DNA of 49,197 nt, from NCBI GenBank assembly GCA_005116815.1, contig SWDR01000017.1:75250-124446 (forward strand). Direction: 5' to 3'. Under the pieces are notes generated by a model, which was given only the letters and a program-made list of their open reading frames with translations, was not told the DNA's origin and made no database searches. Both the position numbers and the translations under genes were made by a program. This DNA comes from Nitrospira sp. (lineage in GTDB: Bacteria > Nitrospirota > Nitrospiria > Nitrospirales > Nitrospiraceae). Numbering within the stretch: the stretch's first letter is position 1; each line of letters begins with the position of its first letter. Positions 1 through 49,197 of this stretch are shown one piece after another.

Positions 1-77
1 TCAGGACTCAGGACTCAGGACTCAGGACTCAGGACTCAGGACTCAGGACTCAGGACTCAGGATTTATCGCTCAGCAC
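1..77. repeat. Heptamer tandem array next to the kbl stop codon
   Basis: The unit TCAGGAC repeats perfectly from base 1 to about 62, nearly nine copies. Two degenerate units follow in the same 7-bp phase (TTATCGC, then TCAGCAC), ending at base 77, where the kbl stop codon begins. The array is cut by the window edge, so its true length and any inverted partner arm are unseen. There are no unique spacers, so it is not CRISPR. Confidence 0.93.
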
Positions 78-1267
78 TATGAAATGATGCCAAGTTCCCG
101 TCCGACCTTCGCAAAAGCAACGCTGGCTCGTTCCAGTTGTTCTTTGGTATGAGCCGCCGACATCTGTACGCGAATCCGCGCTTGCCCTTCCGGCACAACC
201 GGATAACTAAATCCCACGACATAGATCCCTTCTTCCAGCAGTCGTTCTGCCATTCTGGTTGCGAGCGAGGCGTCGCCCAACATCACCGGGATGATGGGAT
301 GTTCGCCCGGAATGAGCCGGAATCCGAGGGCGGTGAGTTGTGCGCGGAAGAAGGCGGCGTTCTCGCGCAGCCTGTCTCGCAACTGGTCGCCTTGAGCGAC
401 GAGGATCACGGCCCGCTTAGCTGCTGCGGCGATGACCGGGGGAAGTGAATTCGAAAATAAATAGGGACGCGAGCGCTGCCGCAACAACTCGACGATTTCT
501 TTTCGTCCTGACGTAAACCCGCCTGCTGCGCCGCCCAATGTTTTCCCCAACGTGCTGGTGACGATCTCGATCCGGTCCGCTACGCCGAAATGGTCCGGCG
601 TGCCGCGGCCATTGCATCCGAGCACACCGGTCGCATGACTGTCGTCGACAATTACCGCTGCATCGTATCGTTCCGCCAGTTCGACGATCCGATCGAGTTT
701 CGCGAGATCGCCATCCATGGAGAAGACCCCATCGGTCGCAATCAGGCGAAGGCGGCAGGCTGTTGCGTCACGCAGCTTGGCTTCCAGATCCGCCATATCG
801 GAATGCGCATAGCGAAGTTTGGTGGCCTTGCAGAGACGGATCCCATCGATCAGGCTGGCATGGTTCAAGGCATCGCTGATGACGGCGTCGTGCTCGCCGA
901 GGAGCACCTCGAAGAGTCCGCCGTTGGCATCGAAGCAGGAACTATACAGGATGGTGTCCTCGGTACCCAGGAAGGTGCTGATCGTCTGTTCGAGCTGTAG
1001 ATGGAGATCCTGCGTGCCGCAGATGAAACGGACGGAGGCCATCCCGTAGCCATGTTGTTGCAGTCCTTCCATGGCGGCCTGTCTGATGTCAGGGTGGTTG
1101 GCGAGCCCCAGATAGTTGTTGGCGCAGAGATTGAGGACCTCACCCTGCGCCACGCGAATCTCGGCCCCCTGCGGACTGAGGATCTGCCGCTCGGATTTGT
1201 AGAGGCCTGCCGTGCGGATGTCCGCGAGCCGCGCTGAGACTGATTTTTTAAATGAGTGGTAGGCCAT
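77..1267 (-). CDS. kbl: 2-amino-3-ketobutyrate CoA ligase (glycine C-acetyltransferase)
   Basis: PLP enzyme of the alpha-oxoamine synthase family that cleaves 2-amino-3-ketobutyrate with CoA to glycine and acetyl-CoA, the second step of threonine breakdown through Tdh. The 396-residue product has the usual full length. Visible signatures are [13 protein letters not shown] near residue 47, the acyl-CoA region with SSCFDANGG, the PLP aspartate in [11 protein letters not shown] and the Schiff-base lysine in [13 protein letters not shown]. The C-terminal domain is complete. It lies downstream of tdh on the same strand, so the pair is probably one transcription unit for threonine use, but an inverted heptamer array fills the 86-base gap between them. 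No clear Shine-Dalgarno precedes the ATG. Confidence 0.96.
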
Positions 1268-1277
1268 AACATTGTTC

Positions 1278-1353
1278 AGGCGAGAGGCGTGGGGCGAGTG
1301 GCAAGAGGGTTCTATATGGAGCCCCTTGCCTTTAGCCTCTGGCCTCTAGCCAT
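1278..1353. repeat. Symmetrical inverted heptamer array (35-6-35) between tdh and kbl
   Basis: Five 7-bp units (for example AGGCGAG and TGGCAAG) fill 1278-1312. The loop TATATG occupies 1313-1318. Five units of complementary character (for example TAGCCTC and TGGCCTC) fill 1319-1353 and end directly at the tdh stop codon. Near the loop the arms pair well, GGTTC with GAGCC, then GGCAAG with CTTGCC after one bulged A. Further out, GC-rich blocks pair between short mismatches, giving a long imperfect hairpin in RNA or single-stranded DNA. It could act as a processing site, a partial terminator or a mobile miniature repeat; function is not shown by the sequence. Confidence 0.8.
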
Positions 1354-2388
1354 TCACGGAATCAGCACCACCTTGCCGCATTGCCCTGAGTTGATCAACT
1401 CGAACCCCTGCGCAAAATCTTTCATGGGAAAGGTATGGGTCATGATCGGCTTGATGTTCAGCCCGGCCTGGAAGAGCCCGGCCAAGCGGTACCAGGTCTT
1501 GAAGAGCCTGCGGCCTGTCACCCCATACACACGGATGCCTTTGAAAATTATTTCGTTCGGCAGGTCGAACGACACAGATCCGGTTGGAATGCCGAAGAGT
1601 GTGACCCGTCCGCCGTTCTTCACGGCACTGAAGGCTTGATGTAATGCGATCGGGTTTCCCGACATTTCGAGGGAGGCATCGACTCCTTCCCCGGCGGTGA
1701 TGTCGCGAATAGCGGCGGAGATGCGATCGGCGGGTTCAGTTGTGGCGTTGAGCACATGATCGACACCGACCTGTTTGGCAAGGTCCAGGCGGTAGGCACT
1801 GACGTCCGACGCAATGATGGTGGCGGCGCCGGCCGTTCGTGCGACCGCGGCCGCGAAGAGTCCGGTCGGACCACAGCCGGTGATCAACACCGTCTGTCCC
1901 GTGAGATCTTCGACTAAGGCTGCATCGACGGCATTGCCGAGCGGTTCTTGCGCGCAGGCGAGTTCCGGTGGAATGGTGAGTGACGTCTTCCAGAGTACGG
2001 CTTCCGGCAAGACGACGTATTCTGCAAATGATCCGTCGAGATCGACTCCCAGGATGCGATAATTCTTGCAGACATGCGCCTGCCCGGTACGACATTGGAA
2101 GCAGTGCCCGCACGTGAGGTGCGATTCGGCTGCGACATAGTCCCCCACCCTGACCAAGGTGACCTCGGACCCGACTTCCACGACCTCGCCGCACATTTCA
2201 TGACCGATGATCCGTGGCGGGTGGATGCGGCTATGGGCCCAAGGATCCCAATTGTAAATATGGGCATCTGTTCCGCAGAGTGACGTGGCTTTAACGCGGA
2301 TGACCGCATCGGTGCGGCCTGGTTGTGGATCGGGGCAAGTGCTGAGGGTCAATCCCGGTTGTGCCGATGTTTTGACAAGAGCCTGCAT
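1354..2388 (-). CDS. tdh: L-threonine 3-dehydrogenase
   Basis: Zinc-dependent medium-chain dehydrogenase oxidising L-threonine to 2-amino-3-ketobutyrate with NAD+, feeding the downstream kbl product. At 344 residues it matches the family. Catalytic zinc ligands lie in CGTDAHIYNWD and GHEMCGEVVEVG. The structural zinc cysteines are in CGHCFQCRTGQAHVC. The Rossmann fold shows GCGPTGLFAAAVART, and IKPIMTHTFPMKDF is typical of the C-terminus. The ATG at 2388 (MQALVKTS) was chosen over an upstream ATG at 2439 because family members begin there. The divergent tonB-like gene starts at 2471, so 2389-2470 must hold promoters in both directions. Sorbitol or other polyol dehydrogenase is the alternative, but linkage to kbl favours Tdh. 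Confidence 0.94.
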   Translation of the reverse strand: MQALVKTSAQPGLTLSTCPDPQPGRTDAVIRVKATSLCGTDAHIYNWDPWAHSRIHPPRIIGHEMCGEVVEVGSEVTLVRVGDYVAAESHLTCGHCFQCRTGQAHVCKNYRILGVDLDGSFAEYVVLPEAVLWKTSLTIPPELACAQEPLGNAVDAALVEDLTGQTVLITGCGPTGLFAAAVARTAGAATIIASDVSAYRLDLAKQVGVDHVLNATTEPADRISAAIRDITAGEGVDASLEMSGNPIALHQAFSAVKNGGRVTLFGIPTGSVSFDLPNEIIFKGIRVYGVTGRRLFKTWYRLAGLFQAGLNIKPIMTHTFPMKDFAQGFELINSGQCGKVVLIP

Positions 2389-2470
2389 GGGTCCATTGTA
2401 TACCAGCGCATGGGCCCCGCCTACCCCTACTGGGAACACCGGGTTGCACCGGTGCGGCGAGATCGGTAGG

Positions 2471-3385
2471 ATGCAGCTTATGAAGGCGCTGTACCACCGA
2501 AGCCTTATGATCGTGGCGGGGATCTGTTGCGCCGCATGCGTGGCTCCCGGCTTTCCCTCACCTGCCTATTCCGCATCATCCCCACAGACGGCTCCCTCGT
2601 CGGGTCCCACGAAGCGTTGGGCGCAGTTCGAGTTAAGCCAACCAGAGTCGATGGGCGATCCGAAAACCGGCAAGCCCGTGACATTGACGATCGTCCTCGG
2701 GGGGGTCACTTCCGGGACGACTCCGGTGGTGGCGATCTGTGAATCGATGGCGTTTCAAGCCCAAACGGTCACGCTTGAGCCAGATGCAGAGTCGATGGCA
2801 TTAAAAGGTGTCGTGACGCTCGAGCCCATCCCGATGAGTCGGACGTCCGTGCCACCCAGGGCGGCGCGAGTCCAAGTGACCTTTGCTCGATCCCGTCAGG
2901 ATAAACTCGAACGGCTCATGCGCCGGGTCGTCTATGTGACGATGGATCGGTCAGAACCGGTCGATGAGACGAGTGAGTTGCTCCCCGTGCGCTCTGAGGA
3001 GTCGCGGGGCGATGAGGTGGTGCTGGATGAAGTGCAAACGGCTGTGGAGCCGATCTCGACGAGCGTCTTAGCCGAGGAAGATTTGGTCCCGTTTGCTGCT
3101 CCGGGAGAAGGCAAGGCCTACTGGCAGCATGTCAGTCAACTGATCAGCAAGAGTTGGGCTCGCCAGGTCCGCGGAATCCGGCATGCGGTGAGCAGCGAAA
3201 CCGTGAAGGTCCGTTTCACGAAGCCTATCGGCGATTTCTTCAGGCCACGACAGTCGCGAAGTCAGACAAGACCCGTCCTGCCCTGTTGTCCTCGGCGCTC
3301 CACCTGGCGACGGAGATCCCGCTCGAAATCGCCGAGCAGGCGACGGAGGCCGGAGTTCTTCTCCATGCCTGCTCGGCAGGAGTAA
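2471..3385 (+). pseudogene. TonB-like energy-transducing protein, broken near 3217
   Basis: The start encodes a signal sequence or N-terminal anchor (LMIVAGICCAACVAPGF). An extracytoplasmic segment of about 200 residues follows, then the opening of a TonB C-terminal domain (YWQHVSQLISKSWARQV, then SSETVKVRF). TonB proteins use this domain to pass proton-motive energy to outer-membrane transporters. The domain stops about 30 residues in. From roughly base 3217 the frame becomes arginine-rich shadow coding, while another frame abruptly continues as a cyclodeaminase. The last 50 or so residues, to the stop at 3385, are therefore not native TonB sequence. ATG 2471 was chosen; ATG 2480 is possible. 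This is a chimeric junction rather than a simple frameshift, since the two protein families are unrelated. Confidence 0.75.
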
Positions 3386-3741
3386 AACCTCGGGTTCGAT
3401 CTGACGTGACCGTTGGGCTCATGCTGGCGATTGCCGCGGCCGATGCGGGACGGCACACCGTCGAAGGAAATATAAAAATTCAACTCAATCAACGACTTAA
3501 GAAGTCTCTTCAGGGTCGTGTTGAACAGATGACAATCCGTCTTGAGGAACTCAAGGGGCTATGCTACAGTACGCCCCTTGGTCAGGGTCGTGCTGACACG
3601 AGAGAAAAACCTGTACAGGCATCGCCTGGGAAAGTAGACAGACGGGAAGAATGGAAATCAAAGTCTTCAATAATAACGTCGAGAAAGCCCTCAAAGTTGC
3701 CAAAAAGAAGCTCGCGGGGGAAGGCCTCTTCCGGGAACTGA
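3217..3741 (+). pseudogene. 3' fragment of a formimidoyl-THF cyclodeaminase/cyclohydrolase family gene
   Basis: From H-E-A-Y-R-R at 3217 this frame encodes the C-terminal half of the FchA/FtcD-C family (one-carbon folate metabolism). Recognisable blocks are EAYRRFLQATTVAKSDK, LATEIPLEIAEQATEAG and the conserved SDVTVGLMLAIAAADAG. The N-terminal half, including the glycine-rich folate-binding segment, is missing. No start codon of its own is convincing. After the family ends near EELKGLCYS the frame stays open and overlaps rpsU by about 90 bases, which is unlikely to be native. The fragment begins where the TonB domain breaks off. Confidence 0.72.
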
Positions 3742-3845
3742 AGCGTCGGCGGTTTTACGAGAAGCCGAGCGTCAGGAAGAAAGCCAAGGAGCGCGAGGCA
3801 CAGCGTCGTCGTCAGAAGTGGTTGGCGAAGCGTAAGCCAGAGTAA
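3651..3845 (+). CDS. rpsU: 30S ribosomal protein bS21
   Basis: The 64-residue basic protein matches bS21 throughout, beginning MEIKVFNNNVEKALKV, with FRELKRRRFYEKPSVR in the centre and an arginine/lysine-rich tail. bS21 binds the small subunit near the anti-Shine-Dalgarno end of 16S rRNA and aids initiation. The start is preceded by a purine-rich GGGAAGA. The upstream sequence is the cyclodeaminase remnant, so the original promoter context may be altered by the 3217 junction. Nth follows about 70 bases downstream. Confidence 0.96.
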   Translation: MEIKVFNNNVEKALKVAKKKLAGEGLFRELKRRRFYEKPSVRKKAKEREAQRRRQKWLAKRKPE

Positions 3846-3919
3846 GCGTCCTTCCGCGGGTTTGCCCGTTCGGTTGAAGCTACGCACTCCCTATAGGCCT
3901 CCATATACTTTCCTTGTCC

Positions 3920-4579
3920 ATGCGCCAGGATCAGATCACTGCTGCGCTTCGCATTGTGAAGCGCGAGATTCGGCAGTGGGAAGAACCGGTCCTCGGCGTC
4001 GTGGCTCGCGAGTCGAATCGGGATCCCTTCCGTATTCTCATTTCCTGTCTGCTCAGCCTCCGGACCAAAGATAAAACGACCGGTGAAGCCAGCGCCAGGC
4101 TCTATACGCTCGCGCATCAGCCTGCCACGATGCTGACCATTCCGCTTCGGCAGATCGAGCAAGCCATCTACCCCGTCTGTTTCTACCGGACGAAAGCCAA
4201 ATCCATTCATGCGATCTGCCATCGGCTGTTGGACGTCTATGGAGGCGCCGTTCCCGATTCCATCGATGAGCTGGTGACGCTGTCAGGAGTCGGCAGGAAA
4301 ACGGCGAATCTGGTGGTGACGGTCGCGTTCGGCAAACCAGGCATCTGTGTGGATATCCATGTCCATCGGATCAGCAATCGCTGGGGCTATGTGAAGACAG
4401 AGACGCCGGAGGAGACCGAAGTGGCGCTACGCAACAAGCTTCCCAAGCAACATTGGATTACCTTCAACGATCTGCTTGTTCCCTATGGCCAGCATCTCTG
4501 CCAGCCGGTCTCGCCGTTCTGCAGCAAGTGCAAACTCACAGAATATTGCGATCGGGTCGGAGTGACAAAAAACCGTTAA
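3920..4579 (+). CDS. nth: Endonuclease III
   Basis: DNA glycosylase/AP lyase that removes oxidised pyrimidines in base-excision repair. The 220-residue protein has the helix-hairpin-helix LSGVGRKTANLV with the catalytic lysine, and the catalytic aspartate in VDIHVHRISNRWG. The C-terminal iron-sulfur loop has spacing C-x6-C-x2-C-x5-C (CQPVSPFC, then CKLTEYC). The ATG at 3920 is used; a TTG six bases earlier is also possible. The stop codon lies inside the first unit of a heptamer array, so the transcript ends in repeat sequence. The next gene converges from the other strand. Confidence 0.96.
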   Translation: MRQDQITAALRIVKREIRQWEEPVLGVVARESNRDPFRILISCLLSLRTKDKTTGEASARLYTLAHQPATMLTIPLRQIEQAIYPVCFYRTKAKSIHAICHRLLDVYGGAVPDSIDELVTLSGVGRKTANLVVTVAFGKPGICVDIHVHRISNRWGYVKTETPEETEVALRNKLPKQHWITFNDLLVPYGQHLCQPVSPFCSKCKLTEYCDRVGVTKNR

Positions 4580-4610
4580 GCGTGAAGCGTATTTCGTGAA
4601 GCGTTTCTGG
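4576..4610. repeat. Degenerate heptamer array overlapping the nth stop codon
   Basis: Five units in strict 7-bp phase: TTAAGCG (containing the nth TAA), TGAAGCG, a diverged unit, TGAAGCG again at 4597, and a last degenerate one. The two perfect TGAAGCG copies are 14 bases apart. It fills the 5' part of the gap between two converging genes. Confidence 0.7.
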
Positions 4611-4627
4611 GGAATCGGATTTTCTTG

Positions 4628-4662
4628 CGAGAGACGAACGACGAGATACGAGCGACGTATTT
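4628..4662. repeat. Second degenerate heptamer array touching the dsrE-like stop codon
   Basis: Four consecutive units of pattern CGARNNA (such as CGAGAGA and CGAGCGA) plus a diverged fifth run from 4628 to 4662. They keep a 7-bp period up to the stop codon of the minus-strand DsrE-like gene at 4661-4663. The unit differs from the neighbouring TGAAGCG array and complementarity between the two is weak. Confidence 0.72.
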
Positions 4663-5080
4663 AGATGAAGAGTGTCGTTTCCGCGTCCGAGGTGAGCGCA
4701 ATAATGGCAGGGAGTCCCATGACTTCGTCGACATTCTTTGTGACGGCGGCGCTGTCCACGCCCATATATTCCAGGCCGGCGCTGCAGGCGATCAGACGAA
4801 ACTTTCCGACCTGTTTTGCATCGTGAAACATTTCCGAAATTTTCGGGACCTTCTTCTCTTTCAAGAGCCGGGCGACCTCGTCTGCCGATGACGCATATTC
4901 AGGCGGAAAGTCGATCGCGTCGATGTTGCCCTCGGCCAGTTTCTTGATCGTCCAGAACAAGAGGATCACGATCACGTCTTTTCCCATCGCCGCAGCCGTG
5001 AGTCCCAGGGTCGCGACCTGGTGCAGCGTATCGTAGGTGGCGTGATGGGCGAAGATGACAAACTTGGGTTGGGGTGGCAT
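4661..5080 (-). CDS. DsrE/DsrF-like sulfur-relay family protein
   Basis: This 139-residue protein has the DsrE-like alpha/beta fold pattern: a first strand KFVIFAHHATYDT, a hydrophobic helix LGLTAAAMGKDV, and a strand with Cys in FRLIACSAGLEYMGV. DsrE-family proteins carry or transfer sulfur on a cysteine or act as small peroxiredoxin-like proteins of unknown role. One candidate functional cysteine (LIACSAG) is visible. It precedes a small exported protein by 9 bases on the same strand in the order 5090-5443 gene, then this gene, so the two are probably co-transcribed. A specific substrate cannot be named. Confidence 0.8.
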   Translation of the reverse strand: MPPQPKFVIFAHHATYDTLHQVATLGLTAAAMGKDVIVILLFWTIKKLAEGNIDAIDFPPEYASSADEVARLLKEKKVPKISEMFHDAKQVGKFRLIACSAGLEYMGVDSAAVTKNVDEVMGLPAIIALTSDAETTLFI

Positions 5081-5089
5081 CGGTGGTCG

Positions 5090-5443
5090 TTATTTCTTTG
5101 GGGCGCGGGCTTTGACGCTATTCACATAATCGGCAATGGCCGCATCGACTTCGCCCAGGGTCATGGGGCGGTCATGGGTTTCACTTTCGTCCACGAGATA
5201 GCGATCCTGCTCTTTTTCCTGCCGAAGGACCACGGAATTTTCCGGGGTCACCTCGATCAGCATGAACCACTCGCGGGTTCCCTGCGTGATGACGACTTCC
5301 TTGCCAAGGCCCTTTTTCGTTATTTCGATGTGAAGATCGTCCGATGCCCCAACGAAGGAGGGAATCGTGAAGAGCCCTGCGGCCAAGAGTGCCACCCCAA
5401 GCACAGGACTGAGGAGCGTTATGAAGGGCGAGCGGGGGGACAT
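5090..5443 (-). CDS. Small exported protein of unknown function
   Basis: The 117-residue product has an N-terminal hydrophobic segment (FITLLSPVLGVALLAAGLF) consistent with a signal peptide, with possible cleavage after VGA. A mature part of about 85 charged residues follows, with a beta-rich middle (REWFMLIEVTPENSVVLR) and a lysine-rich end. I do not recognise a family. Ending 9 bases before the DsrE-like start, it is likely translated from the same transcript. It is probably periplasmic. Confidence 0.7.
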   Translation of the reverse strand: MSPRSPFITLLSPVLGVALLAAGLFTIPSFVGASDDLHIEITKKGLGKEVVITQGTREWFMLIEVTPENSVVLRQEKEQDRYLVDESETHDRPMTLGEVDAAIADYVNSVKARAPKK

Positions 5444-5545
5444 AGTAAAGAGATTATAGCCCGTTGCGAAAGGCGCCGTAAACCGTCGATAGCACCTGGT
5501 CGTTGGCTTGAGTGCCTCAAGGTCGCATGTTAGGATGCGCGTCCC

Positions 5546-5977
5546 ATGGATGGCCTACTCGCAACAATACAGCAATGGATTCCGGTCGATGTGCTGATCG
5601 GTCTTGCCGTGGCTGGGGCGATCGGTTTTATCGGCTCGCTGATCGCCATCCCGTTGATCCTGGTCCGCTTGCCGGCCGACTATTTCGACACGAGGACTCC
5701 CCGCCACTGGATGAAAGACCACCATCCCCTGCTGCGCCTGCTGGGGCTGGTCGTCAAGAACGTCCTCGGCGTCGTATTCCTCCTGGCTGGTTTTGCCATG
5801 CTCTTTTTGCCGGGGCAGGGCCTGCTGACGATGCTGGTCGGGGTATCGCTCATGGATTTCCCCAGAAAGCGCGAGCTGGAGGCCAAAATGGTCGGCCAGC
5901 CGACCCTGCTGGGCATTATCAATTCTATGCGCCACAAGTTCGATAAGCCACCGCTGACATTAGCGCCCGATCCCTAA
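5546..5977 (+). CDS. PGPGW-type small membrane protein
   Basis: A 143-residue integral membrane protein with two hydrophobic stretches (VLIGLAVAGAIGFIGSLIAI and VLGVVFLLAGFAMLFLP). The signature LPGQGLLTMLVGVSLMDFPRK resembles the PGPGW family, where LPGPG is usual; here the second proline is glutamine. The function of the family is unknown. The short cytoplasmic tail is charged. It is divergent from the minus-strand exported protein and is followed 17 bases later by the polA fragment, so the two could share a transcript. Confidence 0.75.
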   Translation: MDGLLATIQQWIPVDVLIGLAVAGAIGFIGSLIAIPLILVRLPADYFDTRTPRHWMKDHHPLLRLLGLVVKNVLGVVFLLAGFAMLFLPGQGLLTMLVGVSLMDFPRKRELEAKMVGQPTLLGIINSMRHKFDKPPLTLAPDP

Positions 5978-5994
5978 CGCCGTTTCCCAACACC

Positions 5995-6336
5995 ATGCCC
6001 AGCCTCGAATCCAACCGCAAGACGCTCTATCTGATCGATGGGAGCGCCTATATCTATCGTGCATTCTTCGCCCTCCCGGCGATGAATAATTCCAAGGGCC
6101 TCCAGACCAACGCGATCCTCGGCTTCACGACGATGTTGCTGAAGATTATGCGCGAGAAGAAGCCGGACGGCCTCGTCGTGGCGTTCGACGAAAAGGGCCC
6201 GACGTTGCGTCACGCGGAGTTCACCGCCTATAAGGCGCAACGGCCGCCGATGCCGGACGGCATGAGTGCTCAGATTCCCTACATCCATGCCCTCACCTTC
6301 TGGATAGAACTGACGCGCCAGGCGCCGATTCGTTGA
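5995..6336 (+). pseudogene. polA: 5' fragment of DNA polymerase I, cut near 6290
   Basis: The first 98 or so residues are the N-terminus of the PolA 5'-3' exonuclease domain: LYLIDGSAYIYRAFFALP, GFTTMLLKIMREKKPDG, VVAFDEKGPTLRH and YKAQRPPMPDGM, then QIPYIH. In the family this continues through the rest of the exonuclease and the polymerase, about 800 further residues. Here the frame turns into ALTFWIELTRQAPIR and stops. None of the remaining polA is found in the window. As polA is normally present intact, this is a deletion, an insertion-associated loss or an assembly mis-join. No function is expected from the 113-residue product. Confidence 0.85.
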
Positions 6337-6376
6337 CAGCCACGAGGTGGAAAGTCAGCATAACACCGACATTGGC

Positions 6377-6462
6377 TTTTCTGCCAGAAGTCGTTCCTTC
6401 GCCGCCTGAACCCTTATGAATCCTGCCTGTGGGGCCCTTGCCTCCCTTGCCTTGGCAGAAAA
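6377..6462. repeat. Inverted repeat in the gap after the polA break
   Basis: TTTTCTGCCA at 6377-6386 and its exact reverse complement TGGCAGAAAA at 6453-6462 enclose 66 bases. Outside them GGC and GCC also pair across a one-base bulge. The segment 6337-6508 has no convincing gene. It could be the remnant of a small mobile element or a transcription-ending structure; neither is proven. Confidence 0.45.
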
Positions 6463-6508
6463 CGCCATGATAGCTTAGAAGTTCCCTTGGAATAGAAAGG
6501 ACTGATCT

Positions 6509-7528
6509 GTGAAACTAGCACTCAGCCTCCATCGCGGATGGTCGACTCGAATATTGATCGCATCCTGGTTCTCTCTCTCTGTGCTCTTCCAAAGCGGGGC
6601 CGCAGTCGCGGCTGCCCCGGCGACAACTCCTACGGTACCGGTTCAGACCGAGCATGTGATTCTGTTTGTTCTCGAAGGGTTCGGTCAGGACTCGCTGAAG
6701 GGGGGCACGATGCCGACTCTCAGCCGGTTGATCAAGGACGGGGCGGTCACCTGGTCTGCTACGGCGGTGAAGCCTGCATTGCGGTTGCCCACGATGGCCT
6801 CGTTGATTACGGGGATGCCGGTCGAGAAACATGGAATTACCTGGAATACGTTCGAATTCAGCCGTGGGTACCCGCGCGCTCCGAGTATGTTCGACTATCT
6901 CGATTTGAGTGGGGGTCGCGATAGCGCGATTTTCCTCATGGACGAATCGCTCTATCAGTTGGCGAGACCCGAACCCTATACTGACTATCAAATGTGCGGG
7001 CCGTTGAAGTCCGAGTGCAGCACGGACCGCATCGTGTCCTACATCCGTCAATATTTCAAAAAAGCGACCAGCGGTCATGGGTATGGACATGCCATCCCTG
7101 CGCTCCCGCATTTCCTGGTTGTCCACCTGCCTGAGGCCGGTCGAGTGGGTGCGTCAAAAGGCTGGGCTTCAAAGGAGTACCGCGACGCCCTTCGCATGGT
7201 GGATAAGGGTATCCATTCCGTGTTGGATATCTATCAAGAGCATGGGCTGACCAAACGGACCACCCTGTTCGTGACCTCGCTCAGTGCCGAAGGCAGAGAT
7301 GCGGGCCAGGAGCAAGCTGACGCCGCTGTTCCGATAGTGCCGTGGATTGCCTCGGGGGTGGGGATTAAACAGGGTTATGCGATTCATCAGCCGGTCTCTA
7401 TATTAGATACCGGTGCAACCGTGATGCGGACGTTAGGGCTACAGACTCACACCGAATGGGAGAGTCATGCCGTGGAAGAAATCTTCCAGGCGGCCTTTGT
7501 TGCGGCCCCACGGGTATCCCTGGAATAG
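6509..7528 (+). CDS. Exported alkaline-phosphatase-superfamily protein (phosphodiesterase/sulfatase-like)
   Basis: A 339-residue protein with an N-terminal signal peptide (IASWFSLSVLFQSGAAVAAA). The body resembles type I phosphodiesterase/nucleotide pyrophosphatase and sulfatase folds: HVILFVLEGFGQDS, MPTLSRLIKDGAV, then RLPTMASLITGMPVEKHGI, where the threonine occupies the nucleophile position of phosphodiesterases. In the first metal motif the usual DG is replaced by EG (LEGFG). Near the C-terminus LFVTSLSAEGRD stands where a D-H metal pair would be expected. Catalytic activity is therefore uncertain. The start is GTG at 6509 after GAAAGGA. It is followed 6 bases later by another exported protein, so the two are likely co-transcribed. 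Confidence 0.72.
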   Translation: MKLALSLHRGWSTRILIASWFSLSVLFQSGAAVAAAPATTPTVPVQTEHVILFVLEGFGQDSLKGGTMPTLSRLIKDGAVTWSATAVKPALRLPTMASLITGMPVEKHGITWNTFEFSRGYPRAPSMFDYLDLSGGRDSAIFLMDESLYQLARPEPYTDYQMCGPLKSECSTDRIVSYIRQYFKKATSGHGYGHAIPALPHFLVVHLPEAGRVGASKGWASKEYRDALRMVDKGIHSVLDIYQEHGLTKRTTLFVTSLSAEGRDAGQEQADAAVPIVPWIASGVGIKQGYAIHQPVSILDTGATVMRTLGLQTHTEWESHAVEEIFQAAFVAAPRVSLE

Positions 7529-7534
7529 GTCATC

Positions 7535-7972
7535 ATGATGGAGCATGTGAAACGCAGCAGGCTTTTTTCTCTCGTTGGAGGGTTGCTGGTTATGGCGGCG
7601 ATGGCCTCACCAGCCATAGCCGGTCCACCGGCTGCCTATACTCAGGAACATAGCATCACCATCGATGCGACGACCATCAATCCGCAGACTTGGTGGTACG
7701 TGCCTGGTGTGACACCCCCTATCCAAGCCTCGGACCCCGAGTCCATGGATGCCTATAGGACGACCGAGCCCCGCACGCTCAAACTGAAGCCGGGCAAATA
7801 TAAGTTCATCAGCTTCACCTTTGATTTTCCGTTCACTGTGAATTTAGAGGGAAAGTTAGAGGTTGCCCAGTCGCTCGACCAATGTGTGGAGGGACGAGGG
7901 ACCCAAACCTTAATCATCCGTTGCAGCCGAACCTATCCGCATGGCGGCCAGCGCGATAACTACTACCAGTAG
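7535..7972 (+). CDS. Exported protein of unknown function
   Basis: The 145-residue product begins with a signal peptide (FSLVGGLLVMAAMASPAIAG, probable cleavage at AIA-G). The mature domain is beta-rich: HSITIDATTINPQTWWYVPG, LKLKPGKYKFISFTFDFPF and FTVNLEGKLEVAQ. Two cysteines (QCVEG and IIRCS) could form a disulfide. I do not recognise the family. The sequence around KLKPGKYKF recalls small beta-sandwich or cupredoxin-like export domains, but no metal ligand set is evident. It sits between the phosphodiesterase-like gene (6 bases) and a HEAT-repeat gene (13 bases), suggesting one operon. Confidence 0.65.
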   Translation: MMEHVKRSRLFSLVGGLLVMAAMASPAIAGPPAAYTQEHSITIDATTINPQTWWYVPGVTPPIQASDPESMDAYRTTEPRTLKLKPGKYKFISFTFDFPFTVNLEGKLEVAQSLDQCVEGRGTQTLIIRCSRTYPHGGQRDNYYQ

Positions 7973-7985
7973 AGGAGCCGCACCC

Positions 7986-9350
7986 ATGGCCCAGGCGCTT
8001 GATGATTTGTTAGAAGCACTCGAGGATGTCGACGACGCGACCCGCGAGGAGGCGTCCAAGGCACTCGCTGAGCTTGCCGATCCGACCACATTGGATGCGT
8101 TGGTTGGCGCCTGCGGAGACGAGTATTGGGCGGTGCGGGCCCATGCGGGCCGGGCCGTGGCTAAGATCGGCGGCGCCAAAGCCGTCGAAGCGCTCATCGG
8201 TTTGTTTAACGATTCCATTATGGATGTGCGGAACGATGTCGTGGCCGCCGTTGCCTCGATGGGTGCGGCTGTCGTCGATCGTTTGATTGCCGCGTTGAAG
8301 GACGAGCGGTGGCGGGTCCGTGAGCATGCCGCAAAAGCGAGTGGCGACATCAAGGACCGGAGAGCGGTCGAGGCCCTCATGCTTGTCTGTCGAGATCGCG
8401 ATGGCGCCGTGAAGAGTGCGGCCGCAGAGGCGCTGGGAAAAATCGGCGATCCGAAAGCGATCCCGACCCTGACCAAGCTCTTCCGCGATCCTTCGAAAAC
8501 GGTGCGAGAAACGGCCGGGACCGCCCTCATTCTTATCGGCCAGCCCTCCGTCGATCCCTTGTTGGAGTGCCTGACCGATAAAGATTTCGTGGTCCGATGC
8601 CACGCGGCCCGCGCGCTGGGCGGGATGACGACTGACTATCAAATCGGTCGAACCTGGGTACGGGACGCCAAAGTCGTCGATGCCCTGATTGCCACGCTGA
8701 AAGATCCGGATCGGGCCGTGCGAGAAGATGCGACGATTGCTCTGGGCCAGATCGGCGATCCGCGGGCGATCGATGCCTTGATCGAGGCGATGAAGGATGG
8801 GGTCGTGAAACGGCATGCCATTGCGTCGCTCGGCATGATCGGCGATCCTCGCGCCTTGCCTCCGGTGTTGGATGCGTTGAAGGGTAAGGGGATTCGGCAG
8901 GATGGGACCCCGACCCCTGGCTGTATCGTCAGCGAAGACGCCTTTATCAAGGAGGCGGCGGCGACGGCGCTCGGCCAGTTCCGCGATCCGCGCGTCATTC
9001 CCGACTTGATCATGCTGCTGAAGGACGGCGTCTTGCGCGAAAAGGCCAGTGCCGCCTTGGCGACCATCGGTGATACGGCGATCGAGCCGTTGATTGCCTT
9101 TCTCTACGATCCGAAAGCCTCCGAAGTTATTGCAGAAGGGGAGCGGGTGCTTTCCTATGCGTCGGTCCGACTCACGGCGAAAGATGCATTACGGCTCCTG
9201 GCGCTTGAAACATTGGAAAAGTTGGGTTGGATGCCGGCGCCGGAAGACATCACCGTCAATTCGAGCGTGGTCGATAATGCCCGGGTGGACATGCCCCTTG
9301 GCGACACCGGCCGGTTTGGCCCTTCGGGAGATTTCGCGCAGAGGGGTTAG
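7986..9350 (+). CDS. HEAT-repeat (PBS lyase-like) protein
   Basis: A 454-residue protein built almost wholly of tandem HEAT-like repeats of about 31 residues. Typical units read ATREEASKALAELADPTTLD, WAVRAHAGRAVAKIGG and VREDATIALGQIGDPRAID. Such alpha-solenoids are protein-binding scaffolds; the PBS-lyase subtype also occurs in enzymes that bind tetrapyrroles. There is no signal peptide, so it is cytoplasmic. A non-repeat tail rich in Gly, Asp and Pro ends the protein. ATG 7986 follows AGGAG at good spacing. A second, shorter HEAT protein lies at 10976 beyond a convergent beta-propeller gene, so the two may be paralogues. Confidence 0.88.
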   Translation: MAQALDDLLEALEDVDDATREEASKALAELADPTTLDALVGACGDEYWAVRAHAGRAVAKIGGAKAVEALIGLFNDSIMDVRNDVVAAVASMGAAVVDRLIAALKDERWRVREHAAKASGDIKDRRAVEALMLVCRDRDGAVKSAAAEALGKIGDPKAIPTLTKLFRDPSKTVRETAGTALILIGQPSVDPLLECLTDKDFVVRCHAARALGGMTTDYQIGRTWVRDAKVVDALIATLKDPDRAVREDATIALGQIGDPRAIDALIEAMKDGVVKRHAIASLGMIGDPRALPPVLDALKGKGIRQDGTPTPGCIVSEDAFIKEAAATALGQFRDPRVIPDLIMLLKDGVLREKASAALATIGDTAIEPLIAFLYDPKASEVIAEGERVLSYASVRLTAKDALRLLALETLEKLGWMPAPEDITVNSSVVDNARVDMPLGDTGRFGPSGDFAQRG

Positions 9351-9382
9351 CGCGCCGTCTGATGTTGAGCGGTCGATATTGT

Positions 9383-9425
9383 GAGCCCGTCACCGGATAG
9401 CGTGATCCATGCGGTGACGGGGCTC
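9383..9425. terminator. GC-rich hairpin between convergent genes
   Basis: GAGCCCGTCACCG (9383-9395) pairs with CGGTGACGGGGCTC (9412-9425), 13 base pairs with one bulge, around a 16-base loop. It sits between the stops of the HEAT gene (9350) and the beta-propeller gene (9450). No T-run follows on either strand, so it may protect 3' ends or pause polymerase rather than terminate by the intrinsic mechanism. Confidence 0.5.
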
Positions 9426-9449
9426 AAAGGCCAGGAACAATCGTTCGGA

Positions 9450-10778
9450 TTATTTGTGTTTCTTCTTCGGCAATGCCCCTCCCTGGATAAGACCACCCAG
9501 AGGGATTTGCATGATCGTCCGTGACTCACCCGTTGTCCGGATCCCGATGCCGTGCGTATCGGCGGTTTCTTTTCCATCCTTCATATTCGTGATGGCGGCC
9601 TGTCCTTTATAGTGTCCGATCTTTCCATCCGCGTCGACGTGGATCACTCCCACTCCTGGAATCGTGCCTTTTGCATTATTCACCGTCTTGTCATTGCCCG
9701 TAAGGGGAGCCGGTCCACGGAGGCCTACGAACACGTATTGGCCGTCCGGGGAGACGGCCATAAGATCCGGAGCCGGATCCTTGTTGGCATCGGTCGTCAG
9801 ATCCACTGAGCCGACGCTGAAATTGCTCACGGTATCGATAATCTCCACGTTGTTACCGGCCCGGTCTGCGCTCCAGAGATAACGGCCTACCGCGGCCATC
9901 CCATGTGAGTCCGCAAATTGGTCGTCCCGCTGCGAGATCCGTTTGGCCGATACCGACTTCGGGAGATTCGACAGGTCGAGGGCATAGACATCGTAGGAGA
10001 GCGGAGCGATGGGCCAGCCGCCGCCTGAATTGATGTACATCGTGTCATCGATTTGCACGCCCCCGCAGCCGGCTGGATGGATCTGATTGTTGTCCAGCGT
10101 GGCCAAGACTTTCATCGGTGTCACCGTGACGTCGATCACCAACAGACCGCCGCCACGGAGCGTGACGAAGGCATACTTGCTCGACGCTTCCGTGATGGGG
10201 CAAATCGGGGAGGCGTCCGGCCGCTCACCGCCTTCGAACGCGGCGAGATTCAATACGTCTTTCTCAGGGTCGAACGAGAAGGTCTGCGCGGCGTAATCGG
10301 TCCAAATCCGGATAAACTTCTTTTCGGCGATGTTGGCCGCGATCGCCATCTTCTGATCCGGCGTCGGCCAGGCGGCATGGACGTTCTTCCCCATCGACAG
10401 ACAGGCTTCCGGTTTTTTCGTCGCCGCGTCCATGATCAAGACCTGCCCGCTGAGAAACGAAATAATGACATGGGCCTGATCTTCGGTAAAAAACAGCATG
10501 TGCGGACGGCGGACGGCTTTTTTGGTGGCCTCCTCGCAGAATTTATTGATGTCGCCTCCGACATCGATCGTGGTTGTCGGTTTGGTTGTTGTGGGGTTTG
10601 CTGCCAGAGCGGCTCCGTCATAGATGTAAATGAACCCCCCGCTTTCTTTCGCGGTATCGGACTGGTCGGTCAGCCAGACTTCATAGGCCTCTGCCGAGGT
10701 GCTGAGACCTGTCACAAAGATGATGAGCAGAATCGTTAGGACAGAGCATGTCCCAAGTTGTTGTCTCCAGGTTGTCAT
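9450..10778 (-). CDS. Exported YVTN-type beta-propeller protein
   Basis: A 442-residue protein with a signal peptide (VLTILLIIFVTGLSTSAEA). Blade-like repeats follow: HVIISFLSGQVLIMDAATKK, YAFVTLRGGGLLVIDVTVTP, YLWSADRAGNNVEIIDTV and LMAVSPDGQYVFVGLRGPAP. These match YncE/YVTN beta-propellers, which act in the periplasm as binding or scaffold proteins; some relatives carry enzyme activities. Several histidines are visible (IHPAGCGG, DSHGMAA, DTHGIG) but no defined metal site can be assigned. The ATG at 10778 follows GGAGG at 5 bases, so it is preferred over ATG 10790. The tail is lysine-rich (PKKKHK). It is divergent from the small HEAT gene. Confidence 0.82.
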   Translation of the reverse strand: MTTWRQQLGTCSVLTILLIIFVTGLSTSAEAYEVWLTDQSDTAKESGGFIYIYDGAALAANPTTTKPTTTIDVGGDINKFCEEATKKAVRRPHMLFFTEDQAHVIISFLSGQVLIMDAATKKPEACLSMGKNVHAAWPTPDQKMAIAANIAEKKFIRIWTDYAAQTFSFDPEKDVLNLAAFEGGERPDASPICPITEASSKYAFVTLRGGGLLVIDVTVTPMKVLATLDNNQIHPAGCGGVQIDDTMYINSGGGWPIAPLSYDVYALDLSNLPKSVSAKRISQRDDQFADSHGMAAVGRYLWSADRAGNNVEIIDTVSNFSVGSVDLTTDANKDPAPDLMAVSPDGQYVFVGLRGPAPLTGNDKTVNNAKGTIPGVGVIHVDADGKIGHYKGQAAITNMKDGKETADTHGIGIRTTGESRTIMQIPLGGLIQGGALPKKKHK

Positions 10779-10975
10779 GACGGCCTCCATTTCAAATCAA
10801 GGATACGCATGTAGAGAGAGATCTTGTGCATGGGCAGGATATCGTAGGCGTCGGTCGATGCGCTGTCAATTCTCGTCGCAGCCTGTCATGAAGCGGTGCC
10901 AGAGCGAGTCTCTGTGCGTTGACCCTGTGAAAATGGCTATGTTACGCTCATCGATCCCGGACCAGGAGATTCTGC

Positions 10976-11335
10976 ATGGCGGATGCGGTAGCCGAACAGA
11001 TCGCGGCGCTGAAGGACGAGGATTGGGCGATTCGCGAAGAAGCCGCCACGATGCTTGGCACGTTTCGGGATCCGAGGGCGGTCGCGCCGCTGGTCTCCGT
11101 CCTTCGTGATGGCGATCGTGCGGTGCGCGATGCGGCGATCGGCGCCCTCTTAGCCATTGGAGAACCGGCGATCACGACGCTCGGCGCCTGTCTCTCCGAT
11201 CCGGTGCTCACGGTTCAGGAATTGGCCTCGTCGGTCTTGGCCACCATTGCCGATGTGCGGGTGCTGGCACCGCTCGTCAAGGCACTCAAACGCCACTCCA
11301 GATTTTTGCGGGATCAATGGCCTTATCAGGATTGA
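10976..11335 (+). CDS. Short HEAT-repeat protein, possibly truncated
   Basis: About 100 residues form three HEAT-like repeats (WAIREEAATMLGTFRDPRAV, RAVRDAAIGALLAIGEPAI and TVQELASSVLATIADVRVL), close in style to the 7986-9350 protein. The last 16 residues (KRHSRFLRDQWPYQD) do not fit a HEAT unit and lie where the frame runs across the 3' end of the minus-strand ferredoxin, giving a 50-base tail-to-tail overlap. The protein may have lost further repeats at about 11280. AGGAGA precedes the ATG. Cytoplasmic; binding partner unknown. Confidence 0.72.
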   Translation: MADAVAEQIAALKDEDWAIREEAATMLGTFRDPRAVAPLVSVLRDGDRAVRDAAIGALLAIGEPAITTLGACLSDPVLTVQELASSVLATIADVRVLAPLVKALKRHSRFLRDQWPYQD

Positions 11336-11627
11336 GCGCCTTGGCTTTATCAAGAAGGACTTCCGTCGTTTCGGGATAGAGCGGATCAGCGATACAGCAA
11401 TTATCAACCGGGCAGACAGCGGCGCACTGGGGCTCGTCGAAGTGTCCGACGCACTCGGTGCAGCGGTCGTGCGTAATGATATAAATACTATCGCCAACTC
11501 CCTGGCCGTCGCCCACATGATTGCCCTTCGCTTCCGCGTCGCTGCGAGTTTCAAAAATCGCCTCGTTCGGACATTCGGGCAAACAGGCCCCACAGGAGAT
11601 ACATTCATCGGTAATCAGCAGCGCCAT
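11286..11627 (-). CDS. 2[4Fe-4S] ferredoxin (YfhL-like)
   Basis: A 113-residue electron carrier. The first cluster motif is CISCGACLPECPNEAI. The second is CTECVGHFDEPQCAAVCPVD, with the extended spacing between second and third cysteines seen in YfhL-type ferredoxins. The insertion between clusters (AEAKGNHVGDGQGVGDS) is long and glycine-rich. ATG 11627 follows an excellent AAGGAGG and begins MALLITDECISCGAC; an upstream ATG at 11693 adds residues unlike the family. The 3' end overlaps the short HEAT gene by 50 bases. Partner enzymes are not identifiable here. Confidence 0.9.
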   Translation of the reverse strand: MALLITDECISCGACLPECPNEAIFETRSDAEAKGNHVGDGQGVGDSIYIITHDRCTECVGHFDEPQCAAVCPVDNCCIADPLYPETTEVLLDKAKALNPDKAIDPAKIWSGV

Positions 11628-11667
11628 GACCCTCGCCTCCTTCTCACTACAATAGAGACACACACGG

Positions 11668-11696
11668 TTGACAAGTCCGCCCCGCCACGACATAGT
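11668..11696 (+). promoter_or_regulatory. Candidate sigma-70 promoter for the DUF192 gene
   Basis: TTGACA at 11668-11673, a 17-base spacer, then CATAGT at 11691-11696 (4 of 6 to TATAAT). The -35 lies in TTGACAA, whose reverse complement TTGTCAA offers a -35-like box towards the ferredoxin on the other strand. Divergent promoters may thus share these bases. Confidence 0.45.
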
Positions 11697-11838
11697 GCGT
11701 GCCGCGACGTGAAGGCCATTCTAGTCTGTCGCTCTTTTCCAAGTCAACAGAACGGCACTTGCTCAGAAGGCCTAGCCTCCCTATGTGAATGGGCCTTTGG
11801 GCCCACTGACTCACGATGAGTCTCGAGATGAAATACCT

Positions 11839-12333
11839 ATGGCCACCATACCAATAAGCGATCGCGAGCAGAAAAAAAAGCGCATCATCACGCTCGTCCT
11901 CATGGCAATTTTCTTGATGAGCGCGTCGTTCTTTCTCATCGATCGGAAAGACGAGACCATCATTATCGTGTCGTTCCCGAACGGTCATGTGCTTGAGACG
12001 GAAGTTGCGGACACACCGGAAAAGCTGCTTTTCGGTCTTGCCTTTCGAGAGACGTTGCCAGCGAATAGCGGAATGCTTTATATCTTCGAGTCGACCGGAC
12101 AGAACCATATTTGGACAAAGGCCTATCGGTTTCCAGTGGATATCCTGTGGGTCGATGAGAGTCATCACATCGTGGGGCTCAAGGAAGATGCCGCTCCTTG
12201 TCCGGACGATGACTGTCCCAAGTTTAGTTCCTCTCCTGAAGTGGTCCGCTACGCGATTCAAGCAGAGGCAGGCTTCATCAAGCGCGAAGGGATTGCCGTG
12301 GGACAGGAGTTGAAATATACACTTCGGATGTAA
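11839..12333 (+). CDS. DUF192 family membrane-anchored protein
   Basis: A 164-residue protein with a lysine-rich start and one hydrophobic segment (IITLVLMAIFLMSASFFLI), probably a membrane anchor, then a DUF192 domain: EKLLFGLAFRETLPANSGML, FPVDILWVDESHHIVGL and VVRYAIQAEAGFIKREGI. The family role is unknown. The usual W-M motif after the first glycine-rich block is W-T here (HIWTKAYRF). Three cysteines lie close together (CPDDDCPKF and the preceding PC). ATG 11839 is preferred; a GTG at 11785 would add residues before the anchor. The Rieske gene follows 46 bases downstream. Confidence 0.85.
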   Translation: MATIPISDREQKKKRIITLVLMAIFLMSASFFLIDRKDETIIIVSFPNGHVLETEVADTPEKLLFGLAFRETLPANSGMLYIFESTGQNHIWTKAYRFPVDILWVDESHHIVGLKEDAAPCPDDDCPKFSSSPEVVRYAIQAEAGFIKREGIAVGQELKYTLRM

Positions 12334-12379
12334 TGCACGCGAGGGTGGTGCGAAGCATGAAGAGAGGGATCGGTGTGGC

Positions 12380-12700
12380 ATGCTAGAAGGGTTTCAATCC
12401 GTTGCCCAGGTTGAAGAGCTCCCGCCCGGGCAGGCAAAAGTCGTAACGGTGAACAAGCGCGAGATTGCGCTCTTCAATATTGATGGGGCCTATTTTGCGA
12501 TCCACAATTTGTGCCCCCATGAGGGCGGCCCCTTGTGTGAAGGGCGGGTCAAAGGCTTTGTCGTGGCCTGTCCCTGGCACGATCTGGCATTCGACGTTCG
12601 AAACGGACAAGGGACGGATGGCGGTGGATATTGCGTGGGAAGTTATGACGTGCGGGTAGAGGGCTCGGAGATTTGTGTCGGGCCCCGGCGGAAAACATAA
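12380..12700 (+). CDS. Rieske-type [2Fe-2S] ferredoxin
   Basis: A 106-residue soluble Rieske domain. The cluster ligands are C-P-H and C-P-W-H separated by 16 residues (NLCPHEGG and ACPWHDLAFD), the C-x-H-x16-C-x2-H pattern of NirD-like and dioxygenase ferredoxins. There is no signal peptide or membrane segment, so it is cytoplasmic. It can shuttle electrons to an oxygenase or reductase, but no such enzyme lies beside it. It sits between the DUF192 gene and a chagasin-like gene on the same strand. Confidence 0.92.
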   Translation: MLEGFQSVAQVEELPPGQAKVVTVNKREIALFNIDGAYFAIHNLCPHEGGPLCEGRVKGFVVACPWHDLAFDVRNGQGTDGGGYCVGSYDVRVEGSEICVGPRRKT

Positions 12701-12750
12701 TAAGTAATACGTTGTGATCAGTAAATGATAAGGCGCGGGTTGCCGCGTAC

Positions 12751-13113
12751 GTGACGATGACGATGACCTCCGGTTCCGACCTTGATGGCCTCAAATCCTC
12801 AGATGGGGTAAAAGTCATTGAAACGACTCTTGAGCGTCCCCTCCAGATTCGTCTCTGGGAGGATAGGACGCGCGGGGAGCTCTGGGTTCCGACCTATGAT
12901 TCGACGGGGCTGGCTCTGATGGCTGACGACTACCAGCGGATCGCTGGAAACAATGCGGTCGATAATGGGCAGCGGACGTTCGAATTTAAGGTGATGAGGC
13001 CGGGAACCCATCGGGTGTTGTTCGAAAAACGCATGGGGTGGAAGTTTACGGCTGAAGACCGGCGGGTCTTCGAGGTGACGGCTCCCGATTCTTCGTCTCG
13101 GAGGAATGCGTAG
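12751..13113 (+). CDS. Chagasin-like (I42 family) putative peptidase inhibitor
   Basis: A 120-residue protein whose pattern resembles chagasin-type inhibitors of cysteine peptidases: RTRGELWVPTYDSTGLALM in place of the N-P-T-T-G-Y-x-W loop, and PGTHRVLFEKRMGWKFTAED in place of the R-P-W-E loop. The key motifs are only partly kept, so inhibitory activity is uncertain. No signal peptide is present, whereas many family members are exported. GTG 12751 is the longest start, with in-frame ATGs at 12757 and 12763. It ends 2 bases before the next gene, so translational coupling is likely. Confidence 0.55.
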   Translation: MTMTMTSGSDLDGLKSSDGVKVIETTLERPLQIRLWEDRTRGELWVPTYDSTGLALMADDYQRIAGNNAVDNGQRTFEFKVMRPGTHRVLFEKRMGWKFTAEDRRVFEVTAPDSSSRRNA

Positions 13114-13115
13114 CC

Positions 13116-13955
13116 GTGCCGGATGTCGCGTTCATCAATGGATCGTTTGTGCCGTTGGCCGAGGCAAAGATCTCGATCGACGATCGAGGCTTTCAGTTCG
13201 GCGACGGCGTCTATGAAGTGATCCGCACCTACAAGGGGCGTCCATTCGCACTCGAAGCCCATTGGGCTCGACTTGAGCGTAGTGCTGCGGCGCTTGAATT
13301 GACGCAGCCCTATTCCCGCACCGAATGGACCCACTTTGTCTTAGAAGGGGTGAGGCGGGCTGCCTATCCTGAGGCCAAAATCTACATTCAGCTGAGCCGG
13401 GGCGCCGCTCCCCGCGATCATGTCTATCCGGCGCACCTGGCGCCCACGGTTGTGATGACGGTTCGCGAGTTCCACCCGCTCGATAAGTCAGTATCGGTCG
13501 CCGGTGTGGAGGCCATGACGATCGAGGACATTCGATGGGGGCGCTGCGATATCAAGAGCCTGAATTTATTAGCGAATGTGCTCGCACGTCAGCAAGCCAA
13601 GCAGGCTCACGTGTTCGAGGCCATTTTGGTCAAAGAGGGCTTGGTGACGGAGGGGGCGGTCAGCAACGTGATGGTGGTCCGTGGAGGAGCGGTGTTGACG
13701 GCTCCGGAAGGACCGCGCATTTTGTCCGGGGTCACCAGGGCCGTCGTGTTGGAGCTGGCCATAAATGAGGGTTTGCCGATTCACGAGCGCGGTATCTCGC
13801 AAGCAGAGCTGTATGGTGCCGACGAAGTGTTTCTCACCGGAACCACGGTCGAGGTTCTGGCCGTTGTCCGCGTGGATGGAAAATCCATTGGTGATGGACG
13901 GCCTGGTCCAGTCACGCAACGACTTGCCGCGGGCTTTACGAGGCTGGTCGGCTAG
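13116..13955 (+). CDS. Class IV PLP aminotransferase (D-amino-acid or branched-chain type)
   Basis: A 279-residue fold-type IV aminotransferase. The N-terminus VAFINGSFVPLAEAKISIDD and the block DRGFQFGDGVYEVIRTYKG are characteristic. The PLP lysine is in RCDIKSLNLLANVLA, and the phosphate-binding end in LTGTTVEVLAV. Length and the SLNLL motif resemble D-alanine aminotransferase, which makes D-amino acids for the cell wall; branched-chain aminotransferases and 4-amino-4-deoxychorismate lyases share the fold. GTG at 13116, 2 bases after the previous stop, is the start. A strong terminator follows. Confidence 0.85.
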   Translation: MPDVAFINGSFVPLAEAKISIDDRGFQFGDGVYEVIRTYKGRPFALEAHWARLERSAAALELTQPYSRTEWTHFVLEGVRRAAYPEAKIYIQLSRGAAPRDHVYPAHLAPTVVMTVREFHPLDKSVSVAGVEAMTIEDIRWGRCDIKSLNLLANVLARQQAKQAHVFEAILVKEGLVTEGAVSNVMVVRGGAVLTAPEGPRILSGVTRAVVLELAINEGLPIHERGISQAELYGADEVFLTGTTVEVLAVVRVDGKSIGDGRPGPVTQRLAAGFTRLVG

Positions 13956-13999
13956 GCTCTTGCTTTGGCATAGGGGGCATGTTATGGTCTCGGCACTGG

Positions 14000-14024
14000 A
14001 AGTGGGCTCAGGCCCACTTTTTTG
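14000..14024 (+). terminator. Intrinsic terminator upstream of rimP
   Basis: AAGTGGGC (14000-14007) pairs perfectly with GCCCACTT (14012-14019) over the loop TCAG, and the T-run 14018-14023 follows. It ends only 15 bases before rimP. It therefore either closes the aminotransferase transcript or acts as an attenuator in the leader of the rimP-nusA operon. Confidence 0.9.
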
Positions 14025-14038
14025 TTTGATCTCTAGAA

Positions 14039-14551
14039 ATGATTGATTCCAAAGAAGCAGGGCGAGGGGTGTCGGTGAAGGAATCCCGACCAGTCGTCGA
14101 TCGCATTAGCGAAGTGGTGTCGCCCATCCTGTGGGCCTTGGGGCTAGAATTAGTCGACGTCGTCTGTGTCGGGCAAGGCACGCGGTCAGTCGTTCGCGTG
14201 TACATCGATAAGGTGGGCGGCGTCACGGTAGAAGATTGTGGGCGTGCACATCTCGAGATCAGTCCGGCCTTGGATGTGGCTGATCCGTTTCCCCATACTT
14301 ATACGTTGGAAGTCTCTTCGCCGGGTCTGGATCGGGCCTTCAGGCGGGTTCCGGATTATCGCCGGGCAGTGGGCAAGCAAGTGAGCGTCAAGCTCAAGCA
14401 GCCGATCGACGGACAGTGGCGTGTGGTCGGATTGTTGACGGAAGTGAGTGAGCAGGGCATTACGGTCGTGGTGAGCGATGCGCGCCCTGAGCGGACAGTC
14501 ATTCTTGGGTTCGACTCGATTGCTGAAGCGCGACGTGTCGTCACGTTTTAG
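14039..14551 (+). CDS. rimP: Ribosome maturation factor RimP
   Basis: A 170-residue protein needed for 30S subunit maturation. The N-terminal domain shows LGLELVDVVCVGQG and VVRVYIDKVGGVTVEDC. The signature VSSPGLDRAFRR follows, then an Sm-like C-terminal domain (GKQVSVKLKQPIDGQWRV). It is first in the conserved rimP-nusA-infB order. The start ATG at 14039 closely follows the terminator hairpin, leaving almost no room for a classical leader, so expression depends on read-through or on initiation near the hairpin. Confidence 0.95.
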   Translation: MIDSKEAGRGVSVKESRPVVDRISEVVSPILWALGLELVDVVCVGQGTRSVVRVYIDKVGGVTVEDCGRAHLEISPALDVADPFPHTYTLEVSSPGLDRAFRRVPDYRRAVGKQVSVKLKQPIDGQWRVVGLLTEVSEQGITVVVSDARPERTVILGFDSIAEARRVVTF

Positions 14552-14601
14552 GGGTACGGGAGTCGATTACCGCGGTATAGACATATCGCTGCTTTTAGGA
14601 G

Positions 14602-14627
14602 GGCGGCTGCAGGGGCAGCTGCCGGAG
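14602..14627 (+). promoter_or_regulatory. Hairpin touching the nusA Shine-Dalgarno
   Basis: GGCGGCTGC (14602-14610) pairs with GCAGCTGCC (14615-14623), nine base pairs including one G-U, around AGGG. GGAG at 14624-14627 follows directly, and ATG is at 14636. The stem could modulate ribosome access to nusA. Confidence 0.45.
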
Positions 14628-14635
14628 AGTGAGCT

Positions 14636-15799
14636 ATGAATCGAGAATTGATTTCGGTCATCGACGAACTTGGTCGGTCGAAGGGCATCGAGAAGAGCCG
14701 AGTAATCGGGGCGATTGAGTCGGCCCTTCAAATGGCTGCGAAGAAACGTTTCGGGCAGGCTGAGAACATTCAGGTCGAGATCGACTCCAAGACCGGTGAA
14801 ATCTCCGTCGTGTCGAAGAAGACCATTGTTGATGTGGTCGCCAATCCCAAAACAGAGGTCTCTTTACAGGAAGCCCGCCAGTTCGATAGCGAGGCAGAGG
14901 TCGGCGACGAGATCGGGTCGGTCATCGAGATGAGCGACTTGGGCCGGATCGCGGCGCAAACTGCCAAGCAAGTGATTTTCCAGAAGGTCCGTGAGGCCGA
15001 ATGGGAAGCGGTTCAAAAGGAATATTCGACGCGGCAGGGCGACCTGGTCAACGGCATCATTCTCGGGATGGAGCGCCGGAACTATCTGGTGGATTTGGGT
15101 AAGACGGAGGCGGTGTTGCCGATTCAGGAGCAGATTCCGCGGGAAACCTATCGCCGTGGCGATCGGGTAAAAGCCATGCTGCTGGAGGTCCGCCGAACGC
15201 CCAAGGATGTCCAGGTCATTTTGACGCGCAGTCACCCCCAGTTCGTGTCGAAGCTGTTCGAATTGGAAGTGCCTGAAGTCCTTGAGAAGATCGTCGAGAT
15301 CAAGTCGATTGTGCGGGAACCTGGCGATCGGACGAAGATTGCCGTGACGTCTCGCGAGAAAGCTGTCGATCCGGTTGGGGCCTGTGTCGGAATCAAGGGG
15401 TCGAGGGTTCAAGCAGTCGTCCGTGAGCTGCGCGGAGAGAAAATCGACATCATTACCTGGACCTCCGATCCGCGCGTGTTCATCGCCGAGGCCCTGAATC
15501 CGGCAAGTATTGAGAAGGTCGGCGTCGATGAGGAAAAGAAGTCGGCGTTGGTCGTCGTGGCGGATTCTCAGCTGTCGCTCGCGATTGGAAAGAACGGCCA
15601 GAACGTACGATTGGCCGCCCGCCTGACCGGCTGGAAGATCGATATTATCAGCGCGACGGAGTACGAAAAAGAAAAAGCCGAACGGGATAACGATATCAAG
15701 GCGGCATTGGCAGAGGAAACCGAGGCGCTGCATCAGCAACAAGAAGCCAGGGAACAGGAATTACAAGCTCGGGCAGAGTCGGAGTCGGATGCCGGGTAA
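14636..15799 (+). CDS. nusA: Transcription termination/antitermination factor NusA
   Basis: A 387-residue RNA-polymerase-binding factor. The order is an N-terminal domain ([18 protein letters not shown]), an S1 domain ([20 protein letters not shown]), then KH1 and KH2 with [19 protein letters not shown] and [20 protein letters not shown]. The C-terminal acidic repeats found in Escherichia coli are absent; instead a glutamate/glutamine-rich tail ([18 protein letters not shown]) ends the protein, as in many non-proteobacteria. infB follows 23 bases later with no ylxR or L7Ae-like gene between them, unlike Firmicutes operons. Confidence 0.97.
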
Positions 15800-15822
15800 A
15801 GAAGAACAGGTGTCAAATCCTC

Positions 15823-18360
15823 ATGCGCGTTTACGAATTGGCTAAGCAGCTCGGGATGGAAAACCGTGAACTCATTCCTGAATTGAAGCGGATGGGTGTC
15901 GCCGTCGCTTCGCACAGTAGTGCGTTGGAGGACGACGTGGTGCAGAAAGCGATGGAGAAGCTCGGTTCGAAAGTCAAAACCGCCGCGAAAGCAACAGGCA
16001 AAGAAGCCGATGCAGGTCGGGGTAAGGTTGTCGCAGGGGCCAAGGCCGGGTCGGCCCAGGCCGCTCCGGTGGCGGAAGATGCCTCTAAGTCCGATAAGCG
16101 CCGCATTCTGATTAAGCGTAAGCGGGATGACGAGCCGCCCGCTGAAGTCGTGGCTTCCCAGCCCGCAGTTGAAGCGGTCGTCAGCGGCGGGGTGACCGTC
16201 GATGCTCCTGTCGTCAGCCCTGCGTTGGCCCATCCCATCGTTGAGGCGCCAATCGCTCCGCATCCTGAGTTGACCCCGATGCCGGATCTGACGCCTGCTG
16301 CGGGAGTTCAGATTACTCAGCCTCCAGTTATTGCGGTCAAACCTACCACTGCGCCTAGTCCCGACCTCACCCTTGGAAAAAAGAAACCCCTCTCTCTCGA
16401 AGAGTTGCAAGCCGAGGGCTTGAAAGAGAAGGCGAAGAAGGCTCGCAAGCCTGGCCGTACTCGGGAAGAAGAAGAACTTCGACTGCGTGAGGATGCGGCT
16501 CGCTGGCAGGATCTTCGTGCCATTCCATTGCACCAGCGCCGTGACGACCGTAGTAAGCATGTGCATCATAGCGCGCCCGGGGAAGTGACCAAGCCGCGGC
16601 GGAAGGGTTTCAAGTTTACGGCTGGTATGACGGTGAAGGAATTCGCCGAACTGATCGGGCAGCGCCCTGCCGACATTATGCGTAAGCTGATGGATATGGG
16701 GCAAATGCTCACGTTCAATCAGACGATGAACGTGGATGCGGCCGTGATCATTGCTGAAGAGAACGGGATCAAGCTCGATCTCTCGACGGAGAAGGTCGGA
16801 GAAGAATTATTGGAGTCCGTCGTACAGACGGAGGAAGACGCTCAGCTCGAGTCGCGGCCACCGGTCGTGACGATCATGGGCCATGTCGACCACGGCAAGA
16901 CGTCGCTGCTCGATGCGATCCGGCAAACAAAAGTGGCGGAAGGCGAGGCCGGTGGGATTACGCAGCATATCGGCGCGTACACCGTGACGGTTCGCGGGAA
17001 ACAGGTGACCTTCCTGGATACGCCGGGCCACGAAGCCTTCACGGCGATGCGCGGCCGCGGTGCCAAGATTACCGATATTGTCATTCTAGTCGTGGCGGCG
17101 GACGATGGCGTGATGCCGCAAACGATCGAAGCGATCAATCATGCTAGAGCCGCGTCCGTTCCGATCATTGTGGCCATCAATAAAATCGACAAGCCTGGCG
17201 CCAATGCCGACCGTGTGAAGAACGCCCTGTCCGAACATGGGTTGATATCCGAGTCCTGGGGCGGGGATACGATCATGGTCGAAGTGTCGGCCAAGGAAAA
17301 GACCGGTTTGGATACGTTGCTGGAGATGATTCTTCTGCAATCTGAGGTGCTGGAGCTCAAGGCGGATCCGCATCGGATGGCCAAGGGTGTTGTGGTGGAA
17401 GCCAAGCTGGAACGAGGACGTGGCCCTGTGGCAACCGTGCTGGTTCAGAGCGGGACGCTTCGCGTCGGTGATGTGTTCGTCGTTGGAGTATTTAGCGGAA
17501 AAGTCCGCGCATTGATTGCGCATACGGGAGCCAAGGTGTTGGCGGCCGGTCCTTCCATCCCTGTCGAAGTGGCCGGGCTTCCTGGCGTGCCTTCGGCGGG
17601 CGATGTCTTCCAAGTTGTGAAGGATGAGCGGGTCGCGCGAGAGATTGCGGAAGATCGCGCCCATAAGCAGCGAACGACTGATTTGTCCGGGTCGGCGAAA
17701 GTCACCCTCGACGATTTGTTTGCCAAGATTAAAGAAGGCTCTGTGAAGGAGCTGGCATTGGTGATTAAGTCCGACGTTCAGGGATCGGCGGAAGCGCTGA
17801 CGGCCAGCGTCGAAAAATTAGCCACTGCCGCAGTCAAGTTGCGCGTCATTCACAGCGGCGTGGGCGGGATTACGGAATCCGACGTGTTGCTGGCTGCCGC
17901 TTCGAACGCCATCGTGATCGGATTCAATGTCAGGCCGGAACCGAAGGCGTTGGCCCTGGCCGAGCAGCAAGGCGTTGATATTCGTCAGTACACGATTATT
18001 TACGATGCGATGACCGAGATTAAGGCCGCGATGGAAGGGCTGCTCGAACCGACGCTCAAGGAGCGGATCTTGGGACGGGCCGAGGTACGGCAGGTCTTCA
18101 CGGTATCCAAGTCCGGAGTCATTGCCGGGGCCTATGTGGTGGACGGCACGATTACCCGTGCGGCGGTCGGCGTTCGGGTGCTTCGCGACAATGTCGTGGC
18201 CTACGAAGGGAAGCTCGGGTCGCTGCGCCGCTTTAAGGACGATGTCCGTGAAGTGCAGCAGGGCTACGAATGCGGCATCAGCGTCGAGAATTTCAACGAC
18301 ATCAAGGCCGGGGACATCATCGAAGCTTACGCGATCGATAAGATCGCCGCGAAGCTCTAA
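15823..18360 (+). CDS. infB: Translation initiation factor IF-2
   Basis: An 845-residue GTPase that places initiator tRNA on the 30S subunit. The N-terminal IF2N helix ([20 protein letters not shown]) is followed by an Ala/Lys/Pro-rich linker of about 230 residues. A second IF2N-like block contains [19 protein letters not shown]. The G domain has [23 protein letters not shown] and NKIDKPGA. Domains II to IV are complete through [13 protein letters not shown]-like and [14 protein letters not shown] segments. The length is usual. The DUF503 gene follows after 16 bases. Confidence 0.97.
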
Positions 18361-18376
18361 GGTGTGAGTCTGCCCT

Positions 18377-18664
18377 GTGGGTATCATTGTCGGACTCTGC
18401 ACGGTCGAGCTGTTTATCCCAGGGAGTCAGTCGTTGAAGGATAAGCGGCAGGTGCTGTTGAGTCTCAAGGACCGATTGCGTGAGAAGTTCAATCTCTCCG
18501 TCGCTGAGGTTGATGGACAGGATTTGTGGCAGAAGGCCGTATTGGGGCTGGCCTGCGTGGCCAACGAAGGGCGATACGTCAACCAAGTGTGTGACCAAGC
18601 GCTGAACCTGATTCGGAGCGTCCCGGCCGTGGAAATCGTCCAGTCGCGTGTGGAATTATTATGA
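18377..18664 (+). CDS. DUF503 (YlxP-like) protein
   Basis: A 95-residue protein of the DUF503 family, which regularly sits between infB and rbfA. Visible signatures are VELFIPGSQSLKDKRQVLLS and KFNLSVAEVDGQDLWQKAVL. The fold is ferredoxin-like and the function is unknown, presumably in ribosome or RNA handling given its neighbours. GTG at 18377 is the only start fitting the family N-terminus. Its stop overlaps the rbfA start in ATGA, indicating coupling. Confidence 0.9.
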   Translation: MGIIVGLCTVELFIPGSQSLKDKRQVLLSLKDRLREKFNLSVAEVDGQDLWQKAVLGLACVANEGRYVNQVCDQALNLIRSVPAVEIVQSRVELL

Positions 18665-19086
18665 CGGCGGCATGCCTGGTGGAGTGCACGGTGGCCAAGA
18701 CAGGATATCATCGGGCTGATCGTGTGGCCGATCAAATTCGCATGGAAGTGGCCGATATCCTCATGCGGAAAATCAAGGACCCCCGTGTGCAAGCCGTGAC
18801 GGTGACCGATGTCAAGCTGACGAGCGATCTGCGGATCGCGCGCGTGTTTGTCACCACCATGGGCACGAAAGACGAAGAGCGGAACGTTTTTGTCGGGTTG
18901 GAGCAAGCCAGCGGATTTGTGCGCGGTGAGTTGGGCCGACGACTCTCGCTCCGGTATCTGCCTGAAATCGTCTTTGCCAAGGATGTTAGCGGGCCGAGAG
19001 GCGATCGCGTGTTGCAGTTGCTGGAAGAGCTCCACGTCGACACGGAGGCCGAAGGCGGGTCGTCCGAAGAGAAGACGAGTTCGTAG
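18661..19086 (+). CDS. rbfA: Ribosome-binding factor A
   Basis: A 141-residue KH-fold protein for 30S maturation. The family core RADRVADQIRMEVADILMRK, VTVTDVKLTSDLRIARVFV and LRYLPEIVFAKDVS is present. It overlaps the DUF503 stop by four bases. About ten residues precede the usual N-terminus (MTAACLVECTVAK), so a later start such as the GTG at 18691 cannot be excluded. The tail is acidic and serine-rich. Confidence 0.94.
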   Translation: MTAACLVECTVAKTGYHRADRVADQIRMEVADILMRKIKDPRVQAVTVTDVKLTSDLRIARVFVTTMGTKDEERNVFVGLEQASGFVRGELGRRLSLRYLPEIVFAKDVSGPRGDRVLQLLEELHVDTEAEGGSSEEKTSS

Positions 19087-19099
19087 TATCGGGGACGTG

Positions 19100-20056
19100 A
19101 TGATGGATCTCGCGCAGAGCTGTGCCGTGGTCGACGGCGTACTGATCATCAAAAAGGAATTAGGGTGGACCTCCCACGATGTCGTGGCAAAGGTGCGGCA
19201 TCTGCTCGGCGGAGTGAAGGTCGGTCATGCCGGCACCCTCGATCCTGCCGCAACGGGAGTCTTGCCCGTGTTGATCGGGCGGGGAACCCGCATTGCCGAA
19301 TATCTCGTTGAGTGGGATAAAGAATATTGTGCCGTGCTTCGGCTCGGCGAAACCACCGACACGCAGGATGCGACGGGAACGGTCCTTGCCAAGCAGGCGA
19401 CGGAACATCTGACATCAGCGGCGATCCATGAAGCGGTCGGTCGATTTCTTGGACCGATTGAACAAGTTCCTCCGATGTATTCGGCGGTAAAAGTCGCAGG
19501 TGTTCCTCTCTATAAGTCCGCTCGTGCGGGCAAAACGATTGCACGGGACGCCCGGACCATTGTCATCCACACCCTTGAGGTGGTGGGGATCGAGGGTCGG
19601 GATGTGGCGTTGCGGATCGTCTGCTCCAAGGGGACCTATGTGCGGACGTTGTGTGCCGACATTGGCGCAGCCTTAGGCGTCGGTGGTCACATGTTGGCGT
19701 TGGAGCGAACGCGAGTGGGGCCCTTGACGATCGAACAGGCGCTGACGATCGACGAGGTGGCCACCCGTCATGCCCTCGGCCGTTTGGGGGACGATCTGTT
19801 GTCGCTGGATCTGTCGTTAAGCCGGTTTGCGCTGGCGGTGGTGGATGAACAGACCGCCGATCGCGTGCGGCATGGCGCTCCAGTGCCTGCGGGGAAAATC
19901 TTGCGTTGGGAAGGGACGGCTGCTGGCGAGTGCCAGCCACATATGCCGGTTCGCATCCATGATATCGACGGACGGTTGATCGCGATCGGGAAGTGTCCGG
20001 CGAATGCGGGTGATGCGCTCAAGGTGGAGAAGGTATTAATCGATCAGGATGTATGA
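19100..20056 (+). CDS. truB: tRNA pseudouridine-55 synthase
   Basis: A 318-residue enzyme making pseudouridine 55 in the T-loop of tRNAs. It shows GVLIIKKELGWTSHDVV, the catalytic aspartate in HAGTLDPAATGVLPV, YSAVKVAGVPLYKSAR and CSKGTYVRTLCADIG, plus a PUA-like C-terminal part (GAPVPAGKILRWEG). The start cluster GTG-ATG-ATG (19097, 19100, 19103) follows GGGGA; 19100 is given, and 19103 has slightly better spacing. rpsO follows after 44 bases. Confidence 0.95.
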   Translation: MMDLAQSCAVVDGVLIIKKELGWTSHDVVAKVRHLLGGVKVGHAGTLDPAATGVLPVLIGRGTRIAEYLVEWDKEYCAVLRLGETTDTQDATGTVLAKQATEHLTSAAIHEAVGRFLGPIEQVPPMYSAVKVAGVPLYKSARAGKTIARDARTIVIHTLEVVGIEGRDVALRIVCSKGTYVRTLCADIGAALGVGGHMLALERTRVGPLTIEQALTIDEVATRHALGRLGDDLLSLDLSLSRFALAVVDEQTADRVRHGAPVPAGKILRWEGTAAGECQPHMPVRIHDIDGRLIAIGKCPANAGDALKVEKVLIDQDV

Positions 20057-20100
20057 GCGTTCGTTGCGGATGACGGAAAGGAATAGGAAGGAAGGAAACC

Positions 20101-20370
20101 ATGGCATTACTCAAAGAAGCAAAAACTGAGTTGATCAAGCAGTATCAGCAGCATGAGACGGATTCCGGTTCGCCGGAAGTCCAGATCGCGGTGTTGACCA
20201 CCCGGATCACGTATTTGACGGAGCACTTCAAGACCCACAAGAAGGATCATCACTCACGGCGTGGCCTGCTGCTCTTGGTCGGCCGCCGTCGGCGGTTGCT
20301 CGACTACCTTCGTGGCGTCAGCGATGCGCGGTATCGTGCAGTGATCGAGCGATTGGGCATCAGGAAATAG
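20101..20370 (+). CDS. rpsO: 30S ribosomal protein uS15
   Basis: The 89-residue protein matches uS15 along its length: [39 protein letters not shown] and [20 protein letters not shown]. It binds 16S rRNA in the platform of the 30S subunit. An AAGGAAGG Shine-Dalgarno precedes the ATG. It is followed by a long hairpin and pnp, the classic rpsO-pnp pair. Confidence 0.97.
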
Positions 20371-20376
20371 TATCCC

Positions 20377-20412
20377 GTCTCGCTGTCGCGCCAGGAGGCG
20401 CAACAGCGGGAC
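20377..20412 (+). promoter_or_regulatory. Long stem-loop in the rpsO-pnp gap, candidate RNase III site
   Basis: Bases 20377-20392 pair with 20397-20412 over the tetraloop AGGA: 16 positions with one mismatch and one G-U. No T-run follows, so it is not a standard intrinsic terminator. In Escherichia coli an RNase III-cleaved duplex in the same gap starts PNPase autocontrol; the position and length here suggest a similar role. Confidence 0.65.
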
Positions 20413-20518
20413 CGTAGTCGTCAGTCGCACAGGTGAACACGGACAGAGACTGGAGTGTTCCTCATCGCTCGAGTCCCTCTCTGTGGGCATCTGTGGGGCC
20501 TAACCAGAGGAGACTCAG

Positions 20519-22636
20519 ATGGTACACACAGTTGAAATAGAGGTTGCGGGGCGCATCTTGCGACTCGAGACCGGTCGTGTGGCACGACAAGCAGACGGTT
20601 CGATTTGGGCTACGTACGGCGACACGGTCGTCTTGGCGACGGCTGTTGCCTCACAGACTGCCAAACCAGGCATCGATTTTCTCCCCCTCACCGTCGACTA
20701 CCAGGAAAAATCATTCGCAGCCGGAAAGATTCCCGGCGGGTATTTCAAGCGGGAAGCGCGTCCATCCGAAAAGGCCGTGCTGACCAGCCGGCAGATCGAT
20801 CGGGGACTCCGCCCGCTCTTTCCCGAGGGCTACTACTTCGAGACCCAAGTCATTGCGTCAGTTCTTTCGGCCGATCAGACCGGCTCCTCCGACATCCTCG
20901 GCATTATCGCCTCCTCTGCGGCCCTGACCGTGTCAAATATTCCGTTCGATAATCCGATTGCGGGCGTGAGGATCGGGCGGCTGGACGGCAAGTTCGTGGT
21001 CAACCCTGATCTTGAGACGGTGGCGAAGAGCGAGTTGCACCTCGTGGTGGCGGGGACGGCCGATGCGGTCATGATGGTCGAAGCAGGGGCGAACGAATTG
21101 TCCGAAGCCATCATGCTCGAAGCGATCGAACTCGCCCATAGCGAGATCAAGAAGATTGTGGCCAAGATTCGCGAACTGCAAGCCCTTGCCGGCAAACCCA
21201 AGCGGAAGGTGGCGAAGGAGCAGATCGACAGCGCGCTTGCGGCACAAGTGAAGACGCTGGTGGCGCAAGGTATCCGTGATGCCATCATGATCCCCAATAA
21301 AGCGGCTAGGCAGGAGCGGTTGGACGAGGTCAAGAACGACGCGGTCCAAAAGCTCAAGAGCGCAGACGATCCGAATCGGGAGCGGCACGTCAAGCTGGTG
21401 TTCCATGAGTTGGAATATACCGAAGTCCGGAACATGATCCTGGAGAAGGGATCTCGGGCGGATGGACGTGGCCCGGCTGATATTCGTCAGATCACCTGCG
21501 AAGTCAGCGCGTTGCCCAGGACACATGGCTCGGCGATTTTCACCAGAGGCGAGACCCAAAGTTTAGCAGTGGTCACCTTGGGAACCTCGGACGACGAACA
21601 GCGGATCGATGCGTTGGAAGGGGAGTACATGAGGACCTTCATGCTCCATTACAATTTTCCGCCGTTCAGTGTCGGTGAAGCGCGGCCGCTTCGCTCGCCG
21701 GGACGCCGGGAAGTGGGTCATGGTGCATTAGCGGAACGGGCGTTGGCCCCGGTCATTCCGAGCAAGGACGCCTTTCCCTACACGCTTCGTATCGTGTCGG
21801 ACATCCTTGAATCCAATGGGTCGTCGTCGATGGCGACCGTCTGTGGCGGGAGCCTTGCGTTGATGGATGCCGGCGTGCCGGTCAGCAAAGCTGTGGCCGG
21901 GATCGCGATGGGATTGATCAAAGAGGGCGACCGGGTCATGATCCTCTCCGATATTCTCGGACTGGAAGATCACCTGGGTGACATGGACTTTAAGGTCTGC
22001 GGCACCAGGCAGGGCGTCACGGCCCTCCAGATGGATATCAAAATCGGTGGGATTACGTCGGCCTTGATGCAGAAGGCGTTGGAACAGGCGAAAGCCGGTC
22101 GTTTACACATTCTGGGCTGTATGGAGAAAGCGCTCCAAGCGCCGAGAACCACCCTGTCGGCTTACGCGCCTAGAATCTTCACGATGAAGGTGAAGCAGGA
22201 CAAGATCCGTGAAATCATCGGGCCGGGCGGCAAGACGATCCGCGGCATCATTGCGGATTGCGGGGTCAAGATCAACGTCGATGACAGCGGAACCGTGACG
22301 ATCGCGTCGGTCGACGGCGCGTCGGCCGAGAAGGCCAAAGAAATGATCAGCCGGATTACCGAAGAGGTCGAGATCGGAAAGATCTACATGGGCACGGTTC
22401 GAAAGATCATGGATTTCGGCGCGTTTGTCGAGGTCCTTCCGGGAACCGACGGACTGGTGCATATCTCACAGTTGGCGCACCATCGGGTCCAAGCGGTGTC
22501 GGACGAGGTGAAGGAAGGGGATCAAATCTTGGTGAAGGTCATGGAAGTGGACCGTCAAGGGAAGATCCGCCTGAGCCGCAAGGAAGCCATGCCGGCTCCG
22601 GCCGGGGCTGCTGCGCCTGATCCGTCAGCCGGGTAA
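20519..22636 (+). CDS. pnp: Polyribonucleotide nucleotidyltransferase (PNPase)
   Basis: A 705-residue 3'-5' phosphorolytic exoribonuclease. It contains two RNase PH domains (DFLPLTVDYQEKSFAAGKIP and GSAIFTRGETQSLAVVTLG), an all-alpha linker, then KH with IIGPGGKTIRGIIADCG and S1 with MGTVRKIMDFGAFVEVLPG. The RNase PH core motif RREVGHGALAERAL is intact. Length is typical. AGAGGAG lies 6 bases before the ATG. The long hairpin upstream suggests RNase III/PNPase feedback. Confidence 0.97.
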   Translation: MVHTVEIEVAGRILRLETGRVARQADGSIWATYGDTVVLATAVASQTAKPGIDFLPLTVDYQEKSFAAGKIPGGYFKREARPSEKAVLTSRQIDRGLRPLFPEGYYFETQVIASVLSADQTGSSDILGIIASSAALTVSNIPFDNPIAGVRIGRLDGKFVVNPDLETVAKSELHLVVAGTADAVMMVEAGANELSEAIMLEAIELAHSEIKKIVAKIRELQALAGKPKRKVAKEQIDSALAAQVKTLVAQGIRDAIMIPNKAARQERLDEVKNDAVQKLKSADDPNRERHVKLVFHELEYTEVRNMILEKGSRADGRGPADIRQITCEVSALPRTHGSAIFTRGETQSLAVVTLGTSDDEQRIDALEGEYMRTFMLHYNFPPFSVGEARPLRSPGRREVGHGALAERALAPVIPSKDAFPYTLRIVSDILESNGSSSMATVCGGSLALMDAGVPVSKAVAGIAMGLIKEGDRVMILSDILGLEDHLGDMDFKVCGTRQGVTALQMDIKIGGITSALMQKALEQAKAGRLHILGCMEKALQAPRTTLSAYAPRIFTMKVKQDKIREIIGPGGKTIRGIIADCGVKINVDDSGTVTIASVDGASAEKAKEMISRITEEVEIGKIYMGTVRKIMDFGAFVEVLPGTDGLVHISQLAHHRVQAVSDEVKEGDQILVKVMEVDRQGKIRLSRKEAMPAPAGAAAPDPSAG

Positions 22637-22641
22637 CTGTC

Positions 22642-23895
22642 TTGTATCGCAAGCTCGTCCTGGACAACGGGGTGCGGGTCGTAACCGAGCGGATGCCGAC
22701 GTTGAAGTCGGTGACCGTCGGTGTATGGGTCAACACCGGGTCGCGGGACGAGCAGCCTCCCCAAGCGGGCTATTCCCACTTTATCGAGCACATGCTCTTT
22801 AAGGGGACGCGCAAGCGTTCCTCCGCCGAGATTTCGCGTGAAATCGACGCACTCGGCGGAGAGATGAATGCCTTCACCTCGCGTGAGACGACGACCTATT
22901 ACGTGAAGGTGCTGGATCAGCAGCTGCCTCAAGCCTTAGAGCTCCTCTCCGACCTCTTTCACCATTCCCGGTTCCTCCCCAAAGACATCGAAAAAGAAAA
23001 ACAGGTCGTCCTGGAAGAAATTCGCATGGTGCAGGACGATCCGGAAGATCTCGTGCAAGAGCTCCATATGGGGCAAGTGCTGGGGCGTCATCCGCTCGGT
23101 CGCTCTATCTTGGGCAGGGAGAAAACGGTCAGAGGGCTGCGACGCCAGGATCTGATGAGCTATATCGAGGCCCGCTACGATTCGAGTCAGACCGTGGTGT
23201 CGATCGCCGGGAACTTTGAGCAGGACAAGCTTGATCTCCTGGTCGCGAAGTATTTCGGCAAGGGCCGATCTGCCAAGGCGACTCCTGCCAACGGGCGCCG
23301 TTCTCCTGACATGCACGGCGGGGTCCTACTGAAGAAGAAAAAGTTAGAACAAGTCCATCTGTGTCTAGGCCTCAAAGGCGTTCCTGCCGGACATCGGGAT
23401 CGGTATGCCCTATATGCGCTGAACAGTGTGTTGGGGGGCAGTGTGAGTTCGCGATTATTTCAGGAAGTCCGCGAGAAACGAGGTCTCGTCTATTCCATCT
23501 ACTCCTATTTGTCCGGCTATTCCGACGGAGGCATGATCACCGTCTATGCTGCGACCAGACCGAAAGAAGTGGATCGAGTGGTGGATCTCGTCTGTCGCGA
23601 AATCAGACGGATGGGGAGCAAGGGCGTTGTCGGGAAAGAACTTGAGCGTGCGAAGGTCCAGATGAAGGGCAGCCTCATGTTGAGTCTGGAGAGTTCGCAT
23701 AGCCGCATGAGCAAATTGGCCAAGGACGAATTGACATACGGAAAGCATGCGTCGTTGGACGATATGTTGGCGCGCATTGATCGTGTGAGCGAAGAGCAGA
23801 TGTTCAACGTGGGCCGCCAATTTTTCAATGTGGACTCGCTTGCCATCACCGGTTTGGGCCCTCTCTCGCCAGGTACGCTTCAGTCGTATAGATGA
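22642..23895 (+). CDS. M16 family zinc peptidase
   Basis: A 417-residue pitrilysin-type processing peptidase. The inverted zinc motif H-x-x-E-H is in GYSHFIEHMLFKGT, with the further glutamate in EKEKQVVLEEIRMVQDD. The C-terminal half carries the R/Y substrate region REKRGLVYSIYSYLSGYSDG. There is no signal peptide. Such genes commonly follow pnp; their targets are uncertain, possibly leader peptides or misfolded fragments. TTG at 22642, 5 bases after the pnp stop, gives MYRKLVLDNGVRVV, the family start. Confidence 0.92.
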   Translation: MYRKLVLDNGVRVVTERMPTLKSVTVGVWVNTGSRDEQPPQAGYSHFIEHMLFKGTRKRSSAEISREIDALGGEMNAFTSRETTTYYVKVLDQQLPQALELLSDLFHHSRFLPKDIEKEKQVVLEEIRMVQDDPEDLVQELHMGQVLGRHPLGRSILGREKTVRGLRRQDLMSYIEARYDSSQTVVSIAGNFEQDKLDLLVAKYFGKGRSAKATPANGRRSPDMHGGVLLKKKKLEQVHLCLGLKGVPAGHRDRYALYALNSVLGGSVSSRLFQEVREKRGLVYSIYSYLSGYSDGGMITVYAATRPKEVDRVVDLVCREIRRMGSKGVVGKELERAKVQMKGSLMLSLESSHSRMSKLAKDELTYGKHASLDDMLARIDRVSEEQMFNVGRQFFNVDSLAITGLGPLSPGTLQSYR

Positions 23896-23969
23896 GAATT
23901 TTCTAATAGATGCGAGTCGAGCGCTCAAATATGATGAAAACTTGGAGAGCGCTAACTATCATAAGTAAT

Positions 23970-23982
23970 TGATTATTAATCA
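23970..23982. promoter_or_regulatory. AT-rich palindrome, candidate operator (Fur-like)
   Basis: TGATTATTAATCA is a perfect palindrome around a central T. Extended to 19 bases it agrees with the Escherichia coli Fur box at about 12 positions, strongest in the right half (ATCATTAT). Two copies of GAGCGCT lie upstream at 23919 and 23947, 28 bases apart. The gap 23896-24236 has no gene and appears to be a regulatory leader. Confidence 0.35.
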
Positions 23983-24026
23983 TTATTATGATGATATTCG
24001 AAGCTGTCCACAGGGTAAACATTTCC

Positions 24027-24055
24027 TTGACAGTATTTCGCGGTTTCAGTACCAT
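24027..24055 (+). promoter_or_regulatory. Sigma-70-type promoter for the secreted-protein pair
   Basis: Consensus TTGACA at 24027-24032, a 17-base spacer, then TACCAT at 24050-24055 (4 of 6). It would give an untranslated leader of about 175 bases before the gene at 24237. An AAAGGAGGTG at 24111-24120 in the leader looks like a ribosome site but no convincing start follows it. Confidence 0.55.
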
Positions 24056-24236
24056 GACGGAACTTTTTGACAACGATTCTCAATCGAGGAACTCAACGCG
24101 AGAGAGAGCAAAGGAGGTGGCGAAATCCATCGCTCGTGATTGAAGGATCTCTGAAACCGTTTCTGTTCATTCATCGTACTTAAACTAGTGTCCATCGGTT
24201 ATTTCGGTTGTTATTTTTATGAAGGAGGGACTAGGT

Positions 24237-24746
24237 ATGAAAAGGGTTGCAGTTTTAGCCTCCGTGGCAATGTTGTCCATGTTCGGTATGTTGACGGCTG
24301 AATTCGCCGTGGCGGCCGATGGTCCAAGTGTGGCTGGCCCAACCGACAACATTGTCGGTGGAAAGCCGATGAAGGGTGAAGTCACCAAGACCTTGAAGGG
24401 TCGTGTCTGGTCACAATGGGCAGACAATCCAGATGGCGAGTTGCTCTTCGGGATTCAATATTGGAACACCGGTGAGCCGGCGTCAGGAACCCCGAACGGC
24501 CGTTCGTCGTCCGATCTCGACGTGAAGCCGCCAGATCCATTGTTCTCTTGCTGCGGCTGGGGCTTTGTGGGCGGAACCGATAAGAACAATCCTTATTCCG
24601 GTTGGTACCATGCTGCCACGACCGTTCGTTTGGCAGTGAAGGACAAAGCGTTGATGGACCAGATCATCAAGGCCTCCCAGGAGCTCGTGGCCATGGAAGT
24701 GAGCCTGGACGGTCGGACGATCACCGGGTTTAAGGTTATTAAGTAA
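24237..24746 (+). CDS. Exported protein of unknown function
   Basis: A 169-residue protein with a clear signal peptide (VAVLASVAMLSMFGMLTAEF, cleavage near AVAA-D). The mature part contains NIVGGKPMKGEVTKTLKGRV, a paired cysteine block PLFSCCGWGFVGG and an end similar to lysine-rich beta strands (GRTITGFKVIK). I do not recognise the family; it may be specific to the lineage. An excellent AAGGAGGG lies 6 bases before ATG 24237, so expression is probably high. A second exported protein follows 52 bases later with an equally strong ribosome site, suggesting a two-gene operon ended by the hairpin at 25480. Confidence 0.75.
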   Translation: MKRVAVLASVAMLSMFGMLTAEFAVAADGPSVAGPTDNIVGGKPMKGEVTKTLKGRVWSQWADNPDGELLFGIQYWNTGEPASGTPNGRSSSDLDVKPPDPLFSCCGWGFVGGTDKNNPYSGWYHAATTVRLAVKDKALMDQIIKASQELVAMEVSLDGRTITGFKVIK

Positions 24747-24798
24747 TCGACCTCGACAAGCCTTAATTCATTTTATGTCCAGCAAGGAGGACGCGATT

Positions 24799-25458
24799 AT
24801 GAAGTTTCATGCGAAAGGTTGGGCCATGGTGGCCGCTGTAGCGCTGGGGGTTTCCGTAGCCTCCACCGCGTTAGCCATCGAGTCATTCCAGGAGCGTTTT
24901 GAGTGGGGAGATTTGAGCAAGCCGACGACCATTCAGGGTCGCGTCATTGTCCTCGATCACTACGATGAAGCGGTCTGGATTAATGTGGCCGTGTTCGGTG
25001 GAAACGCCGAGAGCGGTTTCTTCTGGCAGAAGATCCATCCGGGCAAGACTTTGAAGTTTTACGCGGACAAGGGAGCCTGGGATGAGTTGAAGAAGATGGG
25101 CCGTCCCCATGCAGGTCCTGCTGCCGCGAAGGAAGTGCCACCCTCCAGCACGACTGACCTGATCGAGTTTACCGTGACGGAGCCAGAGCAGAATCACCGC
25201 GTCATTTCCTCGATCAAGAAGCTTCCGGAAGTGGCTGGTTCCATGGGGAAGACGCTCAGCATCTCTGCCCTTCGCTTGAAGGATTGTGCAGGAAAGAACG
25301 AGAGTGAAGCAGGCTGCGCCGCGGCGAAGCAGATGTTGAACACCTCCCCGAAGGCTGTGCCACCCATGCTGTACGATGTATTGATCCCTGGTGGCCAACC
25401 CATTGGCGGGTTGGTTCCTTGGACTGCGGAGTACAACAAGGCTGCGGCTGCTCACTAA
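24799..25458 (+). CDS. Exported protein of unknown function, partner of the preceding gene
   Basis: A 219-residue protein with a signal peptide (GWAMVAAVALGVSVASTALA). The mature part is rich in beta-prone segments: TTIQGRVIVLDHYDEAVWIN, then SGFFWQKIHPGKTLKFYADK and DLIEFTVTEPEQNHRVISSI. Two cysteines (KDCAGK and GCAAAK) lie 14 residues apart and may form a disulfide. No family recognised; a periplasmic binding or structural role is a guess. AAGGAGG lies 8 bases before ATG 24799. The ATG at 24775 is a poorer choice because it would precede the ribosome site. Confidence 0.75.
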   Translation: MKFHAKGWAMVAAVALGVSVASTALAIESFQERFEWGDLSKPTTIQGRVIVLDHYDEAVWINVAVFGGNAESGFFWQKIHPGKTLKFYADKGAWDELKKMGRPHAGPAAAKEVPPSSTTDLIEFTVTEPEQNHRVISSIKKLPEVAGSMGKTLSISALRLKDCAGKNESEAGCAAAKQMLNTSPKAVPPMLYDVLIPGGQPIGGLVPWTAEYNKAAAAH

Positions 25459-25479
25459 ACTGAGCTAGTCTCTGTTTGT

Positions 25480-25520
25480 AAAGGCGGCATCTCCGAAAGG
25501 GGATGCCGCCTTTCTTATTT
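25480..25520. terminator. Strong bidirectional terminator hairpin
   Basis: Bases 25480-25494 pair with 25499-25513 over a GAAA tetraloop: 15 pairs including one G-U, beginning AAAGGCGGCAT. A-rich and T-rich ends flank the stem, so it can terminate the plus-strand secreted-protein operon and the minus-strand mutS transcript, whose stop codon is at 25515. Confidence 0.88.
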
Positions 25521-28181
25521 GGCGCGATCGTCTTGGCCGGTTGGCCCGATCCGGCGTTGGATGTCGGCGAGGCGGTTGAGTGCATCGAGCGGCGTCATGG
25601 AGAAGAGATCGATTTGTTTCATCTCCTCGATGATGGGATGGGGCTTGGGCAGTGATGTCTGTGGTGTTTCTCTCTCCAACGATACGGGCGTACCCTCGAT
25701 GGCGGCATCCGGTTGCTCCAGTTGGGCGAGGACTTGTTGCGCCCTGGCGATGACCGTTGGGGGGAGTCCTGCCAGTTTCGCCACGTGAATGCCATAACTG
25801 CGGTCTGCGCCGCCCGGTATAATCTTACGCAAGAAGACCACGTCTCCATCCCGTTCCTGAACCGCCACGCAATAATTTTTAATCCCTTCCCGTAACCCTT
25901 CCAGCTGTGTCATTTCGTGATAGTGCGTGGCGAACAGGGTTCTGGCTCCGACGTATCGACGGTCTTGAATATGTTCCGCAATGGCCCAGGCGATGCTGAG
26001 TCCATCGTAGGTGCTGGTGCCTCGACCGATCTCATCCAGGAGAATCAAGCTGCGGGATGTCGCACTGTTTAAGATATGAGCCGACTCGATCATCTCCACC
26101 ATGAAGGTACTCTGGCCCGCTGATAGGTTGTCCGAAGCGCCCACACGCGTGAAAATCCGATCGACTAATCCAATGTGGGCCTCGGTCGCCGGCACGAAAC
26201 TCCCGATTTGCGCCAACAACACGATCAGTGCGACCTGGCGGAGATAGGTGCTTTTTCCCGCCATGTTGGGCCCGGTGAGGATCACCAGCCTGTTCCCCTC
26301 ACAGTCGAGGGCCGTGTCGTTGGGCACGAAGGTGAGATCGCTGCTGAGCTGTTCCACGACAGGGTGCCGGCCTTCCCGAATGAGGATCGTGCCGCTCTCA
26401 TCGACGAGCGGCTTGACGTAGCGATGTAAGGCAGCAGTCTCGGCCAAACCGGCGAGGACGTCGAGCAACGCAACGGTCTGGGCCATCGCTTGAAGGCGAG
26501 GCACCTCGTTCGCTAAACGACTGCGGACCTGATCGAACAGTTCCTGCTCGAGCGCCAGCAGCTTACTTTCAGCGCCTGTGACTCGTTCTTCCAACTCTTT
26601 CAGCTCTGCGGTCATGAATCGTTCGGCATTCACCAGCGTCTGCTTGCGAATGTAATCAGGCGGAACACGGGTAAGGTGAGTCTTGGTAATTTCGATGTAG
26701 TAGCCGAATACTTGATTGTAGCGAACCTTCAACGAATCGATTCCGGTTCGTTCCCGCTCTTTGGCTTCTAGCGAGGCGATCCAGCCCTTGCCTTCCGTGC
26801 TCGCCTTTCGTAGTTCGTCGATTCCGGCATGGTATCCCTCCCGAATCACACCGCCGTCACGGAGAGACATCGGCGCATCCGGCTTGACGGCCTGCTCAAT
26901 CGTGTCATGGACATCGCGGCAATCGTCCCAGGATTCTCGGACTGCAACCAGTAGCGCAGCGGAGAAGGGTTGGAGGTGGGATCGTAATTCCGGCAGGGCG
27001 CTGACGGATTGTTTCAGTGCGAGTAGCTCGCGAGGTCCTGCGACGCCGAGCGTCAGGCGGCTGCTGAGACGGGCGATATCTTGCACATCGCGGAGTGTGG
27101 TCCTAAGCGACACCCGTTGTAGTATCCGGTCTTTCAATTCGCCGACTGCGTCCAGCCGAGCCTGAATGGCGCCTCGATCGAGGAGTGGCCTGACGAGCCA
27201 ATCTCGCAACAGGCGACTGCCCATCGCCGTCGCGGTGCGGTCCAACACCGACAGGACCGTCGACTGGTCTTGTCCCGATCGGGGCTCGCCGAAGCCGAGC
27301 GGCCGCACGAGTTCGAGATTGCGAATCGTTGCGCTATCCAGATGCATGGAGTCGCGGCTCCAACGAGTCTGCAGACGGCGGAGATGCGCAAGCGAGGCGG
27401 TCGGCTGGGTCTCACGAACGTATCGCAGGACCGCTCCGGCGGCTCCGATCCCGGCGTTCAGGCCGCGGCAGCCGAATCCGTCGAGCGACTGCACCGCAAA
27501 CTGGGTCTGGAGTAGTTGCGCGGCGTCTTTAAGATGGAAGGCGGATGAAGGTTGTGCGCAGAGGCGTGGCCCACGCAGGTGAGCCAGGCAGGTTCCGGCC
27601 TGTGCCGTGGAATCTTGATGCAAGACTTCCCGCGGTTCCAGTCGAGCCAGTTCATCCAAGAGTTGGGTTTCCGCCTGTGCCCCCTGGAATTCCGTCATCC
27701 AAAACTCGCCCGTGGAGACATCCAGACAGGCCAGCCCAATGACGGATTGTCCCTTGGCAGATGAGGCCATAGCGTCTGAGAAGGCCACTGCGACAAGGAA
27801 ATGCGATTCGCCGGGAGAGAGGAATTCGGTATCGACTAATGTGCCAGGCGTATAGAGACGAACGACTTCTCGGCGCACGAGACCCTTTGCGAGTTTCGGG
27901 TCTTCCACCTGTTCGCAGAGTGCAACGGTTCGTCCGGCCTTGAGGAGCTTCGCGATATAACCTTGCGCGGCATGGTACGGCACGCCACACAATGGAATGG
28001 GGGTGGCGCTGGATTTATCGCGAGATGTGAGGGCAATGGAGAGCAGTTTTGAGGCGACCTGAGCATCCTCGTAAAACATTTCGTAAAAATCGCCGACGCG
28101 GAATAACAGAATGGCGTCGGGATACCCGCGTTTAATTTCCCGATATTGCCGCATTAACGGTGAGGTGTCTGCGTCACTCAT
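25515..28181 (-). CDS. mutS: DNA mismatch repair protein MutS
   Basis: An 888-residue mismatch sensor. The mismatch-reading F-x-E is in RVGDFYEMFYED of domain I. Domains II to IV follow, then the ATPase with GPNMAGKSTYLRQVAL, VGASDNLSAGQSTFMVEM, ILLDEIGRGTSTYDG and LFATHYHEMTQLEG. The length is typical. It is last in a minus-strand operon pdxJ-nnr-tsaE-lapA-mutS and overlaps the lapA-like gene by 8 bases. Its stop codon lies in the terminator stem region. Confidence 0.97.
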   Translation of the reverse strand: MSDADTSPLMRQYREIKRGYPDAILLFRVGDFYEMFYEDAQVASKLLSIALTSRDKSSATPIPLCGVPYHAAQGYIAKLLKAGRTVALCEQVEDPKLAKGLVRREVVRLYTPGTLVDTEFLSPGESHFLVAVAFSDAMASSAKGQSVIGLACLDVSTGEFWMTEFQGAQAETQLLDELARLEPREVLHQDSTAQAGTCLAHLRGPRLCAQPSSAFHLKDAAQLLQTQFAVQSLDGFGCRGLNAGIGAAGAVLRYVRETQPTASLAHLRRLQTRWSRDSMHLDSATIRNLELVRPLGFGEPRSGQDQSTVLSVLDRTATAMGSRLLRDWLVRPLLDRGAIQARLDAVGELKDRILQRVSLRTTLRDVQDIARLSSRLTLGVAGPRELLALKQSVSALPELRSHLQPFSAALLVAVRESWDDCRDVHDTIEQAVKPDAPMSLRDGGVIREGYHAGIDELRKASTEGKGWIASLEAKERERTGIDSLKVRYNQVFGYYIEITKTHLTRVPPDYIRKQTLVNAERFMTAELKELEERVTGAESKLLALEQELFDQVRSRLANEVPRLQAMAQTVALLDVLAGLAETAALHRYVKPLVDESGTILIREGRHPVVEQLSSDLTFVPNDTALDCEGNRLVILTGPNMAGKSTYLRQVALIVLLAQIGSFVPATEAHIGLVDRIFTRVGASDNLSAGQSTFMVEMIESAHILNSATSRSLILLDEIGRGTSTYDGLSIAWAIAEHIQDRRYVGARTLFATHYHEMTQLEGLREGIKNYCVAVQERDGDVVFLRKIIPGGADRSYGIHVAKLAGLPPTVIARAQQVLAQLEQPDAAIEGTPVSLERETPQTSLPKPHPIIEEMKQIDLFSMTPLDALNRLADIQRRIGPTGQDDRAK

Positions 28182-28518
28182 CGTGTCGGTCTCTTTGTGG
28201 CTCGCCGGGCATCGTGGGTGGAGTGCGGCCGGTGACTTTATCGAGCGAGAGGCGTAGCCGTTCTAAGTCCACTTCAGCCTCTTGCAGCGCTTTGGTTTTT
28301 CGGCGGAGTTCGATCCGTCCTCTCACCCATGGAGGAAAGAGCAGAATGCCGGAGACCAACAGTCCCACCGCGAATCCAGTGAGGATAGGTTTGTAGATCG
28401 GTGTTGAGGCTTCGAGCAGACCGAAGAAGTAACGGAGCGTAACTTCCTGTTCCTGATTTTGAAGGAAAAATGCCAGGGAGAGGAGGAGCAGGACTCCGAC
28501 CAGAATCAGCCTTATCAT
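28174..28518 (-). CDS. LapA-domain (DUF1049) membrane protein
   Basis: A 114-residue inner-membrane protein with two membrane helices (LILVGVLLLLSLAFFLQNQ and ILTGFAVGLLVSGILLFPPW). QNQEQEVTLRYFFG between them is the signature of LapA/YciS-like proteins. A coiled C-terminal segment (KTKALQEAEVDLERLRLS) projects into the cytoplasm. In Escherichia coli the relative LapA works with LapB in lipopolysaccharide control; no lapB is nearby. Start and stop overlap tsaE and mutS by 4 and 8 bases. Confidence 0.88.
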   Translation of the reverse strand: MIRLILVGVLLLLSLAFFLQNQEQEVTLRYFFGLLEASTPIYKPILTGFAVGLLVSGILLFPPWVRGRIELRRKTKALQEAEVDLERLRLSLDKVTGRTPPTMPGEPQRDRHDE

Positions 28519-29117
28519 GACCTCGTTGTCCCCTTCTTGTCCGAGCCTTGGTGCGGTGGTGCCTGATATGTTTTGCGCGCTCGCGCGAGGGCATCCACAG
28601 ATGTCGGACCTGTGGCATTCAACTGAATCGATCGACTCTGCGCAGTACGATGACTCAGGGTCACCTCAATCCGGTCCTGCGGCAGCAGGTCAAGACCCTT
28701 GTCCGCCCATTCGATGGCTGTCACGGTCTGGCCAGAGAAATACTCCATCACACCTGTCGATTCAAGCTCGCGGAGCGAGCGAATGCGATACCAGTCCATG
28801 TGGGCCAGGGGCAGACGCCCTTGGTATTCGTGAATCACGACGAAGGTCGGACTGGTGACTGCCGTTGGCGATGCGCCAAGACCCTGCGCGATGCCGCGAA
28901 CGAGCGCCGTCTTGCCGGCTCCGAGCGGTCCGTAGAGTGCGATCGTTTCCCCTCCCCGAAACGTACGTCCGAGCACTTGGCCTAACCAGTCGGTCTGCTG
29001 GTGGGAGGAGGACGTCAGTTTCCACGGCAGGCTCGACGTGGCGCGGCGGCGAGCGGCAGGCGCTGTTGCCTTGGCTGACTTAGTGGCGTTCAATCGTTTT
29101 GGTTCGCTGGAGCGCAT
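28515..29117 (-). CDS. tsaE: tRNA t6A ATPase TsaE
   Basis: P-loop ATPase that with TsaB and TsaD makes N6-threonylcarbamoyl-adenosine in tRNA. Signatures are YGPLGAGKTALVRGIAQGLG, SPTFVVIHEYQG, HMDWYRI and VTAIEWADKG. The N-terminus before the domain is a basic, low-complexity 40-residue stretch unlike most family members. TTG 29093, which overlaps the nnr stop, would be a shorter alternative to ATG 29117, and TTG 29132 a longer one. An extra tail (ARARKTYQAPPHQGSDKK) follows the domain. It overlaps nnr and lapA, so it is coupled in the operon. Confidence 0.9.
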   Translation of the reverse strand: MRSSEPKRLNATKSAKATAPAARRRATSSLPWKLTSSSHQQTDWLGQVLGRTFRGGETIALYGPLGAGKTALVRGIAQGLGASPTAVTSPTFVVIHEYQGRLPLAHMDWYRIRSLRELESTGVMEYFSGQTVTAIEWADKGLDLLPQDRIEVTLSHRTAQSRSIQLNATGPTSVDALARARKTYQAPPHQGSDKKGTTRS

Positions 29118-30642
29118 AGGGAATCTGGGCAATCAAGTCACTGGCGAGCATGCTGGCCTGTCCGAGTTGTTGGGCGGCCATGTCGCCGGCTGACCCATGA
29201 AAATAGGTGGCGGCACAGGCGGCGTCCCATGCGGGAACCCCTTGCGCCAGTAAGCCGACAATCATGCCGGTCAACACATCGCCGGTTCCAGCCGTGGCCA
29301 TGCCGGGATTCCCGGTCGGGCAAACGGCGACAAGCCCATCGGGGCGGGCGATGATAGTTCGTGCGCCTTTTAAGACGACGAATACACCGCGTTCTCGGGC
29401 AAACCGTCTGGCCGTGCCGATGCGGTCTGCGTTGACGCTCTGCGTAGTGGCATCGACTTCAAGCCGGGCCATCTCGCCGGGGTGCGGAGTGAGAATGGGC
29501 GGCGTCTGACATTCGGTCAATAACGACACGCGGCCAGTCAATGCATTGAGCGCATCGGCATCGAGGACGGAGGGCCGGTCCAGATATTTCATCAAGGACT
29601 GCACGAGCTCAACGGTCTCAGGATGCGTCGAGAGTCCTGGGCCAATGGCGATGGCCGTACGTGCCTGGATGAAGGCAGCGACACGATCGAGTCCTGAGCG
29701 AGATAATGTCCGTGCTTTCGTTTCCGGGAGCGGCAGGGTCATCGCTTCCAGCAGCTTGGCCTCCAGTACATCGTTGACGCTGCTGGGAGTGGCGACGGTC
29801 ACCAGACCGGATCCCATTCTGAGAGCCGCCTGAGCTGCTAAGGCCGCTGCGCCGGTTTTCCCCACGGAGCCTGCAATAATTCCTGCATGGCCAAAGGTCC
29901 CTTTATGGGCGGAGAGCTGTCGCGCTGGAAGGGTTTTAAAGGCGTTGTCGCTTGTCAGGAGTAGTGTCCGGCTCTCGATATCATCCACAAAAGCAGAGGG
30001 AATGCCGATATCGACGACGCGGATGGCGCCGGCGCGGTCGATCCCTGCACCGACATAGAGCCCGAGTTTTGGGAGGCCCAACGTGATGGTCAACGTGGCG
30101 CGGATCGCGTGCCCGAGGATGGCGCCGCTGTCGGCATGGAGACCGGATGGGAGATCGATGGCGATGATGGGTTTCCCGGCTTCGTTGATGAGTTCAATGG
30201 CGTCACGATAGGTCCCGGTTACTTCGGAGGACAAGCCGGTTCCAAGGAGGGCGTCGACGAGGATGTCGCTGGAGGCGAGAAGGGATCTGGTGTGGTCAGC
30301 AGAGCGGAATCGAACAGTTGCGGCTCGGCCTGCAATACGAACGAGTCGACGATACATGGTTGTAGCATCGCGGCTGAGCTCGGTGATCGGCGTGAGGAGG
30401 ACCACGTGCACCTTCGCGCGGCGGCGGCGCAGCAGGCGAGCCACAACCAATCCGTCTCCTCCGTTGTTCCCTTTTCCGCAGAGGATGGTAATGGTCTTGC
30501 CTTGTGCTGGCCCATAGTGCTCTTCCAGATGCCTGACAATGCCCTCGCCTGCCCGTTCCATCAAGACGGCACCGGGAATATGCGACTCGGCGATCGTGCG
30601 GCGATCGAGCGACTGCATCTCGGCTCCCGTCACAATCTTCAT
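29080..30642 (-). CDS. nnr: Bifunctional NAD(P)HX epimerase/dehydratase
   Basis: A 520-residue metabolite-repair enzyme that restores hydrated NADH and NADPH. The N-terminal epimerase half shows ILCGKGNNGGDGLVVARLLR, DALLGTGLSSEVTGTY and IAIDLPSGLHAD. The C-terminal ADP-dependent dehydratase half shows FGHAGIIAGSVGKTGAAALA, LTPHPGEMARLEVD and TAGTGDVLTGMIVGLLAQG. The ATG at 30642 starts MKIVTGAEMQSLDRR, as expected. acpS, often found between pdxJ and nnr, is absent from the 147-base gap upstream. Confidence 0.95.
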   Translation of the reverse strand: MKIVTGAEMQSLDRRTIAESHIPGAVLMERAGEGIVRHLEEHYGPAQGKTITILCGKGNNGGDGLVVARLLRRRRAKVHVVLLTPITELSRDATTMYRRLVRIAGRAATVRFRSADHTRSLLASSDILVDALLGTGLSSEVTGTYRDAIELINEAGKPIIAIDLPSGLHADSGAILGHAIRATLTITLGLPKLGLYVGAGIDRAGAIRVVDIGIPSAFVDDIESRTLLLTSDNAFKTLPARQLSAHKGTFGHAGIIAGSVGKTGAAALAAQAALRMGSGLVTVATPSSVNDVLEAKLLEAMTLPLPETKARTLSRSGLDRVAAFIQARTAIAIGPGLSTHPETVELVQSLMKYLDRPSVLDADALNALTGRVSLLTECQTPPILTPHPGEMARLEVDATTQSVNADRIGTARRFARERGVFVVLKGARTIIARPDGLVAVCPTGNPGMATAGTGDVLTGMIVGLLAQGVPAWDAACAATYFHGSAGDMAAQQLGQASMLASDLIAQIPYALQRTKTIERH

Positions 30643-30789
30643 CTGTGGCCTTGCGTGCGGGATCGATACCGCATGAGGAATCGGGTGGGTGTGGGGAGGA
30701 GCAATATCGTTTCGCTACGTCGCAATGTCATGACCAGGGCGAATCGTGTGGTCCATGGAGGATCGAGGGTGATACCGCGGCACGATGGG

Positions 30790-31503
30790 TTACCCGAGCA
30801 ATGCTTTCATTTCCCTGACGGCTTGGTCGAGGCCCACCAGCACCGCGCGGGCAATGATGCTGTGACCGATGTTGTATTCGACGATTTCAGGAATATGCAG
30901 CAACCGTGTCACGTTGCGATAGTCCAAGCCATGTCCGGCGTTGACGCCCATGCCCAGCTTGTACGAGAGTTTCGCGGCCTGCGTAATGGCTTCTACTTCG
31001 GCATCGGCTTCTTTCGAGCGTTTGGCATTCGCATAACGACCGGTATGGAGCTCGACGAAGTCCGCTGAGACTCTGTGCGCAGCTTTGACCTGGGCCAAAT
31101 CCGGTTCGATGAAGAGACTGACGGGAATGCCGCCATCGTGGAGCATGGTGACGATCTGCTGGATACGATCTCTGTGGCCGGCCACATCCAGGCCGCCTTC
31201 CGTCGTGAGTTCCTGGCGCTGCTCCGGGACGAGCGTGACCATATCAGGTTTGATAGTCAGGGCAATTTTGGCCATGGTCTCATCGGCAGCCATCTCCAGA
31301 TCGAGCTTGGTGCGGATGAGTTCTCGCAAGAGGCGAAGATCGCGATCTTGGATATGCCGACGATCCTCTCGAAGGTGAACGACAATACCATCGGCGCCGG
31401 CCAATTCCACGAGCACGGAGGCGGTAAGGGGGTCCGGGTCAGTTCCGCCACGGGCTTGCCGCAACGTGGCCACATGGTCGATATTCACCCCAAGTCGTGG
31501 CAC
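30790..31503 (-). CDS. pdxJ: Pyridoxine 5'-phosphate synthase
   Basis: A 237-residue TIM-barrel enzyme joining 1-deoxyxylulose 5-phosphate and 3-amino-2-oxopropyl phosphate in vitamin B6 synthesis. Clear motifs are [67 protein letters not shown] and [15 protein letters not shown] at 31503, preceded by GGAGG at good spacing, gives the family N-terminus. The frame is open 92 codons further upstream, but that part has no family similarity and is treated as leader. It is first gene of the minus-strand operon; its product supplies PLP, used by alaC and thrC across the divergent promoter region. Confidence 0.95.
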
Positions 31504-31685
31504 GGATCCTCCGTTCTGGCGATGTAAAGCAAGAAGAAGCTGAGTTGCGTGATGAGCGCGAACGCGTTCCAGTTGTAACAGAAATTGACTGGGAGGGGCA
31601 AGGATTTGGAGGGGAAGTCGGTGTGGTGCTGGTTCTGTCAGTTTGAAGGGTTGGAATGTCGAACCCCACAGAATCACGGGATAAT

Positions 31686-31715
31686 TTGACTCGACGCGCC
31701 CCTCGCCATTAGAAT
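31686..31715 (+). promoter_or_regulatory. Strong promoter for the amino-acid operon
   Basis: TTGACT (31686-31691, 5 of 6), 18 bases, then TAGAAT (31710-31715, 5 of 6). Transcription would start near 31722, about 65 bases before alaC. The rest of the 284-base gap 31504-31787 is the divergent leader of pdxJ, with nothing else recognised. Confidence 0.65.
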
Positions 31716-31787
31716 AGGTCCCCTGATAGAGCGGCGGGCGGTTTCTGCGCGCCTTCCTGCATACATGAATTGTCGGCAAGGGATACG

Positions 31788-32984
31788 ATGGGACTAGGCG
31801 ACGGATTTTATCGCATCAAACGGCTACCGCCATATGTGTTTGCCCAGGTGCAGAGCCTCAAGCTTGAGGCTCGCCAACAGGGTGAAGACATTATCGATTT
31901 CGGAATGGGCAACCCTGACCAACCGACGCCGAGCCATATCGTCGAGAAGATGATCGAGGCGGCGCGGAAGGGGAAAAACCATCGCTACTCGGCCTCGCGC
32001 GGCATCACCAAACTGCGGCATGCGATCACGGGGTGGTATAAGCGGAATTACAACGTCGACCTGGATCCTGAGACCGAGACCATTGTGACGATCGGGTCCA
32101 AGGAAGGGTTGGCGCATTTGGCCCTGGCGCTGATCGGGCCAGGCGATGTAGTCCTGACGCCGACGCCGACCTATCCCATCCATATGTACAGTTTTATCAT
32201 TGCGGGGGGAGAAGTCCGCGGAATCGAGTTGCGCCAGGACAGCGACTTCTTTGACGATTTACAGCGGGTCTACCGCCAGACGTTCCCGCGGCCGAAGATT
32301 TTAGTCATCAATTTTCCGCACAACCCCACCACTGCCGTGGTGGATCTCGAGTTTTTCAAGAAAATTGTCGCCTTCGCCAAAGAGCATAGCGTGATTGTCA
32401 TTCATGACCTGGCTTACGCGGACTTAGTGTTCGACGGATATAAGGCGCCGAGCTTCTTGCAAGCTCCTGGGGCGAAAGATGTCGGTGTCGAGTTCTATAC
32501 CCTCTCGAAGGCCTACAATATGCCAGGTTGGCGTGTGGGCTTCTGTTGCGGCAATCGTGAGGTTGTTGGCGCGCTGGCCAAGATTAAGAGTTACCTCGAC
32601 TATGGCATTTTCCAGCCGTTGCAGATCGCTAGCGTCATTGCGCTGAATGGACCGCAAGAATGTGTCAAAGAGACGGTCTTGCGTTATCAGAAGCGCCGGG
32701 ATGTGTTGGTCGGCGGGTTGAATCGCATCGGATGGCAGGTGACGAAACCCGTGGCTACCATGTTTGTCTGGGCCAGGATTCCGTTGCCCTATCGATCCAT
32801 GGGCTCGTTGGAGTTTTCCAAACTCTTGCTCCGCGAGGCGAAAGTGGCGGTGTCTCCCGGGATCGGGTTCGGGGAAGGCGGGGATGAATATGTGCGTTTC
32901 GGCCTTGTCGAAAACGAGCATCGCACGAGGCAAGCCGTGCGCGGTATTCGCAAGGCCCTGAAGCTTGGGGGGGCGGAAGAATGA
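31788..32984 (+). CDS. Class I aminotransferase (AlaC/AspC-like)
   Basis: A 398-residue fold-type I PLP enzyme. It shows [36 protein letters not shown], the phosphate region [13 protein letters not shown], and the Schiff-base lysine in [16 protein letters not shown]. The sequence is nearest in style to AlaC, a glutamate-pyruvate aminotransferase, and to the aspartate aminotransferases that open threonine operons. Supplying aspartate or removing amino groups from pathway intermediates would fit the neighbours. ATG 31788 ([10 protein letters not shown]) follows AAGGGA; a TTG at 31770 is less likely. It overlaps hom by 4 bases (ATGA), so the two are coupled. Confidence 0.9.
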
Positions 32985-34294
32985 TCTCGCGTGTGGGCGT
33001 CGGCATCATTGGATTCGGCACGGTTGGGACGGGCGTCGCGAAGATCCTCTTGGAGAATGCCGCCTTGATCAGCCGTCGGGTCGGTGTGCCGATCGAGCTC
33101 GTTCGGATTGCGGACCTCGATGTGACGCGCGACCGCGGACTGACCCTGCCGCCCGGCCTCCTCACGACCGATGCGAAGCAGATTCTCAACGATCCTTCGA
33201 TCGACATCGTCGTGGAGTTGGTCGGAGGCTGCGACTTTGCCAAACGCATCATTCTGGAATCCATTGCAGCCGGGAAACATGTCGTCACGGCGAATAAGGC
33301 CTTGCTGGCGATACATGGAGAAGAAATATTTGCCGCGGCGTCCAGCAAGGGAGTCGACCTGGGTTTCGAAGCGAGCGTGGGAGGGGGGATTCCCGTCATC
33401 CAGGCCTTGCGAGAGGGGCTGGCGGCCAATACGATCCAATCCATTTATGGGATCATCAACGGGACGGCCAATTACATTCTCTCGCGTATGACCCATGAAG
33501 GTCAGAGCTTTGAAGCGGTCCTCGACGAAGCGAAGAAGGCCGGTTATGCCGAAGCGGATCCGACCTTCGATGTCGCCGGTATCGATTCGGCGCATAAGCT
33601 GGCGATCCTGGTGGCGCTGGCCTATGGAACGCCGGTGAATGTGAAAGAGGTATACACCGAGGGGATCACGCATATTACGCCTCTCGACATCGCGTACGCC
33701 AAAGAGTTCGGTTGTACGATCAAGCTGCTCGGCATTGCCAAGTTGGTGGGCAACGAAGTGGAGGCCCGCGTGCATCCGACGATGTTGCCGTCTTCGTCTC
33801 CGATCGCTCAAGTCGAAGGGGTCTACAACGCAATTCAACTCGTCGGCGATGCGGTGGGCGACGTGGTGCTCTATGGCCGTGGTGCGGGGTCCATGCCGAC
33901 TGGCAGCGCGGTGGTCGGCGATCTCATCGCCATCGCGCGTAATCTGTTACAAGGAGCGGCTGGGCGAGTGCCGCCCGCCTCATTCAAGCAGGACCAGCGG
34001 CGTCCGCTTCGTATGCGGCCCATGGAAGAGATCAGCTCGCTCTATTACCTCCGGTTTATGGTCCTGGACCGCCCCGGAGTGTTGTCGCAGATTGCAGGGG
34101 AACTGGGCCGGTGCGGCATCAGTATCTCGTCGGTTCTCCAACAGGGGCGACGCGAAGGACAGACGGTTCCAGTTGTGATCAAGACCCATACGGCAACAGA
34201 GCGCGATGTCCAAACGGCATTGCGGGCGATCAATCAGATGGCATTTATTTCAGAGCCGACGACGTTGATTCGCGTCGAAGGCAAGGACGAGTGA
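32981..34294 (+). CDS. hom: Homoserine dehydrogenase
   Basis: A 437-residue NAD(P)H enzyme reducing aspartate semialdehyde to homoserine. The Rossmann motif is [16 protein letters not shown]. Family blocks [27 protein letters not shown] and the catalytic [20 protein letters not shown] are present. The C-terminal ACT domain ([19 protein letters not shown]) suggests feedback control, probably by threonine. It is followed by thrC after 4 bases. asd, which supplies the substrate, is not in the window. Confidence 0.97.
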
Positions 34295-34298
34295 TGCG

Positions 34299-35357
34299 AT
34301 GATACGCTGGCGTGGCTTAATCGAAGAATATCGGAAGTTTCTTCCCGTGACCGAACGTACTCCCGTGGTGACGCTCGGTGAAGGCAACACGCCGCTCATT
34401 CGGGCGACCAGGTTGGCCAAGCAGATTGCTCCCGGTATCGACCTCTATCTCAAAATCGAAGGCGCGAATCCCACAGGGTCGTTTAAGGACCGCGGCATGA
34501 CGATGGCGATCTCAAAGGCCGTCGAGTCCGGTGCCAAGGCGGTGATTTGTGCCTCCACAGGGAATACGTCTGCCTCTGCCGCAGCCTATGGCGCGAGGGC
34601 TGGGCTGGCGGTCTATGTCTTGATTCCTGCCGGGAAGATTGCGATGGGCAAGTTGTCTCAGGCCATGATGCATCAAGCCACGGTCATCCAGATTGAAGGA
34701 AATTTCGATCAGGCCTTGACCATCGTGAAGGAATTGTCAGTGAGCCACCATATCGAGCTGGTCAACTCGCTCAACCCCTATCGAATCGAGGGGCAGAAAA
34801 CCGCCGCGATGGAAGTCTGCGATCAGCTCGGCGATGCCCCGACCATTCATGTGCTGCCGGTTGGGAACGCCGGGAATATTACCGCTTATTGGAAGGGGTA
34901 TCAGGAATACCGTGCGGCCAATCAATCCACGAAACTGCCTCGCATGATTGGGTTTCAGGCGTCCGGTGCGGCGCCCATCGTGCTGGGCCACATTGTGGAG
35001 AATCCGCAGACCGTGGCCACGGCGATCAGGATCGGTAATCCGGCTAGCTGGCAATCGGCGTTGGATGCCGTGAAGGAGTCGTCCGGCGCAATCGATTCGG
35101 TGACGGACGAAGAGATTTTGCACGCCTATCGTGCGGTGGCGGCGACGGAAGGCGTCTTCTGCGAGCCGGCATCCGCTGCCTCGGTGGCCGGCGTCATCAA
35201 GTTGAATAAGCAGGGCGGGCTTCATGAAGGTGAGATCGTCGTCTGCACGTTGACGGGCCATGGATTGAAAGATGCCGATACGGCGATCAGTGTATCGGTT
35301 CAACCGAAAACCGTTAGAGCGACGCGGGAGGATGTCGCTCGTCTTTTAAGGGTGTAG
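34299..35357 (+). CDS. thrC: Threonine synthase
   Basis: A 352-residue fold-type II PLP enzyme converting O-phosphohomoserine to threonine. The PLP lysine is in [15 protein letters not shown]. The phosphate and substrate loops [20 protein letters not shown] and [19 protein letters not shown] are intact. This is the short bacterial type, similar to Bacillus enzymes. It needs phosphohomoserine, so a homoserine kinase must exist; the next gene is the candidate but its active site looks degenerate. Confidence 0.96.
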
Positions 35358-35379
35358 ATACAATGAGCGCAGGGCTTCG

Positions 35380-36621
35380 ATGAAATATGTGATTCTCCAT
35401 GCCGACGGGATGGCAGCCCATCCCCGGCAGGAATTGGGCGGACGGACTCCTCTTCAGGTGGCCTCAACTCCTCATCTCGATCGCCTCGCGCAAGCCGGGG
35501 AGCTTGGCCTCCTGGCCTCGTCGCCAGAGCAGCATCGGCGTGGGAGCGGATTGATGGGGACGGCTATCCTCGGATACGACCCCAAGAAATATTATCAAGG
35601 TCCCGGCCCGTTCGAAGCAGCCAGTCTGGGGGTTGCCGTGGGCGAGCAGGATGTGGCCTATCGTTGTACGATGGTCACGTTGCGGGCAGACGTGCAGCCC
35701 GGGAGTAAAGGTGGATTGAACGAGATCAAAAAGCTGGGGCCGCATGTGGTGATGGACGATGCGACCGCCGGCCTGATTTCGACGGAAGAGGCTCGCGAAT
35801 TGATCGAGGCGATCAATGAACAGCTCGGGTCTGAGATGATTCAGTTCTATCCCGGATTAGGTCATCGTCATCTCATGGTGTGGGGCAATGGGAAGTCACG
35901 AGCCGTCTGTACGGATCCACAACTATTGGTTGGTCGACCGATTGCCGAAGCCTTGCCGACGGGAGAAGGAGCGGACTTTCTCTGGAAGCTCATGGACGCG
36001 TCGTTTCAGATTTTGCGCGATCATCCCCTCAACGAAGAACGGAGTGCGGCGGGACAGAAGCCGGCCAATTGTCTCTGGCTCTGGGGCGAAGGCCGTGCCC
36101 TGTTCTGGCCAAGCCTTTCTGAACGATTCAAGATGGCCGGTGTCGTAGTCTCTCAGAGCGATGTCCACCGCGGCCTTGGCATCATGGCCGGTCTTGAGGC
36201 GGTCGATGGCTCGCGATTAGCTGGTGGAGATCTTCGTACCCAGGCGGCGGTTGCCCTGGAGGAACTCGTCAAAAAAGACTTTGCCTACGTGCATGTGGAA
36301 TTGCCTGACGAGGTGCTTTACGGGTCGGATGTCGCAGCGAAGGTGAAGGCCATCGAAGCGGTCGATCGCGAGTTGGTCGGGCCGCTGCTCGACGGACTGG
36401 CCAAATTGGGCTCCCATCGTATCGTGGCCCTGTGCGATTTCGGCAACGTGCAGCAAGGTCAGGCTGCGGACGGTCCCGGGTTTTTCGCCTATTGCGATAG
36501 TACTGTGTCTCCCTCTGCGGGAGCCGGGCGGAGATTTATCGAGGCCGATGCTCAGGCTTCGACCGTGCCGTCTCGTGATGCGACGAAGTTCATCGTGCGA
36601 TTATTCGCAAAAGGATCCTGA
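35380..36621 (+). CDS. Phosphoglycerate-mutase-like protein, proposed homoserine kinase type, with degenerate metal motifs
   Basis: A 413-residue member of the apgM/alkaline-phosphatase superfamily, of the subgroup found in threonine operons and proposed as a homoserine kinase where ThrB is missing. Fold blocks are kept: [40 protein letters not shown] and [18 protein letters not shown]. However, the usual G-S-D nucleophile region reads [17 protein letters not shown] reads PDEVLYGSD, and the D-H metal pair reads [12 protein letters not shown], with no later H-T or H-S. At least three histidine ligands and one aspartate are thus replaced. The protein is full length and lies 22 bases from thrC and 5 from lysC, so it is probably expressed. 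It may be a pseudoenzyme, a binding partner, or use a different mechanism. Confidence 0.8.
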
Positions 36622-36626
36622 CGACC

Positions 36627-37868
36627 GTGGCGCTGATAGTCCAGAAATATGGAGGGACCTCCGTCGGTACGATCGAGCGGATCCGTTGTGTGGCCGAACG
36701 TGTCGAGCGAGCACATAAGGATGGCCATCGCGTCGTAGTGGTGCTATCCGCGATGAGCGGCGAAACGGATCGGCTGCTTCGGTTGGCGCATGAAGTGACG
36801 CCGCTGCCGGATGATCGCGAGCTCGATATGCTGTTGTCGACCGGAGAGAGGGTGACGATCGCCTTATTGGCGATGGCCTTGCGGGCCAGGGGACTCGATG
36901 CCCAATCGTTTACAGGCCGTCAAGTCGGGATTATGACCGACAGTGCCCATACGAAAGCACGGATTACCAGGGTGAGCGCCGATCGAATTCGAGAGGCTCT
37001 GCTCAACGGGGTTATCCCGGTGGTTGCCGGTTTTCAGGGGATCAATGAGCAGTCGGATGTTACGACGCTGGGGCGCGGCGGCTCCGATCTCACGGCCGTT
37101 GCGTTAGCTGCGGCGCTGAAGGCCGATCGGTGCATCATCTTTACCGACGTCGATGGTGTCTATACATCGGACCCCAATATCGTGCCTGCGGCTCAACGCA
37201 TCGACAAGATTTCCTATGAGGAAATGTTGGAAATGGCCAGTTTGGGTGCCAAGGTGCTGCAGAGCCGCTCCGTCGAATTTGCCGCAAAGTTCAATGTGCC
37301 GGTGGAGGTGAATTCCAGTTTCAAAGAAGGAAAGGGGACGCTCGTGACGCGTGAAGATGAGGACATGGAAGCGGTCGCGGTGTCGGGTGTGACCGGCGAT
37401 CGGAATCAGGCGAAAATCACGATCGTGGGCGTGCCGGATAAGCCGGGTATTGCATCGAAAGTCTTTGGGCCGGTGGCGAAGGCCCACATCAATGTCGATA
37501 TGATCATCCAGAATATGGGCCAGTCTGGCATGACCGATATTTCCTTCACGATTCCACGGGTCGATATCAAGAAAGCGCTCCCGCTGATTCAGGACGTGGC
37601 AAAAGGGATCGATGCCAAATCGGTCGCTGTGACCGAGGCGATTGCGAAGGTCTCGCTGGTCGGCGTCGGGATGCGTTCCCATTCGGGCGTCGCGGCCAAG
37701 ATGTTCGATGTGTTGTCGGGGGAAGGTGTGAATATTCTGATGATCAGCACGTCGGAGATCAAGATCTCCTGTGTCATCGATGAAAAGTATGTGGAGCTCG
37801 CCATGCGTTCGCTGCATACCGCTTTCGGGTTGGATCAGCCGCTGGCCGCGGACCGGGTTGTGAAGTAA
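36627..37868 (+). CDS. lysC: Aspartate kinase
   Basis: A 413-residue enzyme for the first step of the aspartate family pathway. The catalytic domain has [36 protein letters not shown] and [16 protein letters not shown]. Two ACT domains follow ([20 protein letters not shown] and [20 protein letters not shown]) with the [13 protein letters not shown] end, so feedback by lysine and/or threonine is expected. GTG at 36627 is the start. An internal alternative start for a separate small subunit, as in Bacillus LysC, is not obvious. Confidence 0.97.
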
Positions 37869-37924
37869 CGAATTTCTGATGCTGTGAGTTTCAGTCAGTA
37901 TTGTCCTGCTACCGCACCTTTTTT

Positions 37925-39577
37925 ATGGCTCGAAAAACACCTCAGTCACGATCCTCACAAGGCAAGCCTGGCGCTTCCTCATCCTCCGGTCTGTCTTCTC
38001 CTGCCGCAAAGCCGGCGGTATTGGAAATCTACGACACCACGTTACGGGACGGAGCGCAGGCCGAGGATGTCAGTTTTTCGGCAGAAGACAAGGTTCGAGT
38101 CGCGCAACAGTTGGATGGGCTTGGCGTCCAGTTCATTGAAGGCGGGTGGCCCGGCGCAAATCCCAAAGACATCGAATTCTTCCGGATGATCAAGACGATC
38201 CCGTTACAGACGGCGACAGTCGTGGCATTCGGGTCGACCAGAAAAGCCAGCAATACGGTACAGGCCGACCCGAATATCAAGGCATTGTTGGATGCCGAGA
38301 CCAAGGTCATCACGCTCTTCGGGAAAAGTTGGTCATTACACGTCACCGATGCGCTCGGTATTTCCCTCGCGAAGAACCTTGAAATCATCAGCGATTCAGT
38401 GTCCCATCTCCGCTCCAAAGGTCGGCGGCTGTTCTACGACGCGGAGCATTTTTTCGACGGATACAAGACGAACCCGGACTATGCGCTGGAGACCATTCGC
38501 CAAGCGGTGGCCGCCGGCGCCGAGCGGGTGATTCTCTGCGATACCAATGGCGGGACGATGCCATGGGAGATCAAAGAGATTTGCCAGATCGTTCGGCGGG
38601 AATGTGCCGTACCGTTGGGGATTCATGCGCATAACGATTGTGAGATGGCGGTCGCGAACTCCCTGGTAGCGATTGAAACCGGTGTCCTGCAAGTACAAGG
38701 AACGATTAACGGGATTGGCGAACGGTGCGGCAATGCCAATCTCTGTTCGATCATTCCCAATCTTGAACTGAAGATGAAACGGGTGGTGCTGGGAGAGCGG
38801 TTGAGCCATCTCAAGCGGGTGTCTGGATTCGTGACCGAAATCGCGAACCTCATGCCTAACACGCATCAGCCGTATGTGGGAGATTCGGCGTTTGCCCATA
38901 AGGGCGGGATCCATATCCATGCGGTACTCAAGAATGCCGCCACCTATGAACATGTGATTCCCGGGTTAGTCGGGAACCGCCAGCGTATGTTGGTGTCGGA
39001 TGCGGCTGGGCGGAGTGGATTGCTAGAGAAAGTCGAGGCCTATGGGATCAAATTGGACAAGAGCCACGCCAAGTTGCAGGAATTGATCGATGTACTGAAG
39101 GAGCGTGAAAGTCAGGGCTACCAATTTGAGGCGGCAGAAGGTTCCTTCGAGTTGCTGATGCGAAAAGCGATGGGAACCCACAAGCCGCCGTTTCAACTCC
39201 TGGGCTTTCGGGTGATTATCGAGAAAAAACAAGACCATGGCGCGTCATCGTCGGAAGCCACAGTGATGGTGAAGGTCGGCGACGTGGTGGAGCAAGCGGC
39301 AGCGATTGGGGCTGGGCCGGTCAATGCGCTCGACCATGCGTTGCGGAAAGCATTGGAGAAGTTTTACCCCCAACTCCGAGAAGTCAAACTGCTCGACTAT
39401 AAAGTGCGCGTGTTGTCGGCCAATCGTGGGACCGAGTCCAAGGTTAGGGTATTGATCGAATCAGGCGATCATAAGGATAAATGGGGCACCGTCGGTGTAT
39501 CCGAGAACATCATGGAAGCCAGCTGGCAAGCGCTGGCAGACAGCATTGAGTACAAGTTGCTGTTCAAAGACTCATGA
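37925..39577 (+). CDS. cimA: (R)-citramalate synthase
   Basis: A 550-residue enzyme condensing pyruvate and acetyl-CoA to citramalate, giving isoleucine without threonine deaminase. The DRE-TIM barrel shows IYDTTLRDGAQAEDVSFS, CDTNGGTMPWEIKEIC and GIHAHNDCEMAVANSLVAIE, followed by NGIGERCGNANLCSIIPN. The C-terminal LeuA-type allosteric domain (FQLLGFRVIIEKK) follows. The CimA subgroup rather than 2-isopropylmalate synthase is inferred from DGAQAEDV and the length. The first 35 residues form a Ser/Lys-rich extension of unknown role. ATG 37925 was preferred to TTG 37901. Confidence 0.93.
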   Translation: MARKTPQSRSSQGKPGASSSSGLSSPAAKPAVLEIYDTTLRDGAQAEDVSFSAEDKVRVAQQLDGLGVQFIEGGWPGANPKDIEFFRMIKTIPLQTATVVAFGSTRKASNTVQADPNIKALLDAETKVITLFGKSWSLHVTDALGISLAKNLEIISDSVSHLRSKGRRLFYDAEHFFDGYKTNPDYALETIRQAVAAGAERVILCDTNGGTMPWEIKEICQIVRRECAVPLGIHAHNDCEMAVANSLVAIETGVLQVQGTINGIGERCGNANLCSIIPNLELKMKRVVLGERLSHLKRVSGFVTEIANLMPNTHQPYVGDSAFAHKGGIHIHAVLKNAATYEHVIPGLVGNRQRMLVSDAAGRSGLLEKVEAYGIKLDKSHAKLQELIDVLKERESQGYQFEAAEGSFELLMRKAMGTHKPPFQLLGFRVIIEKKQDHGASSSEATVMVKVGDVVEQAAAIGAGPVNALDHALRKALEKFYPQLREVKLLDYKVRVLSANRGTESKVRVLIESGDHKDKWGTVGVSENIMEASWQALADSIEYKLLFKDS

Positions 39578-39604
39578 ATACAGGCGAGTCTTGCATATTT
39601 GTCC

Positions 39605-39633
39605 TTGACAGTACCCCTAACCTCACGTAACTT
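39605..39633 (+). promoter_or_regulatory. Candidate promoter for ihfA
   Basis: Perfect TTGACA at 39605-39610, 17 bases, then TAACTT at 39628-39633 (3 of 6). It would start transcription about 75 bases upstream of the ihfA start. Confidence 0.4.
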
Positions 39634-39712
39634 ATAGCGAAACTGACCATTGGGCGAGTCGGGCTGAGCGCCGACCGTTCGAGAGGCTTGTAGAGGCATC
39701 GGAGGGGAAAGT

Positions 39713-39988
39713 ATGAGGAAAGCGGATATCGCGAACGAAATCTACAAGCAGGTCGGTATTTCAAAGAACGAAGCCGCAGATATCGTTGAACTTGTGTTGA
39801 ATATGCTGAAGGATGTGCTGCATAAGGGAGAGTCGGTTAAGATTGCCGGATTTGGAAACTTTGTGGTGCGCAGCAAAGGGGCTCGGAAGGGTCGAAATCC
39901 TCGAACGGGTGAAGAAATCGGGATCACGCCCCGCCGTGTCGTGACCTTTCGTCCCAGTCAAGTATTTAAGAAATACGTCAATTCATAG
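39713..39988 (+). CDS. ihfA: Integration host factor alpha / HU-family protein
   Basis: A 91-residue DNA-bending protein. Typical blocks are MRKADIANEIYKQVGISKNE, ESVKIAGFGNFVVRSKGARK and GRNPRTGEEIGITPRRVVTF. The ITPRR segment and the position before a MerR-type regulator favour IhfA over HU. GGGGAAAG precedes the ATG. The MerR gene follows after 43 bases, a common pair in several phyla. Confidence 0.93.
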   Translation: MRKADIANEIYKQVGISKNEAADIVELVLNMLKDVLHKGESVKIAGFGNFVVRSKGARKGRNPRTGEEIGITPRRVVTFRPSQVFKKYVNS

Positions 39989-40031
39989 CGCCGTTCACTC
40001 ACCTTAACTCATCCCACCACGAGGACCGGTC

Positions 40032-40376
40032 ATGGGGAACGAGCCCAGGCTGGGCAGCAAGGTTTTTTATAAAATTGGCGAAGTGAGCCAGATCGCCAAG
40101 CTGCCGGCTTACGTGCTTCGATTCTGGGAATCGGAGTTCCCGTTTCTGAAGCCCAAGAAAAGTCGTGGGAATCAGCGACTCTATGTCAGGCGGGAAGTTG
40201 AAACGGTGCTGGAGATCAAGCGGATGCTCTATGAAGAGGGGCATACCCTTGCAGGGGTGAAACGATATTGGGCCAGGCGTGGCCGTGCCGCAAGCCAGCA
40301 GCTACGACCCAAAGAACTCGCGCAGAAGCTGCGGGGGAATCTCCAGGCGATTCTCAAAATATTGGAGTCCTATTAA
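40032..40376 (+). CDS. MerR-family transcriptional regulator
   Basis: A 114-residue protein with a MerR-type winged helix: FYKIGEVSQIAKLPAYVLRF, WESEFPFLKPKKSRGNQRLY and VLEIKRMLYEEGHTLAGVKR. A short coiled C-terminus (RGNLQAILKILES) probably serves dimerisation. No metal- or drug-binding cysteines are seen, so the inducer is unknown. Such genes usually follow ihfA. tRNA-Pro lies 99 bases downstream. Confidence 0.92.
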   Translation: MGNEPRLGSKVFYKIGEVSQIAKLPAYVLRFWESEFPFLKPKKSRGNQRLYVRREVETVLEIKRMLYEEGHTLAGVKRYWARRGRAASQQLRPKELAQKLRGNLQAILKILESY

Positions 40377-40475
40377 GCGTAACGACGGCCCAGGATTCGT
40401 CTCTTTCAAGCCGGTTGCATTCCGGGCGCTTCCAAGGAGACAATGCGGGAGTCGGTGAGATTGAATAGAGCCCGT

Positions 40476-40552
40476 CGGGGCGTGGCGCAGCCCGGTAGCG
40501 TACTCGCTTGGGGTGCGAGTGGTCGGCCGTTCAAATCGGCTCGCCCCGACCA
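40476..40552 (+). tRNA. tRNA-Pro (anticodon GGG)
   Basis: The acceptor arms CGGGGCG (40476-40482) and CGCCCCG (40542-40548) pair fully. The D stem is GCGC/GCGT, the anticodon stem CTCGC/GCGAG with loop TTGGGGT (anticodon GGG at 40510-40512), and the T arm contains TTCAAAT. The 3' CCA is encoded at 40550-40552. G37 follows the anticodon, as expected for a TrmD target. Confidence 0.97.
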
Positions 40553-40559
40553 AAATATC

Positions 40560-40613
40560 GAGTGCTGAGGACTGAGACGAAGAGGATAGTCGTGAACTCG
40601 GTTCTCAGCACTC
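40560..40613. repeat. Inverted heptamer repeat downstream of tRNA-Pro
   Basis: GAGTGCTGAG (40560-40569) is the exact reverse complement of CTCAGCACTC (40604-40613). Pairing continues through the next seven positions with two G-U pairs, giving a 17-bp stem. ACGA and TCGT can pair further in. The segment keeps a loose 7-bp period and its motif (GAGGACTGAG) is related to the TCAGGAC array at the left edge. Confidence 0.75.
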
Positions 40614-40628
40614 AACACCGAATCAGAG

Positions 40629-40650
40629 AGCTGCCGCTGGCAGCTTTTTT
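40629..40650 (+). terminator. Intrinsic terminator after tRNA-Pro
   Basis: AGCTGCC (40629-40635) pairs with GGCAGCT (40639-40645) over GCT, followed by a T-run to 40650. It ends the tRNA transcript 15 bases before the surE start. Confidence 0.92.
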
Positions 40651-40665
40651 ATTTCTAGCGGAACG

Positions 40666-41022
40666 ATGCGCATTGTAGTCACCAACGATGATGGAATTCA
40701 TTCGCCCGGGTTGACGGCGCTGGCGAAGGCCTTGTCCAAGGTGGGCGAGGTCTGGGTCGTGGCGCCGGATCGTGAGCGGACCGCAGCAGCCCATGCAGTG
40801 ACGCTCCATAAACCGCTACGAGTGCAGCAGTTGGGGACGCGGATTTATGCGGTCAGTGGCACGCCAGTCGATTGTGTGAATCTGGCCGTCCTGAAAATTC
40901 TGCCTGCACCGCCCGACCTCCTCGTGTCGGGAATCAATAGGGGCGTGAATCTCGGCGACGATGTGTTGTATAAAACGAAAGCTCGAGGATTTGCAGGCCG
41001 GCGCGCGGGTGGATGTGGATGA
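40666..41022 (+). pseudogene. surE: 5' fragment of 5'/3'-nucleotidase SurE, fused out of frame to cysS
   Basis: About the first 102 residues are SurE: MRIVVTNDDGIHSPGLTALA with the metal-binding D-D, VWVVAPDRERTAAAHAVTLH, then SGTPVDCVNLAVL and VSGINRGVNLGDDVLY. SurE then normally continues with a conserved S-G-T-V-S-A-A block for about 150 residues. Here it stops at about 40970 and the frame reads foreign sequence to 41022. The break lies in the catalytic domain, so the product is not expected to work. Confidence 0.85.
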
Positions 41023-42001
41023 ACGAAAGCGTCATCCTATGGATTTCGCGCTCTGGAAGAGCAGCAAGCCTGGCGAGCCGTCATGGGAGAGTCCCTGGGG
41101 GCCAGGGCGACCGGGCTGGCATATTGAATGTTCCGCCATGGCGATGCGTCATTTGGGTGAGACCTTCGATATTCATGGCGGAGGGATGGATCTCATTTTC
41201 CCTCACCACGAAAACGAAATCGCGCAGTCTTGTGGCGCCACCGGGAAGGAATTTGCGCGCTACTGGATTCACAACGGGTTCGTGCAAATCAACCAGGAGA
41301 AGATGTCCAAGTCCCTGGGCAATTTCTTCACGATCAGAGAGATCTTTGAGAAATCCGAATGGCCGGAGGATATCGCCGGAGAGATGCTGCGCTACTTTCT
41401 CCTCGCGACGCAGTACCGTGGTCCACTCGATTTTTCCGATCACGCAATAAACGAAGCCAAGCAGACGTTGAATGGGTTCTACGATCTGTTTAAGCGTCTT
41501 GAAGAGAAAACAGAAAGTGCCACGGCTGACAGGGATCTTCCTGGAGTGATGAAGCGCTGTAGAGCGGCGTTCTGCGAAGCGATGGATGATGACTTTAATA
41601 CGCCAGTGGCACTTGCAGAGCTGCAGCGGATGAAAAGCGACGTCAATAAATTGCTGAGCCTGGGCCTCTCGACGGAGGCGCGGAAAATTTCCAGAAAAGA
41701 ATTCCGATCGCTCGGCAATATCCTGGGGTTGTTTCAGTTCGATAAATGGGAGTTCGTAGATAAGCCGCGGCCTGGAGATGTAGTTGTGGGTCTCACGGGT
41801 GTTGAGTCTCGAATAATGGTTGGTCAGGTGTCACCCGAGATTGAACTTTCAAAAGAGCAGATCGAACAACAGATTGCGGAGCGTCTCGATGCAAAAAAGA
41901 AGAAGAACTTTTCAAAAGCCGACGAGATTCGTCAGTTCCTCGCCTCCCGCGGCATCGTCATTGAAGATAAGCCCGACGGCACCAGTCGCTGGAAGCGATA
42001 G
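40970..42001 (+). pseudogene. cysS: 3' part of cysteinyl-tRNA synthetase, missing its catalytic start
   Basis: From about 40970 the frame encodes the CysS C-terminal two thirds: LEDLQAGARVDVDERKRHPM, DFALWKSSKPGEPSWESPWG, GWHIECSAMAMRHLG, FPHHENEIAQS and the ATP-binding EKMSKSLGNFFT, through the DALR domain to GTSRWKR. The N-terminal HIGH motif and first zinc cysteine are missing. An ATG at 40961 would open the frame but lies in the surE part. Since CysS is normally essential, an intact copy should exist elsewhere, or this is an assembly mis-join. Confidence 0.85.
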
Positions 42002-42710
42002 TCCTCCGGATCTGATCTATGGGCTGCATGCCGTGCGCGAGGCCTTGCGTGCCGGCACGCGTCCATTGCAGCGGCTGATCCTGATGCGAACCGATCGGCA
42101 GTTTGCCGATCTCGTGCAGCTGGCGAAGGTGAAGCGAGTCCCCGTTCATATCGAACCTCCTCCTGCTTTTGCGCGATTGGTGCCGACCGGGAATCATCAA
42201 GGTGTCATTGCCTACATCGCGGCCAAAGCGTTTAGCACGACGGAGGATATTCTCGGCCTGGCGAAGACGCGGGGAGAGAAGCCCTTCCTGGTGCTTCTCG
42301 ACGGGGTCGAAGATCCTCATAATTTAGGCGCGGTCTTGCGGACGGCCGAAGCCGCTGGTGTTCATGGGGTCTTTATTCCGGAACGACGTGCCGTCGGTCT
42401 GACGCCGGTGGTGGCGAAGGTCTCAGCCGGCGCGATTGACCATATTCCCGTCGGCTGCGTGGCCAATCTGATTCGTTTGATTCAGGATCTGAAAGAGGAA
42501 GGCCTCTGGGTCTATGGCGTCGATCCGCAGGCGGAGAAACTCCATACCGATATCGACATGACCGGGCCGATTGCGCTGGTGTTGGGAGGAGAGGGTGAAG
42601 GGATTCGTCCTGGCGTGCTGGGGGCCTGCGACGACCGGATTAGAATTCCGATGTTGGGCAAGGTGCAGTCGCTGAATGTTTCGGCTGCCGCATATCGTGT
42701 TCTCCCTTGA
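41961..42710 (+). CDS. rlmB: 23S rRNA 2'-O-methyltransferase RlmB-like (SPOUT), ends atypical
   Basis: SpoU/TrmH-family methyltransferase: DLIYGLHAVREALRAGTRPL for the substrate-binding domain, then the knot motifs VLLDGVEDPHNLGAVLRTAE, IALVLGGEGEGIRPGVL and IPMLGKVQSLNVSAAA. RlmB modifies G2251 of 23S rRNA. There is no ATG or GTG at the expected N-terminus. TTG 41961 gives 249 residues but overlaps cysS by 41 bases; ATG 41889 overlaps more. The C-terminus ends SAAAYRVLP, where the family continues with a helix of about ten residues (pattern G-V-x-L-Y-E). Both ends may have been affected by rearrangement. The core is intact. Confidence 0.78.
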   Translation: MKISPTAPVAGSDSPPDLIYGLHAVREALRAGTRPLQRLILMRTDRQFADLVQLAKVKRVPVHIEPPPAFARLVPTGNHQGVIAYIAAKAFSTTEDILGLAKTRGEKPFLVLLDGVEDPHNLGAVLRTAEAAGVHGVFIPERRAVGLTPVVAKVSAGAIDHIPVGCVANLIRLIQDLKEEGLWVYGVDPQAEKLHTDIDMTGPIALVLGGEGEGIRPGVLGACDDRIRIPMLGKVQSLNVSAAAYRVLP

Positions 42711-42727
42711 TGAATGAATGAGTGCAG

Positions 42728-42733
42728 TATAAT
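42728..42733 (+). promoter_or_regulatory. Possible -10 element upstream of pilD
   Basis: A perfect TATAAT with a weak TTGATG 15 bases upstream, overlapping the rlmB stop. The gap 42711-42915 contains no convincing gene; a 64-codon open frame there has no recognisable features. Confidence 0.3.
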
Positions 42734-42915
42734 TAAACTTGACGGAGAACTTCGCAGGAGTAAACCCTCGCCAAGCACGCAGCAGATTATAGAGAATTCA
42801 TACGCTATAAGTAAATTCAGGGAGATGGCCCTAGAATTACTACCTAGTCTTTTTCATTTGGCATGCGAAGTGCGTCGCTCGACGTTCAGAGTTGTTGCCG
42901 GTTTCTGAGTCGATT

Positions 42916-43698
42916 ATGCAAGAATGGCCACTCTATCTTTTGGTCGGGATCCTCGGTGCACTGATTGGCAGTTTCCTCAATGTCTGCATCTATAGACTGC
43001 CTAGAGGAGAATCGATCGCCTGGCCAGGCTCCCATTGCCCCTCATGCGCTCACCCCATCGAGTTCTACGATAATATTCCGCTGATGAGTTACCTCTGGCT
43101 TGGAGGCCGTTGCCGAGCCTGCCGCACATCTATTTCAATACGCTATCCCCTGGTCGAAGCCGCCAATGCACTGGGCTACCTCACGGTCTTGTGGTTCTTC
43201 GGTCCCAGCTGGACGGCCGCCCTCTATGCCTTGCTGTTTTCGGCATTGGTTGTGGTGACGGGAACAGATCTCACCCATAAGATGATCCCTAATGTCATTA
43301 CGATACCTGGCATGCTGGTTGGACTTCTGGGCGCAGCGACCGTTCTGCCGGTTGGCATGGTCAATTCGGTGCTTGGCCTCACCATTGGAGGCGGCATCCT
43401 CTGGCTCTTGGCCTGGCTGAGTCCCTATCTGTTTGGCAAGGAGGGAATGGGAGGGGGCGATATCAAGTTGCTGGCAATGGTCGGTGCATTTCTTGGCTGG
43501 AAGCCTGCGCTCCTCACGATCATGATCGGTTCACTCACCGGGTCGGCCATCGGCATTAGCTTGATCGCGCTACACATCATCAAGCGCGATGACTATATTC
43601 CCTTCGGCCCCTTCCTTGTTTTGGGGGCCCTCCTCTCCATGTTTTTTGCCCAGCCGCTCCTCGATTGGTATCAAGGTCTCCTCGGTCCCGGCTACTAA
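42916..43698 (+). CDS. pilD: Type IV prepilin peptidase/methyltransferase
   Basis: A 260-residue inner-membrane aspartic protease that cleaves and methylates prepilins. The N-terminal methylase region has GSFLNVCIYRLPRGESIAWP and the zinc cysteines CPSC and CRAC. The two catalytic aspartates lie in VTGTDLTHKMIPNVIT and GMGGGDIKLLAMVGAFLGW. Seven to eight hydrophobic helices are evident. ATG 42916 (MQEWPLYLLVGI) is chosen; an upstream GTG-type start at 42892 adds unrelated residues. It presumably processes the pseudopilins encoded just downstream. Confidence 0.95.
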   Translation: MQEWPLYLLVGILGALIGSFLNVCIYRLPRGESIAWPGSHCPSCAHPIEFYDNIPLMSYLWLGGRCRACRTSISIRYPLVEAANALGYLTVLWFFGPSWTAALYALLFSALVVVTGTDLTHKMIPNVITIPGMLVGLLGAATVLPVGMVNSVLGLTIGGGILWLLAWLSPYLFGKEGMGGGDIKLLAMVGAFLGWKPALLTIMIGSLTGSAIGISLIALHIIKRDDYIPFGPFLVLGALLSMFFAQPLLDWYQGLLGPGY

Positions 43699-43937
43699 TA
43701 CTCCACGTCGTATCTATTTTGGCGTCTTCCTGTATCTGAAATAGTTCTAGTCACCTTCTCTTTTTGCTCAGGGCATAGGCCTGCCTCGACTCCATTTCTT
43801 CTCGTGACGCTGTAAAACCCCGTGAATTTTCGAAGCATTCCACGTTCATTCGTCAGTACGTATTCATGCTAGTAGGCGTGGGCATGGGTTTTGGAGATCG
43901 GTTGATCATTCTAAGTAGAGTTCTTCTTCGAGGGTCT

Positions 43938-44387
43938 ATGCCGAAAGACCGACAGATGCAGGAACAGGGCTGGAGTCTGGCAGAGCTTCTCATCGTCTTG
44001 GCGATCATGGGGATCATGACGATGTTGGCCGGGCCGAGTTATCAGACATTGACTGTTAGGGCCCAGGCGCGGAGCGCCACGGCAGAGATCGCTTCGGAGC
44101 TTCGGCTCGCGAGACAGCTGGCGATGGCTCGGCGAGAGCGCCTTCGGGTCATATTCGATCGAGAGGCCCGTACGGTCACGATTCAACGAGCGGACGGTGA
44201 GGGCATCCTGCACGTCTATCTCTATGCGGATAAGGGTGTGGTCGTGGAAGAGCCAACCGCCGGCCCTGAACTGCTGTTTCAGCCAAGCGGCCGGGCTGCG
44301 ACCCCGACCACCATTCTTGTGCGAGACAGCCAGGGCCGGGAAACCCGATTCACGGTGAGTATCACCGGAAGAGTGTCCGCATCATGA
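43938..44387 (+). CDS. GspH/FimT-type pseudopilin
   Basis: A 149-residue minor pilin-like protein. The short basic leader ends at glycine before WSLAELLIVLAIMGIMTMLA, with Glu at position 5 of the mature helix. Residue +1 is tryptophan instead of the usual phenylalanine or methionine. A beta-rich globular part follows (RVIFDREARTVTIQRADGEG). Such proteins prime assembly of type IV pili or type II secretion pseudopili. ATG 43938 places the leader at 14 residues; the ATG at 43866 would make an unusually long leader. It overlaps the next gene by 4 bases. The 239-base gap after pilD probably holds its promoter; none is clear. Confidence 0.88.
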   Translation: MPKDRQMQEQGWSLAELLIVLAIMGIMTMLAGPSYQTLTVRAQARSATAEIASELRLARQLAMARRERLRVIFDREARTVTIQRADGEGILHVYLYADKGVVVEEPTAGPELLFQPSGRAATPTTILVRDSQGRETRFTVSITGRVSAS

Positions 44388-44875
44388 TGAGGGACCGAAT
44401 AGTTCAGTCAGAGCGCGGAGCCAGTTTTGCCGAGGTGCTTGTGGCGGTGGCTCTCACGATGACCGGACTCGCGGGGGCGATGGGCGCGTTTGAGGCGGCA
44501 GAGCGGATCGTTCGAAATGACATGTTAGCTACGCGTGCCTTGGCAATGACGGAATCGAGGATTGAGGCCAAACGGTCTTCGAGATGGGATCGTCTCTTGC
44601 TCGATGATGTGAACCACGATGGGGTTCTTGACCTTGTTATGCGTGACGACGGAGTGGGCGGCGATGCAGTGGCCGGTGATGGAACGTACTCCGGGAGTTG
44701 GGACCAGGATGGCATTCAACTGATCTGGACGGTGACGCCGAGCCGTTCCGGTTCGCTATCGGCCTCAGGTCATGTCGTGGTCGAGGCTCGTGCAGCCTAT
44801 GCGTCCAGGGCAGGTCCGCGCGAGATACGAGTAGGGACGGTACTGGCCAATCCCCTGTTTGTTGGGAGCCAATAA
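44384..44875 (+). CDS. PilV-like pseudopilin with a calcium-type loop
   Basis: A 163-residue pseudopilin: leader ending in G, then ASFAEVLVAVALTMTGLAGA with Glu5 present. The globular region contains DVNHDGVLDLVMRDDGVGGD, an aspartate/asparagine loop resembling dockerin or EF-hand calcium sites (D-x-N-x-D-G-x-x-D). Calcium-dependent folding is known for some pseudopilins, so this may bind Ca2+. It overlaps the preceding pseudopilin and is followed by a PilW-like gene after 25 bases. Confidence 0.85.
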   Translation: MMRDRIVQSERGASFAEVLVAVALTMTGLAGAMGAFEAAERIVRNDMLATRALAMTESRIEAKRSSRWDRLLLDDVNHDGVLDLVMRDDGVGGDAVAGDGTYSGSWDQDGIQLIWTVTPSRSGSLSASGHVVVEARAAYASRAGPREIRVGTVLANPLFVGSQ

Positions 44876-44900
44876 CAAGTCGTCACTTGAGGGAGACAAC

Positions 44901-45641
44901 ATGGATTCAGATCGTCAAATAGGAGAAAGCGGCCACAAAGCAAGACTAGAGGCCGGTGTAAGTTTAGTCGAGTTAATGTTTGCCATGGCGGCAGGGCTGG
45001 TCGTCTTGGGCGCCACGCTTCAAGCCCTGTCCTATTTTCAACAGCAGTTTATGCGGCAACAACGTGAGGTCGCACAACAGCAAGATCTTCGCCTTGGGTT
45101 GGAAGTGCTTGAGCAGGAATTGAGGTTAGCAGGGTCCGATTCTCTGACCATCACGGCTTCGGACTCCGTGGAGTTTTCAGCGAATCTGCAAGGTCTTTCA
45201 ACGACAATCACGGCAGCGGCGGCAATTGGTCAAACGGCTCTGTCGGTCGAAGACGGGCGAGGGTGGGATGATCGGAGAACCATTGTCGCTTGTTGGGCGG
45301 AGCGCTGCGAGACGCTGGCCCTAGCTCGTAATGGACAGCGGCGACTCCTCACCGTGACGCAGCCACTCACAACGATGATTCCATCGGGAGCCTCTGTCGT
45401 TCTCTTGAATCGTGTCCGTTACTACAGCCGTCCTGATGACCAGGGTGTGCTGCGATTGCTGCGACAGGTCGATGGCGGCGCGAGTGTCTTGGTCGGAGAT
45501 ATCAGGCAGGCTCGATTTTCATATTGGGATGCAAACGGGCAGGCCGTGACACAACCAGCCTATGTGAGGCGGGTCGTGGTTGAAGTCGTGATGTCCGATC
45601 AAGGGATGCACGCAGTCCGGGAAATTAGCCTCAGGACATAA
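44901..45641 (+). CDS. PilW-like pseudopilin
   Basis: A 246-residue minor pilin: long charged leader, then G-VSLVELMFAMAAGLVVLGA with Glu5, an extended helix with QQQFMRQQREVAQQQDLRLG, and a beta-rich part including ALSVEDGRGWDDRRTIVAC. The arrangement matches PilW/GspJ proteins. ATG 44901 follows GAGGGAGA; an upstream ATG at 44859 overlaps the previous gene and is less likely. Acts with the neighbouring pseudopilins at the pilus tip. Confidence 0.88.
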   Translation: MDSDRQIGESGHKARLEAGVSLVELMFAMAAGLVVLGATLQALSYFQQQFMRQQREVAQQQDLRLGLEVLEQELRLAGSDSLTITASDSVEFSANLQGLSTTITAAAAIGQTALSVEDGRGWDDRRTIVACWAERCETLALARNGQRRLLTVTQPLTTMIPSGASVVLLNRVRYYSRPDDQGVLRLLRQVDGGASVLVGDIRQARFSYWDANGQAVTQPAYVRRVVVEVVMSDQGMHAVREISLRT

Positions 45642-45675
45642 CAGTCACAGCTCCAATACGAACGGGAGTGATGAT

Positions 45676-47163
45676 ATGGAGATGGAAGAACGGACTGCCT
45701 TAGAACGTATAAATCAGTGCGAGAAGGGCCACGTGCTTCTCGCGGCCCTCATGCTGATCGTTCTGCTTGGGATCGCCGGTATGACCTCCCTATTTCTAGC
45801 CAGTCAGGATGGACCTGGCGTGAGCGCCATGAGAGAGGACAGCGTTGCGCAACAGTTAGCCGACGGTGCGGCGGATATGGTGATGAGCTGGTTCCACGAT
45901 CCTTCATCCACGCCAACGGCCATTGCCGGATTGTTGGCCAAGCGACAAGGAGATCTTGCAAGTGGGCCATCGTTTTTCGACGCGACTGGGCGTTCACAAT
46001 TTATCGGCACCATCGATCGCCCGGATATCTTCCTCCGTGCATCGAACCCCGCAGACGATCAGGTGTTGAATCAGCCTCCCAGCGGCCTGTTCACGTCGTT
46101 GCGAGGCCTTGGCCGCATTCTTGCGGTGAAAGTGTATGGTCCGTTGCAGCCTGGTTTACTGAGCACGGTTGAGGTCACGGCTGCGACGATCGGTCCTCGA
46201 CCGATCACACGAACGGTGCAGCTTCAACTTGGGGCTTTGTCGATTCCCGCGGTTCGTGCGGCGGTACAAGCCGGACAGTCGTTGGGAATCCCGCAGTCAG
46301 GCGGTGCATCTCCCGTGCTGGTGCATTGGGGCGATCAGCGAGTGCTGGGGGATCTTGCGGTGCAGCGAGTCGAGGACCTCGTCCTCAAAAGCAGCAGTGC
46401 GCCGGTGACAGGGCAGTCGTATGACCAGATGCTGTCCGTTCAGGATCGCTGGACGGAATATTGGATCGGAGGGATGGTCTCGGTCATTGCACCTCCTCCA
46501 GGCCAAGGAGCGAATCCTCCGCTTGCTGACAACGTGCATCTGCAGCAATATCCGACGCCCGGGGTGAGGCTCGATCAGTGGGACTACGACTCACTCAAGA
46601 AACTCGCACTGCGCTGGGGGACCTATTACCGGCTCGATCGTATGGGACAGCTTCATCCGCAAGGAGCCTCGGACTCGGATCAGGGCGTCACGCCTGCAGC
46701 AGCGTTGGAATCTCAGGCTGTTGGAGCCTCCCATGGATTGGTCTTCATCGACACAGTCGATGGACAACGGCCTCAGGCTGATAATCTAGGCACATTGCTG
46801 CTCGATACGGACTACGTCGAAGGGCTGTTGGTCGTGCAGGGTCATGTGGTGCTCAGGCCTCGGGCATCAGGGAAATCTGTTCCGGCCCTCAGCCCCTCTC
46901 CGCCGGGGGCGCAGTCCCTCGGGACAAGAGTGCCGGTGCAATTGTCAGGCATCCACTTCAACGGTCTGCTGTATGCGGTTGGCGCCATCAGGATTGAACG
47001 ATCTGCCCGCCTGTATGGGGCGGTGATGGCCGGACAGAGCGTGACGACGATCGGAACTGGCGATGTGATCGAGATTTGGTACAACGCCGACTTGGCGCAA
47101 GGACTGTTTCGAGGACTTCCCGTGGTCTATCGAGCACCTGGCACGTGGATGGCGAAGTACTAG
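45676..47163 (+). CDS. PilX/GspK-like large pseudopilin
   Basis: A 495-residue protein with a prepilin-type helix after glycine: HVLLAALMLIVLLGIAGM. Glu5 is absent, as in GspK, which caps pseudopilus tips. A long extracytoplasmic region follows with no strong motif, containing LRGLGRILAVKVYGPLQPGL and several polar repeats, ending with GLLYAVGAIRIERSARLYGA, a beta-helix-like pattern seen in PilX-family C-termini. It sits between the PilW-like protein and the ATPase. Tip assembly or adhesion is the likely role; this is inference from position and helix. Confidence 0.75.
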   Translation: MEMEERTALERINQCEKGHVLLAALMLIVLLGIAGMTSLFLASQDGPGVSAMREDSVAQQLADGAADMVMSWFHDPSSTPTAIAGLLAKRQGDLASGPSFFDATGRSQFIGTIDRPDIFLRASNPADDQVLNQPPSGLFTSLRGLGRILAVKVYGPLQPGLLSTVEVTAATIGPRPITRTVQLQLGALSIPAVRAAVQAGQSLGIPQSGGASPVLVHWGDQRVLGDLAVQRVEDLVLKSSSAPVTGQSYDQMLSVQDRWTEYWIGGMVSVIAPPPGQGANPPLADNVHLQQYPTPGVRLDQWDYDSLKKLALRWGTYYRLDRMGQLHPQGASDSDQGVTPAAALESQAVGASHGLVFIDTVDGQRPQADNLGTLLLDTDYVEGLLVVQGHVVLRPRASGKSVPALSPSPPGAQSLGTRVPVQLSGIHFNGLLYAVGAIRIERSARLYGAVMAGQSVTTIGTGDVIEIWYNADLAQGLFRGLPVVYRAPGTWMAKY

Positions 47164-47192
47164 TGGGAAGGTAAGAGCGAAAGGCATCGCAT

Positions 47193-49001
47193 ATGACGGT
47201 CGAGACGGACGTCTTGGATGGTGGGACCGGAGGGAAGAAGGGGAACCGCACCTTAAAACCTTCCCGCTGTGTGATCGAGCAAAACGTACTCGATAGTTTA
47301 GTCTATCGGGGGATTATCACTCTGTCCGATATGACAGCTGCCGTCGACGAATCGGTCGACAGTGCAATCGATCTCGAGGGGCTGCTCCTGGACCGGTACG
47401 CGGTTCCGAGAGAGGCACTCGGGTCTGCACTAAGCGATTTCTATCAATGCCCCTACCTGCCGTATGACGAACGAACAGTCATCGATGCCGACTTGTTGAA
47501 AACACTCAATCTCGACTATCTCAAGAAGAACGGCTGGCTGCCCATCGCGCGGCGTGGTTCATTAATAGACGTGCTCACCAGCGATCCGCACGATCTCGAC
47601 AAGGGGTGGGATGTGCGGCGCGCATTTCCTGGAATGACCATTCGCTACGCAGTCGGGTTGCGTCGGGACATCGAGCAGTTTCTTCATCTGGCAAAGGGGC
47701 AAGGGCCGAGAGGCTCGATCGGCGCCATTCTCGGTGAGTTGGTTCATGAAATCCATCGTGAGGCTGCCATCGATCCCGTCTCCGGTGGAATCGATGAGAA
47801 CGATTCAGCTATTGTGCGGCTGACGAATCAAGTGATTGCCGAAGCCGACCGCCAGGGCGCGTCCGATATTCACATCGAACCCTACGCGGATCGTAAAGAC
47901 ATGGCCGTACGTCTGCGCGTCGACGGCACCTGTTTCACCTACATGGGAATTCCCGCGGCCTATCGGCGCGCAGTTGTGTCACGCATCAAAGTGATGGCCA
48001 ATCTCGACATTGCCGAACGGCGCAAACCCCAAGACGGCAAGATCCGGTACCGGTTGGCAAAGGATCGAGAGATCGAATTACGCGTGGCAACCCTTCCTAC
48101 TTCCGGACAAGACGAAGATGTCGTATTGCGACTTCTGACGGCAAAACAATCGATGCCGCTTGAGGCCATGGAGTTTGCCCCCGCCACTTTGCAGGCCATT
48201 CAAGCAATTGCAGAGAAACCTCACGGGATCATCCTTTGTGTCGGACCAACCGGGTCCGGCAAAACGACGACCCTGCATGCGATTCTCAAACACATCAATA
48301 CCGACGAGCGAAAGATTTGGACGGCTGAAGATCCCATCGAAATTACTCAAGACGGTCTCCGCCAAGTCCAAGTCCATCCGAAGATCGATCTGACCTTCGC
48401 AACCGCGATGCGGGCGTTTCTGCGTGCCGATCCTGACGTCATCATGATCGGCGAAATGCGGGACAAGGAAACGTCCGATATCGCCATTGAAGCCTCGCTC
48501 ACAGGCCATCTGGTGCTCAGCACTCTCCATACAAACAGTGCGATCGAGACGGTGGTTCGGTTGCTGGATCTCGGCTGCGACTCGTTCAACTTTGCCGATG
48601 CCATGTTGGGAGTCCTCGCCCAGCGCCTTTGCAAACGGATCTGCACCCAGTGCAAAGAGTCCTACCATCCGAGCCGACAGGAGTACGACGAGTTGGTACA
48701 AGGATACGGCGCGCAGGACTGGCCAACGGTAGGCATCGAATACCTCTCAGATTGGCGTCTCTATCGTGGCCGAGGCTGTGAGGCCTGCAATCGAACCGGC
48801 TTCAAGGGCCGAGTGCCCCTCCATGAACTGCTGCTTCCCTCGGAAAGCATGAAACAGCTCATCCAGGCTCGATCGCGAACTGCCGAGATGCTGGCCCTCG
48901 CGCTGGCAGAGGGGATGGTCACATTGGTCCAAGATGGCATCAGGAAAACGTTACAGGGCCACACTACCTATCGCCAAGTCAGGGCGGTGGCGATGAAATA
49001 G
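47193..49001 (+). CDS. pilB: Type IV pilus assembly ATPase (PilB/GspE family)
   Basis: A 602-residue hexameric ATPase powering pilus extension. An MshEN-type N-terminal domain (LLLDRYAVPREALGSALSDF) precedes the core. The core has GASDIHIEPYADRK, Walker A GPTGSGKTTTLHAIL, Asp box IWTAEDPIEITQDG, Walker B FLRADPDVIMIGEMRDKE and His box GHLVLSTLHTNSA. Zinc cysteines are in CKRICTQCK and CEACNRTGFKGR. The tetracysteine and MshEN domain fit PilB or MshE; some relatives respond to cyclic-di-GMP. PilC is not seen before the window ends. Confidence 0.94.
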   Translation: MTVETDVLDGGTGGKKGNRTLKPSRCVIEQNVLDSLVYRGIITLSDMTAAVDESVDSAIDLEGLLLDRYAVPREALGSALSDFYQCPYLPYDERTVIDADLLKTLNLDYLKKNGWLPIARRGSLIDVLTSDPHDLDKGWDVRRAFPGMTIRYAVGLRRDIEQFLHLAKGQGPRGSIGAILGELVHEIHREAAIDPVSGGIDENDSAIVRLTNQVIAEADRQGASDIHIEPYADRKDMAVRLRVDGTCFTYMGIPAAYRRAVVSRIKVMANLDIAERRKPQDGKIRYRLAKDREIELRVATLPTSGQDEDVVLRLLTAKQSMPLEAMEFAPATLQAIQAIAEKPHGIILCVGPTGSGKTTTLHAILKHINTDERKIWTAEDPIEITQDGLRQVQVHPKIDLTFATAMRAFLRADPDVIMIGEMRDKETSDIAIEASLTGHLVLSTLHTNSAIETVVRLLDLGCDSFNFADAMLGVLAQRLCKRICTQCKESYHPSRQEYDELVQGYGAQDWPTVGIEYLSDWRLYRGRGCEACNRTGFKGRVPLHELLLPSESMKQLIQARSRTAEMLALALAEGMVTLVQDGIRKTLQGHTTYRQVRAVAMK

Positions 49002-49056
49002 CTGATCCTTTGCTTCGCCTCAGGCAGTATTTCTCCCTCTCATGCTTCTCTTCCGT

Positions 49057-49194
49057 TCAGAAATTCCCCCATTGAGGCGTCCACCCTTCGACGAAAATTG
49101 TCTCCCGTACGTCCAAGAAACGTTCATAGGTAAAGAGATCACCCCGGATGTACGTTTGAATATCAAAGGGTTGTGAATGGCCGCCCTTGTGTTC
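49057..49194 (-). other. Protein-like open segment, possible gene remnant or partial gene
   Basis: Read on the minus strand, 45 codons from 49194 to a TGA at 49057-49059 give a protein-like sequence with QPFDIQTYIRGDLFTYERFL and ETIFVEGWTPQWGNF. The codon immediately upstream (49195-49197) is TAG, and no good start lies inside. It could be the end of a gene with a frameshift or a decayed copy. The family is not recognised. Confidence 0.35.
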
Positions 49195-49197
49195 CTA

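Follow-up and report, generated by a model that had tools for sequence, protein, structure and literature searches.

The gene between thrC and lysC in the threonine operon of Nitrospira, here called X, encodes a protein of the apgM/TIGR02535 type whose active site has decayed. The decay is real, lineage-wide, and new to the literature searched. Judging from the residues that have disappeared, X is very probably dead for its ancestral chemistry, and the evidence favours a pseudoenzyme kept for another role over a new kinase, without settling the choice. In the window, i.e., the whole stretch of 49,197 nucleotides of Nitrospira sp. DNA that was analysed, X belongs to a tight one-strand cluster in the order aminotransferase-hom-thrC-X-lysC-cimA.

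31770..32984, + strand: aminotransferase (PRK08175 alanine transaminase model, over cut-off); the conserved cluster begins with this gene
32981..34294, + strand: hom, homoserine dehydrogenase with an ACT domain
34299..35357, + strand: thrC, threonine synthase (TIGR00260 over cut-off)
35380..36621, + strand: X, apgM/TIGR02535-like, 413 aa, ATG start, decayed active site (profiles, alignment, and AlphaFold2 model)
36627..37868, + strand: lysC, aspartate kinase
37901..39577, + strand: cimA, citramalate synthase (TIGR00977 over cut-off)

X starts 22 bp after the end of thrC and ends 5 bp before the start of lysC. An earlier note on this DNA had placed hom, thrC, and lysC beside X and had described the protein as full length with a kept fold. 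The gene coordinates and profiles agree with the former claim, and the latter is borne out by the Pfam matches (PhosphMutase, E = 3.9e-45; Metalloenzyme, E = 2.1e-13), an AlphaFold2 model built from 78 sequences (pLDDT 90.1, pTM 0.90), and PDB matches to archaeal iPGMs. These iPGMs were the best matches in a Foldseek search of the model against the PDB, with chains of 3kd8 (E = 1.1e-27) and 3idd followed by 2zkt in fifth place. The former D-H...H segment, residues 351-370, had a local confidence of 66-73 in the model of X, compared with 90-95 for the same segment when an intact homologue was modelled from 24 sequences. Hereafter, f1 denotes the window's own family (taken to be Nitrospiraceae from the titles of the loci that X matched), f2 the other sampled family of the same order, and f3, f4, f8, f11, and similar labels families elsewhere in the phylum. 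X passes the cut-off of 320 of the apgM subfamily model TIGR00306 with 328.8 bits; when five family members were scanned with this model, the one below the cut-off was that of G119 (280.1 bits). On the other hand, X fails the curated cut-off of 446.3 of TIGR02535, the proposed homoserine kinase, with 324.4 bits. Four other family members scored 277.9-342.5 with TIGR02535, whose cut-off was exceeded by three homologues belonging to other families of the phylum (557.7, 531.3, and 566.9).

Based on the roles of residues in iPGM structures, we take the seven ligand and nucleophile positions of X to be D9, S56, D310, 314 (His), D353, 354 (His), and 363 (His) in window numbering. The corresponding codons and the cap are located as follows.

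35398..35406, + strand: codons 7-9 with H7 and D9; the metal ligand D9 is kept here and lost in 47 of 89 family proteins (alignment)
35545..35550, + strand: S56, the nucleophile position, kept here and lost in 23 of 89, and G57, which is D in 20/20 and 37/37 proteins outside the family
35755..36189, + strand: cap (substrate-binding) domain, codons 126-270, well conserved in the family
36076..36084, + strand: W233-L-W235 of the cap
36307..36321, + strand: D310-E-V-L-Y314, ancestral D-E-x-x-H, metal-ligand His gone
36436..36441, + strand: D353-F354, ancestral D-H, second metal-ligand His gone
36466..36468, + strand: A363, where the third metal-ligand His belongs (kept in 0 of 89)

X of the window keeps four of the seven residues, D9, S56, D310, and D353. 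All three metal-binding His residues are lost and are replaced by Y314, F354, and A363; the D of G-S-D (R-G-S-G at 54-57) and a conserved Lys (now Q288) are gone as well. The motif changes reported in the earlier note, namely G-S-G, D-E-V-L-Y, D-F, and a missing last His, were all seen, at residues 54-57, 310-314, 353-354, and 363. Relatives with 94-97% identity to X of the window also lack the three His residues and have S at position 354. The loss is therefore more than a base error, and a sequencing or assembly error was ruled out as its cause. A broken copy in the window with an intact paralogue elsewhere was also ruled out by the presence of one homologue per family genome, the exceptions being G175 (which has a 40-residue fragment at a contig end in addition), G153 (a fragment only, also at a contig end), and G152 (none). 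A role of X as the phosphoglycerate mutase of the cell was rejected on the basis of the lost ligands and the presence of dPGM, which was over the cut-off in all 13 near-complete f1 genomes checked and in both f2 genomes; no iPGM was over the cut-off in these 13 f1 and two f2 genomes.

The distribution of the decay was determined with 91 f1 genomes (95% completeness filter, the window's own genome added); the named relatives are titled Nitrospira. The alignment contained 117 proteins, consisting of 89 from f1 (16 genera), 20 from 15 other families, three from f3, and five from f11, and the outside set was extended by 37 proteins, 36 of them full length, to 56 full-length proteins (58 genomes matched, f3 and f11 apart, two of them with contig-end fragments). 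All seven positions are kept in none of the 89 full-length f1 proteins vs all 56 full-length proteins of other families. The very diverged operon copies of f3 and f11 are also complete at the seven positions (8/8). Among the 89 f1 proteins, one position is kept in two, two in six, three in 13, four in 30, and five in 38. The numbers retaining each position are 42 for D9, 66 for S56, 79 for D310, 57 for H314, 82 for D353, 37 for H354, and 0 for H363; the corresponding loss-only events within f1 on the protein tree are 7, 5, 2, 5, 2, 11, and 1. Even among the 15 proteins of the window's own genus, which are 81-97% identical to X of the window, column 354 is occupied by S, G, A, F, or W, and in genus g2 (36 proteins) D9 is gone in all and the serine in 15. 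A search of the collection with X gave 71 loci, of which 64 have the title Nitrospira, Nitrospiraceae, Nitrospirae, or Nitrospirota; the remainder comprise one Nitrosospira (64% identity) and six from Clostridia, Oscillospiraceae, or another bacterium (34-39%). At two loci of f5 (L388 and L393; genomes G039 and G046), the frame holding X is 949-955 aa long and may be a gene fusion, and the seven ligands are kept.

The earlier note had proposed an alignment with operon-linked homologues and had said that subgroup members of proven kinase activity without these ligands would make X ordinary. According to an excerpt of PMC9765024, BT2402 of Bacteroides thetaiotaomicron has fully conserved zinc sites, and its D9 corresponds to D12 in the structure of a phosphoglycerate mutase. 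Since the outside homologues are intact (56/56) and the zinc site of BT2402 is fully conserved, ligand loss is not normal for the TIGR02535 subgroup. As a control, the columns that are invariant in the 20 outside proteins were compared. In f1, 363 of 623 ligand cells (0.58) are kept, compared with 4809 of 8010 cells (0.60) of the other invariant columns, i.e., there is no excess ligand loss in f1 (permutation P = 0.45). The finding in f1 is accordingly a lack of special protection of the ligands and not an excess of loss. In the same control with f3 and f11, all 56 ligand cells were kept, as opposed to 348 of 720 cells (0.48) of the other invariant columns. The site is guarded in f3 and f11, where catalysis presumably persists, and unguarded in f1.

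The gene as a whole is under purifying selection. The dN/dS of X (simple Nei-Gojobori) was 0.08-0.13 against seven relatives at 82-97% identity, compared with 0.00-0.08 for the five neighbour genes, which marks X as the faster-evolving gene. With two relatives at a greater distance, for which dS is near saturation, the values were 0.10 and 0.20, the latter with a genus-g3 relative. Of the 91 family genomes, 89 carry a stop-free full-length frame of X. The positions of X, thrC, and lysC of f1 were determined by tblastn at 92 loci, which are overlapping sets from fewer independent genomes. thrC lies directly upstream of X in 91 of them (the remaining one is a contig end). lysC follows X within 250 bp at 90 loci and at a distance of 292 bp at one; at the remaining locus it lies beyond the contig. 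X combines homology to an enzyme family, loss of catalytic residues, and purifying selection on the gene, as expected of a pseudoenzyme.

Within X, the cap is better protected than the core. All 89 f1 proteins have N218, R221, W233, and W235, while H164 and R264 are present in 88 and R163 in 86. Both Trp residues of W-x-W are present in all 117 aligned proteins and in 35 of the 36 further outside ones. For columns invariant in the 20 outside proteins, retention in f1 was 0.71 in the cap vs 0.51 in the core (P = 0.001); for columns conserved to at least 80%, f1 keeps 0.72 in the first part of the cap and 0.42 in the C-terminal core, vs 0.20 and 0.52, respectively, in f3 and f11. Outside the cap, D329 is kept in 89 of 89 f1 proteins, and H7 is fixed in f1 (89/89) and absent outside (0/20 and 0/37). 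E41, an inserted K118, E147, and Q155 are also newly fixed in f1. In residues 351-385, the mean frequency of the top residue in f1 is 0.42. The persistence of the cap and its W-x-W beyond that of the catalytic site hints at a ligand-binding role.

Another homoserine kinase was searched for in the genomes of the family and its relatives, and absences were judged on the relatives because the window's own assembly is 71.6% complete. In the window itself, at 40666-42001 (+ strand), the 5' half of surE (40666-41022; residues 1-106 of 189 of the SurE profile) runs into the 3' half of cysS (from 40961), and four relatives (L032, L033, L034, and L210) have approximately 1.6 kb of extra DNA at the corresponding junction. 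Because cysS is normally essential, this junction is probably an assembly join in an incomplete genome. ThrB (TIGR00191) was over the cut-off in none of the 91 family genomes, 90 of which have matches below it, and the APH-type homoserine kinase (TIGR00938) was over the cut-off in none, with 19 weak matches. The one near-exception, G119 (locus L136; record C1, 1343965-1345983), has a ThrB match of 167.7 bits (cut-off, 168.25), the next best among the 91 genomes being 59.2. This borderline ThrB adjoins a second thrC, 55% identical to that of the window, so that G119 probably gained a thrB-thrC pair. Its X is still in the operon and is decayed, with two of the seven positions kept; the sister genome G169 also keeps two, so the decay in G119 is not clearly deeper.

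Fold-level searches with PF00288, PF01202, and PF01636 were performed in 24 genomes, after which six GHMP, two shikimate kinase, and two APH proteins were scanned. A single GHMP kinase is present in each of the small f1 genomes G180 (1.8 Mb), G184 (1.7 Mb), and G105 (2.0 Mb) and in each of the two f2 genomes. A ThrB hidden among the GHMP matches was ruled out for the six scanned (the window's own genome G000, G180, G184, G105, G081, and G065), all of which are IspE over the cut-off. The same five small f1 and f2 genomes each have one clear shikimate kinase, and G184 has an additional weak partial match. The two scanned, from G180 (f1) and G081 (f2), scored 96.6 and 103 bits with the model of the shikimate-kinase-type homoserine kinase (NF040667; cut-off, 197) and were rejected; both score higher with shikimate kinase models, and the gene of G081 overlaps one read by eye as aroE. 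Each small f1 and f2 genome also has a strong APH match (PF01636) of one kind, a protein of approximately 370 aa. It was rejected as the homoserine kinase, the two proteins scanned matching AmgK models below their cut-offs; its gene adjoins a putative MurU-type nucleotidyltransferase gene in the six loci read (L344, L349, L351, L352, L358, and L359, from G000, G105, G081, G001, G184, and G141). The second APH matches of f2 are weak (frames of 524-526 aa; 33.6 and 22.9 bits), and the larger f1 genomes carry further GHMP and APH matches besides those scanned. The earlier note had seen no ThrB in the window and had regarded a thrB elsewhere as the way out of the pathway puzzle. The former observation holds beyond the window, with G119 as the near-exception, and since neither TIGR00191 nor TIGR00938 is over the cut-off in any of the 91 family genomes, the puzzle stands. 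An excerpt of PMC5767232 describes growth in mineral medium for the Nitrospira strains ND1 and NJ1, and on that account they must make threonine.

The sister family f2 has a similar gap. A midpoint-rooted tree of Hom, ThrC, LysC, and CimA, based on 45 loci that each carry two or more of these genes (one locus dropped), placed f1 and f2 together (support, 1.0), and f3 and f11 joined next (0.935). With regard to a possible change in the substrate of ThrC, eight positions, one of which is the start, differ between f1 plus f2 and the other families, and ThrC is 68-69% identical to that of the ThrB-bearing f3. The operon of f2 (L133) has the order aminotransferase-hom-thrC-lysC-cimA, without X and with 176 bp between thrC and lysC. 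A homology search detected no match to X in the f2 genomes G065 and G081 (loci L133 and L134; gene order read in L133), and these genomes have no ThrB over the cut-off and no match that reads as a known homoserine kinase. As judged from gene content, f2 is a second lineage with an apparently unfilled homoserine kinase step, and f2 must have a kinase other than X if it makes threonine. X was matched in none of the three f8 genomes sampled, and G006, the one searched, is without ThrB over the cut-off. On the other hand, ThrB was over the cut-off in all five genomes searched of f3 (three) and f11 (two of five, leaving out G037, G056, and G086). In f3 and f11 (L137-L141 and L143-L145), X in the operon is extremely diverged and has lost much of the cap, and it keeps all seven ligands (8/8); it thus appears as the mirror image of X in Nitrospira. 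At L141 of f11, a 241-aa frame (5353-6078, + strand) between the aminotransferase gene and hom has no Pfam match at E 0.001.

These data can be arranged into a reading in which X is a non-catalytic ligand-binding or regulatory protein and homoserine is phosphorylated by a separate kinase; we give this reading as a whole an even chance of being correct. The ancestor of X would have been a two-metal, serine-nucleophile phosphotransferase of the threonine operon, i.e., the proposed homoserine kinase TIGR02535. The third metal-ligand His would have been lost on the branch to Nitrospiraceae, after which f1 lineages repeatedly lost other ligands and even the nucleophile, and metal-dependent phosphotransfer by X would have ended. 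If the kinase is shared, X could have been freed from catalysis in the common ancestor of f1 and f2, which would fit its absence in f2 and the decay of the site with a kept cap in f1. A putative cap pocket formed by R163, H164, N218, R221, W233, W235, and R264 (placed by homology) may bind a pathway metabolite, with homoserine and O-phosphohomoserine as candidate ligands, and X may regulate or partner one of the neighbouring enzymes ThrC, Hom, and LysC. The separate kinase, common to f1 and the X-less f2, would make O-phosphohomoserine. It is fairly likely that the homoserine kinase of Nitrospira lies elsewhere, and a regulatory or ligand-binding role of X is a putative one that may equally prove right or wrong. 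We infer the separate kinase from the absence of known kinases in these genomes. The options offered by the earlier note, a pseudoenzyme, a regulatory or carrier subunit, or a new type of kinase, gain support from the loss of ligands vs the intact homologues and from the absence of ThrB over the cut-off in 91 genomes. Counting against a pseudoenzyme, four of the seven positions remain in X of the window and five in 38 of the 89 proteins, and strict operon linkage and purifying selection would equally fit a working kinase.

It is conceivable that X is still a homoserine kinase or phosphotransferase with a changed chemistry that dispenses with the two-metal site and sometimes also with the serine, for example by direct transfer in the cap pocket or by use of one Mg and the Asp residues that are left. 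The failure of TIGR00191 and TIGR00938 to reach their cut-offs in any family genome while hom and thrC adjoin X, the near-fixed thrC-X-lysC order, the purifying selection, and the retention of the cap residues and of D310 (79/89), D353 (82/89), and D329 (89/89) all speak for such an enzyme. However, the ligands vary between close relatives (the five residues at column 354 belong to one genus), eight of 89 members retain just one or two of the seven positions, and the sister family f2 manages without X. To our knowledge, no alkaline-phosphatase-superfamily phosphotransferase works without its metals. We therefore regard a changed chemistry as unlikely, and the specific proposal that X phosphorylates homoserine via the cap domain without two metals, the serine nucleophile also being dispensable in some lineages, as slightly more doubtful still. 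A new catalytic role in the old pocket, based on family-specific fixed residues such as H7 beside D9, would account for the fixation of H7 (0/20 and 0/37 outside) and of E41, K118, E147, and Q155, but conservation is poor in the C-terminal stretch of the old site (0.42 in residues 351-385), the local model confidence is 66-73, and there is no candidate reaction; we consider this improbable.

X as a decaying relic without function would be in line with its faster evolution than that of its neighbours and with its absence from f2, but a dN/dS of approximately 0.1, full-length stop-free frames in 89 of 91 genomes, and invariant cap residues make a relic highly improbable. The missing step could instead be a second activity of another known enzyme, for example the single shikimate kinase, with X as an accessory. 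A homoserine kinase of the shikimate kinase fold exists in Desulfovibrio, according to an excerpt of PMC5764234 (NCBIfam NF040667), and the shikimate kinases of G180 and G081 score 96.6 and 103 bits with that model. These scores are far under the cut-off of 197, however, shikimate kinase models score higher, and the G081 gene overlaps a putative aroE, so that a second activity has little probability.

Nitrospira are major nitrifiers, and an unfilled step of an essential pathway is exposed in them: the protein that annotation would offer for the homoserine kinase step has an evolutionarily unprotected site. Either this order has a new homoserine kinase that is to be discovered or a phosphotransferase continues to work in dismantled form; if X still phosphorylates homoserine, threonine synthesis in Nitrospira rests on a new kinase type. 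The homoserine kinase activity of TIGR02535 is itself a proposal. In an excerpt of PMC7311316, TIGR02535 was proposed as a homoserine kinase replacement, and BT2402 was required for growth without threonine, yet did not rescue an E. coli thrB mutant. The persistence of the cap in X may relate to this failure of BT2402 alone to rescue the thrB mutant. A gut survey gave the name ThrB2 to a protein of the TIGR02535/BT2402 type (excerpt of PMC9026213). The decay of a TIGR02535-type protein in Nitrospira is named in no paper among the open-licence matches listed.

Compared with known systems, ThrB (GHMP-type, TIGR00191) and the shikimate-kinase-type kinase NF040667 perform the pathway step expected of X, but their folds are unrelated to that of X. 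PhpG (CMP-5'-phosphonoformate:3-phosphoglycerate phosphonoformyl transferase, NF038358) is a related family of the fold of X, which matches it with 138 bits; X is far under the NF038358 cut-off of 545, and the gene neighbours differ. The archaeal cofactor-independent phosphoglycerate mutase (apgM; 2zkt and 3kd8) has its fold in common with X and gave the top PDB matches by both sequence and structure, whereas X is without the metal-ligand His residues and has W-x-W in the cap where 2zkt and 3kd8 have L-x-R. TIGR02535/BT2402 of B. thetaiotaomicron differs from X in that BT2402 keeps the full metal site, which 0 of 89 members of the X family do, and in the score of X (324 vs the cut-off of 446), but it resembles X in its full-length homology, its operon with thrC and hom, and its cap domain.
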